Below are positions 1 to 64,000 of a stretch of DNA of 64,000 nt, in pieces. The DNA lies in NCBI GenBank assembly GCA_016841325.1, contig JAENZJ010000002.1, positions 1-64,000 of the forward strand. Direction: 5' to 3'. Every line of letters starts with the position of its first letter. The stretch's first letter is position 1. Origin of the DNA: Thermincola carboxydiphila. GTDB lineage: Bacteria; Bacillota; Thermincolia; Thermincolales; UBA2595. A program made the position numbers and the translations under genes. Below the pieces are notes generated by a model. The model did not search any database. It was not told the origin of the DNA and saw only the letters and a list, made by a program, of their open reading frames with translations.

Positions 1-216
1 CGCCCCGAAGGCAGGCCTCAGGGGGCACGTCCCGAAGGCAGGCCCCAGGGAGCCAGGCCAGAAGGCAGGCCCCAGGGCGCTAGGCCGGAAGGCAGGCCTC
101 AGGGTGCCAGGCCCGAAGGCAGGCCTCAGGGCGCCAGGCCGGAAGGCAGGCCTCAGGGAGCGCGTCCTGGAAACAGGCCTCAGGGAGCCAAACCCGGAAA
201 CAGGCCTCAGGGTACC
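1..216 (+). repeat. 27-bp tandem repeat inside infB (8 units, cut by window edge)
   Basis: Eight head-to-tail units, in phase with the infB frame, encode the nonapeptide RPEGRPQGA. Units 1-6 are identical at protein level and differ only at third or synonymous positions. Units 7 and 8 drift ([18 protein letters not shown]). The array probably continues upstream of the window. It forms the disordered linker ahead of the IF2_N domain. Confidence 0.95.
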
Positions 217-2157
217 AAGCCAGACGGAAGTCAAAACAGAAAGCCAAATCATACAGATCGAAAACCGGGTGACAGGAGACCAGGTCAAAGACCGGGCCAA
301 AGACCGGGTCAAAGACCGGCCGGCAGGAAACCGACTGACGGCAGAAATGCTCCTGATAAAACCAGATCTCAGGCAGCTGTAGCTCCTAAAATGGATACTA
401 AAAACCAAAAACCGGTCGTTATCGGGGAAACAATTTCGGTTAAAGAACTTGCCATGAAACTGGCCAAACCTGCTACCGATCTGATCAAAAAGCTCATTTC
501 CTTAGGTGTTATGGCAACCATAAACCAGGAAGTCGATGCTGATACTGCTGCTATTCTTGCCAGTGAATACGGACGTGAAATTGAAGTAAAGATAGAAGAA
601 AATATCCTGGAAACAATTGACCAATATGAAGACAACCCGGAAGACCTGGCATTGCGGCCCTGTGTAGTTACGGTAATGGGACATGTCGACCATGGGAAGA
701 CTTCTTTGCTGGATGCTATCAGAGAAGCAAACGTAACGGCCAGTGAAGCCGGAGGGATAACCCAGCATATCGGGGCTTATCAGGTGGTACACAATGGCAA
801 AAAAATAACTTTCCTGGACACTCCGGGTCACGAAGCCTTTACGGCTATGAGGGCCAGGGGAGCTCAGGCCACAGATATTGCCATTATTGTTGTGGCTGCT
901 GATGATGGTGTGATGCCGCAAACTGTTGAAGCCATTAACCATTCAAAAGCGGCACAGGTACCTATCATAATTGCAATAAACAAGATGGATAAACCGGGTG
1001 CAAACCCCGATAAAGTTAAACAGGAACTGACCGAGTATGGTCTTGTCCCCGAGGAATGGGGCGGAGATACCGTTACTGTTCCTGTATCTGCAAAAACCAA
1101 GGAGGGCCTGGATGACCTGCTGGAAATGATCCTGCTTGTTGCGGAGGTACAGGAATTAAAGGCCAATCCCAAAAGACCTGCCAAAGGTACTGTGATAGAG
1201 GCAGAACTGGATAAGGGCAGAGGACCTGTGGCCACCATCCTTGTCCAAACAGGAACCATGGAGATTGGTGACTCCATTGTTGCCGGTCAGGCCCATGGTA
1301 AAGTAAGGGCAATGGTTGATGACAAGGGCCGCCGGATTAAAAAGGCCGGACCGTCCACTCCTGTTGAAGTACTTGGCTTGTCTGACGTGCCATTGGCCGG
1401 AGATGCATTTCATGTTGTCAAGGATGACAAGACTGCCAAGGAAATAGCAAATAAACGAATTGATAAAAGGCGTGAAGAAGAACAGAAGGTTACCTCTAAA
1501 GTCTCATTGGATGACTTGTTTAAGCAAATCAAACAGGGTGAGGTCAAGGACCTGAATATTATTATCAAGGCTGATGTCCAGGGATCTATTGAGGCCCTGA
1601 GACAGGCTTTGGAAAAACTATCCAATGACGAAGTCAGGGTTAACCCAATCCACGGTGGTGTTGGCGGAATCACCGAGACTGATGTTATGCTGGCTTCTGC
1701 ATCAAATGCAATTATCCTGGGCTTTAATGTGCGGCCTGATGTCAATGCCCGGAAGGCTGCTGAAAAGGAAAAGGTGGACCTGAGGACATACCGTGTTATT
1801 TATGATGCCATTGAGGATATCAAAGCGGCTATGGTTGGTATGCTTGATCCTGAGTTTAAGGAAGTGGTAATAGGCAGGGTTGAGGTCAGGCAGACCTTCA
1901 AGGTCTCTAAGGTTGGAACAATTGCAGGATGCTATGTCCTGGAGGGCAAAATTACGAAAAATGCCTCGGTCCGGGTAATCAGGGGGGGCATAGTAGTGTT
2001 TGAGGGGAAACTGGATTCTCTCAAGAGGTTTAAGGATGATGTCAAGGAAGTTTCTGAAGGTTACGAATGCGGCCTGATGATCAGCAAGTTTAATGACATA
2101 GAAGAGGGAGACATAATTGAACCATTTGTAATGGAACAGGTGCAAAGAGAACTCTAA
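1..2157 (+). CDS. infB: Translation initiation factor IF-2 (5' end outside window)
   Basis: IF-2 is the GTPase that brings fMet-tRNA to the 30S subunit and promotes subunit joining. The reading frame is open from base 1 to the stop, giving 718 residues with no start in view, so the gene begins upstream. The ATG at 391 is internal. Order seen: a basic Arg/Pro/Gly/Gln-rich linker (residues 1-130) built of tandem repeats, an IF2_N helical domain (about 135-195), a G domain with [18 protein letters not shown] and SAK motifs (about 220-390), then the beta-barrel and the C-terminal fMet-tRNA-binding domains. Stop is 38 bases before rbfA. ylxP, which sits between infB and rbfA in Bacillus subtilis, is absent. 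The identity is certain; only the N-terminal extent is unknown. Confidence 0.97.
277..312 (+). repeat. 12-bp tandem repeat in infB linker (RPGQ x3)
   Basis: Three in-frame 12-bp units encode RPGQ, followed by a fourth partial RP. This is a second, shorter-period array in the same linker and looks like an independent slippage expansion. Confidence 0.85.
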
Positions 2158-2195
2158 AACCGGAGAAAACAATAGGCAGTTGGGGGTGAGCCTGG

Positions 2196-2552
2196 ATGAC
2201 ATCCCATAGAGCAAACAGGGTTGCTGAAGAAATAAAAAAAGAGATTACCCAGATGTTAAGAGAGGAAATTAAAGATCCCCGAATAGGTTTTGTGACTGTT
2301 ACGGGAGCTGAAGTGACTCCTGATATACGTTACGCTAAGGTTTTTGTCAGCATTTATGGTGACGATAATACAAAGGTAGAGTCACTGCAGGCGCTTGAGA
2401 AAGCCAAAGGCTTTGTCCGCAGTGAACTGGGGAAGAGAATGAGGCTGAGATATACTCCGGAGATAAGTTTCAAGTTTGACTCATCTATTGAATACGGTGC
2501 TCGTATAATGAAGTTACTTGAAGAGGTTAAGGATACGGAGAAGGGCTTATGA
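2196..2552 (+). CDS. rbfA: 30S ribosome-binding factor A
   Basis: RbfA binds immature 30S subunits and helps mature the 5' end of 16S rRNA, notably in the cold. The 118-residue product covers one KH-type domain, the family's usual size, with the typical N-terminal pattern (RANRVAEEIKKEI), the KDPR turn and the VTPD/YAKVFVS strand. ATG lies behind a GGGGGTGAG Shine-Dalgarno. The stop overlaps the nrnA start by four bases (ATGA), so the two are translationally coupled in the infB operon. Confidence 0.95.
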   Translation: MTSHRANRVAEEIKKEITQMLREEIKDPRIGFVTVTGAEVTPDIRYAKVFVSIYGDDNTKVESLQALEKAKGFVRSELGKRMRLRYTPEISFKFDSSIEYGARIMKLLEEVKDTEKGL

Positions 2553-3529
2553 ACAGTTTTGCTGAAATTTCCCGTTGTCTAAAGAAAAGCACCAGGGCTG
2601 TCATATGTGGTCATGAAATGCCTGACGGGGACAGTGTCGGGTCTGTATTGGCCATGGGGTTTTTATTGTCGGAGCTAGGGATTGACAACTATGTCCTAAC
2701 TCCTGACAGGATTCCGGCAGTATATGATTTTCTGCCGCGTCCCGGTGATATCCGCACAGCGGAAAATCTCCCGGAGAATTGTGACCTGGCAGTTATTGTG
2801 GACTGTACAGACCTTAACCGTCTGGGAAAAAATATTAGCAGGTATATCAACGATATACCTGTGGTGGTCAATATTGACCATCATGTCAGCAATCTAAAGT
2901 TCGGACATTATAATTATGTTGATCCTGGTGCTTCTGCAGCCGGACAAATTGTTTTTGAGCTCATCAAATATATGGGGGTTCCGCTGGACCTTAACATGGC
3001 TGTTAACCTTTATACCGCCATTGTGATGGATACCGGTTCCTTCAGATTTGACAACACCTCAGCCAGGACCCATGAGGTGGCAGCAGAATTAGTCAACATA
3101 GGTTTGGATATTGCCGGGATCAATAAGAATTTGTTCGAGAAGAAGGAGTATGTACATCTGAAGCTTCTTGGGTATGCCCTGGACCAGCTGCAAACCGCTG
3201 TTGACGGACAGATAGCCTGGATAAGCTTGTCCCTTGGGATAATGCGCAAATTGGGAGCAGCTGATGAACATGCAGAAGGGATTATAAATTACCCGCGCAT
3301 GCTGGATGGAGTAGAGATTGGAATCCTGTTCCGGGAAATCGCGCCCGGGAAGGTGAAAGTCGGATTGCGCTCTAACAAGTACAGTGATGTAAATAAGCTG
3401 GCAGCCACATTTGGGGGTGGCGGCCACCCCCGGGCTGCCGGGTGCATGGTTGAAGGCAGTCTGAAAGATGTGGAAAGCAGGGTAATAGATTTATGTGCCA
3501 AGGCGTTGCAGACTGATGTCAGTACTTAA
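2549..3529 (+). CDS. nrnA: Bifunctional oligoribonuclease / pAp phosphatase NrnA (DHH family)
   Basis: DHH/DHHA1 phosphoesterase that degrades nano-RNAs and dephosphorylates pAp in the cytoplasm. Visible metal-site motifs: an HEMPDGDSVGS segment near residue 22, DCTD near 90, the namesake DHH near 108-110 and a C-terminal GGGGHPRAAG near 289 that binds substrate phosphate. Length 326 is normal. It starts inside the rbfA stop and is followed after 33 bases by truB, the same rbfA-nrnA-truB order found in many clostridia. Confidence 0.92.
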   Translation: MNSFAEISRCLKKSTRAVICGHEMPDGDSVGSVLAMGFLLSELGIDNYVLTPDRIPAVYDFLPRPGDIRTAENLPENCDLAVIVDCTDLNRLGKNISRYINDIPVVVNIDHHVSNLKFGHYNYVDPGASAAGQIVFELIKYMGVPLDLNMAVNLYTAIVMDTGSFRFDNTSARTHEVAAELVNIGLDIAGINKNLFEKKEYVHLKLLGYALDQLQTAVDGQIAWISLSLGIMRKLGAADEHAEGIINYPRMLDGVEIGILFREIAPGKVKVGLRSNKYSDVNKLAATFGGGGHPRAAGCMVEGSLKDVESRVIDLCAKALQTDVST

Positions 3530-3562
3530 TTACACAATTTTCTGGTTAACTGGTGGGTTGAT

Positions 3563-4531
3563 GTGGATATGCAGTCCAGTGGGATAAATGGGATACTTAA
3601 TGTTTTTAAGCCGCCGGGGATGACATCCCATGATGTGATAAATTATTTGCGCCGGACCTTGAAAGAAAAAAAGGCCGGCCATACCGGGACACTGGATCCC
3701 GGTGTGGCCGGTGTGCTGGCTGTGTGCCTTGGGAAAGCAACCAGGATTATTGAATACTTAGAGGACAATGTGAAACGTTACAGGGCAGAAGTTACCTTTG
3801 GCTGCAGCACTGATACACAGGACGGCTATGGGAAGGTACTGAACAAACGGGATGCTTCCGCCCTCTCATGGCAGGAGGCGGAAGAAACGCTTTTAGCCTT
3901 TAAAGGTGTTCAGCAGCAGCTGCCGCCAATGGTTTCGGCAATAAAAATTAAGGGAAAAAAGCTTTATGACCTTGCCAGGGAAGGTTTGGAAGTCGAACGC
4001 AGGCCAAGACCGATAGAAATTTTTGATATTAAAATAATCAGGCACCGGGGATTCGGCACACCTAGCCCGAGTCTCTTATTTGACATAACCTGCTCCCGGG
4101 GGACCTATGTCCGGACAATATGTCATGATTTAGGTGAGAAGGTCGGGTTTGGAGGTTACATGTCTTTCCTGGCAAGGACAGGGAGCGGGCGCTTTTATTT
4201 GGAAGATTCACTGCTTTTGGAACAAATTGTTGAGCTGTATCAACAGGGGCTGCTTCATAAGAAGATGATGTCAATTGGTACCGCGCTGCCTTTTGAAGAG
4301 GTATGGGTTCACGATAATGCGGTCAAGTCCGTACAACATGGCAACACGGTATATGAGCCCGGAGTTATGCAGCAACCTGCCGAACTCAGGGAGGCCCAGC
4401 TTGTGAAGCTCATGAACCCAAAGGCAGGCTGTCTGGCTGTTGCCAGGGTTTCTGTCCGGGACAGGGATGATTCACAATCTGATGGCAAAAAAAGAGTGAG
4501 GATTCTTCAACCGGTTAAAGTTTTCTGCTAG
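3563..4531 (+). CDS. truB: tRNA pseudouridine(55) synthase
   Basis: TruB isomerises U55 in the T-loop of tRNAs. The catalytic Asp sits in GHTGTLDPGVAG (about residue 45), and the KPPGMTSHDV motif near the N terminus and the SRGTYVRTICHDLG motif are intact; the C-terminal region resembles a PUA-like extension. A GTG at 3563 is taken as start; an ATG two codons downstream (3569) is equally possible and changes nothing functionally. Only 13 bases separate it from ribF. Confidence 0.95.
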   Translation: MDMQSSGINGILNVFKPPGMTSHDVINYLRRTLKEKKAGHTGTLDPGVAGVLAVCLGKATRIIEYLEDNVKRYRAEVTFGCSTDTQDGYGKVLNKRDASALSWQEAEETLLAFKGVQQQLPPMVSAIKIKGKKLYDLAREGLEVERRPRPIEIFDIKIIRHRGFGTPSPSLLFDITCSRGTYVRTICHDLGEKVGFGGYMSFLARTGSGRFYLEDSLLLEQIVELYQQGLLHKKMMSIGTALPFEEVWVHDNAVKSVQHGNTVYEPGVMQQPAELREAQLVKLMNPKAGCLAVARVSVRDRDDSQSDGKKRVRILQPVKVFC

Positions 4532-4544
4532 AGGGAGAATATCA

Positions 4545-5477
4545 ATGGACATCTATCATGGACTGGATGAAATTGCAGAGAAATATGATAACATGGTAAT
4601 TGCCCTGGGGAATTTTGACGGGGTACACCTTGGACACCGGGAACTGATAAAAAAGGCTATAGAATTAGCAGACCGGATAGGGGGGGTACCGGGAGTCTTT
4701 ACATTTGACCCTCATCCCATGACGGTAATTCAGCCTGACTGCAGTCCGCCTATGTTGCTCACCAAAGAGGACAAAATCAGGATTCTTTCAGAGTTGGGTG
4801 CCAGGGTTTTGATTATCTGCCCATTTTCAGAGGAAATCTCCAGGTTGTCACCTGAACAGTTTGTCAGGGATATACTGGTGCAAAAACTGCGTGTCAAAGC
4901 TGTGGTTGTTGGGTACAATTATAATTTTGGTTACAGGGGTGAGGGCACCCCCGGGATGCTTGCCGAGTTTGGCCGCCAATCAGGGTTTCAGGTAATTATT
5001 ATACCACCGGTAAAACATAATGAGACTGAAGTGAGCAGTACCCTGATACGGCAACTGCTCCTTAAGGGAAAAGTCTCTGAAGCCGCCGGTTTTCTGAGTT
5101 ATTATCCATTTGTAAGTTCACGGGTTGTCACCGGTGACAGGAGAGGCAGGCAAATGGGATTCCCGACAGCTAACCTCAACCTTCCTGAAAACATCCTTAT
5201 TCCGGCTAACGGGGTTTATGCCGTAAAGGTACATATTAAGGGGGACACATTTAATGGAGTGGCTAATGTCGGAATAAAGCCCACTTTTGATCTTAACCAG
5301 CCCAAAAATCTTGAGGTTCATTGTTTTGATTTTTCGGAGGATATCTATAATACCATGATTAAAGTAGAGTTTATCGAAAGACTGCGCGGGGAAAAGAAGT
5401 TTTCTTCGGCAAATGAGCTGGTGGCCCGGATTGATGAAGATGTACAAAGGGCCAGGCGTATATTACAGGCTGACTAA
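4545..5477 (+). CDS. ribF: Bifunctional riboflavin kinase / FAD synthetase
   Basis: Makes FMN from riboflavin and then FAD. The N-terminal adenylyltransferase half carries GNFDGVHLGHR (about 23-33, a nucleotidyltransferase HxGH-type site) and an SSTLIRQLL loop. The C-terminal flavokinase half starts near residue 190 with GDRRGRQMGFPTANL, followed by the NGVYAV strand and the E-V-H-C-F-D-F segment. Length 310 is standard. Start ATG follows AGAGGGAGAATATCA. It ends the truB-ribF unit; a new promoter lies 85 bases downstream. Confidence 0.96.
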   Translation: MDIYHGLDEIAEKYDNMVIALGNFDGVHLGHRELIKKAIELADRIGGVPGVFTFDPHPMTVIQPDCSPPMLLTKEDKIRILSELGARVLIICPFSEEISRLSPEQFVRDILVQKLRVKAVVVGYNYNFGYRGEGTPGMLAEFGRQSGFQVIIIPPVKHNETEVSSTLIRQLLLKGKVSEAAGFLSYYPFVSSRVVTGDRRGRQMGFPTANLNLPENILIPANGVYAVKVHIKGDTFNGVANVGIKPTFDLNQPKNLEVHCFDFSEDIYNTMIKVEFIERLRGEKKFSSANELVARIDEDVQRARRILQAD

Positions 5478-5561
5478 GCATAAATAATGCAAATTAAAAT
5501 ATAATATTTATAAAGGAAACCTGATTCTGCTAAAGGAACCCTGCTTAGTCGGATAAAATAA

Positions 5562-5590
5562 TTTACATGAGTAGTAATATGTGTTAAAAT
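5562..5590 (+). promoter_or_regulatory. SigA-type promoter for the small-gene pair
   Basis: TTTACA (5562-5567), 17-base spacer, TAAAAT (5585-5590): one mismatch in each hexamer. It is placed 43 bases ahead of the start of the next ORF and separates this unit from ribF. Confidence 0.6.
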
Positions 5591-5632
5591 TATTAACGGT
5601 AACCGCCCTTTATACGGGGGGAGGAATTTGAG

Positions 5633-5857
5633 ATGGTAATTGCTGTTTCCGATTCCAGGGAAGAGGAAATGAAAAGAGTGGTTGATCAGGTCGCCGAAGT
5701 ATGTCTCAGCAAGGAATTCAATGATTTGAGGAAGGAACTGGAAAACATTTACCTGAAGGATGAAATTGATAATGCACTGTTAACCGCATTTCAGGACGCC
5801 TTGTATTCAATTCTTACCGAACGGGAAGAGTTTGGCAGCGAAAAAGATATTTTTTAG
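5633..5857 (+). CDS. Small acidic helical protein of unknown function
   Basis: A 74-residue, charged, probably all-helical protein with no signal peptide or membrane segment and one Cys. I do not recognise the family. It is likely a real gene: the start is preceded by a strong GGGGGAGG Shine-Dalgarno and a well-formed promoter, and its stop is 12 bases before a second small gene. The pairing of a small acidic protein with a small basic protein downstream resembles an antitoxin-toxin layout, but no DNA-binding fold is evident. Confidence 0.65.
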   Translation: MVIAVSDSREEEMKRVVDQVAEVCLSKEFNDLRKELENIYLKDEIDNALLTAFQDALYSILTEREEFGSEKDIF

Positions 5858-5869
5858 GGAAGGTCCGAT

Positions 5870-6091
5870 ATGCGGATTTTAATCACAGAACACGCCCGTA
5901 AGCGGCTGAGGGATTTACGCCAGGAAAAAATTACCGCCGCTGATATTGTTAATGCGGCCAGGGAAATTCCAGGGAAGATACCTACGGCCACAAGGTTTCG
6001 TGGGTTTTTTGCCGAGTCAGGACGCGTGTTCGATATAGTGGCTAAGGACATCCCCCAGGGACGGTTGGTTATTACTGTTATTGGAAAGTAA
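5870..6091 (+). CDS. Small DUF4258-like protein
   Basis: A 73-residue basic protein starting ITEHARKRLRDLR, then a helix and the pattern GKIPTATRFRGFF and VFDIVAKD...RLVITVIG. The N-terminal T-x-HA-x-x-R-h signature followed by beta strands is that of DUF4258-type small proteins, which are often next to toxin-antitoxin or restriction genes; this is a recollection of the family pattern and has not been searched. It shares a transcription unit with the gene upstream and ends before a short hairpin. Confidence 0.65.
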   Translation: MRILITEHARKRLRDLRQEKITAADIVNAAREIPGKIPTATRFRGFFAESGRVFDIVAKDIPQGRLVITVIGK

Positions 6092-6111
6092 AACCATCCA
6101 ATAGTGCAGGT

Positions 6112-6134
6112 AAGACGGTTCATAAAACCGTTTT
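6112..6134 (+). terminator. Weak terminator-like hairpin after the small-gene pair
   Basis: AAGACGGTT and AACCGTTTT form a 9-bp stem with one G-U pair and a 5-base loop; the U tract is only four bases. It could end the small-gene transcript or be part of the rpsO leader. Confidence 0.4.
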
Positions 6135-6218
6135 GCTATAGAGAACCATCAGCTAGGAAATTCGATTCTCCGACGATTGTCTTGGCTAATGGGGATATAA
6201 TTATAAGGAGGTGACATC
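6135..6218 (+). promoter_or_regulatory. rpsO leader with possible autoregulatory fold
   Basis: The 84 bases before rpsO contain GAGAA (6141-6145) facing TTCTC (6166-6170) and end in a near-perfect AAGGAGGTG Shine-Dalgarno. S15 represses its own translation through leader structures in several bacteria. The hairpin makes this plausible here, but no known S15 leader class was matched. Confidence 0.3.
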
Positions 6219-6488
6219 GTGGTACTAGCTACAGATCAAAAGAAGCAGATAATTGAAAAATATAAGCTGCACGAGTCTGATACAGGATCTCCTGAAGTGC
6301 AGATAGCCATACTTACCGAACGTATCAATTATCTGACAGAGCATCTTAAAACTCACAAAAAAGACCATCATTCCCGGCGTGGTCTCCTCAAAATGGTTGG
6401 TCAAAGAAGGGCAATGCTCAATTATCTGAAGAAGAACAACTTTGACCGGTACCGTGTAATCATTGAGAAGCTCGGGTTAAGGCGTTAA
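6219..6488 (+). CDS. rpsO: 30S ribosomal protein S15
   Basis: S15 binds the central domain of 16S rRNA and nucleates platform assembly. The 89-residue product is full length, with the [16 protein letters not shown] helix, the [12 protein letters not shown] rRNA-contacting segment and the C-terminal [12 protein letters not shown]. Start is GTG, chosen because AAGGAGGTG lies at ideal spacing; the first residues ([11 protein letters not shown]) fit the family. It is followed immediately by a strong terminator and then pnp, the conserved order. Confidence 0.97.
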
Positions 6489-6516
6489 AAAAAGCGGGAC
6501 ATACCCGCTTTTTTTT
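6487..6516 (+). terminator. Rho-independent terminator of rpsO
   Basis: AGCGGG-ACATA-CCCGCT stem flanked by an A run upstream and eight Ts downstream. It overlaps the rpsO stop codon. Confidence 0.9.
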
Positions 6517-6540
6517 CCGCATTATTGTTTTTGTGTATTT

Positions 6541-6569
6541 TTGCCATCAATAGAAGGAAATAATATGGT
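6541..6569 (+). promoter_or_regulatory. Possible promoter for pnp
   Basis: TTGCCA, 17-base spacer, TATGGT: five and four matches to the SigA hexamers. Placed just after the rpsO terminator and 59 bases before pnp. Confidence 0.35.
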
Positions 6570-6628
6570 AAATATCTAAATTAAATTTTTAAGTAGAAAA
6601 TGATAAAAAGGAGGGGAAGTATCCCTTT

Positions 6629-8773
6629 ATGACTCAGAAATCTGGTGGTATTACTCGAAGCCTGCCGGTAGGAGGCAGGGAAATGTCTATTGAAACCGGG
6701 CGGCTTGCAAAGCAGGCAGGTGGCGCAGTTCTGGTGCGTTATGGTGACACTGTTGTCCTGGTGACTGCAACCCGTTCGGAAGAACCCAGGGAGGGGACTG
6801 ATTTTTTTCCGCTGACAGTTGATTATGAGGAGAGACTGTATGCTGTGGGGCGGATTCCCGGAGGTTTTATAAAAAGGGAAGGCCGACCCAGTGAGAGGGC
6901 TATTCTTGCTGCCAGACTGATAGACAGGCCTATACGGCCTCTGTTCCCCAAAGGCTACAGAAATGATGTCCATGTTGTGGCAACCGTGCTTTCCGTTGAC
7001 CAGGATAACCCCCAGGATATAGTAGCTCTTATCGGGGCTTCGGCTGCACTCACTCTGTCTGATATACCTTTCCTGGGGCCCATTGCGGCTGTTGTAGTTG
7101 GGCGGATTGATGGGAAGTTTGTGATTAATCCCACCCTGGCTCAGGCTGAGATCAGTGACCTGCACCTGACTGTTGCCGGTACCAGGGATGCCGTTATCAT
7201 GGTTGAGGCGGGGGCTAAAGAAGTTCCCGAAGATGTCATGCTGGATGCCATTATGTATGGTCATGAGGAAATCAAAAAAATTGTGGAATTTATCGGTGAA
7301 TTCAGGGAGAACGCCCTTAAAGAAGGTTATGCCAAGCCTGACTATGACTACACTCTATTTACCATCCCTGAGGATATTGAAACAGAGGTAAGGGAATATG
7401 CCCTGCCAAAGGTGGAAGCGGCAATCAGGGAGTGTATCGAGAAAAAAATGGCCAAACAGGACCGGGAAAAATTCCTGAAGGGGCTTAAAGAGGAAGTCAA
7501 ACAGTATTATGCCGAAAAGTATCCGGAAGAAGACCTGTCAAAACATGTTGGCAATTCTATGGACAAGCTGGAAAAAGAAGTTATGCGCAGGTCCATTCTT
7601 AATGACCGGATCCGCATTGACGGCCGTGCCCTGGATGAGGTCAGGCCGATTACCTGTGAGGTATCGGTACTTCCGAGAACTCACGGCTCCGGGCTGTTTA
7701 CCAGAGGACAGACACAGATACTTAGTGTTATCACTCTTGGCGCAGTAGGTGATGAGCAGATTCTTGATGGTCTTGGAGTGGAAGAATCCAAGCGTTACAT
7801 GCATCATTATAATTTCCCGCCTTACAGTGTTGGTGAAGCCAGGTTCATGCGGGGGCCCGGTCGCCGGGAAATCGGGCATGGAGCCCTGGCAGAACGTGCT
7901 CTGGAGCCAATGATTCCTCCGGAGGAAGACTTTCCCTATACAATAAGGATTGTCTCTGAGGCCCTGGAATCAAACGGGTCTACCTCCATGGGCAGTGTTT
8001 GTGGTTCGACCCTGAGCCTGATGGATGCCGGGGTTCCTCTTAAAGCGCCTGTATCAGGTGTCGCCATGGGCCTGATTAAAGAAGACGATAACTTTGCAGT
8101 ATTGACAGATATTCAGGGAATGGAAGACCACCTTGGTGATATGGACTTCAAGGTTGCCGGGACTGAAAACGGGATTACCGCAATTCAGATGGATATTAAA
8201 ATTTCCGGGATTAGCCGGGATATCCTGAAAGAGGCCCTGGAACAGGCCAGAAAAGGCAGAATGCACATCCTGCAGAAGATGCTTGAAGTTATCTCTGAGC
8301 CGAGGCCTGACTTGTCTCCATATGCTCCCAGGATCATTACCACGACCATTGACCCTGACAAGATCAGGAATGTCATTGGACCAGGCGGCAAAACCATCAA
8401 GAAAATTATCGATGAAACCGGAGTTAAAATTGACATTGAAGATGATGGCAGGGTATTTATTGCAGCTGTAGACGGTGAAGCAGGAAGAAGAGCCCTTGAC
8501 ATTATTGAAAGCCTTACCGCTGATGTTGAAATAGGCAAGATTTACCTGGGTAAAGTGGTTAAGATAACCGATTTTGGGGCATTTGTGGAAGTACTGCCCG
8601 GTAAGGAAGGACTTGTCCACATTTCCCAGCTCGCCGAACAACGGGTTGGTAAGGTTGAAGATGTTGTCTCGGTAGGAGACGAGATAATGGTCAAAGTAAT
8701 CAAAATTGATGAGCACGGAAGGGTCAACCTCTCCAGGAAGGAAGCCATACGTGCCCAAACAGCAGAGAAGTAG
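6629..8773 (+). CDS. pnp: Polyribonucleotide nucleotidyltransferase (PNPase)
   Basis: 3'-to-5' phosphorolytic exoribonuclease of the degradosome. The 714 residues contain two RNase PH folds (about 10-220 and 315-550) joined by an all-helical linker, a KH domain with the GPGGK loop near 584 and an S1 domain from about 635. The second PH domain keeps the [15 protein letters not shown] and SNGSTSMGS phosphate and metal motifs. ATG follows AGGAGGGG with a rather long 12-base gap. Own terminator downstream. Confidence 0.97.
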
Positions 8774-8776
8774 AGC

Positions 8777-8800
8777 AAAAACCGATTAATATCGGTTTTT
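8777..8800 (+). terminator. Rho-independent terminator of pnp
   Basis: A-run, ACCGAT-TAAT-ATCGGT stem, T-run. It starts four bases after the pnp stop. Confidence 0.85.
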
Positions 8801-8875
8801 ACTTTTAGTAGGAAAAGTAATTTAAAAGGTAATATAAGCGCTTTTTCAGTATATCGTGGGTTGGAGGATTAAGAA

Positions 8876-9721
8876 ATGAGAGTTGGTATCCACATTTCTA
8901 TCAGCGGTGGTTTCACCAAGGCTGTCAAACGTCTCCTGGAACTGGGGTGCAATTCCTGCCAGATGTTTTCCCGCAGCCCCAGAGGTGGCAAGGCAAGGGA
9001 TTTAAAAGAAGATGAGGTGACCACTTTTAGGGAATTATGTTCTATAAATGACATTAACCCTGTAGTTGTCCATATTCCCTATGTACTCAACCTGGCCACT
9101 CCTGACCCTGACATGCACAGGTATGCGGCACAGATGGTCAGGGAGGACCTGGAGAGGGCAGATGCCCTGGGGGCAGCTTACCTTGTGCTTCATATGGGAA
9201 GCCATAAGGGTGAAGGGACAGAAAAGGGACTCCGGCAGGTATCCGGGGCGCTCACGACCGCACTTGAGGGGTACTGTGGTAATACGGTTCTACTGCTGGA
9301 AAACACGTCAGGGGCAGGTTCGGAAGTGGGTTATCTCTTTGAACACCTGGCTGCTGTTTTACAAATGCTTGAGAGCGATAATGCGGGTATTTGTTTTGAT
9401 ACCTGCCACGGTTTCGCGGCCGGATACGACCTCTCCACATATGAGAGGGTCAACGGGACGGTAGATAAATTTGACAGTATTATTGGGATTGACAAGCTCA
9501 AATTAATCCATGCCAATGATGCCATGTTTCCCCTGGGGTCAGCCAAAGACAGGCATGCTGATATCGGAGCCGGTCATATCGGGGAAGAAGGATTCCGGGC
9601 TATCCTTAACCATACCCTGCTGAAGGACAAGCCCTTTATCCTGGAAACCCCTGCTGCCGGTGATGCCGACTGGAAGAGGAATATTGAGGCTTTAAAGGCA
9701 CTGTTGGAAGGTAATAATTAG
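8876..9721 (+). CDS. nfo: Endonuclease IV (AP endonuclease)
   Basis: Zinc-dependent AP endonuclease of base-excision repair with a TIM-barrel fold. All family metal-site motifs are visible in order: VHIPY, VLHMGSH, LLENTSG, CFDTCHGFAAGYD, LIHANDA, DRHADIGAGHIG and FILETP. Length 281 is typical. ATG follows GTTGGAGGATTAAGAA. In other Firmicutes nfo is not usually next to pnp, so this is a lineage-specific neighbour; a possible role in spore DNA repair is only an inference. Confidence 0.95.
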   Translation: MRVGIHISISGGFTKAVKRLLELGCNSCQMFSRSPRGGKARDLKEDEVTTFRELCSINDINPVVVHIPYVLNLATPDPDMHRYAAQMVREDLERADALGAAYLVLHMGSHKGEGTEKGLRQVSGALTTALEGYCGNTVLLLENTSGAGSEVGYLFEHLAAVLQMLESDNAGICFDTCHGFAAGYDLSTYERVNGTVDKFDSIIGIDKLKLIHANDAMFPLGSAKDRHADIGAGHIGEEGFRAILNHTLLKDKPFILETPAAGDADWKRNIEALKALLEGNN

Positions 9722-9724
9722 TGG

Positions 9725-9753
9725 TTGCCTGATTCCCTTGTTTTTAGTATAAT
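9725..9753 (+). promoter_or_regulatory. SigA-type promoter upstream of sleB
   Basis: TTGCCT, 17-base spacer, perfect TATAAT. A sporulation sigma factor might have been expected for a cortex-lytic enzyme, so use by the vegetative sigma is notable but not proven. Confidence 0.5.
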
Positions 9754-9825
9754 CCATAAGTAACTTCCTGCCGGACCAAACGATCAAAGGACAGAGACTT
9801 AGACAGTTTGACAGGAGGGATATTT

Positions 9826-10569
9826 ATGGATAAGGTGAAAAAACTGATTCTCTGTTACATTACAGGAATTTTTGTGATGATAATGTTAGCGGTTTTCTAT
9901 GTTCCCGGAGGAAATGATTCCAAGGTGTCCAGAGATCTGGCAATGGGACAGGCAGGATGGGATGTCCGGCAGATCCAGGAGGCGCTCGGTAAAAAAGGTT
10001 ATGACCTTAAACCTGCTGATGGAATATTTGGTTTAAGGACCCATGAGGCTGTGTTGGAATTTCAGAAAGAAAACGGGATCAGGGCTACCGGTGTTGTTGA
10101 CAGGGAAACCCTGGAGGCTGTTTATCAAAAGAAATCAGGTGACCGAAATTCCGGACGTGCCGCGTTACGTGCTGCTGATGCCCGCAAAGCTGCAGAACCG
10201 GTTTCCCGGGGAGTTTCCCGGGAAGAGGTTACTATGCTGGCCCGGGCTATTCACGGTGAAGCCAGGGGAGAGAGTTTCCAGGGACAAGCTGCAGTAGGTG
10301 CTGTTATAGTAAATAGGACCCGTTCCCGGGATTTTCCTGATACCATAGATGGGGTTATTTTTCAACCAGGAGCCTTTGATGCTGTTGATGACGGCCAAAT
10401 ATGGCTGAAACCGGACCAAAAGGCTGTTAAGGCTGCAGAACTTGCATTAAGCGGCTATGACCCGACGGGTGGAGCTATCTATTACTGGAACCCGGTGACA
10501 TCTACAAGCAGGTGGATATGGTCCAGACCAATAATTAAACAAATTGGTGACCACGTTTTTGCAAAATAA
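9826..10569 (+). CDS. sleB: Spore cortex-lytic enzyme SleB-like hydrolase
   Basis: Lytic transglycosylase-type enzyme that breaks down spore cortex during germination. Residues 1-27 form a signal/anchor segment, 40-100 a peptidoglycan-binding repeat (WDVRQIQEALGKKGY...DGIFGLRTHEAV), and 128-247 the SleB/CwlJ hydrolase domain with the catalytic Glu in HGEARGES (about 145). The start is ATG with AGGAGGG seven bases upstream; a longer frame from TTG 9808 lacks a ribosome-binding site. No ypeB follows, unlike the usual sleB-ypeB pair, so this may be a SleB-type paralogue rather than the germination enzyme itself. Confidence 0.88.
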   Translation: MDKVKKLILCYITGIFVMIMLAVFYVPGGNDSKVSRDLAMGQAGWDVRQIQEALGKKGYDLKPADGIFGLRTHEAVLEFQKENGIRATGVVDRETLEAVYQKKSGDRNSGRAALRAADARKAAEPVSRGVSREEVTMLARAIHGEARGESFQGQAAVGAVIVNRTRSRDFPDTIDGVIFQPGAFDAVDDGQIWLKPDQKAVKAAELALSGYDPTGGAIYYWNPVTSTSRWIWSRPIIKQIGDHVFAK

Positions 10570-10584
10570 AAAGGCAGTATTACC

Positions 10585-10608
10585 AGGCGGCATTTGACAA
10601 TGCCGCCT
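10585..10608 (+). terminator. Perfect hairpin downstream of sleB
   Basis: AGGCGGCATT-TGAC-AATGCCGCCT, a perfect 10-bp stem 15 bases after the stop, but followed by AAAAATT instead of a T run. It may stabilise the 3' end rather than terminate. Confidence 0.5.
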
Positions 10609-10708
10609 AAAAATTGGATAAACGGTCTCCCGGTCTCCCAAACAGCCTGGAAATGCTTCTATAAATGGATTTTTAACGGCAAAGCGGCCGTATCTTCTGG
10701 TTTAGATT

Positions 10709-10751
10709 CCCACTTGGGAGGAAATTGACGATTTCCCATGTGGGTTTTTTT
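10709..10751 (+). terminator. Rho-independent terminator between sleB and the GH18 gene
   Basis: CCCACTTGGGA(GG)AAAT pairs with ATTTCCCATGTGGG across a TGACG loop, with one mismatch and a 2-base bulge, followed by seven Ts. The rest of the 298-base gap (10570-10867) shows no gene. Confidence 0.8.
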
Positions 10752-10867
10752 AATTTTAATTTCTTATTCATGGGGTTAACGGTAGAATATAATCCTGAGA
10801 TTGTCCGCTTTCCTGCCAGCTAATATAATTGAGTAGATTGACATCGAAAGGCAGAAAGGGGAGCAAA

Positions 10868-12001
10868 ATGCACCATAAGACAAAGAAATCAATTTTTTCG
10901 GGGGTCAGTTGTTTCCTGATACTCAGCTTGTTGCTTTTAATGACCCCACAGGTAACATGGGCAGCAGAGTCACGTATCAGCGCCGCAAAAGGCAAAGGTT
11001 TTTTCAGCCTGATCCGTGAATGGAACGGCCGGTATTTAAAAACAGATGACAAAGAGGTTCTGGGTTATTACACAAAGGACTGGGCCACTGATACCCTGTC
11101 ACAGCGATCCCTTGAGAACAATGTCGGAAGAATTACCGGTGTTGCCACTTTTTCCTACACACTGACCCCTTCGGGTGAAATAACCGGAGAGACACCTACA
11201 GAGGCTTTGAATACAGCCAAGGCCAATAATATAGAGATTTATGCCCTTGTTCATAATCTTACAAAATCGGGCTTTGACCGGACCCTGGTACATAATGTCT
11301 TATCCAGCCCTGAGCTGCGTGTGAAAACAGTTGACAGCATTTACAGCCGCCTGGTTGCCAACGGGTTTCACGGGGTTAACATTGATTTTGAAAATATTCC
11401 ACCTGGTGACCGCCAGGCCCTAAATGAGTTTATGACTATCCTTAAGGAAAAACTTGCCCCTGAGGGATTTAAGGTTACCATATCCGTTCCGGCAAAGACA
11501 CGTGACAATACATCAGACGGCTGGAGCGGGGCCTTTGATTACGAATACCTGGGCAGTGTGGCTGACAGGATAATGCTAATGACATATGATGAACACTGGA
11601 TTGGCGGCGACCCGGGGCCTGTGGCCTCTCAGCCATGGGTTGAAAATGTGGTTATTTATTCATCAGGTGTGATCCCCAGGGAAAAAATCCTTTTGGGGAT
11701 AGGCAACTATGGTTATGACTGGGTTGTGGGCAAGGGGGGCTATAAAGCTGTCCCTGCCAACAGCGCACTGGCGCTGGCAGAGAAACACGGTGCTGCCATT
11801 GAATGGGACGAGTACTCCAAGACCCCGTATTTCTACTACTGGGAAAATGGCGAAAAGCATGTAGTCTGGTTTGAAAGTCCGGAGAGTGCTGCCTTTAAGC
11901 TGAATCTGGTTAATGAATATGACCTTAAAGGGGTTGCCCTGTGGCGGTTAGGATTTGAGTCATGGGCATTCTGGGACAAGGTCGAGAAAAAGCTTGTTTA
12001 A
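10868..12001 (+). CDS. Secreted GH18-family glycosyl hydrolase (YaaH-like, spore/cell wall)
   Basis: Related to YaaH/YdhD spore hydrolases that act on N-acetylglucosamine linkages of spore peptidoglycan. A signal peptide covers residues 1-33 (cleavage expected after TWA). The GH18 barrel follows (about 60-378), with the catalytic DxE in NIDFENIP near residue 172-174, and MLMTYDEHW and the C-terminal GVALWRLGFES strands. No LysM domain is present, unlike YaaH itself. Start ATG is chosen for the AAGGGGAGCAAA site; a TTG start at 10829 would put 13 charged residues ahead of the signal peptide. Confidence 0.85.
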   Translation: MHHKTKKSIFSGVSCFLILSLLLLMTPQVTWAAESRISAAKGKGFFSLIREWNGRYLKTDDKEVLGYYTKDWATDTLSQRSLENNVGRITGVATFSYTLTPSGEITGETPTEALNTAKANNIEIYALVHNLTKSGFDRTLVHNVLSSPELRVKTVDSIYSRLVANGFHGVNIDFENIPPGDRQALNEFMTILKEKLAPEGFKVTISVPAKTRDNTSDGWSGAFDYEYLGSVADRIMLMTYDEHWIGGDPGPVASQPWVENVVIYSSGVIPREKILLGIGNYGYDWVVGKGGYKAVPANSALALAEKHGAAIEWDEYSKTPYFYYWENGEKHVVWFESPESAAFKLNLVNEYDLKGVALWRLGFESWAFWDKVEKKLV

Positions 12002-12012
12002 AATTATTATAG

Positions 12013-12048
12013 GAGAATGCCGGTTTTTCCAACGGCGTTCTCTTTTTT
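12013..12048 (+). terminator. Rho-independent terminator of the GH18 gene
   Basis: GAGAATGCCG and CGGCGTTCTC form a 10-bp stem with one G-U pair and a 10-base loop, then six Ts. Confidence 0.88.
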
Positions 12049-12071
12049 ATGGTTAATAAAATTTAACATGA

Positions 12072-12248
12072 ACTGCTATAAAGGAAATATCTATTGATTT
12101 TAATAGCAAGAAAGGAGTAAAAAAGCCTTTTGCTGCCCGGAAATTAGAAAAACGGTATTTGATTTTATATCAGATTAAAGACCAGACGGTTTATGTTGAC
12201 TACATTGTAGATTGCAGGCAGGATTCTGGGTGGCTGGTGAAGTGGTAA
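12072..12248 (+). pseudogene. Relic of a RelE/ParE-type toxin gene (C-terminal part)
   Basis: The 341-base gap before ylxY holds an open frame without any start codon that ends in YLILYQIKDQTVYVDYIV, then DCRQDSGWLVKW and a stop. The Y-x-I-L-Y-x-I-x-D...V-Y-V-D-Y-I pattern is that of the last two strands of RelE/ParE toxins. A TGA closes the frame upstream at 12069 and no antitoxin gene is recognisable. Best read as a decayed fragment; a fortuitous match cannot be excluded without a search. The remaining bases to 12342 show only the ylxY ribosome-binding site. Confidence 0.5.
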
Positions 12249-12342
12249 CTCCCGGATTAATGACATATATGGCTGGAACACTGAATAAACATCAATAGCA
12301 AAGAGTGGTCAATCCAGGATTGGTTTGGATGGAGGGATTGGG

Positions 12343-13062
12343 ATGAGGATTTATTATTTTAATTTTAATTACCTGGTCCGGAGGGCCATCACTGTTTTGC
12401 TGGCTTTGTTGTTTATACTGCTGTTGTTTAAAGTGATCCACTACAATTTATTTCAACCTGCCATTACCAATTTTGACCCTATTTACCAGGGCAGCACGGA
12501 ACACAAAAAAATTGCCCTCACTTGTAATGTTGTTTGGGGTGAGGAGTATATTCCCCAGATGCTGGAAATCTTAAAAAAAAACAATGTATCAATGACCTTT
12601 TTTATGGGAGGGCAATGGGTTAATGACTTCCCGGAACTGACTAAAGAAATAGCCAAAAACCATGAACTGGGAAACCACAGTTATTCCCATCCACACCCTA
12701 CCTTCATCTCAAAATCGGAAAATATGCGGGAAATAAAGAGAACTGAAGACATAATTTATGAACTAACCAAAATTAGAACACGTCTCTATGCCCCTCCATA
12801 TGGTGAGTTCAACAAGACAGTTTTGGAAGCTGCAGGAGAAAGCGGTTATCAGACAATCCTCTGGAGCATAGATACCATTGACTGGCAGCGACCGGCCCCT
12901 GAAACTATTGTTAATAGGGTGACCGATAAGGCACATAATGGCGCCATTGTCCTGATGCATCCCACTGACCCTACGGTAAAAGCACTTCCTTCCATAATTG
13001 ATGCACTGCGGAAAAAGGGCTACCAGCTGACCACTGTTTCCGATGTCCTTGATATTAAATAG
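12343..13062 (+). CDS. ylxY: YlxY-type polysaccharide deacetylase-like sporulation protein
   Basis: A 239-residue protein with one N-terminal membrane anchor (about 10-33) and a NodB-fold domain. It sits between pnp and the M16 protease gene, the place of B. subtilis ylxY. The HSYSHPHP zinc-site motif, the RLYAPPYGEF segment, W-S-I-D-T-I-D-W and VLMHPT are present. The first catalytic motif is changed: TFDD(G) becomes TCNVVWG, so the catalytic-base Asp is Asn (about residue 61) and the adjacent metal Asp is Val. It may be inactive or use another mechanism. Start ATG follows GGAGGG; the frame from TTG 12325 is not needed. Confidence 0.85.
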   Translation: MRIYYFNFNYLVRRAITVLLALLFILLLFKVIHYNLFQPAITNFDPIYQGSTEHKKIALTCNVVWGEEYIPQMLEILKKNNVSMTFFMGGQWVNDFPELTKEIAKNHELGNHSYSHPHPTFISKSENMREIKRTEDIIYELTKIRTRLYAPPYGEFNKTVLEAAGESGYQTILWSIDTIDWQRPAPETIVNRVTDKAHNGAIVLMHPTDPTVKALPSIIDALRKKGYQLTTVSDVLDIK

Positions 13063-13074
13063 GGAGAGGGTAGT

Positions 13075-14220
13075 TTGGCACAGTACCTGAAAATAATTAT
13101 ATCTGTTTTCGTTGTGAGTTTATTTTTGGGGGTACCGGAAACCCTGGCAGCGGAATTCAGCGGTGTTTCTGCCGATGCGGCAATTTTGATGGATGCCCGC
13201 ACAGGACAGGTTTTATATGCTAAAAAACCGCTAGAAAAAAGACCTCCCGCCAGCACCACAAAGGTGTTAACGGCTTTAACGGCTATTGAGACCGGCAGCC
13301 TCAGGGATATGGTCAAAGTCAGTAAAAGGGCCGCAGGTACGGAAGGGTCGAGTATATATCTTACGGAAGGGGAAATCCTGACTCTGTCAGATCTGCTTTA
13401 CGGGGCCCTGATGAAATCCGGAAATGATGCCTGTGTGGCCATCGCTGAGCATATTGCCGGCAGTCTTGACAGTTTCGCCCTGCTAATGAATACCAAAGCC
13501 CTGGCTATGGGCGCCTTGAATACTCATTTTACGAATCCGCACGGCCTGCCTGACAAGGACCACTATACATGTGCCTATGACCTGGCCCTTATTGCAAGGC
13601 ATGCCCTGGAAAACAGGAAGTTTTCCGAAATTGTTGCCACAAGGGACAAAGTCATCGACTGGCCCGGTAAAGAATGGGACCGGAAATTACATAATACCAA
13701 CAAACTGCTTTGGAGTTATTTGTGGGCAGACGGGGTCAAGACAGGCACAACCAATGCTGCCGGGCAGTGCCTGATAGCTTCTGCCAGCAAGGATAACCGA
13801 AGACTGATAGCTGTGGTGTTACACAGTGGGGACAGGTGGGGTGACTGTATCAGACTTTTCGAGTACGGTTTCAGTCACTATGAATACTCCCAGGTAGCGG
13901 TGGCCGGGGAACAGTACAGGATGCTGCAGGTTCAGAACGGTATTGCGGAAAGTGTTCCGGCAGTATACTCATCTGACCTGGGAATACTTATACCTTCCAA
14001 TGACCCCAAGGCATTGGAAATAAGGCCTGAAATCAAAAACTACCCCATTGCTCCGCTGAAAAAGGGGCAGGTTATCGGTTTTGTCAATTATTACATCAAT
14101 GGCCGGTACACGGGTAAAGTGAATCTTGTCGCCGGATGTGAGGTGAAAGAACAAAAACCCTGGCACAGGCTGCTCAGGTGGGTAAAAAAGCAGCTTCACC
14201 ATAATGGGACAATGTTCTAG
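13075..14220 (+). CDS. dacF: D-alanyl-D-alanine carboxypeptidase, DacF/PBP5 family
   Basis: Penicillin-binding protein that trims the terminal D-Ala of peptidoglycan stem peptides; DacF members act on spore cortex. A signal peptide (residues 1-25, ...TLA-A) is followed by the S11 domain with STTK (Ser about 60), SGN (about 115) and KTG (about 222), then the DUF1958-type beta domain from about 275 and a C-terminal basic amphipathic helix for membrane attachment. TTG start with GGGAGAGGG upstream, 12 bases after ylxY, so the two are probably co-transcribed. Confidence 0.93.
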   Translation: MAQYLKIIISVFVVSLFLGVPETLAAEFSGVSADAAILMDARTGQVLYAKKPLEKRPPASTTKVLTALTAIETGSLRDMVKVSKRAAGTEGSSIYLTEGEILTLSDLLYGALMKSGNDACVAIAEHIAGSLDSFALLMNTKALAMGALNTHFTNPHGLPDKDHYTCAYDLALIARHALENRKFSEIVATRDKVIDWPGKEWDRKLHNTNKLLWSYLWADGVKTGTTNAAGQCLIASASKDNRRLIAVVLHSGDRWGDCIRLFEYGFSHYEYSQVAVAGEQYRMLQVQNGIAESVPAVYSSDLGILIPSNDPKALEIRPEIKNYPIAPLKKGQVIGFVNYYINGRYTGKVNLVAGCEVKEQKPWHRLLRWVKKQLHHNGTMF

Positions 14221-14319
14221 CCGATTTTCAAAATATTTTGGAGGATTTTTAATAAATGTCTCGAATCTTAAACAGATATCTATGCGTTTTGGCATCATGC
14301 TAAGGGGAGGACATTATTA

Positions 14320-15570
14320 GTGTATAAAAAAGAGACATTACCAAACGGGGTACGAATTGTGACTGAAGAAATACCATATGTCAGATCTGTTTCTGTAGGG
14401 CTTTGGGTTGGCGCGGGTTCCAGGGATGAAAATGAAAGTAATAACGGAATCGCTCATTTCATAGAGCATATGATGTTTAAAGGAACAACAAAAAGATCTG
14501 CCAAGGGAATCGCAGAGGCACTGGATGCAGTAGGCGGGCAGCTTAATGCTTTTACATCCAAGGAATATACCTGCTATTACGCCAAGGTTCTGGACGAGCA
14601 CATCGATGTAGCCATAGACCTCCTCAGTGATATGTATTTTAATTCCCTTTTCAGGGAAGAAGATCTTGAGAAAGAGAAGAATGTTATCATTGAAGAAATA
14701 AAGATGTATGAGGATACACCTGATGAACTGGTACATGATATTTTTGCCAGTACCCTGTGGGCGGGTCATGCCCTGGGCAGATCTGTTATCGGGTCAGAAG
14801 AAATAATCAGCACTATCGACCGGGCGAAGCTTCTCGAGTTCAGGGACAGTTGTTATACACCGGATTCCCTTGTGGTGGCTGTCGCCGGTAATGTCAAACA
14901 TGAGCAGATCATTGCCAAACTTGCTCCACTGTTTGGGAGTATCAAAAACCGTACCAGGGAGAGAAAATACTATCAGCCGGTGGCCGGATCCCGGATTGCC
15001 ACAAAAAAGAAGGATACGGAACAGGTACACATTTGTGTGGGAACTCCCGGACTGCCAATGGAGCATGATGATATTTATGTTTTACACGTGATTAACAGCG
15101 CTTTGGGCGGCGGGATCAGTTCCCGCCTGTTTCAGGAAATCAGGGAGGAACGTGGACTCGCCTATTCCATCTTTACCTATCACAGTTCATACAAAGATGC
15201 GGGTCTGTTTTCTGTATATGCCGGTCTTAGCAGGAACAACCTGAATGAAGTACTGTCCCTGATAAGTGCTGAACTAAAAAGTGTCAGGAAAGACGGCATC
15301 ACCCGTGAAGAACTGGCCAGGGCCAAAGAACAGTTGAAGGGCAGTGTGCTCCTGGGTCTGGAAAATGTGAGCAACAGGATGAGCAGACTGGGCAAATCGG
15401 AGCTTTCAATAAACCGTGTTATCTCTGTTGAAGAAACAGTGGAAAAAATCAATAAAGTGGATGTTGATGACATCAAAAGGCTTGCTGATAGTTTTTTCAG
15501 GAGTGAAAATCTTGTTGTCGCCTGTATTGGTCCCAGCGTGGACGAAAAAGATCTCCGATTAACCATTTAA
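14320..15570 (+). CDS. M16 family zinc peptidase (YmxG/MlpA-like)
   Basis: A 416-residue inverzincin. The zinc site is HFIEHMMF (inverted HxxEH, about 46-50) with the third ligand Glu in the downstream EEIKMYEDTPDE region; a second M16 half starts near residue 170 and keeps the ERGLAYSI and R/Y loop of the non-catalytic domain. Bacillus MlpA/YmxG occupies the same place between ylxY and ymxH and affects protease production. GTG start behind GGGGAGG. Substrate unknown. Confidence 0.9.
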   Translation: MYKKETLPNGVRIVTEEIPYVRSVSVGLWVGAGSRDENESNNGIAHFIEHMMFKGTTKRSAKGIAEALDAVGGQLNAFTSKEYTCYYAKVLDEHIDVAIDLLSDMYFNSLFREEDLEKEKNVIIEEIKMYEDTPDELVHDIFASTLWAGHALGRSVIGSEEIISTIDRAKLLEFRDSCYTPDSLVVAVAGNVKHEQIIAKLAPLFGSIKNRTRERKYYQPVAGSRIATKKKDTEQVHICVGTPGLPMEHDDIYVLHVINSALGGGISSRLFQEIREERGLAYSIFTYHSSYKDAGLFSVYAGLSRNNLNEVLSLISAELKSVRKDGITREELARAKEQLKGSVLLGLENVSNRMSRLGKSELSINRVISVEETVEKINKVDVDDIKRLADSFFRSENLVVACIGPSVDEKDLRLTI

Positions 15571-15618
15571 TGAACGGTATAGGATAATATTTCCACAGGC
15601 TGAGGGGCGGAGGGTAAA

Positions 15619-16068
15619 ATGGAAATAGTCAGAGTATATGTTAGCAGGACAAGTGCCGGCAGGGGACTGCCCTTGCCGCAGTATATGACTCCCGGGGCAG
15701 CCGGGATGGATTTGTTTGCCGCGGTGGAACAGACAGAGGTATTAAATCCGGGTGAGATTAAACTGATACCTACCGGGCTATGTTTAGCGCTGCCCCAGGG
15801 ATATGAGGCTCAGATAAGGCCCAGGAGCGGGCTGGCCCTAAAGCATGGCATTACCATGGTGAATACCCCGGGGACCATAGACTCTGATTACAGGGGTGAA
15901 ATAGGACTGATTCTGATAAACCTGGGACAGGCTCCTTTTGAAATCAACCGGGGAGACCGGATAGCCCAGATGGTGATTAATAAATTTGCCAGGGCGGAAT
16001 TTACCGAGACAGACACCCTTGATGACACCACACGCAATTCAGGAGGCTTTGGCTCCACCGGCAAATAG
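15619..16068 (+). CDS. dut: Deoxyuridine 5'-triphosphate nucleotidohydrolase
   Basis: dUTPase hydrolyses dUTP to dUMP and keeps uracil out of DNA. All five trimeric-dUTPase motifs are visible in the 149 residues: [37 protein letters not shown] and the C-terminal [10 protein letters not shown] lid. ATG follows GGCGGAGGG. A strong terminator lies 50 bases downstream. Confidence 0.96.
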
Positions 16069-16117
16069 TTTTTCAAATGTTAAGGGAAATAGTTCTATAT
16101 GAATGGAATAGCCCGGG

Positions 16118-16154
16118 ACACCCTCTCATAAACATTTATCAGAGGGTGTTTTTT
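16118..16154 (+). terminator. Rho-independent terminator of dut
   Basis: ACACCCTCT and AGAGGGTGT form a perfect 9-bp stem whose loop contains a further ATAAA/TTTAT pairing, then five to six Ts. Part of the 3' arm (AGAGGGTGTT) is repeated just downstream (16161-16170), right at the next gene's ribosome-binding site. Confidence 0.85.
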
Positions 16155-16175
16155 CAATAAAGAGGGTGTTGGAGA

Positions 16176-16454
16176 TTGAGTTATCTGAGATTGAGTGATC
16201 TTGAGGGTAAAGAGGTCATTAACATGGTAGACGGGGCAAGGCTGGGGGTAATTGGGGAAGCTGATATGGTAGTTGACTGTCACACAGGTGAAATACAGTC
16301 AATCATATTGCCGCGCAGAAATAACCTGTTCAGTTTATGGATGGACCGGCAGCATGTTATTATTCCCTGGCAGTCAATTAAGAAAATTGGCAATGAAGTG
16401 GTTATTGTGGAACTGGATGGGACAATACCGAATCTGACCAGGTATTCGGGGTAA
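16176..16454 (+). CDS. ymxH: YlmC/YmxH family PRC-barrel sporulation protein
   Basis: A 92-residue PRC-barrel protein (LSDLEGKEVINMVDGARLG, then VDCHTGEIQSIILP and IPWQSIKKIGNEVVIVEL). YlmC/YmxH members are conserved in spore formers with unknown function. B. subtilis ymxH lies between the M16 protease and spoVFA, the same neighbourhood. The start is TTG at 16176, eight bases after AGAGGG; no better start exists in frame. Confidence 0.85.
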   Translation: MSYLRLSDLEGKEVINMVDGARLGVIGEADMVVDCHTGEIQSIILPRRNNLFSLWMDRQHVIIPWQSIKKIGNEVVIVELDGTIPNLTRYSG

Positions 16455-16464
16455 AAACTCTGCC

Positions 16465-16899
16465 TCACCTCAATCTGCCGAACCTGCGGCGGATAAAGCG
16501 GACCGTAATCGGTACCAGGGCAAGCCCTGTAGCCAGGTAGGCAGCGATCAGAAAGGCCCTGAAAGCCATGGATATCCCTTCAATATAGCGGCTGTTGATA
16601 AAGTGCAGCATCGAATCATATGACGTAATGCCGGGCACCAGGGGAATAATGCCTGACACTATATAAACAGTGACGGGCTGTTTCTGAATTCTGGACATGA
16701 GTTCAGCCACCCCTCCAATGACAATTGCCCCTGAGACTGATGCAAACAGTGTGGAAAAGTTGAGTTTAATCAAGATATTGTAGACCGTCCACCCAAGCAT
16801 ACCTGTCAGCCCTGCCGTCACCAGTGCGGATTTAGGCGTCTGTAATGTAATACCTGTAAACAGTGTTGTCAGAAAAGCCAAAAACATTTTGGTAATCAT
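16465..16899 (-). CDS. Threonine/serine exporter, small subunit (ThrE_2/DUF3815)
   Basis: A 144-residue integral membrane protein with four or five hydrophobic helices and the family segment VSGIIPLVPGITSYDSMLHF. It corresponds to the C-terminal half of Corynebacterium ThrE, here a separate polypeptide, and should pair with the larger subunit encoded just upstream on the same strand. ATG is preceded (minus strand) by AAGGAG. The C terminus is strongly basic. The two subunit genes are separated by an unusual 421-base spacer filled by a long palindrome. Confidence 0.85.
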   Translation of the reverse strand: MITKMFLAFLTTLFTGITLQTPKSALVTAGLTGMLGWTVYNILIKLNFSTLFASVSGAIVIGGVAELMSRIQKQPVTVYIVSGIIPLVPGITSYDSMLHFINSRYIEGISMAFRAFLIAAYLATGLALVPITVRFIRRRFGRLR

Positions 16900-16970
16900 T
16901 ACGTTTGCTCCTTATCTTTATTAGTTCTCAAGGGGATAGCATTTCGTATGTTCAGGGTCTAACACCTTGA

Positions 16971-17334
16971 ACTCTTTGTTTTTACTTCACTTTGGGCTCC
17001 CGGAAATGATCTAATGAAATGTGGTGAGGTATTGTACCGATTTTCCGGCACTGCCTCCTATCAGTCTAAGCTGCCACTCGCCGGCATCAGGGCAGCGTCC
17101 CCGAACTCGATGGCTCATTGGGATTTTCTATTAAGATGGCCGCCTCTCGTTTTGGCGAGCCAAAACTTCCCGGCGGCCTTCGCCATCTTCGGACATGCGG
17201 GGACTCCCTGCCCTGATGCCGGTGATTTGCAGCAAGACTCATCACGGCAACAGTGCCAGGAAAATTCTTATACAACACCTCACCATATTACACGGGTTAT
17301 TTCCGGAGCCAACGAAAAGTCTAAAACAAATAGT
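16971..17334. repeat. 364-bp imperfect palindrome between the two exporter genes
   Basis: Two arms of about 180 bases are imperfect reverse complements centred at 17157.5. Matching blocks from the centre outward: GTTTTGGC/GCCAAAAC (17149-17166), AAGATGGC/GCCATCTT, GTCCCCG/CGGGGAC, CCGGCATCAGGGCAG/CTGCCCTGATGCCGG, TTTTCC..GGCACTG/CAGTGCC..GGAAAA, GGTGAGGT/ACCTCACC, GGCTCC(C)GGAAAT/ATTTCCGGAGCC and ACTnTTTGTTTT at the ends. It almost fills the spacer and its right end runs into the upstream gene. The open frames inside it look fortuitous. Probably a MITE-like element or a very long RNA hairpin. Confidence 0.85.
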
Positions 17335-18100
17335 CCCGAAGATGACCATGATATACAGACAGGGCTACCCCCACCCCGTTGGCAAGGGCTGCGGCAATAA
17401 GCAGTCCTTCAACCATTCTCAGGGTTCCGGAAAGCAGGTCCCCGGAAATAAAGTCCCTTACTGCATTTGTCAGGGTTATACCGGGGTAAAGGGGGAGCAG
17501 TGCTCCAACTATAATCTTGTCCATATGATAACCGAATCCCAGGTCAACGAACAGGCTTCCTGTGAATCCGGCAAAAATTCCTGCTAAGAAAATTTGCAGG
17601 ACATATGCCAGGTTAAAGGCCACCACTCCGATTACGGCCCTGACCAGAGCGGCTGCCATGAAAGCCGGGAAAAAATCTGCCCAGAATCCTCCCAGAAGGA
17701 TTGTTGCCGATCCTGAAGCGATACTTCCGGCGGCCAGGGTGCTCCAGAAAACCCTGCGGTCGGATTTACCTGCCTGTATTTCCCTGGAAATGGCAAGTCC
17801 CTCACTGAGTGAAATCCGGCCACAGGCATATTTCCTGGAAATGTCATTTATTATAGATATCTTGTTAAGATTAGTTTCCCTGGCGTGTATCCTTTTGGCC
17901 CGCGTAACCCGAACATCTTCATAGATTGCATTGATAATGATACCTGTTGGAAAAACAATTACCTCAATTTCCGTAAGCCCTGCCGCAGTGCATATCCTGT
18001 GTACCGTATCTTCCACCCGCGGTGTTTCAGCCCCGTTTTCCAGCAGCAGTTCTCCGGCCAGACCCGCGAATTCCAAAGCTTCATGACCCTTATTGTTCAT
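17321..18100 (-). CDS. Threonine/serine exporter, large subunit (ThrE/DUF1212)
   Basis: A 259-residue protein with a soluble N-terminal DUF1212 domain (GELLLENGAETPRVEDTV, then VFPTGIIINA) and about five C-terminal membrane helices. It matches the N-terminal half of fused ThrE exporters, which expel excess threonine and serine. Its last codons (Asp-Tyr-Leu-Phe-stop, 17321-17335) fall inside the outer end of the palindrome, so the native C terminus may have been replaced when the element arrived. Divergent from the lysine/dipicolinate operon. Confidence 0.88.
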   Translation of the reverse strand: MNNKGHEALEFAGLAGELLLENGAETPRVEDTVHRICTAAGLTEIEVIVFPTGIIINAIYEDVRVTRAKRIHARETNLNKISIINDISRKYACGRISLSEGLAISREIQAGKSDRRVFWSTLAAGSIASGSATILLGGFWADFFPAFMAAALVRAVIGVVAFNLAYVLQIFLAGIFAGFTGSLFVDLGFGYHMDKIIVGALLPLYPGITLTNAVRDFISGDLLSGTLRMVEGLLIAAALANGVGVALSVYHGHLRDYLF

Positions 18101-18193
18101 TGAGTGTGACCACCCTGTCCGGTTGTATATTGATATTTATTAGTTTGCCAGTGGCCGGGTGATATATTCACCGGGTCAGTCAATGTTTCGCCC

Positions 18194-18222
18194 TTGACAT
18201 ATGGACCTATTTATAAGAAAAT
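18194..18222 (+). promoter_or_regulatory. Possible promoter of the dapB-dpaAB-asd-dapG-dapA operon
   Basis: Perfect TTGACA (18194-18199), 17-base spacer, GAAAAT. A GGTGA-TATAT-TCACC palindrome lies just upstream (18158-18172), and GGTGTA...TACACC (18239-18274) can form a hairpin in the leader. No lysine-riboswitch core was recognised. Confidence 0.4.
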
Positions 18223-18311
18223 AAGGTTTAAGGTATTTGGTGTAAATTGGTCTCTTTTCGTCCAGTATACACCGGACAGTTCTGCAAATGTACAGGAGGT
18301 CTGGATATTTT

Positions 18312-19109
18312 ATGTTGAAGGTAATAGTAGCCGGAGCTGCCGGCAGGATGGGGTGCGAAGTGGTTAAAGCCGTCCTTGGTGAAAATGACTTGTCTCTGGT
18401 CGGAGCAGTTGATATAACCAATCATGGAGAAGATATCGGTCTGCTGGCAGCCGGCAGACCCTGCGGGGTGCCGGTTACCGGCAATCTCGGCCGGGTTATC
18501 GAGGAGACGCAGGCAGAGGTTGTGGTGGATTTTACCACTCCGGAAAATATCAGGTCTAACCTTGATACTATTCTGACTCATCGCGTGCATGCCGTTATTG
18601 GGACAACAGGCCTTTCCGCGGAGGATATTGCTGACATCAACCAGAGCGCTGTTGAGGCCGGGATTGGTGTCGTCATAGCTCCCAACTTTGCTGTCGGGGC
18701 AGTTCTGATGATGAAATTTGCCGCAGAAGCGGCACGGTTTCTACCAAATGTTGAAATAATTGAATTACACCATGACCGGAAACTGGATGCCCCGTCAGGA
18801 ACGGCAATTAAGACAGCTGAACTGATAAAAGAGGGCAGGGATAAGTATCGCCAGGGGCATCCTGATGAACAGGAAAAAATTCAGGGTGTCAGGGGCGGTG
18901 AATATGATGGGATGAGAATTCACAGTGTCCGTCTTCCGGGATTGGTGGCCCACCAGGAAGTCATCTTTGGCGGGCTTGGCCAAACCCTGACCATAAGACA
19001 TGACTCCATCAGCAGGGAGTCATTTATGCCGGGAGTAATTCTGGCAGTAAGAAAAGTTGCAGACCTGAAAGGAGTGACTTATGGTCTGGAGAAACTATTA
19101 ACTGAATAA
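18312..19109 (+). CDS. dapB: 4-hydroxy-tetrahydrodipicolinate reductase
   Basis: Second committed step of the lysine/diaminopimelate pathway: reduces HTPA with NAD(P)H. The Rossmann loop GAAGRMG is at the N terminus, GTTGLS and APNFAVGAVL in the middle, and the catalytic signature ELHHDRKLDAPSGTA near residue 150. Length 265 is standard. The ATG at 18312 is chosen because AGGAGGT is eight bases ahead; the ATG at 18288 lacks a site. First gene of an operon shared with dipicolinate synthase, linking wall and spore-core synthesis. Confidence 0.95.
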   Translation: MLKVIVAGAAGRMGCEVVKAVLGENDLSLVGAVDITNHGEDIGLLAAGRPCGVPVTGNLGRVIEETQAEVVVDFTTPENIRSNLDTILTHRVHAVIGTTGLSAEDIADINQSAVEAGIGVVIAPNFAVGAVLMMKFAAEAARFLPNVEIIELHHDRKLDAPSGTAIKTAELIKEGRDKYRQGHPDEQEKIQGVRGGEYDGMRIHSVRLPGLVAHQEVIFGGLGQTLTIRHDSISRESFMPGVILAVRKVADLKGVTYGLEKLLTE

Positions 19110-19131
19110 GTGAAACCGGTTCTATACAAGC

Positions 19132-19184
19132 ACCTCCCTTTGTATCAATTCATATACTGTCAGTAGTTGGTGTACAAAGGAGGT
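19132..19184 (+). promoter_or_regulatory. Hairpin covering the dpaA Shine-Dalgarno
   Basis: ACCTCCCTTTGTA (19132-19144) pairs with TACAAAGGAGGT (19173-19184), an 11-12 bp stem with one bulged C and a 28-base loop. The 3' arm is the ribosome-binding site of dpaA itself. Folding would block initiation, so this looks like a translational switch inside the operon. Confidence 0.6.
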
Positions 19185-19190
19185 TGTTGC

Positions 19191-20117
19191 ATGAGTTCGA
19201 TACTCGCGGGAGTGCCCATAGCGGTCCTTGGAGGAGATGACCGGGAAGTTATCCTCGCTCCTCACCTGGCACAGCTGGGTGCTAACGTCAGAGTGGCCGG
19301 AATAACTAAATTTATTGGGGACAATCAGGTCCAATACTTTGAATCGGCAGAGGAGGCAGTGAAAGGCGCACGTTTTGTTATCCTGCCCATGCCGGGTATT
19401 GATGAAGAGGGCTATATAAGAGCCAGGTATGCAGAAAACAGCCTTAGCTTTAACAGGGATGTCACCGCATGCTGCAATGATGAATGCACTGTTATTGTTG
19501 GATTTGCCCGTCCGCTGCTTAAACAGCTAGTCTCTGAACGAGGCCTTGGTCTGGTGGAAATAGCAGAAATGGACGAAGTTGCCATTATGAATTCCATCCC
19601 CTCAGCTGAGGGGGCCGTTCAAATGGCTATGGAAGCTACTGATATTACTATTCATGGCAGCAATGTAACTGTACTTGGGTTTGGCAGGTGTGGCCAGACA
19701 CTTGCCCGGATGCTGTCTGCTCTGGGGGCAATAACCTCTGTAGCCGCCAGGAAGCCGGCAGACCTGGCCAGGATCAGCGAAATGGGAATGGAGGCCCTGA
19801 CCTACAGTCAGTTACCTCAATGTATTGAAAAAGCTGACATAATATTCAACACTGTGCCTTCTCTTGTATTGGATGAGTCCCTCCTTAGGAAAACAAAACC
19901 TGCAGTATATATCTGTGACATTGCTTCAGCACCGGGAGGTGTTGACTTTGACGCGGCAGAAAAACTGGGCAGGAAAGCAGAACTGGCTCCCGGCCTGCCG
20001 GGAAAAGTTGCCCCCCGTACTGCAGGGCTTATCCTGGCAAAAGTAATTCCGGACATAATTGTAAGCGAACTCGCCAACACTTCGTCTTTATCTTCTCAGG
20101 AAGAAGACAGAAGGTAG
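19191..20117 (+). CDS. dpaA: Dipicolinate synthase subunit A
   Basis: Makes dipicolinic acid in the mother cell for the spore core, together with DpaB. The 308-residue product has an N-terminal DpaA-specific region (VPIAVLGGDDREVILAPHL, then ILPMPG) and a C-terminal NAD-binding domain with VLGFGRCGQTLA near residue 160 and DIASAPGGVDF. It is spoVFA in Bacillus. The start is the ATG with AAAGGAGGTTGTTGC upstream, not the ATG at 19167. Fifteen bases to dpaB. Confidence 0.94.
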   Translation: MSSILAGVPIAVLGGDDREVILAPHLAQLGANVRVAGITKFIGDNQVQYFESAEEAVKGARFVILPMPGIDEEGYIRARYAENSLSFNRDVTACCNDECTVIVGFARPLLKQLVSERGLGLVEIAEMDEVAIMNSIPSAEGAVQMAMEATDITIHGSNVTVLGFGRCGQTLARMLSALGAITSVAARKPADLARISEMGMEALTYSQLPQCIEKADIIFNTVPSLVLDESLLRKTKPAVYICDIASAPGGVDFDAAEKLGRKAELAPGLPGKVAPRTAGLILAKVIPDIIVSELANTSSLSSQEEDRR

Positions 20118-20131
20118 TCGGGGGTGCTTTA

Positions 20132-20716
20132 ATGGAACTTAATGGTGTTAAAATAGGTTTTGCTGTTACAGGTTCACACTGTACTGTCAGAGAAGTCCTG
20201 AAACAAATACCCCGCCTGACTGAGCGTGGGGCAGAAGTATACCCGGTAATGTCACATACTGTTGATTGTATTGATACAAGGTTTGGTAAGGCAAGTGAAT
20301 GGAAGGAACTGCTGAAAGAAACAACCGGGCATGATATAATAAATACAATTGTAGATGCAGAACCGATCGGTCCGAATGCATTGTTTGACATAATGGTGGT
20401 TGCTCCGTGTACCGGTAATACTATGGCCAAACTGGTCAACGGTATTACTGATACTCCTGTCTTAATGGCAATAAAGGCCCATTTACGCAACCAGAGGCCG
20501 GTGGTTATGGGAATATCAACAAACGACGGACTGGGAATCAATGCCAAGAATATCGGTTTATTGCTGAATATGAAAAATATTTACATGGTTCCTTTCGGAC
20601 AGGATAACCCTCAGGTAAAGGCTAATTCTTTAGTGGCAAACATGTCACTGTTAGCGGATACCGTTAAATCAGCTCTGCAGGGAAAACAAATTCAGCCGGT
20701 AATTATCCAGTATTAA
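20132..20716 (+). CDS. dpaB: Dipicolinate synthase subunit B (flavoprotein fold)
   Basis: Second subunit of dipicolinate synthase (spoVFB). A 194-residue flavoprotein of the HFCD family: IGFAVTGSHCTV at the N terminus, VVAPCTGNTMAKLVNGITDTP in the middle (20 residues at most quoted here in parts), and ISTNDGLG. It shares the operon with dpaA, and the pair is diagnostic of endospore formation. ATG follows GTCGGGGGTGC. Confidence 0.94.
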   Translation: MELNGVKIGFAVTGSHCTVREVLKQIPRLTERGAEVYPVMSHTVDCIDTRFGKASEWKELLKETTGHDIINTIVDAEPIGPNALFDIMVVAPCTGNTMAKLVNGITDTPVLMAIKAHLRNQRPVVMGISTNDGLGINAKNIGLLLNMKNIYMVPFGQDNPQVKANSLVANMSLLADTVKSALQGKQIQPVIIQY

Positions 20717-20811
20717 GAGAAGCAACTAAAGGGGATTGATGTGCCGGGTGTAATGGCCTTATTCGTCGGTGTGAACAAGATTATATATATTCAATTTACG
20801 GAGGGATATTT

Positions 20812-21825
20812 GTGAAAAAGATTAATGTAGCGGTCGTAGGCGCCACCGGCGCGGTTGGACAAGAATTATTGAAGATTCTCCGGGAAAGGAAGTTTCCTGT
20901 CGGGGGCCTCAAACTTCTTGCCACTGAAAGGTCAGCTGGTACCAAAATAAATTGGGAAGGCCAGGACTATACTGTAGAGGTTACCAGAAACGAGGCTTTT
21001 GACGGTGTTGATATCGCCCTTTTTGCCGGGGGCTCGGCCAGCAAGGAGTACGCCAGGGAAGCTGCCAAGAGAGGGGCTGTGGTTATAGACAACAGCAGTG
21101 CCTTCAGGATGGAACCTGATGTACCGCTGGTGGTACCTGAAGTGAATCCGGAGGATGTCAAACTTCATAAGGGTATTATTGCAAACCCCAACTGTTCAAC
21201 AATAATAATGGTAGTTCCCCTCAAGGTACTTCATGATGCGGCCAGGATCAAAAGGGTTGTCGTCTCAACATACCAGGCTGTATCAGGGGCAGGTAAGGAA
21301 GCCATTGATGAACTGGCTGCTCAGGTAAAAATGTTTGCTGAAGGCAGAAATGATATCAACCCCGAAGTTTTTCCCTACCAGATTGCTTTTAACCTGATTC
21401 CCCACATAGACGTTTTTTCGGAAATGGATTACACCAAAGAAGAATGGAAGATGGTCAAAGAGACCAAAAAAATCATGCATGATGAAAGTATCGAGATTAC
21501 TGCAACAACAGTAAGGGTTCCCGTGTTCAGGAGTCATTCGGAGTCTGTTAATATTGAAACAGAGCTCAGGATTACAGCTGCTGAAGCGAGGGAAATACTA
21601 TCCAAAGCTCCCGGAATCATCGTTCAGGATAACCCCGGGAAAAAGGAATATCCCATGCCTCTGTATACCTCTGACCGGGATGAGGTTTTTGTCGGGCGTA
21701 TCAGGGAAGATAATTCAATTGCCAACGGCCTGAACATGTGGGTAGTGTCTGACCAGTTGCGTAAAGGCGCTGCCACTAACGCTGTCCAGATAGCGGAACT
21801 GGTGGTAAAATACGGGTGCTTTTAG
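20812..21825 (+). CDS. asd: Aspartate-semialdehyde dehydrogenase
   Basis: Reduces aspartyl phosphate to aspartate semialdehyde, the branch point to lysine/dipicolinate and threonine. VVGATGAVGQELL nucleotide loop at the N terminus; the catalytic Cys is in NPNCSTIIM (about residue 129); RVPVFRSHSESVNIE contains the active-site His/Arg region. Length 337. GTG start behind GGAGGGATATTT. The stop lies inside a 13-bp duplication that also carries the dapG ribosome-binding site. Confidence 0.96.
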   Translation: MKKINVAVVGATGAVGQELLKILRERKFPVGGLKLLATERSAGTKINWEGQDYTVEVTRNEAFDGVDIALFAGGSASKEYAREAAKRGAVVIDNSSAFRMEPDVPLVVPEVNPEDVKLHKGIIANPNCSTIIMVVPLKVLHDAARIKRVVVSTYQAVSGAGKEAIDELAAQVKMFAEGRNDINPEVFPYQIAFNLIPHIDVFSEMDYTKEEWKMVKETKKIMHDESIEITATTVRVPVFRSHSESVNIETELRITAAEAREILSKAPGIIVQDNPGKKEYPMPLYTSDRDEVFVGRIREDNSIANGLNMWVVSDQLRKGAATNAVQIAELVVKYGCF

Positions 21826-21842
21826 GAGATGCTTTTAGGAGA
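21817..21842 (+). repeat. 13-bp tandem duplication at the asd-dapG junction
   Basis: TGCTTTTAGGAGA is present twice head to tail. Copy 1 contains the asd stop codon and an AGGAG that would serve an ATG at 21829; copy 2 carries the AGGAG that serves the ATG at 21850. Two overlapping initiation sites for the same frame result. Confidence 0.8.
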
Positions 21843-21849
21843 TGAGTGC

Positions 21850-23067
21850 ATGAAATACCTTGTACAAAAGTTTGGCGGGACATCATTGGTTACTCATGAG
21901 CTAAGGGAACAGGTGGCCCGTAAGATAATTGCTGCCAAAAATGAGGGATATACCCCTGTTGTAGTTGTTTCTGCCATGGGACGGCAGGGTGACCCCTATG
22001 CTACTGATACCCTGGTAAAGTTTGTTGAGGGTATTAATTCTTCAATCTCACCAGATGCTTTGGATAATCTGATGGCCTGTGGTGAAATCATCTCAGGTGT
22101 GACCATGGTGGCTACCCTTGAGGGTCTCGGACAGAAGGCTGTCTTTCTGACCGGGGGCCAGGCAGGGATTATTACAGACAACGGGCATACAGATGCCCAT
22201 ATAATTAAAGTTGACCCCAAACTTATTCATCAATATGCTTCTGAAGGAGTTATTGTTATTGTGGCCGGTTTTCAGGGGCAGACAGAAAACGGGAAGATTA
22301 CAACCCTGGGGCGCGGTGGCAGTGATACTACTGCGGCAGCTCTGGGAGTTGCCCTGAATGCCGAAGCCATCGATATCTATACAGATGTGGACGGAATTAT
22401 GACCGCTGATCCCCGGATAGTTGAGAATGCCAGGACCCTGGATGAGATTACGTACAACGAAATTTGTCAGCTGGCCCACGAAGGGGCGAAGGTTATTCAT
22501 CCCCGGGCAGTGGAAATTGCGATGCAGAAAAATATTCCTATCAGGGTTAAGTGCACTTTTTCCGATGCCCCGGGAACTCTGGTCACCGCTTCCCTTGACA
22601 AACGGGTTGAAATCAAGCGTGACCGTATTATCTCGGGGATAACCCATATCCCCAATGTAACCCAGATAGAGGTTACCACATCTGAGTTTCCATCATCAGA
22701 ACACCCGCAGCTTAAAATATTTAAGGCCATGGCAGATGCCGGAATCAGTGTGGACTTTATCAATATACATCCTGATGTAGTTATCTACACAGTAAAAGAT
22801 GATGTAGCACCTAAAGCGGTTGCTATTCTGGAAGATATGGGGTTCTTGCCGATTGTGACTCCAAAATGTGCCAAGGTTTCCGCTGTAGGCGCCGGAATGG
22901 CGGGAGTTCCGGGAGTTATGGCCAGTATTATCGAAGCCCTGGTGGCTGAAGATATCCGGATACTCCAGACAGCGGATTCCCACTCCACAATCTGGTGCCT
23001 GGTAAAACAGGAGGAAATGGAAAAAGCTATTAGAGCCCTGCATAATTATTTTGCATTGGGCCAATAA
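21850..23067 (+). CDS. dapG: Aspartate kinase (DapG-like)
   Basis: Phosphorylates aspartate, the first step of the pathway. The N-terminal kinase domain shows KFGGTS (6-11), [20 protein letters not shown] and [12 protein letters not shown]; two ACT domains follow from about residue 265 for feedback control. Position between asd and dapA identifies it as the DapG (diaminopimelate-regulated) type by analogy to B. subtilis. The start is the ATG eight bases after the second AGGAG; an in-frame ATG at 21829 would add seven residues. Confidence 0.94.
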
Positions 23068-23089
23068 GTATAGTATGGAGGTTAGAAAA

Positions 23090-23989
23090 GTGGTGAAAGA
23101 CTTTGGACGCGTGCTGACTGCCATGGTGACCCCCTTTGACTCCAGACTGGAAGTTGATTACGGGCAGGCCAGGAAGTTAGCCGCATATTTGGTAGCTAAC
23201 GGTTCCGACGGTATAGTAGTGGCCGGAACCACCGGTGAGTCACCTACACTTACCAGAGAAGAAAAGATCAGGTTGTTTGAGGCCGTCGTTGATGAAGTAG
23301 GCGGTAGGGCCAGGGTAATTGCCGGGACCGGGTCAAATGTTACCTCTGATTCAGTTTCGTTAACCAGGGAAGCAGAAAAGATTGGTGTCGACGGTGCCAT
23401 GTTGGTTACACCATATTACAATAAACCACCCCAGAGGGGGCTTTATCACCATTTCAGGACAGTGGCCGAAGCCACTGACCTGCCGTTAATGCTTTACAAT
23501 GTCCCGGGAAGAACTTCATCACACCTGCTGCCGGACACGATTGCCGAACTGGCAAAGGTTGAAAATATTGTCGCAGTTAAAGAGGCTTCCGGAAGCCTGG
23601 TCCTGGCAGGTGAAATCAGGCGGAAAACCCCTGATGATTTCCTAATGTACTGTGGTGAAGATGCAGTAACCTTACCGATACTGAGTGTGGGCGGACACGG
23701 AGTTGTCAGTGTTGTTGCCCACATTGTGGGAAATGAACTGCAGGCAATGGTCAGGGCATTCCTGGCCGGCGATATTGATACTGCCAGAAAAATTCACCTG
23801 GACCTTATCCCTGTATTTGAGACTATGTTTATTACAACAAACCCGATTCCCGTGAAGACAGCCATGAACCTGTTGGGTTTTGCAGCTGGCGGGCTCAGAC
23901 CTCCCTTGGTTGCAGCAACCGGTGAGGAGACAGAGGCTGTCAGGAATTTGCTGAAAAAATATAACAAAATTGAACCTGACGGGGTTTAA
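23090..23989 (+). CDS. dapA: 4-hydroxy-tetrahydrodipicolinate synthase
   Basis: Condenses pyruvate with aspartate semialdehyde. TIM barrel with the GTTGESPTL motif, MLYNVPGRT (catalytic Tyr) and the Schiff-base Lys in IVAVKEASG near residue 163. About 300 residues. GGAGGT at 23077-23082 points to the GTG pair at 23090/23093; the frame also contains an ATG at 23075 that overlaps this Shine-Dalgarno and is unlikely to be used. Last gene of the operon; a hairpin follows. Confidence 0.95.
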
Positions 23990-24030
23990 TACTGGAAAAA
24001 TTTCTGTTAAAATAAATATGGTAAATCATA

Positions 24031-24072
24031 CCCAAATTCTCTCAGTAGTAAATGAGAGGGTTTGGGTTAATT
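24031..24072 (+). terminator. Terminator of the lysine/dipicolinate operon
   Basis: CCCAAATTCTCTCA pairs with TGAGAGGGTTTGGG over 14 bp with two G-U pairs and an 8-base loop, then TTAATTTATT. The stem is strong; the U tract is interrupted. Confidence 0.7.
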
Positions 24073-24099
24073 TATTAAAAAAAAGGGAGAATAACAGTC

Positions 24100-25944
24100 A
24101 TGGAAAATGAACACATGTTTTATTCCCTGTTGATAATCATTCTGGCAGCTTTTGTGGTCCCCTTCATAACAAGCCATGTCAGGTTTGTCAGGCTCCCTGT
24201 GGTCATAGGTGAAATCATTGCAGGTCTGGTCCTGGGGGTGAGCGGCTTCAATCTTATTGAAACCGGGCCGCTCCTGGACTTCCTGTCAGCATTTGGATTC
24301 ACCTACCTGATGTTCCTGTCAGGCCTGGAAATCGACTTTCAAACCCTGGCCCTGGCCCTGAGGAGGAAAAAAAGCGCTGGGGCAAATCCGGTAGTCCTGG
24401 CTTTTGGGACCTTTGGACTGACCCTTTTTTTGTCATTTTTGATCTCCATGGGCTTAACTGAACTTGGCTTTATCAGGAGTCCCTGGCTGGTGACCCTGGT
24501 CCTGTCAACCACCTCCCTGGGTATTGTTGTCCCGGTGCTTAAGGAAAAGGGCATTATAAATACTTCTTTTGGACAGACCATACTCCTTTCCGCACTGATA
24601 GCAGATTTTCTGACCATGCTTCTGATAACTGTTGTTGTACTGATGCTTACCTCCGGTCAGCTAAAAGACATACTCCTGATATTGTTCCTATTCCTGGCTT
24701 TCTTTATTTTCTATAAACTGGCCAACATCCTAAACAGTCTGCAGGTAGTCAAAAAACTTGCTGATGCCACTTCCCAGATCAGGGTCAGGGGCTCTTTTGC
24801 CCTGATACTTATCTTTGTGGTATTTTCTGAGTACCTGGGTTCTGAGGCTATCCTGGGGGCTTTTCTTGCCGGGGCCATTGTCTCCCTGGTTTCTGAGAAA
24901 AGGGAAGAAGCCTTCATCCTGAAACTGGAAGGAATCGGATATGGCTTTTTTATTCCCATCTTTTTTGTTATGGTGGGAGCAACCTTTAATATAGCCGAGG
25001 CAGCTAAAAGCGACACCTTTCTGATCCTGCTGCCACTGCTGATTACTGCATTATACCTGGTTAAGATAGTTCCTGCTCTCCTTTTCAGGCTGGTATTTTC
25101 CGCCAGGGAAGCACTGAGCGCCGGTTTCCTGCTCTCTTCACGGCTGAGCCTGATTATAGCTGCAGCAGCTGTCGGCCTCAGACTTGGTGAAATTTCGGAG
25201 AACACCAATGGGGCAATTATATTGTCAGCAATTGTCACCTGCCTGGTATCTCCTCTTTTATTTGAAAAGTTTGCTCCCGAAAAGAGTGACCGGCAAAGGC
25301 GGGTTATTATTATCGGGGCTTCAGATACCTCTATACTCCTGGGGGAACGGTTGGTAAAAAACGGTGAATCTGTTACGGTTATAGATATTGGAGCCAAACA
25401 GAGGGCAAAAGCCAAGGTAGCCGGGTTAGATGTCCTTCATGCTGATGCAGCTACAGTAGAGGGACTGAGGGCTGCCGGGATTTCAGCTGAAGACACAATC
25501 GTAGTTACTACCGGTAGTGATGATATAAATCTCAGGATCTGCCGGACCGTTGTTGCGGAATTTGGTGTGAAGGGAGTTATTTCTGTTGTTAACAACAGCC
25601 TTAATACCAGGGAGTTTAGGGACATGGGTGTGAGGATTGTCAGCCCTGCCTTTTCAACCCTTATAGTCCTGGAGAACCTGGTTATCCACCCGGCCGCATT
25701 CTCACTGGTGACCGAAGGTGAAGATAACCTGTTGGTAGAAGAGGCTGTACTGACAAATGCCGCTTTTGTCAATCAGCGGCTGAGGGATATCAGGCTCCCC
25801 GGAGACACCCTGATTATGTCCATATCCCGAAATGGTGAGAACATTATCCCACACGGGAATACCGTCCTGGAGAAGGGTGACCTGATTATGTTTGTCGGCA
25901 GCAGGGAATCGGTGTACAAGACCATGACCTTAATTGAACAGTAA
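24100..25944 (+). CDS. Kef-type cation:proton antiporter (CPA2) with RCK domains
   Basis: A 614-residue membrane transporter. Residues 1-385 form about twelve helices of the Na+/H+ exchanger fold (VIGEIIAGLVLG, FGFTYLMFLSGLEID, EAILGAFLAGAIVS). Residues 405-520 are a TrkA-N/RCK domain (VIIIGASDTSILLGERL, DADAATVEGL-like stretch) and 535-614 a TrkA-C domain ending DLIMFVGS. Such proteins move K+ or Na+ against H+ under ligand control. ATG behind AAAAGGGAGAATAACAGTC. Its ion and regulator cannot be read from sequence. Confidence 0.9.
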   Translation: MENEHMFYSLLIIILAAFVVPFITSHVRFVRLPVVIGEIIAGLVLGVSGFNLIETGPLLDFLSAFGFTYLMFLSGLEIDFQTLALALRRKKSAGANPVVLAFGTFGLTLFLSFLISMGLTELGFIRSPWLVTLVLSTTSLGIVVPVLKEKGIINTSFGQTILLSALIADFLTMLLITVVVLMLTSGQLKDILLILFLFLAFFIFYKLANILNSLQVVKKLADATSQIRVRGSFALILIFVVFSEYLGSEAILGAFLAGAIVSLVSEKREEAFILKLEGIGYGFFIPIFFVMVGATFNIAEAAKSDTFLILLPLLITALYLVKIVPALLFRLVFSAREALSAGFLLSSRLSLIIAAAAVGLRLGEISENTNGAIILSAIVTCLVSPLLFEKFAPEKSDRQRRVIIIGASDTSILLGERLVKNGESVTVIDIGAKQRAKAKVAGLDVLHADAATVEGLRAAGISAEDTIVVTTGSDDINLRICRTVVAEFGVKGVISVVNNSLNTREFRDMGVRIVSPAFSTLIVLENLVIHPAAFSLVTEGEDNLLVEEAVLTNAAFVNQRLRDIRLPGDTLIMSISRNGENIIPHGNTVLEKGDLIMFVGSRESVYKTMTLIEQ

Positions 25945-26023
25945 ACTCTATTGTATTTTTGGAACTGAAGATGTCTATAATATTAGTGGATTATCCAAGC
26001 TGTTGCGGGTAAAAACATAACTC

Positions 26024-26052
26024 TTGTGAAGCAATAGGAAATACTGTATAAT
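26024..26052 (+). promoter_or_regulatory. SigA-type promoter for the RNase J gene
   Basis: TTGTGA, 17-base spacer, perfect TATAAT, about 150 bases upstream of the start; the 259-base gap between the antiporter and this gene holds no other feature seen. Confidence 0.5.
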
Positions 26053-26203
26053 ATTTTCAGGTGTTTATGGGCGGCTATTTTTTTAGTAACCTGAGAGTCG
26101 GGCGGACAAAAACCAATATTTTTCTCCTGCTTCTCCTGGTTTTCTCAATTATTTATCTACTACCGGATTTAGCTTAGTTTTTTTGTTTTCAGGAGGTGTA
26201 GGA

Positions 26204-27868
26204 ATGGCAAGAGATGCGAAATTATCGTTAATCCCCCTTGGAGGAATGGGGGAAATCGGAAAAAACATGATGGTTGTGAAGTACGGAGAAAATATTTTGG
26301 TTGTTGACTCAGGTTTAATGTTTCCTGAAGAAGAGATGCTGGGGATTGATATCGTAATCCCGGATATCACTTATCTTCTGGAAAACAAGGATATCGTGAG
26401 GGGAATAGTACTGACCCATGGTCATGAGGACCATATCGGGGCACTTCCTTATGTGCTCAGGAGAATAAATGTACCGGTATATGGGACAAAACTGACACTT
26501 GGTCTGTTGCAGGGAAAACTTAAAGAAAACAATGTTGCCGGCGGTGTATCACTAAACACGGTGAAACCCAGGGATGTTGTGGATATTGGCCCTTTCAAAG
26601 TCGAGTTTATCAGGGTTAGCCACAGTATTCCGGATGCCGTTGCCATTGCGATACATACCCCAATAGGCACAGTGCTTCATACCGGAGACTTTAAGTTTGA
26701 CCAGACGCCTGTGGACGGACAGATCACGGATTTTCAGAAGTTTGCCGAACTGGGACAAAAGGGAGTCCTCGTGTTGCTGTCAGACAGTACCAATGTAGAA
26801 CGGCCGGGGCATACCATGTCTGAAAAAGTGGTGGGCACTACCTTTGATGAGACATTCAGGGCGGCTCCGGGAAGGATAATTGTAGCCTCGTTTGCCTCAA
26901 ATGTGCACCGTCTGCAGCAGGCTATTGCCACCGCTTTTAAGTATGACAGGAAAGTGGCTATTGCCGGCCGCAGCATGGTAAATGTGGTTACAATTGCTTC
27001 AGAGCTGGGTTACATTAATTTCCCCAAAGAACTGTTTGTTGAGCTGGATGAGATTAATCGTTTACCGGCACATAAAGTAACTGTTTTAACTACCGGAAGT
27101 CAGGGTGAACCGATGTCGGCTTTGACTAGAATGGCGATGAGTGACCACCGCCAGGTAGAAATCATCCCGGGAGATACGGTGATTATCTCTGCCACCCCTA
27201 TCCCGGGAAATGAAAAACTGGTCGCCCGAACCATAGACCACCTCTTTAAACAGGGAGCAGATGTAATTTACGAATCCTTTTCTGGAATCCATGTATCCGG
27301 TCACCCCAGCCAGGAAGAGCTTAAGATGATGATGAACCTGGTGAAACCGAAGTTTTTTGTACCGGTCCACGGGGAATACAGGCACCTGATCAGGCATGCC
27401 AACCTGGCTGCAGAGATAGGGATACCGCGCAGCAATATTTTTGTGGTTGAGAACGGACAGGTCCTGGAATTTAAAAGGAACTCCGCACGGCTGAATGGCC
27501 GGGTAACAGCAGGAAGAGTCCTTGTTGACGGGCTGGGGGTAGGTGATGTGGGCAATATTGTCCTGCGTGACCGTAAACAGCTCTCCCAGGATGGTATATT
27601 GATAGTTGTTGTTACCATTGACAAGGAGAGCGGTACCGTAGTAGCCGGTCCGGATATTGTTTCCCGGGGATTTGTCTACGTACGTGAATCAGAACAACTG
27701 ATTGAAGATGCAAAGGAGAAGGTAAAGCAGGCTCTCGAAAAATGTGAGGAAAAAGGAATCACTGAATGGGCTTCAATCAAGTCTAATGTGAGGGATGCCA
27801 CAAGTAAATACCTGTATGAGAAAACCAGAAGAAGACCGATGATATTACCAATCATCATGGAAGTTTAA
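26204..27868 (+). CDS. rnj: Ribonuclease J
   Basis: Metallo-beta-lactamase/beta-CASP RNase with endo- and 5'-exonuclease activity, central to mRNA turnover in Firmicutes. Zinc motif THGHEDHIG near residue 70, later HTGDF, the beta-CASP SDSTN and ASFASNVHR, SGHPSQEE and VPVHGEYRH, then the C-terminal dimerisation domain. 554 residues from ATG 26204, which has AGGAGG seven bases ahead; the frame extends to 26183 without a ribosome-binding site. Its place between dapA and tepA matches B. subtilis rnjB (ymfA). Confidence 0.95.
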   Translation: MARDAKLSLIPLGGMGEIGKNMMVVKYGENILVVDSGLMFPEEEMLGIDIVIPDITYLLENKDIVRGIVLTHGHEDHIGALPYVLRRINVPVYGTKLTLGLLQGKLKENNVAGGVSLNTVKPRDVVDIGPFKVEFIRVSHSIPDAVAIAIHTPIGTVLHTGDFKFDQTPVDGQITDFQKFAELGQKGVLVLLSDSTNVERPGHTMSEKVVGTTFDETFRAAPGRIIVASFASNVHRLQQAIATAFKYDRKVAIAGRSMVNVVTIASELGYINFPKELFVELDEINRLPAHKVTVLTTGSQGEPMSALTRMAMSDHRQVEIIPGDTVIISATPIPGNEKLVARTIDHLFKQGADVIYESFSGIHVSGHPSQEELKMMMNLVKPKFFVPVHGEYRHLIRHANLAAEIGIPRSNIFVVENGQVLEFKRNSARLNGRVTAGRVLVDGLGVGDVGNIVLRDRKQLSQDGILIVVVTIDKESGTVVAGPDIVSRGFVYVRESEQLIEDAKEKVKQALEKCEEKGITEWASIKSNVRDATSKYLYEKTRRRPMILPIIMEV

Positions 27869-27902
27869 TACGGTGAGTTTCAGGTGAAATTCACAAAAGC
27901 TG

Positions 27903-27928
27903 AAAGCCGCAGTTAATGCGGCTTTTTT
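27903..27928 (+). terminator. Rho-independent terminator of RNase J gene
   Basis: AAGCCGCA-GTTAA-TGCGGCTT followed by further Ts. Confidence 0.88.
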
Positions 27929-27965
27929 GGCAAATAGGAATGTATAAATTTTATCCTATCTGCAT

Positions 27966-28027
27966 AAAAAAGGCTAAGCTTTGCCGAAAGCAAGCTCAAA
28001 GACGCTTAGCGAAGCAAAGCCTTTTTA
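27966..28027 (+). terminator. Second, longer hairpin with two alternative pairings
   Basis: AAAAAGGCTAAGCTTTGC (outer arm) pairs with GCGAAGCAAAGCCTTTTT with three mismatches; alternatively GCTAAGC pairs with GCTTAGC, and each half can form its own small hairpin (GCTTT..AAAGC, GCTT..AAGC). Ends in five Ts. It may be a back-up terminator, acting on both strands because A and T runs flank it. Confidence 0.55.
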
Positions 28028-28098
28028 ACGTTGTACCGAGTAATTTCTTTACAACTGTAACATACTAAGGGGTGAAATAATATCAGGAGCGTGATTAG

Positions 28099-29022
28099 AT
28101 GTCTGAATATTACTGGACGCGTTACCCCGGGCCAATGAATTCCGACGGATCGGTACCGGGACGGTTTCCTTTTACAGGCGGCCAGGCACAGCCGCCGGAC
28201 CCAAATTTTTTTAATCCCCAGTCACCTGGGGCTCCGGGCCCTCCGGGAACACCGGGACCTGAAGGTGACCCGGGTGTGCCTCCGATACCGGGCGGGGACC
28301 CGCAGGCTGAACCGCAGCGGGTCAGGAAGACTAAGCAGGGCACCAAGAAGGGGGATACTGTTGATACCATCAAAGAACTGGGCCAGATGACAGTGCCTCA
28401 GACCAAAACAAATATTCACTGTATGTCTATTGTCGGTCAGGTGGAAGGTCATATGGTCCTGCCGCCGCAGAATAAGACAACCAAGTATGAACACATTATT
28501 CCGCAACTCGTAGCACTGGAAGAGAATCCTGAAATTGAGGGGGTCCTGATTGTCCTGAACACTGTTGGCGGAGATGTGGAGGCAGGACTGGCAATCGCAG
28601 AAATGATAACAACCATGTCCAAACCCACTGTTTCCCTTGTGCTGGGCGGCGGGCACAGCATCGGGGTCCCTATTGCGGTTTCTGCCAATTATTCATTTAT
28701 TGCGGAGACCGCCAGTATGACAATTCACCCCATCAGGCTTACCGGTCTGGTTATAGGTGTACCACAGACATATGAGTACCTGGATAAAATGCAGGACAGG
28801 GTGGTAAACTTTATTACCGGTCATTCCAGGGCCAGTGATGACAAGATAAGGGAACTAATGTTCAGGACCGGTGAACTTGCCCGGGATATTGGTACAGTGC
28901 TGATCGGTAAAGATGCAGTGGAAGCGGGCCTGATAGATGAAGTCGGGGGTATTTCCCATGCCGTTAAAAAACTGAACCAGCTAATTGAGGAAGGCAAAAA
29001 TCCGGGGGGCCTGGTGCAATGA
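28099..29022 (+). CDS. tepA: TepA/ClpP-family serine protease (YmfB-like) with collagen-like N terminus
   Basis: Cytoplasmic ClpP-fold protease; TepA of Bacillus is linked to protein export and spore protein turnover. The ClpP-like domain spans about 105-290, with [12 protein letters not shown] (oxyanion region), the nucleophile Ser in GGGHSIGVP (about 188) and the His in SMTIHPIRL. The first 100 residues are unusual: Pro/Gly-rich with six consecutive Gly-X-Y triplets (residues 44-61: [18 protein letters not shown]), then a basic stretch. Its stop overlaps ylzJ by four bases. Place between rnj and spoIIIE agrees with Bacillus. Confidence 0.9.
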
Positions 29023-29255
29023 CACTGTTATATACTCCACTGCCCATAGAAATGGTGCTTGAAGGGATAGACCGTACAGGGCCGAAATATCAGGAACTGG
29101 AAATCCAGGGGGTTAAATTACAGGTGGAACAGTGCGGTGTTGACAGGTGCAGGATTGTACGGCTGATAAGCAGCGACCCTATGGATTACTTGAAAAACCA
29201 ATATCAGCCGGGTACAGAAATCAGATTTGTGCCACGGTTTGCTGCGGATAACTGA
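29019..29255 (+). CDS. ylzJ: YlzJ-like protein
   Basis: A 78-residue protein starting [16 protein letters not shown], the YlzJ family pattern, with [16 protein letters not shown] in the middle. Function unknown. The start overlaps the tepA stop (ATGA), and tepA-ylzJ coupling is conserved in spore formers. Confidence 0.85.
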
Positions 29256-29270
29256 CTTTGATCAACGTTA

Positions 29271-29298
29271 AAGGCTGCCCCAAGTGGGGTGGCCTTAA
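29271..29298 (+). terminator. Terminator-like hairpin after ylzJ
   Basis: AAGGCTGCCCCA and TGGGGTGGCCTT pair over 12 bp with two G-U pairs across a 2-base loop (a tetraloop if the closing A-T pair opens). Only AATT follows, so terminator strength is doubtful. Beyond it to 29535 only the uppP promoter and a short CAGGAGA direct repeat are seen. Confidence 0.6.
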
Positions 29299-29381
29299 TT
29301 GATGTAGAGATGACTCAGGAGACAGGAGACAGGAGTCAGGGAATGGACAGGATGAAAACAATTGCGGTGTTCAATATTCAA

Positions 29382-29410
29382 TTGATTTTATCCTCGAAAT
29401 TCTCTATAAT
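29382..29410 (+). promoter_or_regulatory. SigA-type promoter for uppP
   Basis: TTGATT, 17-base spacer, perfect TATAAT; 126 bases ahead of the uppP start. Confidence 0.6.
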
Positions 29411-29535
29411 GTTCATTGTAGCCGTTATTCTTAATTGCAGGAAACATGTATCCGAAGCATTCACCCAGCTGTCTACGGACTACTGACTCCCGAATGCTTT
29501 TAGATACAGAAAATACTTTTTTAAGGAGTTGTCAC

Positions 29536-30309
29536 ATGAGCATTTTAGAATCCATAATCCTGGGGGTAATTCAGGGCCTGACAGAGTTTTTGCCCATCAG
29601 CAGCTCAGGTCACCTGGTATTGTTTCAGAGGCTGCTGGGGGTGGAAGAGGCTGTGCTGACTTTTGATGTGCTCCTGCACCTTGGAACACTGGTAGCCGTG
29701 ATTGGTGTATTCAGGAATGATATTATATCAATCATCAGGCGTCCCTGGCAGAGACTGACATTGCTCCTTGCAGTGGCGACAATTCCAACGGGAGTAATCG
29801 GGCTGACATTTAAAGATTTTTTTGAAAGACTCTTTGAATCAGGCAGTACCCTGGGAATCGAGTTTATTCTGACCGGCCTGATTATATGGTTTGCCGACAG
29901 GGCCAGGGACTGCGGTAAACAAATGAAAGATATTTCGTATCTGGATGCAGCAGTTGTGGGGACTATGCAGGGGATCGCCATTTTACCTGCCATCTCACGT
30001 TCCGGGCTGACCATTGCCGGGTCTTTATTCAGGGGAATTGACAGGGAGACGGCAGCACGCTTTTCCTTCCTGGTATCAATACCTGCGATAGCGGGGGCTA
30101 CCATCCTGGACCTCAAAGACCTCCACGGCCTGCCGCCGGGATTGGGACTGCCATTTCTCATTGGCCCTCTGGTGGCTGCTGTGTCGGGCTACTGGGCCAT
30201 CAAATTTATGATCAGGGTCCTCCAGAAGGGAAGTATGAGGGGCTTCGCCTACTACGTCTGGGGGCTGAGTATAGTTGTAATAGTGCTCCAGTTGACAGGA
30301 AAGCTGTAA
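29536..30309 (+). CDS. uppP: Undecaprenyl-diphosphate phosphatase
   Basis: Membrane phosphatase (BacA/UppP) that recycles undecaprenyl pyrophosphate, the lipid carrier for peptidoglycan. About eight helices; the catalytic motifs QGLTEFLPISSSGH near the N terminus and PAISRSGLTIAG in the centre are intact. 258 residues from the ATG with AAGGAGTTGTCAC; the frame extends upstream without a ribosome-binding site. Confidence 0.96.
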   Translation: MSILESIILGVIQGLTEFLPISSSGHLVLFQRLLGVEEAVLTFDVLLHLGTLVAVIGVFRNDIISIIRRPWQRLTLLLAVATIPTGVIGLTFKDFFERLFESGSTLGIEFILTGLIIWFADRARDCGKQMKDISYLDAAVVGTMQGIAILPAISRSGLTIAGSLFRGIDRETAARFSFLVSIPAIAGATILDLKDLHGLPPGLGLPFLIGPLVAAVSGYWAIKFMIRVLQKGSMRGFAYYVWGLSIVVIVLQLTGKL

Positions 30310-30312
30310 AAA

Positions 30313-30343
30313 GGATGAGGGCGGCTGCCCTCATTTTATTTTT
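30313..30343 (+). terminator. Rho-independent terminator of uppP
   Basis: ATGAGGGC-GGCT-GCCCTCAT perfect stem, then TTTATTTTT. Confidence 0.9.
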
Positions 30344-30410
30344 CCGGGGTCAGTCCAAAAGGATTTGATTCAGGAATGTAGAATTTATAAATATCGAGGT
30401 GATATTTTGC

Positions 30411-32705
30411 ATGGCCAAGGCTTCGGAAAGGCAAAAAAATGAACTTAAATATGAAATAATCGGCATCGGCTGCCTGGCCTTTGCAGTCCTTTCCTTTGTC
30501 AGCCTGTTCACCAATTCAACCGGTATGGTTGGCGGTTTTCTTGTAAAGGCCATTAATGCCATAGCAGGAGAAGGTAAGTATGTTTTTCCCCTGATAATTG
30601 CCTTCCTGGGTGTTAAAATGATAATGGAGCGTAAAAAGGCAAGGTTTGGCAGGGAAATGACAGGTGGAATTGCTATGTTTGCCCTGATCCTGGTATTCCT
30701 TCACCTCCAGTTGGACATTGCCCAAAAGGATTTGTTCAGGTCAGGAGTTGAGGGTAATGGCGGCGGCATAATCGGCGGGGTTCTGGCTGCTTTGCTGATT
30801 ACGGCTTTTGGGAGAACAGGAACCTATATAATTCTTGTCGCCCTTGCCGTTATTACCCTGATCCTGATTACAAATGTATCCTTCCTGACCATTTCGAAAT
30901 TTATCAGCAGACAGGGCGTAATGCTGTGGAACCGCACAAGGGACATGGTTTCGGGTTTTATATTTACAGAAGTTGAGGAAGATGATGAAGACACCGTCCC
31001 TGAGGCCCTGACTGAAGTAATACCTGTGAAACGCCGGGTACTGTTTGACAGCAATATTTTTAGTTTCGGGAAGGAGCGGGACATGGACGAAGATGTCACC
31101 GTAAAAGCTGAAGGTGATGAGTTCCCTAAAATAAATATATACCCAGAGCCTATTGAAAAGGTTATTTCCAATGAGGAGAACAGGGATCGGGCCGAAGTAA
31201 TCAGTTTTGAAGAAAGGAAAGCCAGGACCAAAAAGACCGACAGCCCACAGGCCGCCACGGGATCAACTCCCAATTTCAGTCTTCCGCCACTGTCACTGTT
31301 TACCAAGAACACCAAGACTAAAAGTCCCCGAATGAATAAAGATATTACAGACAATGTAAGAATACTGGAAGACACCTTAGAAAGCTTTGGTGTCAAGGCT
31401 AAGGTAACCCAGGTATCCAGGGGACCTGCCATAACCAGGTATGAAATCCAGCCTGCCCCTGGTGTCAAGGTAAGCCGGATTGTGAACCTGGCAGATGATA
31501 TTTCACTGGGACTGGCTGCATCAGGTGTGCGTATAGAGGCGCCCATACCCGGTAAAGCGGCTGTAGGTATAGAAGTCCCCAATAAAGAGATTTCAGTGGT
31601 AACCATGCGTGAGCTTTTGGAGTCTGAGGAGTTTGCCAAGGCATCTTCAAAGCTTGCCTTTGTGCTGGGCAAGGATATTGCCGGGACAACCATCCTGGCT
31701 GACCTGGCCCAAATGCCTCACCTCCTGATCGCCGGGGCCACCGGGTCAGGTAAGAGTGTGTGTATGAATACCCTGATAGCCAGTATACTTTTCAGGGCCA
31801 GGCCTGATGAGGTTAAATTGTTGATGATTGACCCCAAAATGGTCGAACTGACAACATATAACGGGATTCCGCACCTAATCTCACCTGTGGTCACTGACTC
31901 CAAGAAGGCGGCAACATCCCTGAGGTGGGCTGTCAGGGAAATGGAAAAGAGATATGAACACTTTGCCAGGTCAGGGGTAAAGGATATATACAGGTTTAAC
32001 CAGGCTGTGAAGGCCGGCAATGCAGAATATGAATCGGAATTTATGCCTTTTATCATGGTGGTTATTGATGAATTGGCTGACCTGATGATGGTGGCACCTG
32101 CCGATGTGGAGGATGCGATATGCCGCCTGGCACAGATGGCCAGGGCTGCCGGCATACACCTGGTGGTGGCCACCCAGAGACCGTCTGTTGATGTTATTAC
32201 CGGGCTTATCAAGGCCAATATACCTTCACGGATTGCATTTGCTGTATCATCACAGACAGATTCCAGGACTATTCTCGACATGGCCGGGGCAGAAAAGCTG
32301 CTGGGCAGGGGAGATATGCTTTTCTTCCCGGTGGGGGCTGTCAAACCTATCAGGGTTCAGGGAGCCTTTATGTCTGACAAGGAAGTGGAAGCCCTTGTTT
32401 CCCATCTAAAACAGCAGGGGGTACCGCAGTTTGTGGAAGGAGTCATCCAGGACGATTCTCACAGCAGTGTGGAGAGTGCCGAAGTTGACGAATTATTTAA
32501 GGATGCAGTCCAGATACTGATTGAGAGCGGCCAGGCCTCTATTTCTATGCTGCAGAGAAGACTGCGGATTGGGTATGCCAGGGCTGCAAGGCTTATAGAC
32601 ATGATGGAAGAACGCGGTATTGTGGGGAAATATGAAGGAAGCAAGCCAAGGGCTATATTGATGACAATGGAACAGTTTCTCAGGACATTTGGAGATGAGC
32701 CATAG
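30411..32705 (+). CDS. spoIIIE: DNA translocase FtsK/SpoIIIE
   Basis: Pumps the chromosome through the division or sporulation septum. Four membrane helices in residues 15-165, an acidic linker (about 185-300), then the alpha/beta motor with Walker A GATGSGKS (about 442), Walker B VVIDELADLM (about 550) and the C-terminal gamma winged helix (about 695-760) that reads SRS/KOPS sites. 764 residues from the ATG with GAGGTGAT upstream; an in-frame GTG four codons earlier overlaps that site. No separate sporulation-only copy is visible here. Confidence 0.95.
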   Translation: MAKASERQKNELKYEIIGIGCLAFAVLSFVSLFTNSTGMVGGFLVKAINAIAGEGKYVFPLIIAFLGVKMIMERKKARFGREMTGGIAMFALILVFLHLQLDIAQKDLFRSGVEGNGGGIIGGVLAALLITAFGRTGTYIILVALAVITLILITNVSFLTISKFISRQGVMLWNRTRDMVSGFIFTEVEEDDEDTVPEALTEVIPVKRRVLFDSNIFSFGKERDMDEDVTVKAEGDEFPKINIYPEPIEKVISNEENRDRAEVISFEERKARTKKTDSPQAATGSTPNFSLPPLSLFTKNTKTKSPRMNKDITDNVRILEDTLESFGVKAKVTQVSRGPAITRYEIQPAPGVKVSRIVNLADDISLGLAASGVRIEAPIPGKAAVGIEVPNKEISVVTMRELLESEEFAKASSKLAFVLGKDIAGTTILADLAQMPHLLIAGATGSGKSVCMNTLIASILFRARPDEVKLLMIDPKMVELTTYNGIPHLISPVVTDSKKAATSLRWAVREMEKRYEHFARSGVKDIYRFNQAVKAGNAEYESEFMPFIMVVIDELADLMMVAPADVEDAICRLAQMARAAGIHLVVATQRPSVDVITGLIKANIPSRIAFAVSSQTDSRTILDMAGAEKLLGRGDMLFFPVGAVKPIRVQGAFMSDKEVEALVSHLKQQGVPQFVEGVIQDDSHSSVESAEVDELFKDAVQILIESGQASISMLQRRLRIGYARAARLIDMMEERGIVGKYEGSKPRAILMTMEQFLRTFGDEP

Positions 32706-32719
32706 CAGGAGGGAAAAAG

Positions 32720-34120
32720 ATGGCATTGCGGCGTACAGGTGTACTTGGTTTGCTGCTGACGATTATTCTTATCATTGGCGGCTGTTCCGGGAAGACTGTG
32801 TCTGAGGACCAGGGATATAAACAGTATGGTTTCCCCGGACCCCCGAAAATCGGGGTTATGCTGGGGTCTGCAGAAAAGGCAGGAGAAATGCTGAATACTG
32901 CCGTGACCGCGGGAGTGAAAGGGCTGGCCGTTGATCAGGACCTGGAATACAGGATTATGTCACCGGGAGACCTGGTGAACCATACTGAGACAATAAGGTT
33001 TTTGGCAGAGGACGGCTATGACCTTATCATTGCAGCAGGGAAGGAGTTTGAGAAGGACCTTAACAATGCTGCTCCGGAATATCCGGAGACAGCGTTTGCC
33101 ATCATAGACGGTGAAGTGGACCGGCCCAATGTTTTAAGTATAAGGATTGATGATGAGGAAGGTATTTTTCTGGCCGGGGTTCTGGCGGCATCCCTGACTA
33201 AAACAAATCTTGTCGGCTACATCGGCGGTGAGATGACTGATACCAGGCAGGAAAAAGCCTTTGCCCGGGGTGTCCGGTATATTAATCTGGCTGAAGGGAA
33301 ACAGGTAAAGGTCATTACTGTCTATGCGGGAGTAACCAAAGAGGCTGCCACCAATCCGGAACGGGGCAAAGAGCTTGGGACCAGGCTGTACGATGTGGGG
33401 ACCGATGTGGTTTTTACGGCAGCCGGTAGGCTCGGGAACGGTTTGGCCGGGGCGGCTGTAGAAAAACGCAAAATTGCCCTCACAAATGACCGGCAGTTGC
33501 TGGAAACAATGCCCTGGAATGTTTATGGTGCAGTGGTGCAACAAACCGAAACAGCTGTTTATGATGCAGCTGTGAGGATTTTAAAGGAGGGCATTTCAGG
33601 GGGCAGGACCGTTTACGGTCTTAAGGAAGGGAGCATAGATTTTGTACTGAGCCAGGCTGTTGCTCCGGAATTGGCTGAGAAACTTAATACTGTCAGGGAA
33701 CAGGTTAAAAAGGACCAAATCAAGCCCTATACGGTACAAATACCAGAAGGAATGGTTACCCAACTGACCCAGCTGCCTGTTGACCTCAACAAGCCTGTAG
33801 GAAACGGGCAGACGGGGACTGCAAAACCCGGGTCCGGCACAGGTCCGTCAGGTGTAACGGGCAGTTCCGGGACTGACGGACGAGGACCGGCAGACAACGG
33901 CAGTGCCGGAGGCGAATCCGGTGACAGCAATGCCGGAGGGCCCACCGGAGAAGGCACTGCGGGAGGTCCCGGAAATAACGGTACAGGAAGTCCCACCGGA
34001 AATAACGATACTGGCGGACAGCCGGTCGGAAACGATACCGGAGGTGATACAGCACCCGGGACATCTGACCCTGCCGGTTCCGGCGGCCCGGGTACTCCAG
34101 GGGACGAGGAATCTGATTAA
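32720..34120 (+). CDS. BMP-family (Med-like) lipoprotein with long Gly-rich tail
   Basis: Substrate-binding lipoprotein of the PnrA/BMP fold. The lipobox ends at Cys22 (LIIGGCSG). The BMP domain (about 40-345) shows KIGVMLGSAEKAG, EDGYDLIIAAGKEF, AFAIIDGEV, GIFLAGVLAA and VGYIGG. The last 110 or so residues are low-complexity Gly/Thr/Pro/Asn/Asp, probably a disordered surface tail or spacer. It follows spoIIIE after 14 bases; no permease or ATPase is next to it, so it may sense or scavenge rather than serve a transporter. Ligand (nucleoside or other) unknown. Confidence 0.8.
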   Translation: MALRRTGVLGLLLTIILIIGGCSGKTVSEDQGYKQYGFPGPPKIGVMLGSAEKAGEMLNTAVTAGVKGLAVDQDLEYRIMSPGDLVNHTETIRFLAEDGYDLIIAAGKEFEKDLNNAAPEYPETAFAIIDGEVDRPNVLSIRIDDEEGIFLAGVLAASLTKTNLVGYIGGEMTDTRQEKAFARGVRYINLAEGKQVKVITVYAGVTKEAATNPERGKELGTRLYDVGTDVVFTAAGRLGNGLAGAAVEKRKIALTNDRQLLETMPWNVYGAVVQQTETAVYDAAVRILKEGISGGRTVYGLKEGSIDFVLSQAVAPELAEKLNTVREQVKKDQIKPYTVQIPEGMVTQLTQLPVDLNKPVGNGQTGTAKPGSGTGPSGVTGSSGTDGRGPADNGSAGGESGDSNAGGPTGEGTAGGPGNNGTGSPTGNNDTGGQPVGNDTGGDTAPGTSDPAGSGGPGTPGDEESD

Positions 34121-34127
34121 CGGGGTG

Positions 34128-35180
34128 TTAATGCTTCTTAAAAATTGGGTTTGAAAAAAGGCAGACCAGGAAGACCAGGGAAACATACCCAAACAACGGG
34201 TAAAGTATGCCTACCAGGCCGGAAAATCCAAATTGGCTCAGCACCAGAGCACCTGCAAGGAGGACAATTATAACACTTAAGTAGCTGAACCTGGTATCAG
34301 CTGTAATCCTGGCTGCAAGGCCGTAAATAGTGCCGATGATAGTAGTGAATATTTCGGCCCAGAGGACAAAGGAAAAGACCAGCTGAATCAATGTGGTCAT
34401 TGACCCGGCTACAAAGAGGCTGGGTATCTCATACTGCGCTGAATCAGGGTAGTGGCTGAGGATGGCAAGGTTAATCAGCATAGCCAGCCCACTGAGTCCG
34501 AGACCGCCCAACATACCGCCGTAAATTAAAGAACGGCGGTCTTTTATTTCACTCCCTAGGGGGGCCAGAACCGAAACACTTAGGGTAAGGTTGTAGGCGG
34601 CATAAAGAAGGGCCGAGACAAACCACAGCCGGGAAGCCCCGCCGGCAGCGGGGCGGAAATCGGAACCAATGGCCAGGAGCCTGTCGGCAGATATTGCAGG
34701 GACAATGGCCAGGAGGCAAATTGTAATCATTAAAGGGACGACAAGTGAATTGGCATTTATTATCCCCCGGATTCCGGAGAGTACGGTGATCAGTGAGATT
34801 ATCAGGGTGACCACTGTACCCAACCAGTAGGGCAATCCCCATTGCTGGGACAATACTGCCCCGGAACCGGCCAGCATCACACTGAGGCTGCCGAACAGAA
34901 ACAGGCCTAGGACAAGGTCAACAGCATATCCCAGCTTCCTGCCACAGACATGTCTTACCACATCACCAAATGAGCCTGCTTTCAGCTTATGGCCAAGCAC
35001 CATAATGAGTGTTCCCCCGGTACAGAAAATGACACAGCTTAATAAAATACCCAGGACCCCTGTTGGTCCGAAATGGCCGAAAAACTTTAGGATCTCCTGC
35101 CCTGAGGCAAAACCTGCCCCCACAATGGTACCAATAAAAGTCGTGGCAACTTTCCACGTGTCCCTGATTAATAATGCCAT
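34128..35180 (-). CDS. YkvI-like multi-pass membrane protein
   Basis: About ten hydrophobic helices in 350 residues, beginning with IGTIVGAGFASGQEILKFF, a signature of the YkvI family within the APC/branched-chain amino-acid-like transporters. Substrate unknown. The ATG at 35180 (minus strand) is eight bases after GGGGAG; the GTG two codons earlier is too close to it. Its 3' end lies seven bases from the convergent lipoprotein gene with no terminator hairpin seen between them. Confidence 0.75.
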   Translation of the reverse strand: MALLIRDTWKVATTFIGTIVGAGFASGQEILKFFGHFGPTGVLGILLSCVIFCTGGTLIMVLGHKLKAGSFGDVVRHVCGRKLGYAVDLVLGLFLFGSLSVMLAGSGAVLSQQWGLPYWLGTVVTLIISLITVLSGIRGIINANSLVVPLMITICLLAIVPAISADRLLAIGSDFRPAAGGASRLWFVSALLYAAYNLTLSVSVLAPLGSEIKDRRSLIYGGMLGGLGLSGLAMLINLAILSHYPDSAQYEIPSLFVAGSMTTLIQLVFSFVLWAEIFTTIIGTIYGLAARITADTRFSYLSVIIVLLAGALVLSQFGFSGLVGILYPLFGYVSLVFLVCLFSNPIFKKH

Positions 35181-35362
35181 TGGCACAACTCCCCGTTTAC
35201 CTTTTGATTGCAGTATGGAGATGACTCATTTCCGATACCTACAATCAATATATTTTTCTTTCGGGAAAACATTACCCGTGAATCAAAAAGGTATTTTTTT
35301 ATCCATGCCAAGGATAATTAAACCTGATTTGTAAAAAGCTAATTTAAAAAGCGGGGAATTTG

Positions 35363-36424
35363 ATGTCAAGAATAACCAGAAAAGATGAACACATTTTAAC
35401 AGCTCTGAAGCTGGAACACCGGCCGATGGTATCAGGTTTCGGGGATATCACCCTGGTTCACAACGCTTTGCCCGAACTTTCGGAAGCGGAAGTATCTCTG
35501 GATACAATGCTAATGGGCAAACCAATCAGGGCACCGATTGTAATTAATGCCATTACAGGAGGAGGGGCCATGTCGGCCAGGATCAATAAGGCACTGGCAG
35601 TTGCTGCCAGGGAGACCGGTGTTGCCATGGCTGTCGGCTCCCAGGCAGTTGCCATTGAACGACCGGAGGCAGAAAATTCTTTCCGGGAAGTGAGGAAAAT
35701 TAATCCGGCTGGTATGGTGATGGCCAATATCAGTGCCCGTACTCCCCCCGAACATGCCTTGCGGGCTATTGAAATGATTGATGCAGATGCGCTACAGGTG
35801 CACCTTAACGGACCTCAGGAAGCAGTAATGAAGGAAGGGGAACGGGATTTCCGGGGGTGGACTGCCAATATTGCCAGGCTTGTGAGCGCTAGTCCTGTCC
35901 CGGTGATAGTCAAAGAAGTCGGTTTTGGAATCAGCGGTGAGGTTGCCCGGAGACTATACAGTATCGGAGTGGAGCACTTCGATGTTGGCGGCAGGGGAGG
36001 TACCAACTTTATTTCAATAGAGAGTATTAGAAATGACGGCAGACAAAGAGCGCTGGAAAGCTGGGGGATTACTACTGCTGCCAGCCTTATAGAAATAGAG
36101 AGCTCTGATGTGGCAGCAACAATAATGGCCACAGGCGGCCTGACTAACGGTCTTGATGCAGCCAAGGCCCTGGCCTTGGGAGCGAATGCTGCAGGAATTG
36201 CAGGGGCTTACCTGAAAGCCCTTTTTGAGGGTAATACTGAAGGGCTGATCAGGAGGATTGAAAATATGAAGGCAGATATGAGAAAGATACAGTTGATGCT
36301 GGGGGTCCGCAGCCCGGAGGAAATGAAAAAAGTGCCGATTGTAATTACCGGAAAGACCCGTGAATGGCTAACCGAGAGAGGGATAGAAACCGGGTGTTTT
36401 TCCTGCCGTCCATGGCCGCCCTGA
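35363..36424 (+). CDS. fni: Isopentenyl-diphosphate delta-isomerase, type 2 (FMN-dependent)
   Basis: Interconverts IPP and DMAPP for isoprenoids. 353 residues: N-terminal RKDEHI, INAITGGGAMSARINKALAVAA split across the first beta-alpha units, MVMANISA, the catalytic region LQVHLNGPQEAVMKEGERDF (Gln/Glu of the active site), VIVKEVGFGIS, FDVGGRGGTNF and ATGGLTNGLDAAKALALGA. ATG is six bases after GGGGAA; a TTG one codon earlier exists. In spore formers fni is often near sporulation genes, but no operon link is seen here. Confidence 0.92.
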   Translation: MSRITRKDEHILTALKLEHRPMVSGFGDITLVHNALPELSEAEVSLDTMLMGKPIRAPIVINAITGGGAMSARINKALAVAARETGVAMAVGSQAVAIERPEAENSFREVRKINPAGMVMANISARTPPEHALRAIEMIDADALQVHLNGPQEAVMKEGERDFRGWTANIARLVSASPVPVIVKEVGFGISGEVARRLYSIGVEHFDVGGRGGTNFISIESIRNDGRQRALESWGITTAASLIEIESSDVAATIMATGGLTNGLDAAKALALGANAAGIAGAYLKALFEGNTEGLIRRIENMKADMRKIQLMLGVRSPEEMKKVPIVITGKTREWLTERGIETGCFSCRPWPP

Positions 36425-36510
36425 TTTGACAATTTTGTATAAATACCAATAGAGAAGGGAAATCTAGAATATGCATCCTGTTTCAACAAATTATTGAAAG
36501 GAGAGTCTAT

Positions 36511-37275
36511 ATGACCAGGTTTCCTTTGGGTATAATTGCTCTTATTATTGTCTCAGTGTTAGTTTATTTCGGCCTTGCACACAGGATTCTGGACCGCCTG
36601 AGAATATCTGACAAGGCAGCTCTGGGGATTCTGGCTGCAATGGTTGTGGGAAGCTTTATCGATATTCCCATTGCATTTGGCAGAGTAGATGCATCCATAA
36701 ATGTGGGTGGCGGACTGATCCCTATTGGTCTGGCAATATATGTGCTGACCAAAGCAGGGTCCAGAAAGGAATGGTTCCGGACTCTGATTGCCACGGGAGT
36801 AACCGGGGTTGTCATTTATTATGTTGGGTCAATTCTGATGCGGGGAAATCCGGGAGGACCGTTTGATATGCTGGACCCTGTCTGGATGTTTCCCATAATT
36901 GGCGGCCTGGTGGCATATATTGCCGGAAGGTCCCGGAGGTCTGCATTCATTGCGGCAACACTTGGAGTGCTCCTGTTAGATATTTTTAATTGGATTTATC
37001 TGCTGACCACAGGCACTCCGGGAAGGGTACCCATCGGAGGGGCCGGGGCCTTTGACTCCATTGTCCTGGCAGGAATCATTGCCGTATTGCTGGCAGAAAT
37101 TATCGGAGAGTCCAGGGAAAGGCTTCAGGGCGGGCCGGCCAGCCGCGGCCGGGACCCGGAACTCCTGAATAATCTGGAAAACGCCGAGTATGCCAGCAGC
37201 ATGGGAATAAAGGAGAAACCGGAAAAACAGGGTACCGGTCCCCGGAAACAAGAGGCGGGTGATTCTGATGAATAG
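36511..37275 (+). CDS. DUF1614-like membrane protein
   Basis: A 254-residue protein with about seven helices, a GSFIDIPIAFGRVD segment near residue 48, PIGLAIYVLTKAG and a 50-residue charged C-terminal tail. The helix pattern and the invariant-looking INVGGGLIPI motif match DUF1614 proteins of Peptococcaceae, from memory. Overlaps spoIIP by eight bases, so it is translated with it and probably functions in engulfment or the forespore envelope; this is inference from position only. Shine-Dalgarno GAAAGGAGAG. Confidence 0.65.
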   Translation: MTRFPLGIIALIIVSVLVYFGLAHRILDRLRISDKAALGILAAMVVGSFIDIPIAFGRVDASINVGGGLIPIGLAIYVLTKAGSRKEWFRTLIATGVTGVVIYYVGSILMRGNPGGPFDMLDPVWMFPIIGGLVAYIAGRSRRSAFIAATLGVLLLDIFNWIYLLTTGTPGRVPIGGAGAFDSIVLAGIIAVLLAEIIGESRERLQGGPASRGRDPELLNNLENAEYASSMGIKEKPEKQGTGPRKQEAGDSDE

Positions 37276-38506
37276 AAGGTCACAATTAATATTTGGTGTT
37301 ATCGTAATGGTATTTGGAATCGGCCTGATGTCGGTCCCCCTGGTGAGATTAATTCCGGCAGTACAGCAGGCATCCACGATACCATTTCTGGACAGGTTCT
37401 CTTCCAGCGGGTTTGAACAGGAACTTAAAGCCGGAGAGTATGTGACCGTGGTCGATGAAAAGACCGGAGAGGTTCTGGATATGACCGGCAGGGTAGTATA
37501 TGCCGGAGATGAATTCATCAATGAAAATAATGAACAGTACAGAGTAACAAGGGTCAGGGGTGACCGGGCCTTTGCCAGAAAGACCGGAGTTGCGAACGAT
37601 ATAGTATATAAAGAGGAATGGGATACAGCCCCGGCTGCAGGGATTGGCGGCGCCGGGGACAATGGAAAAGCCCAGATAGCGATTTACCATACCCATACAG
37701 ACGAATCCTATGTCCCTACTGACGGAACTGAAAGCAAGCCCGCCGAGGGCGGGATACTCAAAGTAGGCAGCAGCCTGGCAGAAAGACTGAAGGCCAAAGG
37801 CATTACTGTTCTTGATGATAAGACACCCCATGAGCCTCATGATGCCAATGCTTATCACAGGTCCAGGAAGACCGCTGTCAGGCTTCTCAAAGACAACCCG
37901 GTGGCCCTGTTGGATGTCCACAGGGATGGGGTTCCTGACCCTGATTTCTATAAAGAAACTGTCGAGGGTGAAGATGTTACCAAAATCAGGATGGTTGTCG
38001 GGAGGCAAAACCCCAAGATGGCTACCAACCTGCAGTTCGCTAAAGATATCAAGGCATATATGGACAGACACAAACCCGGACTTATTAAGGGGATTTTCAT
38101 TGGCAAGGGAAACTACAACCAGGACCTGGGGCCAAGGACAATACTGCTTGAAGTAGGCACACATACAAATGACCGGCAAAGAGCTGAGGAGGGTGCCGCC
38201 CTGTTTGCAGATGCCTTTCCCAATGTGCTTAATTTAAAACCTGCCGCTGAAGGAGGCGGAGCCGGGGGGATAACCACTCCCGGAGAAACTCCAGGTCAGT
38301 CGGGAAGTGCCTGGTCGACCCTGGGATGGATAGTAGGGATAGTACTTGCAGCAGGTGCAATATTCCTGTTTGTCAGCACCGGAAGTATCAAGGGTGTCAG
38401 GAGTAAGCTGGGTGAATTAAGAAAAACTGAATTTGCCAACTTCTTTGGGCTCAGGAAAACAACCGGAGAGGACCAGGGAAAAAACAAGAAAGATAAGGAT
38501 GAATAG
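37268..38506 (+). CDS. spoIIP: Stage II sporulation protein P
   Basis: Cell-wall amidase/endopeptidase that, with SpoIID and SpoIIM, dissolves septal peptidoglycan for engulfment. N-terminal anchor (about 8-28), a 100-residue linker with VTVVDEKTGEVLDMTGR, then the amidase-3-like domain (about 130-320) with zinc-site AIYHTHTDESY, LLDVHRDGVPD and LLEVGTHTND. Unusually a second hydrophobic segment (about 352-372) and a basic cytoplasmic-type tail follow. ATG at 37268 sits eight bases after GAGGCGGG; a GTG start at 37259 would overlap the site. Confidence 0.9.
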   Translation: MNRRSQLIFGVIVMVFGIGLMSVPLVRLIPAVQQASTIPFLDRFSSSGFEQELKAGEYVTVVDEKTGEVLDMTGRVVYAGDEFINENNEQYRVTRVRGDRAFARKTGVANDIVYKEEWDTAPAAGIGGAGDNGKAQIAIYHTHTDESYVPTDGTESKPAEGGILKVGSSLAERLKAKGITVLDDKTPHEPHDANAYHRSRKTAVRLLKDNPVALLDVHRDGVPDPDFYKETVEGEDVTKIRMVVGRQNPKMATNLQFAKDIKAYMDRHKPGLIKGIFIGKGNYNQDLGPRTILLEVGTHTNDRQRAEEGAALFADAFPNVLNLKPAAEGGGAGGITTPGETPGQSGSAWSTLGWIVGIVLAAGAIFLFVSTGSIKGVRSKLGELRKTEFANFFGLRKTTGEDQGKNKKDKDE

Positions 38507-38532
38507 GTTATGATACACGGGGGTATAACCGG

Positions 38533-39426
38533 ATGAATGAATATGGCATGACTATTGGTCTGGGGGTACTCATGGGAACTCTGGCCAGGGCGTATATGTT
38601 AAGGTCTGACTATCGCCAGTATCCGGGTTACCCCCATGGTTATGTAACCCATTTATCCCTTGGTTTCATTGCAGCAGCTTTGGGGTCGGTAGCCCTACCA
38701 GCAATTGCAGAAAAGGAATTTGCCGCAGTCACGTTTCTGGCTTTGGCGGGACAACAGTTCCGGGAAGTGCGGAACATGGAACGCGAGAGCCTGGCAGCAC
38801 TGGAAGTAGCAGAGCTTGTACCAAGAGGACATGATTACATCGAAGGAATAGCCAGGGTATTTGAGGCAAGAAATTATCTCGTCATACTGACTGCACTTGC
38901 GTCAAGTTCAGCTAATTATATTACCGGCCGGCCCCTGTTATCTATATTTGTAGGAATTGTTTTTACTTTAATATCAGGTATCCTGATGCGCGGCAGGGTT
39001 ATTGCAAACATTGCCGAGGTGAAGGCAGGGAAACTGAATTTTAAGGGAGCCCTTCTCATGGTTGATGAGATTGATATTATGAATATCGGTCTGCCGGCGA
39101 TGAGGGAAAAGATCCTGACTGACGGACTCGGTGTTGTCATCCATCCCAAAGATGACAATGCCAGGTCAACCCTTCACAATATGGGGCAGCGCCAGGCAAT
39201 AGCCCATGTAGCCACCACTATCCTGGGGACCAAAAAGGATATTGACACACCTGAATTTACGCCTATGGTCAGGAAGAATATAGATACCGGCGCTATTGCC
39301 CTTTTTTGTGTACCTGCTGAAAAGGATATAGACAGCCTGGTGGCAGCAGTAGAAAGGGTTCCGGTCCTGGAAAGTGCCAGGAGGGCGCCGTTAAAAACAA
39401 AGGCCGGCAGAATTGCCGCAGATTGA
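38533..39426 (+). CDS. YIEGIA-family sporulation membrane protein
   Basis: A 297-residue protein with an N-terminal helix, a hydrophobic pair of helices around 120-165, and the literal family signature YIEGIA near residue 102. Related proteins (YphB of Bacillus) are conserved in spore formers and are part of a mother-cell/forespore complex, as known for the family. ATG behind GGGGGTATAACC, 26 bases after spoIIP. The C-terminal domain is soluble. Its partner gene starts after 10 bases. Confidence 0.85.
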   Translation: MNEYGMTIGLGVLMGTLARAYMLRSDYRQYPGYPHGYVTHLSLGFIAAALGSVALPAIAEKEFAAVTFLALAGQQFREVRNMERESLAALEVAELVPRGHDYIEGIARVFEARNYLVILTALASSSANYITGRPLLSIFVGIVFTLISGILMRGRVIANIAEVKAGKLNFKGALLMVDEIDIMNIGLPAMREKILTDGLGVVIHPKDDNARSTLHNMGQRQAIAHVATTILGTKKDIDTPEFTPMVRKNIDTGAIALFCVPAEKDIDSLVAAVERVPVLESARRAPLKTKAGRIAAD

Positions 39427-39436
39427 GGGGACCTCT

Positions 39437-39619
39437 ATGAGCGCTGAAGAACTTGTAGCTGTGGTTACTATAAATAAGGATGCTGTCGGGGGTGATATCC
39501 CCATATTTTTTGCCGGTACCGAGGAAGAACAGGCCAGAATAGCAACAACCCTGGCCAAAGTTCTTAAAGGAATGGTTCATGATATCGGTAATGGCGCTTA
39601 TCTAATTGTAAAGCATTAA
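39437..39619 (+). CDS. Small partner (capping-complex subunit) of YIEGIA
   Basis: A 60-residue protein (VVTINKDAVGGDIPIFFAGT, EEQARIATTLAKVLKG, VHDIGNGAYLIV) in the position where YIEGIA loci encode a small capping subunit. ATG is chosen for GAGGGGACCTCT; the frame runs eight codons further upstream into YIEGIA without a site. Function is assigned from its neighbour and from the recalled family name, not shown experimentally here. Confidence 0.7.
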   Translation: MSAEELVAVVTINKDAVGGDIPIFFAGTEEEQARIATTLAKVLKGMVHDIGNGAYLIVKH

Positions 39620-39640
39620 AAAATCCTCCGGGAGGCAGAA

Positions 39641-40129
39641 ATGATAATCATTTACCACTGTTACGGGGGTGCCCATTCTTCGGTAACTGCGGCTGCCGTC
39701 CACCTTGGATGGCTGCCTACAGATCGTATTCCCGGATCAGATGAAATAATATCAATACCATACTTTGACAGGCCGGTAACACGTGACCACGGCAGGCTTC
39801 AGTTTATGGGGAATGATGAATTTGGCAATGAAATATATGTGATTGGAAGGCGTAATGCTGCCCGGGTCTTTGAAAATATGGCCATTGGGATGGCTCAGGT
39901 CTATGGCTTTTGCCCCCGAAAGCTTCTCCTGGTCAATGTTATGCCTTACGTAAACTGGAAGATGGTAGTCGGAGGTTTTACGTCCCGGAAACTTGGCCTT
40001 ACAGCTATCGGGAGACCGGTAGTCACCGCAGGAGTAAAATTTGCTTACTGGAAAATTGTGAGTCTGGTTAACCGCATCAAGGTGTGTACAGCCTCGGGAA
40101 ATACGGGGGAGCTGACTCAGATAAACTAA
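39641..40129 (+). CDS. DUF3189 family protein, copy 1
   Basis: A 162-residue protein starting MIIIYHCYGGAHSSVTAAAVHLG, the DUF3189 pattern of a short strand followed by a small-residue/His-Ser loop, and ending with a hydrophobic stretch. The loop resembles a P-loop or phosphatase nucleotide pocket, but it lacks GKS/T; function unknown. Conserved in spore-forming clostridia next to YIEGIA. ATG behind GGGAGGCAGAA. Ten bases to a paralogue. Confidence 0.75.
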   Translation: MIIIYHCYGGAHSSVTAAAVHLGWLPTDRIPGSDEIISIPYFDRPVTRDHGRLQFMGNDEFGNEIYVIGRRNAARVFENMAIGMAQVYGFCPRKLLLVNVMPYVNWKMVVGGFTSRKLGLTAIGRPVVTAGVKFAYWKIVSLVNRIKVCTASGNTGELTQIN

Positions 40130-40139
40130 GGGAGGAGAA

Positions 40140-40580
40140 ATGAAGGTATTTTTCATTTGCCGGTCAGGGCGCCATACTTCAGTAATTGCTGCATTCCTGT
40201 ACCTGGGAAGGCTGACCGGGACGAAAGTAAATATCGAAGAAATTTTCAGCCTCCCGGGCTTTGATGAGATAGACTTCAGGGAAACCGGAAGGCCGTTTTT
40301 TGCCGGGGCAAACAGCTCAGGAACTGAAGTTTATACAATGGGGGCATTATCTTATGGTAATATGTTAAAAAGAGCTGCAGATGAAGTGATAAAATTGTTA
40401 AACGGCAATAACACGAAGTGGCAGGTTATTGATACATCATCCTGTGTGAGCAGGTGGACAGTCTGGGGGTTAAGGGCCAAAAGACTGCACCTGGGGGTTT
40501 TGGCAAAGGTTTTATTCTTTTTAGGTGCAAGAAAGGAGATCATCCGGCTGGCAGGAGTGGTCAGGACAATAGACAATTAA
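40140..40580 (+). CDS. DUF3189 family protein, copy 2
   Basis: A 146-residue paralogue of the preceding gene: MKVFFICRSGRHTSVIAAFLYLG aligns with its N terminus (strand, then G-x-H-[ST]-S-V-x-A-A-x-x-x-L-G). Arg replaces Tyr-Gly in the loop. Two different copies in tandem suggest a heteromer. ATG behind GGGAGGAGAA. Ends before an AT-rich repeat tract. Confidence 0.72.
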   Translation: MKVFFICRSGRHTSVIAAFLYLGRLTGTKVNIEEIFSLPGFDEIDFRETGRPFFAGANSSGTEVYTMGALSYGNMLKRAADEVIKLLNGNNTKWQVIDTSSCVSRWTVWGLRAKRLHLGVLAKVLFFLGARKEIIRLAGVVRTIDN

Positions 40581-40757
40581 TAATTACAATTGAGGATTTG
40601 ACAATTGACCGATCGGTAACTAACAAAGCGCTTTTGGCGCTTTTTCTTGACTTCATGATGAACTTGGAGGATAATTACAATTGATAATTAACAATTAACA
40701 ATTTACAGTTGATAATGAAGAATTGATAAATGCAAGTTGACAATTGCGTTTGAAATA
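40571..40757 (+). repeat. AT-rich tract of degenerate ACAATTGA repeats
   Basis: About a dozen overlapping variants of (T)TGACAATTGA/TAATTAACAATT lie in this 199-base spacer, including two copies of TAATTACAATTGA (40580-40592 and 40672-40684). No gene is seen. A small terminator interrupts the tract. Confidence 0.6.
40625..40645 (+). terminator. Rho-independent terminator after the DUF3189 genes
   Basis: AAAGCGC-TTTTG-GCGCTTT followed by TT. Confidence 0.75.
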
Positions 40758-40779
40758 GAAGGGCTTGGGGTTGTGAAAT

Positions 40780-42102
40780 ATGGTGAATAATCAACAACCG
40801 GTTGTGGATGTGGTCAGGGCAGGCAGTATTGCAGATGAACTGGGAATAGAAAATGGTGACAGGCTGCTCACAATTAACGGCGTGCAGCCCGGGGACATGA
40901 TTGATTACAGGTTCTTGTGTGCAGATGACTACATTCAGATTGAAATAATGAAAAAAGATGGTGAGGTCTGGGACTGCGAAATAGAAAAGGATATTGATGA
41001 AGACCTGGGTATGGGCTTTGCCAGTGATACCTTTGACGGGATCAGGAAATGTGCCAACAGGTGTATTTTTTGTTTTGTGGACCAGATGCCGCCCGGTATG
41101 AGAGAAACCCTTTATGTCAAGGATGACGACTACAGGCTGTCATTTTTGTATGGTAATTTTATTACCCTGACTAACCTGACTGATAAGGATATGGAGAGGA
41201 TAATCAGGCTGAGGCTAAGCCCTCTCTATATATCGGTACACACCACCAATCCGGAGTTAAGGGAAAAAATGCTGGGGAGCAGAAATGCCGGTAAAGTAAT
41301 GCGCCAGATGTCTGTTCTGGCAGATGCGGGCATTGAAATACATGCCCAGGTTGTTCTCTGTCCGGGTATCAACGATGGTACAGAACTTGACAGGACCATC
41401 TCGGACCTGGCTTCATTATATCCCCAGGTAAAATCAGTGGCTATCGTCCCGGTAGGTCTGACCCGTTTTCGCCGGGGCCTGCCGGACCTGAGGAAATTTA
41501 CCCGGCAGGAAGCGGAAACTGTGATTACACATCTGAGTTGTATTAGGGAGAAGTTTCTTGCCAGGTATGGTGACCCACTCATTTATGCGGCAGATGAATT
41601 TTTTGTTTTGGCCGGGCAGGAATTTCCACCGGCAGAGTATTACCGGGATTTTCCCCAGACCGAAAACGGTGTGGGTCTGGTACGCCTGTTTTATGACAGT
41701 TTTGCTGAATACCAGGGGTTACTTCCGGCGGAACTGGTACAAAATAAAAGTATTGCCATAGTTACCGGGGAATCCGGAGGCTATGCGCTTAAACCGCTTG
41801 TCAACAGGCTGAATCAGGCCAGGAATCTGTACGTAAAGACCGTGAGTGCGGTCAATGGCTATTTTGGTGCAGATGTTACTGTTGCCGGGCTGTTGACAGG
41901 TCAGGATGTAATTAATGCCCTGAAGAGGGAGAAAACGCGTTTTGACCTGATTCTCCTGCCTTCGGTTATGTGTAAAAGAGATGAACCCGTTTTCCTTGAC
42001 GGCAGGACGCCGGAGGAACTGGAACGGGAACTGGGGGTTCGGGTGCGGGTAGTGGATACAGACCGGGGTGCAGAACACCTGATTAAGGAGATAATTGACT
42101 GA
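40780..42102 (+). CDS. PDZ/radical-SAM DUF512 protein
   Basis: A 440-residue protein of a family that usually precedes der. Order: PDZ-like domain (about 8-70; AGSIADELGIENGDRLLTIN), a cysteine cluster CxxxCxxC (C91, C95, C98) like the AdoMet-radical cluster, a barrel core with LYISVHTTNPELR and QVVLCPGINDG, and a DUF512 C-terminal domain with VTGESGGYALKPLV. Function not established; an iron-sulfur enzyme is inferred. ATG behind a weak AGAAGGGCTTGGGG. Twelve bases before der. Confidence 0.85.
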   Translation: MVNNQQPVVDVVRAGSIADELGIENGDRLLTINGVQPGDMIDYRFLCADDYIQIEIMKKDGEVWDCEIEKDIDEDLGMGFASDTFDGIRKCANRCIFCFVDQMPPGMRETLYVKDDDYRLSFLYGNFITLTNLTDKDMERIIRLRLSPLYISVHTTNPELREKMLGSRNAGKVMRQMSVLADAGIEIHAQVVLCPGINDGTELDRTISDLASLYPQVKSVAIVPVGLTRFRRGLPDLRKFTRQEAETVITHLSCIREKFLARYGDPLIYAADEFFVLAGQEFPPAEYYRDFPQTENGVGLVRLFYDSFAEYQGLLPAELVQNKSIAIVTGESGGYALKPLVNRLNQARNLYVKTVSAVNGYFGADVTVAGLLTGQDVINALKREKTRFDLILLPSVMCKRDEPVFLDGRTPEELERELGVRVRVVDTDRGAEHLIKEIID

Positions 42103-42114
42103 GGAGGTCCAGTT

Positions 42115-43446
42115 GTGGCAAAACCGATCGTAGCAATAGTGGGCAGGCCGAATGTAGGCAAATCCACACTCTTTAACAGAATAGCCAGCTCAGGCGGCAT
42201 GGTGGCAATTGTTGAAGATAAACCAGGGGTAACCCGGGACAGGCTTTACCGGGATGCTGAATGGCTGAACAGGGAGTTTACCCTTGTGGATACGGGAGGT
42301 GTCGAATTCCGGGATGTAACTGATACCATTTCACAGGGAGTGCACCTTCAGGCCAAATTGGCCATAGATGAGGCTGATGTTATTTTATTTGTTGTTGATG
42401 CCAGGGAAGGGCTGGTGCCTGTGGATGAGGAAGTGGCCCGGGTGCTGCGGAAAACCAACAAGCCCGTTATCCTTGCAGCCAACAAAGTTGAGGATTTTTC
42501 GTCAGGTTACAATATCTATGACTTCTATAAACTGGGGCTTGGTGAACCGGTAATGATATCGGCTGCCCATGGTAAGAATGTCGGTGACCTGCTGGACAGA
42601 GTAATCGAATTTTTCCCTGATTCCCCGGGATATGAGGATATTGATGAGGACGTCGTCAAAATCGCCGTAATCGGGCGTCCCAATGTGGGTAAATCTTCTA
42701 TAGTAAATTCGATCCTGGGAGTGGAACGGGTGATTGTCAGTGATGTTGCCGGGACTACCAGGGATGCCATTGATACATACTTTGAACAGGGCGATCAGAA
42801 ATATCTCCTCATTGACACGGCCGGAATGAGAAAAAAAGGCAGGATTAATGAACCCACGGAACGCTATAGTGTGATTCGGTCATTGAGGGCTGTTGACAGG
42901 TCTGATGTTGTCCTGATGGTCATTGACGCAACTGCGGGTGTTATTGAACAGGATAAGAAAATAGCCGGTTATGCCCATGAATCGGGGAGAGCTATAGTAA
43001 TTATTGTCAACAAATGGGATCTGGTGGAAAAGGATGATAAGACAGTCCTCAGGTATACAGAAGACATCAGGGAGAAACTTGGTTTTATGCAGTATGCCCC
43101 GATTGTCTTTGTTTCATCCCTGACCAGGAAACGGGTGCCGAGAATCCTTGAGCTGGTCGATTATGTTGCCGAACAGCATGCCATGAGAATTTCCACCAGC
43201 AACCTTAATGAATTGGTTCAGGAGGCTGTTTTACTTAATCCGCCTCCGTCAGATAAAGGCAAAAGGCTGAAGATACTTTATTGCACCCAGGCTTCGGTAA
43301 AGCCACCCACATTTATACTTTTTGTCAATGATACCGAACTGATGCACTTTTCTTACCTGAGATATCTGGAAAACCAGCTGCGGAGCAGTTATGGCTTTGA
43401 AGGTACCCCTGTCAGAATAGTTGTCAGGCAGCGAAAAGAAGATTAA
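42115..43446 (+). CDS. der: GTPase Der (EngA), 50S ribosome assembly
   Basis: Double-GTPase required for late 50S assembly. First G domain: [18 protein letters not shown]; second (from about residue 186): [22 protein letters not shown]; then the C-terminal KH-like domain. Length 443 is typical. GTG start behind GAGGAGGT. The G4 motif of domain 1 reads NKVED rather than the usual NKxD, consistent with common Der variation. Confidence 0.96.
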
Positions 43447-43506
43447 CTATTATTGGCCATTAGTATGAGAATTACAGGTGATTATTGATGATATGGAGGG
43501 GAGTCA

Positions 43507-44097
43507 ATGAGCGGTTATGTGGCCATACTTGCCGGGTACCTGTTGGGGTCGGTGCCTTTTGGTTACCTGGTGAGCAAATATTGGAAGGGCATTAACATCC
43601 TGGAGCACGGCAGTGGAAATATCGGATTTACCAATGTGCTGCGGACCTTGGGGTGGCAGCCTGCCGCTGTTGTCCTAGCTGGAGACATCAGTAAAGGCGC
43701 CCTCGCCGCGTGGCTAGGACTATATACAGGTGGAGAAATCTTTGGAATTTTATGTGGCCTGGCTGCCTTAATAGGGCACAGTTTTTCTGTTTTTCTCAAA
43801 TTCCGGGGCGGTAAACTGGTCGCTTCCGGTTTTGGGGTTCTGCTGATGCTTGTTCCTGAAGTTGCCCTCACCGCACTGGCTGCATGGCTTGTGGCTGTGA
43901 TCCTGACCAGATACGTATCCCTGGCGTCTATAACGGCCAGTGTAGCCATGTTCCTGGCCATGTTCCTTTTTGACGAATCTGGTGCTATGAAGGTATTTGG
44001 CTCTATTGCCGCTGTTTTTGTTATTCTGAGGCACAGGGCTAATATAAGGAGACTCCTTCGGGGAGAGGAGAGTAAGATCAACCGAAAAAACAGGTGA
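43507..44097 (+). CDS. plsY: Glycerol-3-phosphate acyltransferase PlsY
   Basis: Membrane enzyme that acylates glycerol-3-phosphate with acyl-phosphate, the first step of phospholipid synthesis. Five helices; motif 1 SVPFGYLVSK, motif 2 GSGNIGFTNVLRTLG and motif 3 KFRGGKLVASGFG. Compared with the usual GSGNxGATN and FxGGKGVAT, the Ala and the second Gly/Thr are replaced (F, L, S). Length 196 is normal. ATG follows GGAGGGGAGTCA. The der-plsY-gpsA order is classical. Confidence 0.92.
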   Translation: MSGYVAILAGYLLGSVPFGYLVSKYWKGINILEHGSGNIGFTNVLRTLGWQPAAVVLAGDISKGALAAWLGLYTGGEIFGILCGLAALIGHSFSVFLKFRGGKLVASGFGVLLMLVPEVALTALAAWLVAVILTRYVSLASITASVAMFLAMFLFDESGAMKVFGSIAAVFVILRHRANIRRLLRGEESKINRKNR

Positions 44098-44130
44098 AAG
44101 ATTTTTTGGGTGTTAACGGGGAGGTAAAAA

Positions 44131-45165
44131 ATGGAGAGAGTAACCGTCTTCGGAGCCGGAAGCTGGGGTACAGCCCTGGCTGTACTGCTGGCCAGAAAAG
44201 ACCTGCAGGTAAAAATGTGGTCAGTGGAGAAACCGGTTGTGGAGGAAATGAACCGGAACAGGACTAATGAATCCTATCTTCCGGGAATTATCATCCCGGA
44301 TTCTGTTTCCGTTTATCATTCCATTGAAGAAGCGCTGGAGAAAGCGACTGTTATTGTGATGAGTGTCCCGTCACAGGCATTTCGTGACGTAGTCAGAAGA
44401 ATTCTCCCGTTTGTTTCCGGAACAGAGCTGATTGTAAATACCGCCAAGGGGATTGAGGAGACATCATTAAAGCGGCTTTCTGAAGTGTTCTATGAAGAGG
44501 CGGACAAGGATTTCCACAGCAATTATGTGGCCCTGTCAGGACCCAGCCATGCTGAAGAAGTGAGCCGGGAAATCCCGACCACTGTATCTGTTGCCGGCAT
44601 TGACAGGAATTATTGCGAACGGGCCCAGGACCTGTTTATGTCCCCCAGGTTCAGGGTATATACCAATCCGGACCTAGCCGGAGTAGAAATCGGAGGGGCT
44701 TTGAAGAATGTCATCGCTATTTGTACAGGCATTTCAGACGGGCTGGGGTTTGGTGACAATACCAAAGCAGCCCTGATGACCAGGGGCCTGGCCGAAATAT
44801 CACGTCTGGGTGCGGCCATGGGGGCAAATCCCCTTACTTTTGCAGGCCTTGCCGGGGTGGGGGACCTCGTTGTCACCTGTACCAGTATGCACAGCCGGAA
44901 CCGGAGATTCGGTATCGAAGTGGGTAAAGGCAAAACAGTTGAGGAAGCCCTGAAGACGGTGAGGATGGTAGTCGAAGGTTACCGGACCACCGGTGCGGCC
45001 TACCGCCTGGGTAAAAGTGCCGGGGTGACGATGCCTATTACCGAACAGGCCTATCATGTACTCTATGAGGGTGGGAATGCGGCTGAGTCTGTGTCCAGGT
45101 TAATGATGCGGGGTAAAAAACACGAAATGGAAGAGGTTGTCGGGACTGCTTACCCTGAATGGTAG
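44131..45165 (+). CDS. gpsA: NAD(P)-dependent glycerol-3-phosphate dehydrogenase
   Basis: Makes glycerol-3-phosphate from DHAP and feeds PlsY. The Rossmann loop GAGSWGTALA is at the N terminus; the catalytic Lys is in GGALKNVIAICTGISDG; RGLAEISRLG and GDLVVTCTS follow. Length 344. ATG behind GGGGAGGTAAAA, 33 bases after plsY. A strong shared terminator separates it from the convergent typA. Confidence 0.96.
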   Translation: MERVTVFGAGSWGTALAVLLARKDLQVKMWSVEKPVVEEMNRNRTNESYLPGIIIPDSVSVYHSIEEALEKATVIVMSVPSQAFRDVVRRILPFVSGTELIVNTAKGIEETSLKRLSEVFYEEADKDFHSNYVALSGPSHAEEVSREIPTTVSVAGIDRNYCERAQDLFMSPRFRVYTNPDLAGVEIGGALKNVIAICTGISDGLGFGDNTKAALMTRGLAEISRLGAAMGANPLTFAGLAGVGDLVVTCTSMHSRNRRFGIEVGKGKTVEEALKTVRMVVEGYRTTGAAYRLGKSAGVTMPITEQAYHVLYEGGNAAESVSRLMMRGKKHEMEEVVGTAYPEW

Positions 45166-45236
45166 TGGGTAGAGGCCAGCCAATAGATAATAGGGGGTAT
45201 CCCGCAAGTGTTTATAAATGGTTGCTGAAAGTACAG

Positions 45237-45305
45237 ACAGGGGTAGATGTGTCCCGAAGGGCGGAGATATAGCCCGCCTGAGGAACATATCTACCCCTGT
45301 TTTTT
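45237..45305 (+). terminator. Large terminator between convergent gpsA and typA
   Basis: ACAGGGGTAGATGTGT and ACATATCTACCCCTGT form a 16-bp stem with one G-U pair; the loop holds a second stem GGGCGG/CCCGCC. Six Ts follow on the + strand and overlap the typA stop codon. Clear for gpsA; on the minus strand the T tract is poor. Confidence 0.88.
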
Positions 45306-47142
45306 ACTGGGCCTTCATCACACTTACCTGCTTATTGTATTTGGCCCGTTCATCCTTATTGAGGATTTTTTTTCTCATCCGCACACTTTGTGGTGTAATT
45401 TCAACAAGTTCATCATCATTGATGAATTCAATGGCTTCTTCAAGGGAGAGCAGCCTCGGCTCCTTAAGTTTCACCGTATCATCAGAACCGCTGGCCCTCA
45501 TGTTTGTCAGGTGTTTACGCTTACAGACATTAACCTCCAGGTCTTTATCCCTGTTATGCATACCTACAATCATACCTTCATATACCTTTGTTCCGGGTTT
45601 AATAAAAAGCGTGCCCCGGTCTTCAACCTGCAGCATCCCGTAAGTTGCTGCTTCTCCGGTTTCCCATGCTATCAGGGCCCCGTTATATCTGGTCCTGATA
45701 TCTCCTTTATATGGCTCATAGCCGTTGAAATTGTGATGCATAATACCCCGTCCCCTGGTTTCGGTAAGAAACTCCGAGCGGAAACCGATCAGTCCCCGGG
45801 CGGGAATGTTAAATTCGATTCTTGTCTCACCGGTGTTGATCGGTGTCATATTAATCATTTCACCCTTGCGCCTGCCGAGGTTTTCGATAACAGTGCCCAT
45901 GGCATCTTCAGGGACATCAATCACCAGGTACTCCATTGGCTCCATGAGTGTCCCGTCTATGGTTTTATAGATGACCTCCGGTTTGGAAACCTGTAATTCG
46001 TAACCCTCACGCCTCATGTTTTCAATCAGGATGGACAGGTGCAATTCCCCGCGCCCCGAAACTTTCAGGGCATCAGCGCTTTCCGTATCCTCCACCCTCA
46101 GGCTGACATTGGAATCCAGTTCCCGGTAGAGCCTTTCCCTTAATTTGCGGGAGGTGACAAATTCGCCTTCCTTGCCCGCAAAGGGACTGTTGTTGACCAT
46201 GAAATACATGGAAAGTGTAGGCTCATCTACTGTGATAACAGGCAGTTGTTCGGGATTATTAACATCTGCCAGTGTTTCCCCGATATTGACATCTTCGAGA
46301 CCGGCTACAGCAACGATATCTCCGGCTGCAGCGGTGTTAATCTCAGCTTTTTTCAGGCCCGAGTACGTAAAAAGTTTGGCAATTTTCCCCCGGCCCAATG
46401 TCCCGTCATGCCTGATTATCGCAATGGCGTCTGACTGGGAAACAGTGCCACGGTTTATCCTGCCGACAGCATATTTGCCAAGGTAATTATCATATTCCAG
46501 GTTTGCCACCAGCATTTGAAAGCTCCCGAACGCATCACAGGCCGGAGAGTCGACACTGGAAATAATTGTTTCAAACAGTGGCTTCATATTGGTACTGGTG
46601 TCTTCAAGTTCCTTTTTGGCCCATCCGTCCCTTGCAGAAGCGTAAATACACGGAAAATCCAGTTGTTCATCAGTAGCGCCAAGTTCCAGGAAGAGTTCAA
46701 AAACCTCATCAACCACCTCATCAGGCCTGGCATCAGGCCTGTCTGCTTTATTAACCACAACTACAGGTTTCAGGCTGGCTTCCAGGGCTTTGCGCAGCAC
46801 AAACCTGGTCTGCGGCATGGGGCCTTCAAAGGCATCTACCAGCAGCAGCACGCCATCCACCATGCTCAGGGCGCGTTCCACCTCTCCGCCAAAATCGGCA
46901 TGGCCCGGTGTGTCCACAATGTTTATTTTGATGCCATTGTACACAACTGCGGTATTTTTGGCCAGTATTGTGATACCACGCTCTCTCTCCAGGTCATTGG
47001 AGTCCATGACCCGCTCCGCAACAGTCTCATTATCCCTGAATATTCCGCTCTGTCTGAGCATACAGTCAACCAGGGTTGTTTTTCCGTGGTCTACATGGGC
47101 GATAATGGCAATATTTCTTATATTTACAGTCCCGTGGCTCAT
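45304..47142 (-). CDS. typA: Translational GTPase TypA (BipA)
   Basis: Ribosome-binding GTPase related to EF-G that acts in 50S assembly and stress. 612 residues: G domain with AHVDHGKT (near residue 15), DTPGHADFGGEVER, NKADRPDARP and the SA(R/K) loop, then beta-barrel, EF-G-like and C-terminal TypA domains. The start is the ATG with AAGGAGTGTGATTGCA upstream; the frame extends 33 codons further through a hydrophobic, unlikely stretch. A good promoter lies upstream. Confidence 0.96.
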   Translation of the reverse strand: MSHGTVNIRNIAIIAHVDHGKTTLVDCMLRQSGIFRDNETVAERVMDSNDLERERGITILAKNTAVVYNGIKINIVDTPGHADFGGEVERALSMVDGVLLLVDAFEGPMPQTRFVLRKALEASLKPVVVVNKADRPDARPDEVVDEVFELFLELGATDEQLDFPCIYASARDGWAKKELEDTSTNMKPLFETIISSVDSPACDAFGSFQMLVANLEYDNYLGKYAVGRINRGTVSQSDAIAIIRHDGTLGRGKIAKLFTYSGLKKAEINTAAAGDIVAVAGLEDVNIGETLADVNNPEQLPVITVDEPTLSMYFMVNNSPFAGKEGEFVTSRKLRERLYRELDSNVSLRVEDTESADALKVSGRGELHLSILIENMRREGYELQVSKPEVIYKTIDGTLMEPMEYLVIDVPEDAMGTVIENLGRRKGEMINMTPINTGETRIEFNIPARGLIGFRSEFLTETRGRGIMHHNFNGYEPYKGDIRTRYNGALIAWETGEAATYGMLQVEDRGTLFIKPGTKVYEGMIVGMHNRDKDLEVNVCKRKHLTNMRASGSDDTVKLKEPRLLSLEEAIEFINDDELVEITPQSVRMRKKILNKDERAKYNKQVSVMKAQ

Positions 47143-47176
47143 TGCAATCACACTCCTTATTAAACGCAACATTCTT

Positions 47177-47205
47177 AGTATAGCAATACAGACGATATCT
47201 ATCAA
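47177..47205 (-). promoter_or_regulatory. SigA-type promoter for typA
   Basis: Read on the minus strand: TTGATA, 17-base spacer, TATACT. It lies 34 bases before the typA start. The divergent spoIVA probably uses a sporulation sigma in the remaining ~200 bases, but no confident hexamers were found. Confidence 0.6.
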
Positions 47206-47424
47206 GACATTTAATTTGAAATTCTTTTTTTTTACCGTCATAAAGGGGGGTTAGTCTCATATATATATATTGTTAATGTATGCCAATGGTAAAAAATTCA
47301 GGGGCCCGATTTTACCTAATTAGAATTTTATTTCATATCTTATTAAAGTGTCCGCGGAGGAGGGATGGCCAGGGGAAAAACCTTAACACTTCAAACAGAA
47401 CTTGCAAGAAAGGAGTGTGTGTAG

Positions 47425-48903
47425 TTGGAAAAACTGGACATCTTTCGGGACATTGCTGAAAGAACCGGGGGAGACATCTATTTAGGTGTTGTCGGCCCGG
47501 TGAGGACCGGTAAGTCAACCTTTATTAAGCGGTTTATGGACCTGTTGGTTATCAATAATATTAAGAACGTGCATGACAGGGAGAGGGCCAGGGATGAGCT
47601 GCCCCAAAGCGGAGCCGGCCGGACAATAATGACCACTGAACCCAAGTTCATACCCCAGGAAGCTGTGGAGATCCCTGTTAGCAGCAGCTTAAAGGTGAAA
47701 ATGCGGGTTGTCGACTGTGTTGGTTATTCTGTGGAAGGAGCCTTGGGCTATGAGGAAAATGAAGGCCCAAGAATGGTTAGAACTCCCTGGTTTGATGAAG
47801 AGATCCCCTTTCAGGAAGCTGCAGAAATAGGGACCCGGAAGGTTATCGCCGACCATTCAACCATTGGGCTGGTAGTTACTACCGACGGGAGCATAACTGA
47901 GATTCCAAGAGCCAATTACATCCCGGCGGAGGAGCGTGTGGTTGAGGAACTGAAGGAACTTGACAAACCTTTTATAGTTGTGTTGAATTCTATTAAGCCC
48001 AAGGCTCCTGAAACCCAGGAACTGGCTGAGTCGCTGCAGGAAAAGTATAATGTCCCAGTACTGAGCATGGATGTAGCTGAAATGATGCAGGAAGATATCC
48101 TGGAAATTCTGGAAGAAATCCTTTACGAATTCCCGGTCAATGAAGTTAATATAACCCTGCCCAAGTGGATAGAGGAATTAGAAGAAAAACACTGGCTTCG
48201 TGAAAAGTTTGAAGAGGCCGTGCGCGACACTGTCAGGGGAGTCCGCCGGCTGCGGGATATTGACTATGCCGTTGACCAGCTGGGGACATTTGATTTTGTG
48301 GGAACGGTAAACCTTAGTGAAATGAACATGGGTACAGGTGTGGCCACTATAGATATGGATGCCGAAGAAGGAATGTTTTACCAGATCCTCCAGGAGGTTT
48401 CCGGTTTTGAAATTGAAGGTGAACATACCTTGCTGCGCCTGATGAGGGAGCTCAGCTTTGCCAAGAAGGAATTTGACAAGGTTGCTTCAGCCCTTAATGA
48501 AGTAAAGGAAACCGGTTATGGTGTGGTCACCCCGCGCCTGGACGAAATGAATCTGGAAGAACCCGAACTGATCCGCCAGGGCAGCAGATTTGGCGTCAGG
48601 CTGAAAGCAAGCGCCCCGTCCCTGCATGTTATCAGGGCTGACATTACTACTGAACTGACACCTATTATAGGAACCGAAAAACAGTGTGAGGAACTGGTCC
48701 GTTACATGCTCAACGAATTTGAGGAAAATCCGCAGAAGATCTGGGAGTCCAATATTTTCGGGAAGTCTCTCCATGACCTGGTAAGGGAAGGCATTCAAAA
48801 TAAACTGCACCGGATGCCTGAAAATGCCCAGGCCAAACTCCAGGAAACCCTGCAGAGAATTGTCAATGACGGCAGTGGAGGCTTAATTTGTATTATAATC
48901 TGA
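47425..48903 (+). CDS. spoIVA: Stage IV sporulation protein A (spore coat morphogenetic ATPase)
   Basis: SpoIVA polymerises on the forespore surface using ATP and anchors the coat and cortex. 492 residues: N-terminal ATPase of TRAFAC type with Walker A GPVRTGKST (24-32), a switch region VDCVGYSVEG, middle domain, and C-terminal SGGLICIII, typical of the family and needed for membrane/SpoVM contact. Start is TTG, nine bases after AGGAG. Located downstream of gpsA/typA, as in other clostridia. Sigma-E control is expected but the promoter was not identified. Confidence 0.96.
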   Translation: MEKLDIFRDIAERTGGDIYLGVVGPVRTGKSTFIKRFMDLLVINNIKNVHDRERARDELPQSGAGRTIMTTEPKFIPQEAVEIPVSSSLKVKMRVVDCVGYSVEGALGYEENEGPRMVRTPWFDEEIPFQEAAEIGTRKVIADHSTIGLVVTTDGSITEIPRANYIPAEERVVEELKELDKPFIVVLNSIKPKAPETQELAESLQEKYNVPVLSMDVAEMMQEDILEILEEILYEFPVNEVNITLPKWIEELEEKHWLREKFEEAVRDTVRGVRRLRDIDYAVDQLGTFDFVGTVNLSEMNMGTGVATIDMDAEEGMFYQILQEVSGFEIEGEHTLLRLMRELSFAKKEFDKVASALNEVKETGYGVVTPRLDEMNLEEPELIRQGSRFGVRLKASAPSLHVIRADITTELTPIIGTEKQCEELVRYMLNEFEENPQKIWESNIFGKSLHDLVREGIQNKLHRMPENAQAKLQETLQRIVNDGSGGLICIII

Positions 48904-48936
48904 TATGATGCCAATACCGGGCTAAAAGCATTTTTG

Positions 48937-48992
48937 ACCCGTTTTAACAAGTCTCTGACATGTTTCTGTGTCAGCAGTGGTTAAAACGGGTT
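48937..48992 (+). terminator. Long hairpin after spoIVA
   Basis: ACCCGTTTTAAC and GTTAAAACGGGT form a perfect 12-bp stem; the loop contains CTGACA/TGTCAG. It is followed only by TTAATATTTG, so termination efficiency is uncertain. Confidence 0.65.
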
Positions 48993-49104
48993 TAATATTT
49001 GTACGAATTCCGGGTTGAGCTGGAATATTCAGGAGGAATTTAGCGATATATGTCGAAGTGATAGGAAATTTGAGCATTATTTTTCCAGAGGGGGCGAAAA
49101 TCTG

Positions 49105-50718
49105 GTGAGTTACAGGAAACTTATGGCATTAAGCCTGATTCTGTTATTTATGTTGTTAAGCGGTTGTAATATGACCCCGAACCAAAAGACGGATACAGAG
49201 AAAACTGCCCAGGTCATCCGGTATAACCTGGGCGCCGAGCCGGAATCCCTTGACCCGGCCAGGATGACCGGGATGGTTGAAGGCACTGTTGCCAATGCAC
49301 TTTTTGAAGGTCTGGTCAGGTATGATGCCACAAACCAACCCCAGCCGGGAATGGCCGCAGAGTGGGATATTTCTGATGACGGACTGGTGTATACATTCAG
49401 GTTGCGGGATGCCAAATGGTCAAACGGAGACCCGGTAACTGCCGAAGACTTCAGATTCAGCTGGCTCCGGGTTCTTAATCCTGATATGGCTTCTGATTAC
49501 GCTTACCAGCTTTATTATATCAAAGGGGCCGTGGAATACAACAGCGGCAGGGGAAAGGCTGAGGATGTCGCTGTCAGGGCCAAAGACTCCCATACCCTTG
49601 AAGTAACATTAAAAGCACCAGCCAGGCAGTTTCTGGGGCTCACTGCTTTTCAGACTTTGATGCCTTTGAACCGCAAGGTTGTGGAGGCATACCCGGACTG
49701 GTATGAATCACCCCAAAACTACGTGGGAAACGGCCCCTTTTTACTGGAAAAATGGGAACATAAACAAAAAATAACCCTGGTCAAAAATCCCGCTTACTGG
49801 GATGCCGCAAATGTAAAACTGGACAAACTTGAAATGTACCTCCTTGAAGATGATAATACTGCTTATGCCATGTACAAGACTGGCAGGCTGGATTTTGTGG
49901 AACGTACCCCGGTCCAGGAAATCCCTTTAAAAAAGAACGACCCTGATTTTCACATATTTCCTGACCTGGCAACAGAGTTTTACTGGTTTAATACCCAGCG
50001 GGAGCCCCTGGACAACCCCAAAGTCAGGAAGGCCCTGGCGATGTCTGTTGACAGGGGAGCGATTGTCGAAAATGTGACCCAGGCAGGGGAGAAACCTGCT
50101 TATGCATGGGTGCCCTTTGGTTTCACTGATGAACCGTCAACAGTTGACTTTAGGGAAGCAGGAGGTAACAGCTATTTTACCGAAGATGTGGAGGCTGCCC
50201 GCAGGCTTCTGGAAGAGGCGGGGTATCCCGGAGGAAAAGGGTTCCCACGGCTTACCCTGCAGTTCAACAGTAATGAGAGACACCGTAAAACCGCTGAGGC
50301 AATTCAGGAAATGTGGCGCCAGAATCTGGGTATTGAGATTGTGCTCGCCCCCAAGGAGTGGCAGGTTTATCTGGAGGACCAGGCGACAATGAATTTCGAT
50401 ATTTCCAGGTCAGGATGGGGGCCAGACTATCTTGACCCGATGACCTTTATGGATGTTTTTGTAAGTGATGGCAGCAACAATAATGCCGGATGGTCTAATC
50501 CACGTTATGACCGTCTGATTGCAGAGGCCAACGGAACCGGTGACAGTTCCCGCAGAATGAAGGCGATGCATGAGGCAGAAGCAATCCTCATGGAGGATAT
50601 GCCCTTGATGCCAATATACTTTTATGTAAATGACAACCTTTTCAGGGAAAACATCAAAGGCATTATCGTTCCGCCTTTCGGGACTTATGCTGATTTCAGG
50701 AATGCATATGTAGAATAG
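49105..50718 (+). CDS. oppA: Oligopeptide ABC transporter substrate-binding lipoprotein
   Basis: Binds peptides outside the membrane for the permeases downstream. Signal peptide with lipobox LLSGC (Cys 21), then the SBP_bac_5 fold (about 40-538) with PESLDPARM, GLVYTFRLRDAKWSNGDPV and the usual VRKALAMSVDR. 538 residues from the GTG behind GAGGGGG; the frame runs 30 codons further back without a good start. Followed directly by oppB and oppC; no ATPase genes (oppD/F) follow, so energy supply must be encoded elsewhere. Related proteins include Bacillus Spo0KA, but peptide specificity cannot be inferred. Confidence 0.88.
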   Translation: MSYRKLMALSLILLFMLLSGCNMTPNQKTDTEKTAQVIRYNLGAEPESLDPARMTGMVEGTVANALFEGLVRYDATNQPQPGMAAEWDISDDGLVYTFRLRDAKWSNGDPVTAEDFRFSWLRVLNPDMASDYAYQLYYIKGAVEYNSGRGKAEDVAVRAKDSHTLEVTLKAPARQFLGLTAFQTLMPLNRKVVEAYPDWYESPQNYVGNGPFLLEKWEHKQKITLVKNPAYWDAANVKLDKLEMYLLEDDNTAYAMYKTGRLDFVERTPVQEIPLKKNDPDFHIFPDLATEFYWFNTQREPLDNPKVRKALAMSVDRGAIVENVTQAGEKPAYAWVPFGFTDEPSTVDFREAGGNSYFTEDVEAARRLLEEAGYPGGKGFPRLTLQFNSNERHRKTAEAIQEMWRQNLGIEIVLAPKEWQVYLEDQATMNFDISRSGWGPDYLDPMTFMDVFVSDGSNNNAGWSNPRYDRLIAEANGTGDSSRRMKAMHEAEAILMEDMPLMPIYFYVNDNLFRENIKGIIVPPFGTYADFRNAYVE

Positions 50719-50719
50719 G

Positions 50720-51658
50720 GTGGAGACCTTGGGTGGATATATACTGCGCAGGCTGGTAAACAGCCTGCTGGCTCTTTTCACAATTGCAACACTGGTGTTT
50801 TTTCTGATGCATGCCGTTCCGGGAGGGCCTTTCGCCTCTGAGAAGAAACTGCCCCCTGAGGTCATCAGGAATCTTAATGCCAGGTACCACCTGGACCAAC
50901 CGCTCCGGAAACAATATGTTGATTATATGGGGAACCTGTTATGCGGAGACCTCGGTCCGTCTTTTAAATATCCCGACAGGACAGTAAATGAACTCATCAG
51001 CGAGGGTTTTCCTGTTTCTGCTGCCCTGGGTATGGCAGCAGTCTTTGTTGCGGTTACGGCCGGGTGTTTTCTGGGAGTTTTTGCTGCCTTAAACCACAAT
51101 AGGTGGCAGGATTTCCTGACAGTGGGCCTGGCGGCACTGAATTATTCTATTCCGGTGTTTGTTATGGCCCCGATTCTTGTTTATGTGTTTTCCATAAAGC
51201 TGGGGTGGGTTCCCCCCGCCATGTGGGGTACCGCCAGGCACATGGTACTTCCGACTTTGGCGCTGGCTGCCGGTCCGACAGCATTTATTGCAGCTTTAAT
51301 GCGCTCCAGCATGCTGGAGGTCCTCCGCCAGGACTATATCAGGACTGCACTGGCAAAGGGACTTTCCTACAGGGCGGTGGTTTTCCGCCATGGTATTAAA
51401 AATGCCCTGATACCTGTTATTGCCTACCTTGGGCCAATGACAGCCGCTGTCCTGACCGGGAGTTTTGTCATTGAAAAGATTTTTGCCATACCTGGCCTGG
51501 GAGAGTATTTTGTAACCAGTGTTATTAACAGGGACTATACTGTAATCATGGGGGTAACTTTATTTTACAGTACAATCCTCCTGGCAATTAACTTTATGAT
51601 TGATATTGTGTTTGTACTTATCGACCCCAGGATAAGTCTGACCAGGTCCGGGAGGTAA
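50720..51658 (+). CDS. oppB: Peptide ABC transporter permease, OppB-like
   Basis: Six-helix inner-membrane permease with the EAA-like loop (about residue 210-230: DYIRTALAKGLSYRAV). The N-terminal helix (LRRLVNSLLALFTI) and C-terminal VLIDPRISL are typical of OppB/DppB. Length 312. The GTG at 50720 is taken as start; a TTG at 50729 is also possible since GGTGGAG lies just ahead of it. Confidence 0.9.
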   Translation: METLGGYILRRLVNSLLALFTIATLVFFLMHAVPGGPFASEKKLPPEVIRNLNARYHLDQPLRKQYVDYMGNLLCGDLGPSFKYPDRTVNELISEGFPVSAALGMAAVFVAVTAGCFLGVFAALNHNRWQDFLTVGLAALNYSIPVFVMAPILVYVFSIKLGWVPPAMWGTARHMVLPTLALAAGPTAFIAALMRSSMLEVLRQDYIRTALAKGLSYRAVVFRHGIKNALIPVIAYLGPMTAAVLTGSFVIEKIFAIPGLGEYFVTSVINRDYTVIMGVTLFYSTILLAINFMIDIVFVLIDPRISLTRSGR

Positions 51659-51663
51659 AATTG

Positions 51664-52488
51664 ATGAAGAACACCACCTGGGCAAAGTTTAAAAGGAATA
51701 AACCGGCGGTGCTGGGGATGCTAACAATAGTAATATTGGTAATCATGGCCTTGATAGGCCCGGCCCTTACCGGGTATTCTTATACGGAGCAGAACCTGGA
51801 GAAGGCAAATCTGGGGCCTGACAGAGACCATTGGTTTGGCACTGACAGCCTTGGCAGGGACCTGTTCACGAGGGTCTGGTATGGAGCCAGGATTTCCCTG
51901 GCAGTAGGTGTTTTGGCCTGTATGGTCAGCGGCCTTATTGGGGTTGCCTACGGCGGATGTTCCGGCTACATCGGGGGCAGGACGGATGATGTTATGATGC
52001 GCCTGGTGGATATCTTTTCTGCAGTGCCGTTCATTTTATATGTGATCCTGCTGATGGTAGTGGTCGAGCCCGGATTGATTACCGTTTTTGCAGCCCTGGG
52101 TATTACCGGCTGGATGAACATGTCCAGAATTGTAAGGGCCCAGGTTATCAGTCTGAAAGAAAGGGAATATGTCCTGGCCGCAAAATCTATCGGCGCCGGG
52201 GACGCAAGGGTGCTGTTCCGGCATATTATACCCAACACCATTGGACCTGTTATGGTTACTATGATATTTGGTATACCTGAAGCAATTTTCGCTGAGGCAT
52301 TTCTCAGTTTTCTCGGCCTGGGTGTAAGTATCCCCCAGGCCAGCTGGGGCACACTGGTCAATGAAGGGATCGGCACAATAGGCCTTTATCCGTGGCAGTT
52401 GTTTTTTCCTGCGTTTTTTATCAGTCTTACCATAATGGCCTTCTATTTCTGGGGTAACGGATTGAGGGATGCCCTGGATAACTATTAA
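51664..52488 (+). CDS. oppC: Peptide ABC transporter permease, OppC-like
   Basis: Partner permease of OppB, with the OppC N-terminal cytoplasmic segment, GTDSLGRDLFTR and the EAA loop (EREYVLAAKSIGAGDARV). 274 residues. ATG at 51664 follows GGGAGGT; a TTG one codon earlier is in the same frame. Terminator follows at once; no ATPase gene is attached. Confidence 0.9.
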   Translation: MKNTTWAKFKRNKPAVLGMLTIVILVIMALIGPALTGYSYTEQNLEKANLGPDRDHWFGTDSLGRDLFTRVWYGARISLAVGVLACMVSGLIGVAYGGCSGYIGGRTDDVMMRLVDIFSAVPFILYVILLMVVVEPGLITVFAALGITGWMNMSRIVRAQVISLKEREYVLAAKSIGAGDARVLFRHIIPNTIGPVMVTMIFGIPEAIFAEAFLSFLGLGVSIPQASWGTLVNEGIGTIGLYPWQLFFPAFFISLTIMAFYFWGNGLRDALDNY

Positions 52489-52494
52489 GCCTTT

Positions 52495-52526
52495 AAAGCC
52501 TTATTAAGGGCTTTTTTTCTTTTTTG
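52495..52526 (+). terminator. Rho-independent terminator of oppABC
   Basis: AAAGCCTT-ATT-AAGGGCTTT stem (one mismatch) followed by a long T tract. Confidence 0.85.
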
Positions 52527-52528
52527 GG

Positions 52529-52558
52529 TTGACAGGTAACTGGGGAGAAGAGTATAAT
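52529..52558 (+). promoter_or_regulatory. Strong SigA-type promoter of the SBF-like transporter
   Basis: Perfect TTGACA (52529-52534), 18-base spacer, perfect TATAAT (52553-52558). The transcript start is predicted near 52565. Confidence 0.75.
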
Positions 52559-52568
52559 CAAACTAAAC

Positions 52569-52585
52569 ATACCCCCAGGGGGTAT
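52569..52585 (+). promoter_or_regulatory. CsoR/CstR-like operator palindrome
   Basis: ATACCCCC-A-GGGGGTAT, a perfect 8-bp inverted repeat around a single base, placed at about +5 to +21 of the promoter just upstream. GC-tract palindromes flanked by TAT are the known operators of CsoR/RcnR/CstR repressors. No such regulator gene is present in the window. Confidence 0.6.
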
Positions 52586-52684
52586 AAAGAGGATGCTGCC
52601 CGGATTTCCGGTCCTTGCCAACCGGTTGCCATGGATGCTCTAAACGCCTTCACCGGAGCAGAATACATCAGAAGGGGGATTGAA

Positions 52685-53665
52685 ATGTTAGCCAAAATTT
52701 TTCACTTTCCTTCCAAAAACCTGGTTCTGGCGATACCGGTTACCTTGCTGGCCGGGTTTATAGCCGGGTACTATAACGATACATCGTTCCTGAAAGCGGT
52801 AATTTTGCCTTTAACTTTTCTGATGATTTACCCCACAATGATAGGCTTCAAGGTTCAGGAGGCCTATAATCTTACACATATCAGGGTGTTGGGTTTTTCT
52901 CTCCTGATCAATTTTATTATCATACCACTGCTGGCTTATATGCTGGGTATGCTGATGATGCCCGGTGAACCGGAAATGATAGCCGGCCTCGCCCTGGCAT
53001 CACTGCTACCTACCAGCGGGATGACCATTTCATGGACAATGATATTTAAGGGGAATGTTCCTGCAGCTATTAAAATGACTGCAGTAGGACTGATTACAGG
53101 TTCACTCCTGGCCCCCTGGTATTTGCTTGTCATGGTGGGTAAAATGGTGCCGGTTAATATTACCCAGCTTTTTATTACAATATCTGTTATTGTCTTTTTG
53201 CCGCTTGCCTTAGGTAATTTAACTTTCAAATTCCTGATGAAAAGGATGGAGCCCGGGGAATTTCAGACAGCAGTCAAGCCCCTTTTGCCGAGTTTCAGCC
53301 AGTGGGCCATGCTCCTGATTATCTTTTCCAGTATCAGTATGAAAGCGAGGATGATAATCAGCCAGCCTGATCTTATTATCAAAGGATTAATAGTTCTGGT
53401 TTTGTTTTATGTATTAAATTTCATAATCAGTACTGTTGCGGGCAGGGTATTTTTTAACAGGAAAGATGCCATAGCCCTGGTCTACGGGACAGTCATGCGG
53501 AATCTTTCCATCTCCCTGGGAGTGGCCCTGGCTTCATTTGGGGTCAAGGCAGGGCTGATTGTGACCCTGGCATTTATCATCCAGGTACAGACTGCTGCCT
53601 GGTATGGCAAATTGAATGAGAACTACGGCTTCTTCCGGGAACGGGCCGGATTGGTCAAGGAATAA
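52685..53665 (+). CDS. SBF/ACR3-like membrane transporter
   Basis: A 326-residue protein with about ten helices, of the bile-acid:sodium symporter/arsenite (BART) superfamily: LPTSGMTISWTMIFKGN matches the SBF/ACR3 core. Substrate could be an oxyanion, arsenite or organic anion; it cannot be told from sequence. Start ATG has AAGGGGG upstream; the long frame starting at 52529 is the promoter/operator region read by chance. Strongest context evidence is the CsoR-like operator, which suggests control by a metal or sulfur stress. Confidence 0.75.
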   Translation: MLAKIFHFPSKNLVLAIPVTLLAGFIAGYYNDTSFLKAVILPLTFLMIYPTMIGFKVQEAYNLTHIRVLGFSLLINFIIIPLLAYMLGMLMMPGEPEMIAGLALASLLPTSGMTISWTMIFKGNVPAAIKMTAVGLITGSLLAPWYLLVMVGKMVPVNITQLFITISVIVFLPLALGNLTFKFLMKRMEPGEFQTAVKPLLPSFSQWAMLLIIFSSISMKARMIISQPDLIIKGLIVLVLFYVLNFIISTVAGRVFFNRKDAIALVYGTVMRNLSISLGVALASFGVKAGLIVTLAFIIQVQTAAWYGKLNENYGFFRERAGLVKE

Positions 53666-53680
53666 GAAGGGTCAGACAGC

Positions 53681-53705
53681 AAGGCGGGATACCCCGCCTT
53701 TTTTT
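53681..53705 (+). terminator. Rho-independent terminator of the SBF-like gene
   Basis: AAGGCGGG-ATAC-CCCGCCTT followed by seven Ts. Confidence 0.88.
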
Positions 53706-53738
53706 CTGCCTGCAAAAAATTAATATCTATTCCAGAGC

Positions 53739-53767
53739 TTGATATTTTATCACAGAGGTGGTATACT
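53739..53767 (+). promoter_or_regulatory. SigA-type promoter for the thrR-hom-thrB operon
   Basis: TTGATA, 17-base spacer, TATACT, 60 bases ahead of thrR. The leader contains a small TCCGC-GTATG-GCGGA hairpin. Confidence 0.55.
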
Positions 53768-53826
53768 TTGTAGGTAAGTCCGCGTATGGCGGATACAAAT
53801 CCGTGTGGGGGAGACGGTGACGGCAT

Positions 53827-54276
53827 ATGGTAAGGGAAGAGGCCAGGCAATATTATATCGTTGCTGTGGATATTCTGCCAGAAGCAATTAAGAAGACGGC
53901 AGCGGTCAAAGAGATACTGGCCCGTGGCGAGGCTGGGACCGTAAATACTGCTGTTCGTAAGGTCGGTATGTCCAAAAGCGCATTTTATAAATATCGTGAC
54001 GGGGTGTTTCCTTTTCACCGTGCACTACATAACAAAATTGTTACGGTATCTCTTCTTCTGGAACATAAGTCCGGGGTCCTGTCTACCATTTTGAATACAA
54101 TTGCAGCGGAGCAGGGGAATATACTGACAATTAACCAGGGGATTCCGTTACAGGGACTGGCCAATGCAACAATATCCATCGATACGGCGGGGATGACGGT
54201 TCCTGTGGCTACCCTTTTACAGGCTGTGAGCCTCATCAGGGGCGTCAAAAAAGTCGAAGTGATCGGACAGAGTTGA
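53827..54276 (+). CDS. thrR: ACT-domain transcriptional regulator ThrR (PheB/UPF0735 family)
   Basis: A 149-residue protein with an N-terminal helical DNA-binding region (AVKEILARGEAGTVNTAVRK) and a C-terminal ACT domain (VSLLLEHKSGVLSTILNTIA) for amino-acid sensing. In Bacillus this protein (formerly PheB) represses hom and thr genes. Position directly before hom supports a role in threonine control. ATG has GGTGA upstream at short spacing. Twenty-eight bases to hom. Confidence 0.85.
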   Translation: MVREEARQYYIVAVDILPEAIKKTAAVKEILARGEAGTVNTAVRKVGMSKSAFYKYRDGVFPFHRALHNKIVTVSLLLEHKSGVLSTILNTIAAEQGNILTINQGIPLQGLANATISIDTAGMTVPVATLLQAVSLIRGVKKVEVIGQS

Positions 54277-54304
54277 TATAGTGAAACTAAAGGGAGGGCT
54301 CAAA

Positions 54305-55597
54305 ATGGGTGAAAAATGTGTTCAGGCGGCTTTAATGGGATGTGGCACTGTTGGCGGCGGTGTATGGAAAGTTTTGCACAATAACCGGGACATTATTCGC
54401 AAGCGGGCCGGTGTCGATATAAAGGTTAAGAGGGTACTGGAAATCGATTTTGAGAAAGCGCAGAGGGCCGGTGTTCCTGAATCCGTACTGACCAGAAATC
54501 CGGATGACATTATTAATGATAATGAGATTGACATTGTTGTAGAAGTGATAGGAGGGATTACTCTTTCCAAGGACCTTATTCTCAGGGCAATGGAGGCTGG
54601 AAAGAGTGTTGTTACTGCCAATAAAGACCTGCTTGCCCAGGATGGTGAGGAGCTCTTCGGTGTTGCCGGGGAAAAGGGGGTAGATTTACTGTTCGAGGCC
54701 AGTGTCGGTGGCGGTATTCCTATTATCCGCCCATTGAAGGAAGGCCTGTCAGGAAACAAAATCAAAACAATTTATGGAATAGTTAACGGGACTACCAATT
54801 ATATGTTGACCAAAATGAGCCAGGAGGGCAGTAATTATGCTGATGTCCTGGCAGAGGCCCAGGAGAAGGGTTATGCTGAGGCAGACCCCACCTCTGATGT
54901 TGAGGGTTATGACTCTGCTCGCAAACTTGCCATCTTATCGTCCATTGCATTTAATACACGGGTTTCTTTCAAAGATGTTTACTGTGAGGGCATTTCGAAA
55001 ATAACTGCAAGGGATATAATGTATGCCAGGGAGCTGAATTACGTTGTCAAGCTGTTGGCAATAGGGAAAGAGAATGACGGGGAAATCGAAGTAAGGGTTC
55101 ATCCAACCTTTATTCCGCATAACCATCCCCTGGCATCTGTTAATGATGTCTTTAATGCAATCTTTGTCCAGGGAGATGCTGTCGGAGATGTTATGTTTTA
55201 TGGCAGGGGAGCCGGTGAACTGCCCACTGCTTCTGCGGTGGTCGGAGATATCATCGATGCTGCCCGGAATATAGCCATGAACATAAAGGGGCGCATAGCC
55301 TGTACCTGTTATGATAATAAGGTTATCCTTGACATTGGGGACACCAAAGCCAAATTTTATGTGCGTATGAAGGTTCTTGACAGGCCGGGTGTGTTAGCAG
55401 CGATTGCCAGCGTTTTTGGCAATCAGGAGGTAAGCCTGGATTCGGTGATTCAGAAGAGGAATATCGGTAGTCTGGCAGAAATTGTATGGGTTACCCATAA
55501 TGTTCTGGAAAAAAATATTCAGGATGCCTTGAAAATTATCGGGGGGTTATCAATAGTTGAAGAGATAAGTAATGTTATCAGAGTTGAGGGCGAATAA
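54305..55597 (+). CDS. hom: Homoserine dehydrogenase
   Basis: Reduces aspartate semialdehyde to homoserine. Rossmann motif GCGTVGGGVW (about 13-22), then TANKDLLA, NGTTNYMLTKM, YAEADPTSDVEG, and a C-terminal ACT domain (about 345-430). The ATG at 54305 follows AAGGGAGGG at seven bases; the GTG eight codons earlier lacks a site. In operon with thrR and thrB; no thrC (threonine synthase) is present here. Confidence 0.96.
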   Translation: MGEKCVQAALMGCGTVGGGVWKVLHNNRDIIRKRAGVDIKVKRVLEIDFEKAQRAGVPESVLTRNPDDIINDNEIDIVVEVIGGITLSKDLILRAMEAGKSVVTANKDLLAQDGEELFGVAGEKGVDLLFEASVGGGIPIIRPLKEGLSGNKIKTIYGIVNGTTNYMLTKMSQEGSNYADVLAEAQEKGYAEADPTSDVEGYDSARKLAILSSIAFNTRVSFKDVYCEGISKITARDIMYARELNYVVKLLAIGKENDGEIEVRVHPTFIPHNHPLASVNDVFNAIFVQGDAVGDVMFYGRGAGELPTASAVVGDIIDAARNIAMNIKGRIACTCYDNKVILDIGDTKAKFYVRMKVLDRPGVLAAIASVFGNQEVSLDSVIQKRNIGSLAEIVWVTHNVLEKNIQDALKIIGGLSIVEEISNVIRVEGE

Positions 55598-55620
55598 GCA
55601 GCATATTTCGGAGGATGGAA

Positions 55621-56526
55621 ATGATTCGAGTTCAGATACCGGCCACCACGGCCAATATGGGCCCCGGGTTTGATACCCTGGGGATGGCGTTAAAGCTGTT
55701 TAATATAATAGAGATGGAAGAGACCCGTGACGGGCTGCAGATTGATGTTGAGGGAGACGGAGCGGAAAAGATACCCCGTGACCCCGGAAACATTGTATAT
55801 ATTGCTGCCTTGAGAGTTTTTAAACTTACGGGATATAAACCCCGTGGCATGAGAATCAAAATAATAAACAATATTCCTGTGGCCAGAGGTTTGGGCAGCA
55901 GTGCATCAGCTATAGTTGGGGGACTGGTTGCGGCAAACATTCTGTCAGGAAACCGCCTTGGAGAGAAAGAGTTAATTAACATAGCCTCAGAGATTGAGGG
56001 GCATCCGGATAATGTGGCCCCGGCACTGCTTGGCGGGATAGTTGTTTCAACCCAGGCAGACGGGGAAGTGAAGTATTCCAAAATTGATCCGCCGGCAAAA
56101 CTCAGGTGTGTAGTGGCTATTCCCGATTTCGTACTGCCAACCAAACTTGCCCGTGAGGTGCTGCCACAGTCTGTCTCGCTTTCTGATGCAGTCTATAATA
56201 TCGGGAGAACGGCCCTTTTGGTCACTGCCCTGATAAAGCAGGACTTCAGCCTCATGGCTGCGGCAATGGATGACAAACTGCACCAACCCTATCGGGCTAA
56301 CCTGGTGCCCGGTATGAAGCGGGTTTTTGCAGCGGCCAAACTGGCAGGGGCCAGGGGAATAACATTAAGCGGGGCCGGGCCGACACTGATCGCCTTCTGT
56401 GACCATAACACAGAGTTGATTGCTTCAGTGATGAAGGATACTTTTCTGCAGAGTGGAATTAAGGCCAGGGTAATGGAACTGGAGCCTAACCCTGTTGGCG
56501 CTGTGGCTCTGGAAGTTATGAAATAA
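55621..56526 (+). CDS. thrB: Homoserine kinase
   Basis: GHMP kinase that phosphorylates homoserine. Motifs: N-terminal PATTANMGPGFD, the phosphate loop PVARGLGSSASA, and C-terminal GITLSGAGPTLIAF. 301 residues. GGAGG places the start at the second ATG (55621); an ATG at 55615 directly abuts the site. The 3' end overlaps the convergent HD-GYP gene by 11 bases. Confidence 0.96.
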   Translation: MIRVQIPATTANMGPGFDTLGMALKLFNIIEMEETRDGLQIDVEGDGAEKIPRDPGNIVYIAALRVFKLTGYKPRGMRIKIINNIPVARGLGSSASAIVGGLVAANILSGNRLGEKELINIASEIEGHPDNVAPALLGGIVVSTQADGEVKYSKIDPPAKLRCVVAIPDFVLPTKLAREVLPQSVSLSDAVYNIGRTALLVTALIKQDFSLMAAAMDDKLHQPYRANLVPGMKRVFAAAKLAGARGITLSGAGPTLIAFCDHNTELIASVMKDTFLQSGIKARVMELEPNPVGAVALEVMK

Positions 56527-57844
56527 GAGTCTGGGAGTTTGCCTCAGCCTTACTTTGGTCCCTGGAGAAGCCCAATTCCTCCACAAGCGCCTTTACCACG
56601 CCAGGGTCAAACTGAGTTCCTGCGCCTGATATTATTTCTTTAATCGCTGCTTCCCTGGATACAGGAGTACGGTACGACCTGACTGATGACATGGCGTCAA
56701 AAGCATCAGAAACGGCAATTATTCTGGCATGAAGTGGGATTTCAGAACCCTTCAGGCCAAAGGGATAACCGGTACCGTCATAACGTTCATGGTGGTAGAG
56801 TACGGCAGGTGCAATATTATTTAAAGAGTCAATTGAAGAGACAATTTTTGCCCCTATTTCGGGGTGTTTTTTTATGCGGGTAATTTCTTCATCCCCCAGT
56901 GTCAGGGGCTTATTCAGGATACCTTCATCAATACCGATTTTTCCGATGTCGTGCAGGATTGCGCCACAATACAGTTTGGTAAGGTCTTCACCTGCCAGCC
57001 CAAGCTTTTTGCCGATTAATACTGCGTATTCGGTTACCCTGTCTGAGTGGCCCCTGGTATATTTGTCCTTTGCTTCCAGTGTGGTGACTAGGGCTCTGAT
57101 GACATCCTGGTAGGCTTTTTCTTTGACCCGGTTTTTTTCCTGGTCTGCCTGAAGGATGTTTCCGATAATTTCCCTGTGGAGTGTAGAAATAATTACATAG
57201 AAATATATTATCAAAAGAGCCGGTTCAGCTGCCATGGAGACCAGCGACCGGTCATGGAAGAAATACAGGTTGACCAAATGGATCAGTTGTTTTAATACCA
57301 GGACAGATGTTGAGATAATCAGCCCATACTTGATATGGACATTAGATTTCCGAATGGCTCTGACAGTGTAAAAAAGCAAAGAGGTGTTCCAGATTTCAAA
57401 ACAGGTCTCTTCCACTAACCCCATGTAGGGAGGTCCATTTAATGCACTGTCTTGAGCCCACAGGATTCCACAAACAGGGGTGAACAGCGCCAATACTGCC
57501 AGGTTAACCATTATAAATCTGGAGCGGCTAACAGGTTTTGTGGTGACAAATGCCGCAGCGATAAATATGTAGCTAAGGGTCCGTAAAGCGTGGTCGATAA
57601 CCGGAACCAATGAATCATGGTAAGATGTATCAGTGGTTATAGAAACCAGAATAGAGATGATGATAACAGAAATCTGCAGCAGCATAGTACCAAAACCCAG
57701 GGCGAGATATTTGTAAACAGTACTCCTGAACCGGCGCCATTCGACCAGGGTCATCTGAGTCAGCAGCAGGGCAATCACAAAAGAAAAAATTTTTATGTAA
57801 AGACGGAATCCTGTATAGTCGAAATGAAAAGAATCCAATTGCAT
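56516..57844 (-). CDS. HD-GYP domain protein with membrane sensor region
   Basis: Likely cyclic-di-nucleotide phosphodiesterase. The N-terminal half (about 10-235) has seven or so hydrophobic helices of a membrane sensor type not recognised by name; a short coiled coil and linker follow, then the HD-GYP domain with LHDIGKIG and HHERYDGTGYPFGLKG (the GYP motif), about residues 250-420. ATG is followed by a very hydrophobic region. Overlaps thrB 3' end by 11 bases, convergent. Function: c-di-GMP (or similar) signalling, inferred. Confidence 0.85.
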   Translation of the reverse strand: MQLDSFHFDYTGFRLYIKIFSFVIALLLTQMTLVEWRRFRSTVYKYLALGFGTMLLQISVIIISILVSITTDTSYHDSLVPVIDHALRTLSYIFIAAAFVTTKPVSRSRFIMVNLAVLALFTPVCGILWAQDSALNGPPYMGLVEETCFEIWNTSLLFYTVRAIRKSNVHIKYGLIISTSVLVLKQLIHLVNLYFFHDRSLVSMAAEPALLIIYFYVIISTLHREIIGNILQADQEKNRVKEKAYQDVIRALVTTLEAKDKYTRGHSDRVTEYAVLIGKKLGLAGEDLTKLYCGAILHDIGKIGIDEGILNKPLTLGDEEITRIKKHPEIGAKIVSSIDSLNNIAPAVLYHHERYDGTGYPFGLKGSEIPLHARIIAVSDAFDAMSSVRSYRTPVSREAAIKEIISGAGTQFDPGVVKALVEELGFSRDQSKAEANSQTLIS

Positions 57845-57980
57845 CAGCTCCCGGCAAAGTTGACTAAATATTCACAATATTTATATTCGCCTATCTCCTG
57901 AAATTTCCTTCAAGATGCACGAGTATTTAAAAAATTTGGTGCAGAGAAAAAACTTTAGGGATTTTACCATATGATGCACC

Positions 57981-58009
57981 TTGCAAAATGAAGATTAATA
58001 GTATATAAT
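57981..58009 (+). promoter_or_regulatory. Promoter of tRNA-Pro
   Basis: TTGCAA, 17-base spacer, perfect TATAAT, ending 12 bases before the tRNA. Confidence 0.7.
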
Positions 58010-58020
58010 ACTTATTGTGT

Positions 58021-58097
58021 CGGGGCGTAGCTCAGTTTGGTAGAGCGCTACCTTGGGGTGGTAGAGGCCGCACGTTCAAATCGTGTCGCTCCGACCA
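58021..58097 (+). tRNA. tRNA-Pro (anticodon GGG)
   Basis: Complete cloverleaf: acceptor CGGGGCG/CGCTCCG, D stem GCTC/GAGC, anticodon stem CTACC/GGTAG with loop TTGGGGT (anticodon GGG), T stem GCACG/CGTGT with TTCAAAT loop, discriminator A and encoded CCA. The C1-G72 pair is typical of bacterial tRNA-Pro. It reads CCC/CCU codons. Single gene with its own promoter and terminator. Confidence 0.95.
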
Positions 58098-58127
58098 TGA
58101 AAAATAAAAATCAAATGCTTGTCATCG

Positions 58128-58154
58128 AACCTGGCTTATCTGCCAGGTTTTTTA
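58128..58154 (+). terminator. Rho-independent terminator of tRNA-Pro
   Basis: AACCTGGC-TTATCT-GCCAGGTT followed by four to six Ts. Confidence 0.9.
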
Positions 58155-58181
58155 CTTATTTAGGAAATTATACGTTTTAGT

Positions 58182-58231
58182 GCATTTCAACCCTTTATTC
58201 CGGCATTTCATGCCATTAAAACCGCATTTCA
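58182..58231 (+). repeat. Three GCATTTCA iterons at exact 21-bp spacing
   Basis: GCATTTCA occurs at 58182, 58203 and 58224, each separated by 21 bases (two helical turns), with partial similarity continuing into the spacers (CC, TTTA/TTAA). It ends 18 bases before the small ORF's start. A regulator-binding array is likely; the same period can also be read as a 7-codon pattern in another frame. Confidence 0.6.
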
Positions 58232-58249
58232 GGCAGGTGGCAAAGGGAA

Positions 58250-58516
58250 ATGGCGAATCATGTCGAAGAAACGAAGGAGAAATTACAGAATATTGGCTGG
58301 GAAGGCGGGATTTCCACGATGTACAAATGCCCATTGCAAAACCAATGCTTTCTGCTGGCAACTGATGATTTATTAAACGTCTTAAAGAAAACCATTGAAA
58401 AAATGTACTGTAACAGGGACTATGAGAAATGTATCAGATACCAGCTTTACCGGCAGGGTAGGGCTGTACCAAAAAATCTCCTTCCTAATGACAGGGAATG
58501 CCTGACGATTGAATGA
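58250..58516 (+). CDS. Small Cys-motif protein of unknown function
   Basis: An 88-residue protein. The second half carries YCNRDYEKCIRYQLYRQG and AVPKNLLPND, recalling a Cys-x(6)-Cys...VP-x-x-L-x-P-N motif found in small proteins and sensor tails in clostridia and Deltaproteobacteria (memory, not searched), possibly a metal or redox site with CPLQNQC upstream. The start at 58250 has a weak AAAGGG; an internal ATG (58319) beginning MYKCPLQN is a plausible alternative. Followed by a promoter-like region and the HDOD gene. Confidence 0.6.
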   Translation: MANHVEETKEKLQNIGWEGGISTMYKCPLQNQCFLLATDDLLNVLKKTIEKMYCNRDYEKCIRYQLYRQGRAVPKNLLPNDRECLTIE

Positions 58517-58539
58517 AAAAATAAATAAATATCGAAATA

Positions 58540-58570
58540 TGTCGAAGGACAATGCTTTTTTTGGTAGAAT
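58540..58570 (+). promoter_or_regulatory. Candidate sigma-H promoter with overlapping Spo0A-box core
   Basis: GAAGGACAA (58544-58552), 11-base spacer, GTAGAAT (58564-58570) fits the sigma-H consensus RnAGGAwWW-N11/12-RnnGAAT with one mismatch. TGTCGAA (58540-58546), the core of the Spo0A box, overlaps its -35 region. The start of the HDOD gene is about 100 bases downstream. Confidence 0.4.
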
Positions 58571-58672
58571 TAACTTAATAAAGCAGGTTGTTCATAAGTG
58601 AAATTAGACGTAGTAATGAAACTTGATTTATGAAGAAATTAGCTTAGTCTGGTAAATTGCAGGAGGATAGAA

Positions 58673-59509
58673 ATGGATCAGCTTACTCTAAGTAAGATAT
58701 TAATGAAGGTTGGTGATTTACCCTCACTGCCCCAGGTTACCTACCAGCTTGTCCGGATGACTGAAGATTCAAGGGCAAATCCCGCTGATGTGAGCAGGAT
58801 AATCTGTCAGGACCAGGTGTTGGCCTCAAAGGTACTGAAGATTGTTAATTCTGCTTATTACGGGCTCCACAGGAGGGTGGCTACCATTTCAGAGGCAGTT
58901 ACCATTCTTGGCATGAAAACACTGAGGACTCTTGTACTGGGTGCATCGGTACATAAAACACTCAGTACCTTAAAAGGCAGGAGGGCAGTCAATCCGGAAA
59001 AAATATGGCGTCATTCATACGCATGTGCAGTATCCAGCAAGCTACTGGCACATAAAATGGGGGTCAGTGAAAAGGAACAGGCCTTTATTGCCGGCCTGCT
59101 GCATGACATTGGTAAAATAGTGTTTAACTTCTTTCTGGCTGATGAATATGCTGAGGCGGTCAAATTTGCAGCAGCAAAGGAATGCTCACTCTATCAGGCT
59201 GAGAAAGAGGTGTTTAATTTAACACATACGGAAATTGGCAGGCTTGTAGCCGAAAAGTGGAACCTTCCACAGGCTTTGGTTGACCCAATAGGGCTGCACC
59301 ATGCGCCACTAACCCCATGTGAGAATTCTGAGACTGTTCAGGTTGTCTACCTTGGCAATATCCTGGCCGTGATGTCGGGGTTCAGTGAAACGGGAAACTC
59401 CGGTATCATGCTCGATAATAAGATTCTGGAAAAGTGGCACCTGACTTATGAGATGCTTCACAATATGTCAGAAGAAATCAAGAGTAATATAAGTGTGGAC
59501 TTCCTCTAA
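58673..59509 (+). CDS. HDOD-domain signalling protein
   Basis: A 278-residue protein with an HDOD domain from about residue 15 to 215 (LPSLPQVTYQLVRM, LASKVLKIVNSAYYG, LGMKTLRTLVLG) and the retained HD motif GLLHDIGK. HDOD proteins act as scaffolds in cyclic-di-GMP, chemotaxis or stress signalling, usually without known catalysis; the intact HD here is compatible with activity. ATG behind AGGAGGATAGAA. Near the HD-GYP gene, suggesting a small signalling patch. Confidence 0.88.
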   Translation: MDQLTLSKILMKVGDLPSLPQVTYQLVRMTEDSRANPADVSRIICQDQVLASKVLKIVNSAYYGLHRRVATISEAVTILGMKTLRTLVLGASVHKTLSTLKGRRAVNPEKIWRHSYACAVSSKLLAHKMGVSEKEQAFIAGLLHDIGKIVFNFFLADEYAEAVKFAAAKECSLYQAEKEVFNLTHTEIGRLVAEKWNLPQALVDPIGLHHAPLTPCENSETVQVVYLGNILAVMSGFSETGNSGIMLDNKILEKWHLTYEMLHNMSEEIKSNISVDFL

Positions 59510-59515
59510 ATCCAG

Positions 59516-59537
59516 ACCGCCTGAGAGCGGTTTTTTT
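59516..59537 (+). terminator. Rho-independent terminator of the HDOD gene
   Basis: ACCGC-CTGAGA-GCGGT followed by seven Ts. Confidence 0.85.
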
Positions 59538-59565
59538 CTTTTTGTATTCAATAAAAAGCCATTTC

Positions 59566-59595
59566 TTGCCTAAACACAGTATAAGGTGCTAAAAT
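59566..59595 (+). promoter_or_regulatory. SigA-type promoter for the envelope locus
   Basis: TTGCCT, 18-base spacer, TAAAAT, about 50 bases before the start of the next gene. Confidence 0.5.
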
Positions 59596-59646
59596 TGTAT
59601 TTAGGCTTTAGTACATCATAAAGAGATAACAAAGAAGGAGACAGCT

Positions 59647-61857
59647 ATGTCAGGGAATGAAATTTACAGAAAAAGTATTGTTATGCTGCTGGGGATTACA
59701 GTATTTATTGCTGCTTTTGCTGCAGCTCCGGCAGCAATGGCCGACTCCGGAAGGAAAAAAGCTGTTGTCCTTATTATAGATAACATCGCGTTGCGGGACC
59801 TGTCAGGCGGAGGGCTGCCAAATTTCAGCAAAATAATTGAATCAGGCGGGCTGGGACTGATGAATACCAGGGTCGAGTCCTATACAGGACGAAACCGGGT
59901 GAGCGCATACCTGTCTATTGGCATGGGTGTGCGTACCTATCTTGACACCCCGGAGATTAATGCAGAAAACGGAAGACCTGCCGGGCCTTTATATGAGGTA
60001 TATTTGGAAAATGCCGGTGATCTAAAACAAAGTGTTTCCAGGGACTATCCTAATTATGTTTTTGGGCATATTGGTGAAACAGCAGAGCAGTATGGCCTGA
60101 AGACCGCACTGGTTGGAAATGCGGATACCGACAGGGCGCTGAGGGAAGCAGCCCTGCTGGCTGTTGATAATAATGGGAAGATAAAATATGGCAATGTCAG
60201 TGAGGATTTGCTGATAAAGGATGAAAGTGCTCCCTGGGGCCGCCGCACTAATTCAGACAGGCTTTTGGCTGATGCACTTGCTGCACTGGAAACGTGTGAC
60301 CTGGTGTTTATTGATTTTGGGGACACTGCCAGAGTATATGAGGCACAGCAGAGGCTTGGCCTCAAAGGGGGCAAATTCCGCGAAGCCAAAAATCGGGCCC
60401 TGCATAATGCTGATACATTTCTGGGCCGTTTTCTCGGGGAAATGGATGATAATACATTACTTGCGGTTATCACTCCTTCACCCCCTGGTGACGGGACTGA
60501 GAAGGGTAACACTACTCTGACTCCGGTCATTATATATGGCAGAACCCTCTTGCCCGCAGTGCTTACATCAGGTACCACAAAACGGATAGGGCTGGTGGCA
60601 AACATTGATATTGGCCCAACATTATTTGACTGGCTGACAGACGCGGAATCAGTCCAGGGGTTTATAGGAGAAAAAATAACACTTTTGACTGACAATAATA
60701 ACCTGAATACCGTTTCCGACAACCTGTCCAGGTTTATTCACCTGAACAGGTCACGATATGTGGTTCACGGCATGTATACGCTGTTGCTGGTTTTATCACT
60801 GTCCGCCATGTTCCTGCCGTTAACGGGCAAAAAGTTGTTTAACAGTCCCCGGGTCGGACGGGCGGCGGCTTTAATGGTTCTTGCCCTTCCCATCGCAAGT
60901 TTTGTGGTTTATACGGTCTTTAATGGTGTAACTACACAAAGGTATTACCTGGATGCCCTGATGACAGCAGTTTTGGCGGCTGTGTCTGGAATCATTTTTT
61001 CCGGGAATACACGCCGTACCCTGGCAGGTATGGCAGTCCTTGGTATGGTGACTGCAGTTTTTATGGTTACTGACCTGTTAACGGGATACAGGTATGTAAT
61101 CGACACTCCTCTTGGTTTTGACAATGTTTTCATGGGCGGGCGTTACTATGGAATAAACAATGATTGTATGGGTATTTTGTTGGGGTCATCGGTGTTTGCC
61201 CTTTTCTATGTGTTGGAAAAATTCAAAGTTGGCAGGTATTTGAGACTGTTTTTGGTCTTAGCTGCCTTTATCCCTATTATTCTGTCACAGGTTCCGGGTA
61301 ACGGTTCTAATGTGGGGGGCACCATTGCGGCTATGAGCATAGCAATTATAGCTTTGATGGCCCTGATTTCCGGGTTACCGCTGAAAAAGAGAAGGCTTTT
61401 TGCAGCCATTTTGATTGTCTTCCTCGTGGAACTCTTTATAGCATACCTGGACTATTTATTCGGCGGCCGGACCCATGCCGGAAAAGTTTTGGGTGCACTG
61501 ATTTCCCAGGGGTTTGGGCCCAAGTTTTTGGAAGTTCTGTTGGCCAAACTCAGGCTTTTTGCCATAACCCTGGCACTGCCGCCATGGAATATCCTGTTTG
61601 CTTTGCAATTATATGTTTATTACATCATGACCAGAAAACAGGAGGCCCTTATCATGCGGGTCGGGGAACATCACCCCCTGCTGCTGCGTTCTTTTGAAGT
61701 AATCTTTTATGGCGGAATTGTAGCTTTTCTTTTTAACGATACCGGCCTGATAGCTACAGGGCTGATGTTTACTTACCTAACCATGCCCATGGGAGTCCTG
61801 GCTGTTGAAAATCAGAATTTGTGCGTATACACATGTAAGCAAAAACAAAGAATATAA
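59647..61857 (+). CDS. Alkaline-phosphatase-fold membrane protein
   Basis: A 736-residue protein. Signal peptide (1-32), then an AlkP-like extracytoplasmic domain (about 38-345): VVLIIDNIALRDL with an Asp at the metal position, a Ser in RNRVSAYLSIGMG where nucleophiles usually sit, and IDIGPTLFDWLTDAE near 320. The histidine ligands expected near the end are not visible (SPPGDGTEKGN instead of a DHG-type motif), so it may be degenerate. The C-terminal half has ten or so helices with the GRYYGINNDCMG and SQVPGNGSNVGG segments. Related two-part proteins are uncharacterised. ATG behind AAGGAGACAGCT. Confidence 0.72.
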   Translation: MSGNEIYRKSIVMLLGITVFIAAFAAAPAAMADSGRKKAVVLIIDNIALRDLSGGGLPNFSKIIESGGLGLMNTRVESYTGRNRVSAYLSIGMGVRTYLDTPEINAENGRPAGPLYEVYLENAGDLKQSVSRDYPNYVFGHIGETAEQYGLKTALVGNADTDRALREAALLAVDNNGKIKYGNVSEDLLIKDESAPWGRRTNSDRLLADALAALETCDLVFIDFGDTARVYEAQQRLGLKGGKFREAKNRALHNADTFLGRFLGEMDDNTLLAVITPSPPGDGTEKGNTTLTPVIIYGRTLLPAVLTSGTTKRIGLVANIDIGPTLFDWLTDAESVQGFIGEKITLLTDNNNLNTVSDNLSRFIHLNRSRYVVHGMYTLLLVLSLSAMFLPLTGKKLFNSPRVGRAAALMVLALPIASFVVYTVFNGVTTQRYYLDALMTAVLAAVSGIIFSGNTRRTLAGMAVLGMVTAVFMVTDLLTGYRYVIDTPLGFDNVFMGGRYYGINNDCMGILLGSSVFALFYVLEKFKVGRYLRLFLVLAAFIPIILSQVPGNGSNVGGTIAAMSIAIIALMALISGLPLKKRRLFAAILIVFLVELFIAYLDYLFGGRTHAGKVLGALISQGFGPKFLEVLLAKLRLFAITLALPPWNILFALQLYVYYIMTRKQEALIMRVGEHHPLLLRSFEVIFYGGIVAFLFNDTGLIATGLMFTYLTMPMGVLAVENQNLCVYTCKQKQRI

Positions 61858-61883
61858 GCGAGATTATTCAGGGAGTTGAGAGA

Positions 61884-62861
61884 TTGTTGGCTAGTAATTA
61901 TCTCGCGGTTCTTGCTCTTGTTTTTGTTATCCTGGGATCACCGGGCGTATCATTAGCAGCTGAAAAAATGACGGATACCAGAGGAATGACAGGTGAAAAA
62001 GGATTTACGGAATACTGCAGGTGTCAGGATGTTCCGGAAATCATCAGACTGACCCGGCCATACATGTGCAGCGGAGAAATTGCCGAATATCAGCTGGCTC
62101 TCAGAAAAGCGGGCCTTTATTCAGGTGAAATAGACGGTGAATATGACCGGGAAACTGCTATTGCTGTAAAAAAATATCAGGCCCAAAACGGCCTCAGGTG
62201 TGACGGGGAGATAGGTAATCAAACCCGCCAGGCTTTGGCCCATCAATTTGAGGCTGCAGGTGCAAATACTGCAGAAAGGGCGGCGCCACAGGGTACTGTT
62301 GAACTGGTTATCAATGTGGAGAGGCAGACCCTTACTGTTTATGATGACAAGAAAAAATTCAAGGTCTATCATGTTGCCGTTGGTAAAAAAGAAACACCGA
62401 CACCTATCGGTGTGTGGAAAATAAAGCGCAAGGCCAAAAACTGGGGTACCGGTTTTGGTTCCAGGTGGATGGGTCTGAATGTACCCTGGGGGATATATGG
62501 TATTCACGGGACCAACAAGCCCTGGTCAATTGGGACACGTGCCAGTCACGGGTGTATCAGGATGATAAACCGGGATGTTGAAGAACTTTATGAATGGGTA
62601 AAGCCCGGTACTGTTGTCAGAATAGAGGGCAGGCTCTATCCGGCATTGTATGAACACCGCGACAAGGTTCACCGGGGACACAAAGGAAGTGTCGTCATGG
62701 AAGTACAGAAGGGCCTTATCAGGGAAGGTTATCTCAAGGGACCTGTTGACGGCATATTTGGCGGCGGCACGGAAGCCGCCCTGAAGGAACTGCAAAAAGA
62801 ACGGGGTTTTGAGGTGACAGGTCAGGTTGATGTGGATATATGGGGAGTTCTTGGGTTATAA
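61884..62861 (+). CDS. L,D-transpeptidase (YkuD) with two peptidoglycan-binding domains
   Basis: Cross-links peptidoglycan by L,D-transpeptidation or attaches proteins to it. Order: signal peptide (1-26), PG-binding repeat (about 55-120), YkuD catalytic domain (about 140-255) with HGTNKPWSIG and SHGCIRM (catalytic Cys about 224), then a second PG-binding repeat (about 270-325). TTG start behind GGGAGTTGAGAGA, 26 bases after the AlkP-like gene, so probably one operon. Terminator follows. Confidence 0.9.
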   Translation: MLASNYLAVLALVFVILGSPGVSLAAEKMTDTRGMTGEKGFTEYCRCQDVPEIIRLTRPYMCSGEIAEYQLALRKAGLYSGEIDGEYDRETAIAVKKYQAQNGLRCDGEIGNQTRQALAHQFEAAGANTAERAAPQGTVELVINVERQTLTVYDDKKKFKVYHVAVGKKETPTPIGVWKIKRKAKNWGTGFGSRWMGLNVPWGIYGIHGTNKPWSIGTRASHGCIRMINRDVEELYEWVKPGTVVRIEGRLYPALYEHRDKVHRGHKGSVVMEVQKGLIREGYLKGPVDGIFGGGTEAALKELQKERGFEVTGQVDVDIWGVLGL

Positions 62862-62868
62862 GAGTAAA

Positions 62869-62898
62869 AAGGGCCATTGACAGGCCCTTGTTTGTTTT
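62869..62898 (+). terminator. Rho-independent terminator of the L,D-transpeptidase gene
   Basis: AAGGGCC-ATTGACA-GGCCCTT, then GTTTGTTTT. Confidence 0.8.
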
Positions 62899-62990
62899 AA
62901 CTCTGTTGATCAGGAGGGGATAAGGGATTATTGTCGAATAGAAAGATATTGATTCAATAAAACAATTCTCAAAAGCGGGGTAACCGGTTT

Positions 62991-63683
62991 ATGACAAGAT
63001 ACGGGATAAGAAATGCAGTACCTTTCCTTACTGCTGCCCTGGCAGTATCTTATTTTTGCCTTAATCTTGTTTACTATTTTATTCCTCCTGTTATTTACCG
63101 CGGAATCACCGATGAAAAGATAGTTGCTTTGACTTTTGACGACGGTCCGGACCCCCGTTATTCACCTGAGATTGTCAGGATACTCGATGATTACCAGGTA
63201 AAGGCCACATTTTTTGTGGTGGGGGAACAGGTGGAGAAATACCCTGAACTGCTTCAAATGGAATCTGATGCCGGTCACGAAATAGCAAACCATTCTTATA
63301 CTCACCGCAACATGGATACCCTGGACCGGATCTCGGTAAGGGATGAAATAACAAGAACCAATGGAATAATATACAGGTATACCGGGCAGGATGTAAAGTG
63401 GTTTCGCCCGCCCCGCCGTAAATATGACCTTAAGGTAAAACAGGAAACAAAATACCAGGGGATGGACACGGTATTATGGACTTCAGTTGCAGAGACCAAG
63501 AGGACAAATGACTCTGAGGAGATGGCATTAAGGGTAGCACAACAAGTCAGGCCGGGAGGAATAGTCCTGCTCCATGACAGCCGCCTGGACAGGACCCTAA
63601 CAGTTGAAGCCCTGCCCAGGATTATAGAAATCCTGCAGAAACAAGGCTACAGGTTTGTAACCCTGTCTGAAATGCTGGAATAA
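62991..63683 (+). CDS. Polysaccharide deacetylase (NodB family), membrane-anchored
   Basis: A 230-residue protein with an N-terminal signal anchor (about 8-32) and a complete NodB domain: TFDDGPDPRYSP (catalytic Asp and metal Asp), NHSYTHRNMD, WFRPPRRKYD and VLLHDSRLD. Deacetylates cell-wall or other glycans. Unlike the ylxY product it has all catalytic residues. ATG behind GCGGGGTAACCGGTTT. Lies between the L,D-transpeptidase and the second AlkP-like gene. Confidence 0.88.
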   Translation: MTRYGIRNAVPFLTAALAVSYFCLNLVYYFIPPVIYRGITDEKIVALTFDDGPDPRYSPEIVRILDDYQVKATFFVVGEQVEKYPELLQMESDAGHEIANHSYTHRNMDTLDRISVRDEITRTNGIIYRYTGQDVKWFRPPRRKYDLKVKQETKYQGMDTVLWTSVAETKRTNDSEEMALRVAQQVRPGGIVLLHDSRLDRTLTVEALPRIIEILQKQGYRFVTLSEMLE

Positions 63684-63733
63684 AGAATGTGGTTTCCGGA
63701 GGGTCTGAACCCGGCCGGTTAAGGAGAGGTATC

Positions 63734-64000
63734 ATGTTAGCCAAGGTGCGGTTTTTCACAGAAATAATAAAGGTACGGATTTTGGCATTAATAATAATTG
63801 GAGGGGTTTTTTTGGCCTGTCCGGGTCTGTCCGGGCCTGCTGCTGCTTCTCCGCAGGGAGCTTCCGGCAATGGCGGCGGCAGGGTAATTATGGTGGTAAT
63901 TGACCGCATAACCTGGGAGGATTTAATCAAAGCAGATGTTCCGGTAATGAAAAGACTGGCTTTAACCGGTACAGTCGGATTAATGACAACCAACCCTGCA
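63734..64000 (+). CDS. Second AlkP-fold protein (3' end outside window)
   Basis: The frame is open to the end of the window (89 codons). Signal peptide (about 1-38) followed by VIMVVIDRITWEDL...VPVMKRLALTGTVGLM, which lines up with the start of the first AlkP-like protein (VVLIIDNIALRDL...LPNFSKIIESGGLGLM): an Asp in the first strand and a final GxVGLM/GGLGLM. The two are paralogues. ATG behind AAGGAGAGG. Only the N terminus is seen, so presence of membrane helices is not known. Confidence 0.7.
   Translation, partial: MLAKVRFFTEIIKVRILALIIIGGVFLACPGLSGPAAASPQGASGNGGGRVIMVVIDRITWEDLIKADVPVMKRLALTGTVGLMTTNPA

Follow-up and report, generated by a model that had tools for sequence, protein, structure and literature searches.

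The ThrE locus and its palindrome

A palindrome of 364 bases (16971-17334) was found within a ThrE-type exporter operon in the window analysed here, a stretch of 64,000 nucleotides from Thermincola carboxydiphila (genome G000). The initial annotation had placed it between two co-directional exporter genes, and this was confirmed by Pfam matches of both neighbours (PF06738 and PF12821), which are encoded on the minus strand. The features of the locus are as follows.

16465-16899, minus strand: ThrE_2 exporter gene (PF12821), downstream in the operon; Pfam match
~16940-16994, minus strand: tail of the element, an A-rich stretch and a small terminator-like hairpin; L042/L043 have this tail behind the body too
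16971-16994, plus strand: outermost left arm, T-rich and little conserved among copies; pairs with 17311-17334
16995-17310, plus strand: body of the element, GGCTCC..GGAGCC, in core orientation; full-length copies stop being alike at its edges
17087-17216, plus strand: conserved asymmetric core common to four genera; alignment A1, match to model R1 with 153 bits
17311-17334, plus strand: outermost right arm, with the host stop codon and last ThrE codons inside; the same gene end is present in palindrome-free orthologues
17321-18100, minus strand: ThrE exporter gene (PF06738), upstream in the operon; Pfam match

The arms (16971-17103 and 17198-17334) are inverted repeats matching at 74% over their whole length and at 81% within the 316-bp body, around a centre (GTTTTGGCGAGCCAAAAC) that agrees with the first description. 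When folded as a single strand, the palindrome reached -183.3 kcal/mol compared to -105.7 ± 5.4 kcal/mol for dinucleotide shuffles (z = -14.3), and none of 100 shuffled controls was as stable, so the imperfect palindrome is real and far beyond what chance would produce. No second inverted repeat of comparable size was reported in the 64-kb window.

The body, in its core orientation, is antisense to the flanking operon, as is the stem of the tail hairpin (16950-16972), which faces plus-strand transcripts. A protein-coding element was rejected, given that a 128-aa ORF (17014-17400) had no Pfam match and that the reading frame of the core is not kept among relatives, in which its length differs. 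A known RNA family was also rejected, as no Rfam covariance model matched 16000-18500 at E values up to 1, and at the gathering threshold the whole window yielded a single tRNA. Elsewhere in the window, a smaller hairpin (45237-45300; ACAGGGGTAGATGTGTCCCGAAGG / CCTGAGGAACATATCTACCCCTGT) is like a motif recurring dozens of times in the three Thermincola-type genomes, which would make it another dispersed palindromic repeat.

The upstream ThrE gene has its stop codon (17321-17323, a minus-strand TAG) and its last codons within the outer 24 nt of the palindrome, as had been noted, but the associated claim that the element supplies this stop codon was refuted at this locus. In G005, G006, G007 and G009, short spacers without a palindrome lie between the two ThrE genes, and the gene in question ends in a similar ...LF-stop or its equivalent. 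Therefore, as judged from these orthologues, the stop and last codons are ancestral host sequence, which also argues against an inverted duplication of host flanks at this locus. At L051, L083 and L081, a trpG-like gene terminates at a TGA within the element's GGAAATGACC, and the G000 counterpart without a hairpin likewise ends GGAAATGAC.

Dispersed copies, insertion sites and rearrangements

The BLAST search for further copies that had been suggested revealed many of them, dispersed in the own genome and in relatives. In G000, 44 matches were found at about 30 loci (L009-L037), most of them truncated or lacking the core, and two congeneric sister genomes each yielded over 60 matches from 40 scored candidates, with at least 40 loci in each of two sister species and many full-length copies at 85-89% identity. 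The body of the window copy also shared 85-89% identity with sister-species copies, and the exact core was present in records of Thermincola ferriacetica MAG BL5_bin.1. Giant hairpins of roughly 300-420 nt were detected in other genera of the family (G004 and G006) and in another family of the order (G009), with outer arms of different sequence that nevertheless retain pairing. Of 398 genomes sampled across the phylum, six were matched by a covariance model of the core, and all of them belong to the order around Thermincola; the other ~390, as well as G003, G005, G007 and G008, gave no match. Plasmid and phage collections gave no match to the element and the exact core was absent from viral contigs, on which grounds a phage- or plasmid-borne origin was rejected.

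In core orientation, a T-rich arm of ~24 nt is followed by the body (GGCTCCGGAAATGACCG...CGGTCATTTCCGGAGCC), in which arms of ~95 nt enclose a core of ~125 nt. Next come an A-rich stretch and the tail (AAAAAGTCCAAGG..AAAGCCTTGAACATAA), which reads as an intrinsic terminator on the opposite strand. Other copies contain a second core type (AACCTTGTTCCTGGCGAAG...GGACTTCGCTTAGCGGAAC) within the same arms.

Comparison of orthologous sites revealed that L046 is filled in G002 and empty in G001 and G000, whereas L044, L056 and L062 are filled in G001 and empty in G000. As several sister-genome sites are empty, the element inserts. The suggestion of a MITE-like insertion was thus supported by dispersed copies, by filled versus empty sites and by the lack of recognised protein-coding capacity; as in MITEs, the elements are short, have terminal inverted repeats and many copies, and contain no transposase of their own. 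The target duplication that was also to be looked for did not appear in clean or consistent form at the filled/empty junctions (L046/L078, L044/L080, L056/L098 and L062/L100), which are old and diverged.

The element usually lands just behind a stop codon or terminator: a stop codon was located within 18 nt of one body end in ~24 of 38 copies, and ~7 more copies, as judged by eye, stand after a terminator-like hairpin. Among copies with co-directional neighbours, the core was oriented with the genes in 25 and against them in 7 (p = 0.002), a count based on simple ORF calls of which a few may be spurious. The body is often immediately preceded by TAG or GTAG, the latter before some copies only. 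When compared in inverted orientation, the two flanks of a single copy resemble each other more than flanks taken from separate copies do (16.9 vs. 12.8; 0 of 5000 permutations). Host flanks might have been duplicated in inverted form on insertion, but part of this likeness is due to the family's own T-rich and A-rich ends. At L130, L134 and L033, which seem to represent a single site in three species, copy-specific inverted sequence extends the palindrome outward by 13-18 nt (TTAAGAAATGATTCGCAG) and includes the stop codon of the upstream gene, possibly as a result of palindrome growth by template switching. In G001, four copies (L053, L118, L119 and L120) follow near-identical terminators at different loci, probably derived from duplication of neighbouring genes.

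Changes after insertion were evident as well. In the orthologous pairs L049/L085, L051/L083 and L039/L088, one species has a full-length copy and another a copy that has lost its core, the deletion ending at short direct repeats in the first two, and in L044/L082 and L005/L087 the copies differ in core type. At two of the sites that G000 shares with its sisters, the ThrE site of the window and L006/L057/L058, the orientation of the body to the genes is reversed: bodies are 89% alike in core orientation and flanks match solely in the opposite one. In the window copy, the body is flipped compared to the sister species and the tail is not, and therefore the tail is on the left (~16940-16994). The differences between orthologous copies are mostly single pair-breaking changes, plus 7 paired double changes in 600 pairs. 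Such deletions and inversions are what replication slippage and recombination between the arms should produce at palindromes.

Conservation of the core and a possible role as RNA

Hairpins with unrelated outer arms have in common the asymmetric core of ~125 nt, and conservation along the element peaks at its centre, not at its ends. An alignment of 31 cores from four genera, for which an RNAalifold consensus was computed, yielded 33 pairs, 16 of them with at least one compensatory double change, and 50 invariant positions that include unpaired bases, the invariant internal-loop bases being GAACT, CTCA, ACTT and TTCG. In 33 full-length Thermincola-type copies, 155 double changes were counted vs. 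70 ± 8 with shuffled partners, an excess that in part represents subfamily structure because partner shuffling leaves relatedness in place. In G009, the apical portion of the core at L178 and L177 contains a further small palindrome (GGGGAGGTTAAATGATTCC..GGAAAACATTTAACCTCCC), nested within the larger one.

These pairs could belong to an RNA, and the main rival explanation is a host-retained element in which a transcribed operon-spacer hairpin governs how the two halves of the mRNA are stabilised, processed or terminated, as proposed for ERIC and NEMIS. The position of most copies between co-directional genes with an orientation bias, the terminator-like hairpin in the tail and the slow divergence of fixed copies relative to flanking genes are in agreement with such a role, and ERIC transcripts are reported to destabilise upstream mRNA (PMC2229807). 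However, G.T and A.C mismatches were similarly frequent in the 33 full-length copies (180 vs. 188); the variable cells of the core alone gave 44 vs. 25 and the arms alone 57 vs. 102. The wider-family core (31 sequences) showed 4 G.U vs. 7 A.C cells among 1023 in a tally of the alignment table, and changes at orthologous sites amounted to 16 vs. 18. Thus, G.U was not preferred over A.C in any whole comparison, and these nearly equal counts disfavour selection on one transcribed strand. In addition, the frequency with which single changes at orthologous sites disrupt a pair is close to the random expectation, divergence is higher at paired than at unpaired positions (7.0% vs. 4.2%), the body has flipped at shared sites and the core is often deleted. 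The giant RNA hairpin put forward by the initial annotation is therefore not supported as the functional form, and we consider this explanation unlikely.

Between the two sister species, divergence was 3.7% in the core and 6.1% in the arms of full-length pairs, compared to 8.5-8.6% in flanking, mostly coding DNA; arm divergence was 3.8% in pairs consisting mostly of a full and a core-deleted copy. Homogenisation between copies is a poor explanation for these low values, because orthologues are 90-97% alike and the median for paralogues is 88%. The lower divergence of unpaired positions makes it possible that selection acts on the sequence of fixed copies rather than on their pairing. As these copies diverge more slowly than flanking genes, they may have a role for the host; their low divergence counts against a reading as pure junk and is the chief argument that the element is not purely selfish.

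Proposed mode of movement and relation to known systems

Taken together, the data are best explained by a family of non-autonomous foldback (MITE-like) elements in the order around Thermincola that would be recognised in the form of folded DNA and mobilised in trans, a reading to which we assign a probability of roughly 0.6. Its dispersal, insertion, core conservation and later rearrangements are direct observations. The unit recognised for spread would be a folded DNA strand, in which the invariant internal loops of the core are the candidate recognition site and the arms would be required to pair, and a putative enzyme encoded elsewhere would move it. Once inserted, copies would shrink and flip through replication slippage and recombination between the arms. 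The copy in the window may have arrived between the ThrE genes before the split of the three Thermincola-type species, its body having presumably been inverted later relative to the sister species. Counting against this reading are that no transposase with the same ends turned up among the arm matches in three draft genomes, that no clean target duplication was seen, that G000 yielded no IS200/IS605-type transposase (PF01797) and that the paralogues are old (median 88% alike), so that the family may no longer be active. At L113, an extra 2.7 kb beside a copy contains ORFs of 82-136 aa only.

An extended form of folded-DNA mobility, in which the conserved asymmetric core would be a recognition module swapped among arms and sites and able to end a larger moving segment, is distinctly unlikely. 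It would accommodate a 4.6-kb operon that starts beside such a palindrome in two bacterial families and is 97.8% identical between them, although both genomes are draft assemblies and one contig may have been mis-binned. The segment (L202:3481-8069 / L203:3332-7920) comprises the hairpin element, a TetR regulator, a LuxR-type regulator and a FAD-linked oxidase/Fe-S protein, and in G009 a recD2 reading frame ends where the segment begins on the left.

A cut-and-paste DNA-transposon MITE, the parent of which (the same terminal repeats around a transposase) was lost or unsampled, would account for the terminal inverted repeats, AT-rich ends, many copies and lack of recognised coding, but it is very unlikely considering that no parent was found among ~75 exact arm matches in three genomes, that there is no constant target duplication and that conservation peaks in the centre. 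A reading in which a Y1 (HUH) transposase recognises folded single strands and moves the elements, as a REP/BIME-like or IS200/IS605-derived family, would fit insertion without clear target duplication, the TAG/GTAG before many bodies and the presence of Y1 transposases in G001, G002 and G009, yet it is highly improbable, as none (PF01797) was found in the copy-rich G000 and G004, the elements are ~10 times longer than REPs and no examined copy flanks a Y1 gene; the absence from G000 makes this enzyme an unlikely current agent there.

For the foldback family, the length of the hairpins is itself relevant. It is unusual for a bacterial chromosome to harbour natural palindromes of 300-420 bp. 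In SbcCD-proficient Escherichia coli, a perfect palindrome of 460 bp is lethal (PMC4245961). SbcD was encoded above the cut-off in G000, G001, G002 and G004, so loss of SbcCD was rejected as the reason for survival, and dozens of long imperfect palindromes reside in SbcD-encoding genomes. The filled, empty, shrunk, core-swapped and inverted sites constitute a set for measuring the fate of long palindromes in nature, and the conserved asymmetric core within freely changing arms provides a testable signature of folded-strand recognition that points to a putative enzyme.

The initial statement that no named element has these features holds within Rfam, the plasmid and phage collections and the open-access literature searched. 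YPAL (RU-2) of Yersinia is likewise a gene-less intergenic palindrome with internal pairing, known filled and empty sites and targets that span or adjoin dyad symmetry (PMC2229807); compared by description, it is enterobacterial and half the length (~168 bp), with reported target duplications of 3-26 bp, whereas none is clear in the Thermincola family. ERIC (IRU, RU-1) is also an intergenic palindrome, co-transcribed with neighbouring genes and without a dedicated transposase inside, but it measures 127 bp, an RNA-level role is proposed for it and, in the part of its description available for comparison, no conserved asymmetric core in changing arms is described. REP/BIME sequences with RAYT are palindromic extragenic repeats downstream of genes, with a mobiliser proposed to act on the folded repeat, although their units are 20-40 bp with GTAG or CGTC tags (PMC3733652), in contrast to a body of 316 bp, hairpins of 300-420 nt and no Y1 transposase in G000 and G004. 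The Rickettsia-specific palindromic elements form hairpins and are confined to one bacterial group too, but are 105-146 bp long (PMC2229807) and inside protein-coding genes, whereas the present family lies just outside genes. Thus, as far as these descriptions extend, the family is closest in manner to YPAL and ERIC of enterobacteria (PMC2229807) and to REP (PMC3733652) and is a member of none; set apart by its length, taxonomic group, conserved asymmetric core and interchangeable arms, it has the appearance of a mobile DNA hairpin not described before.
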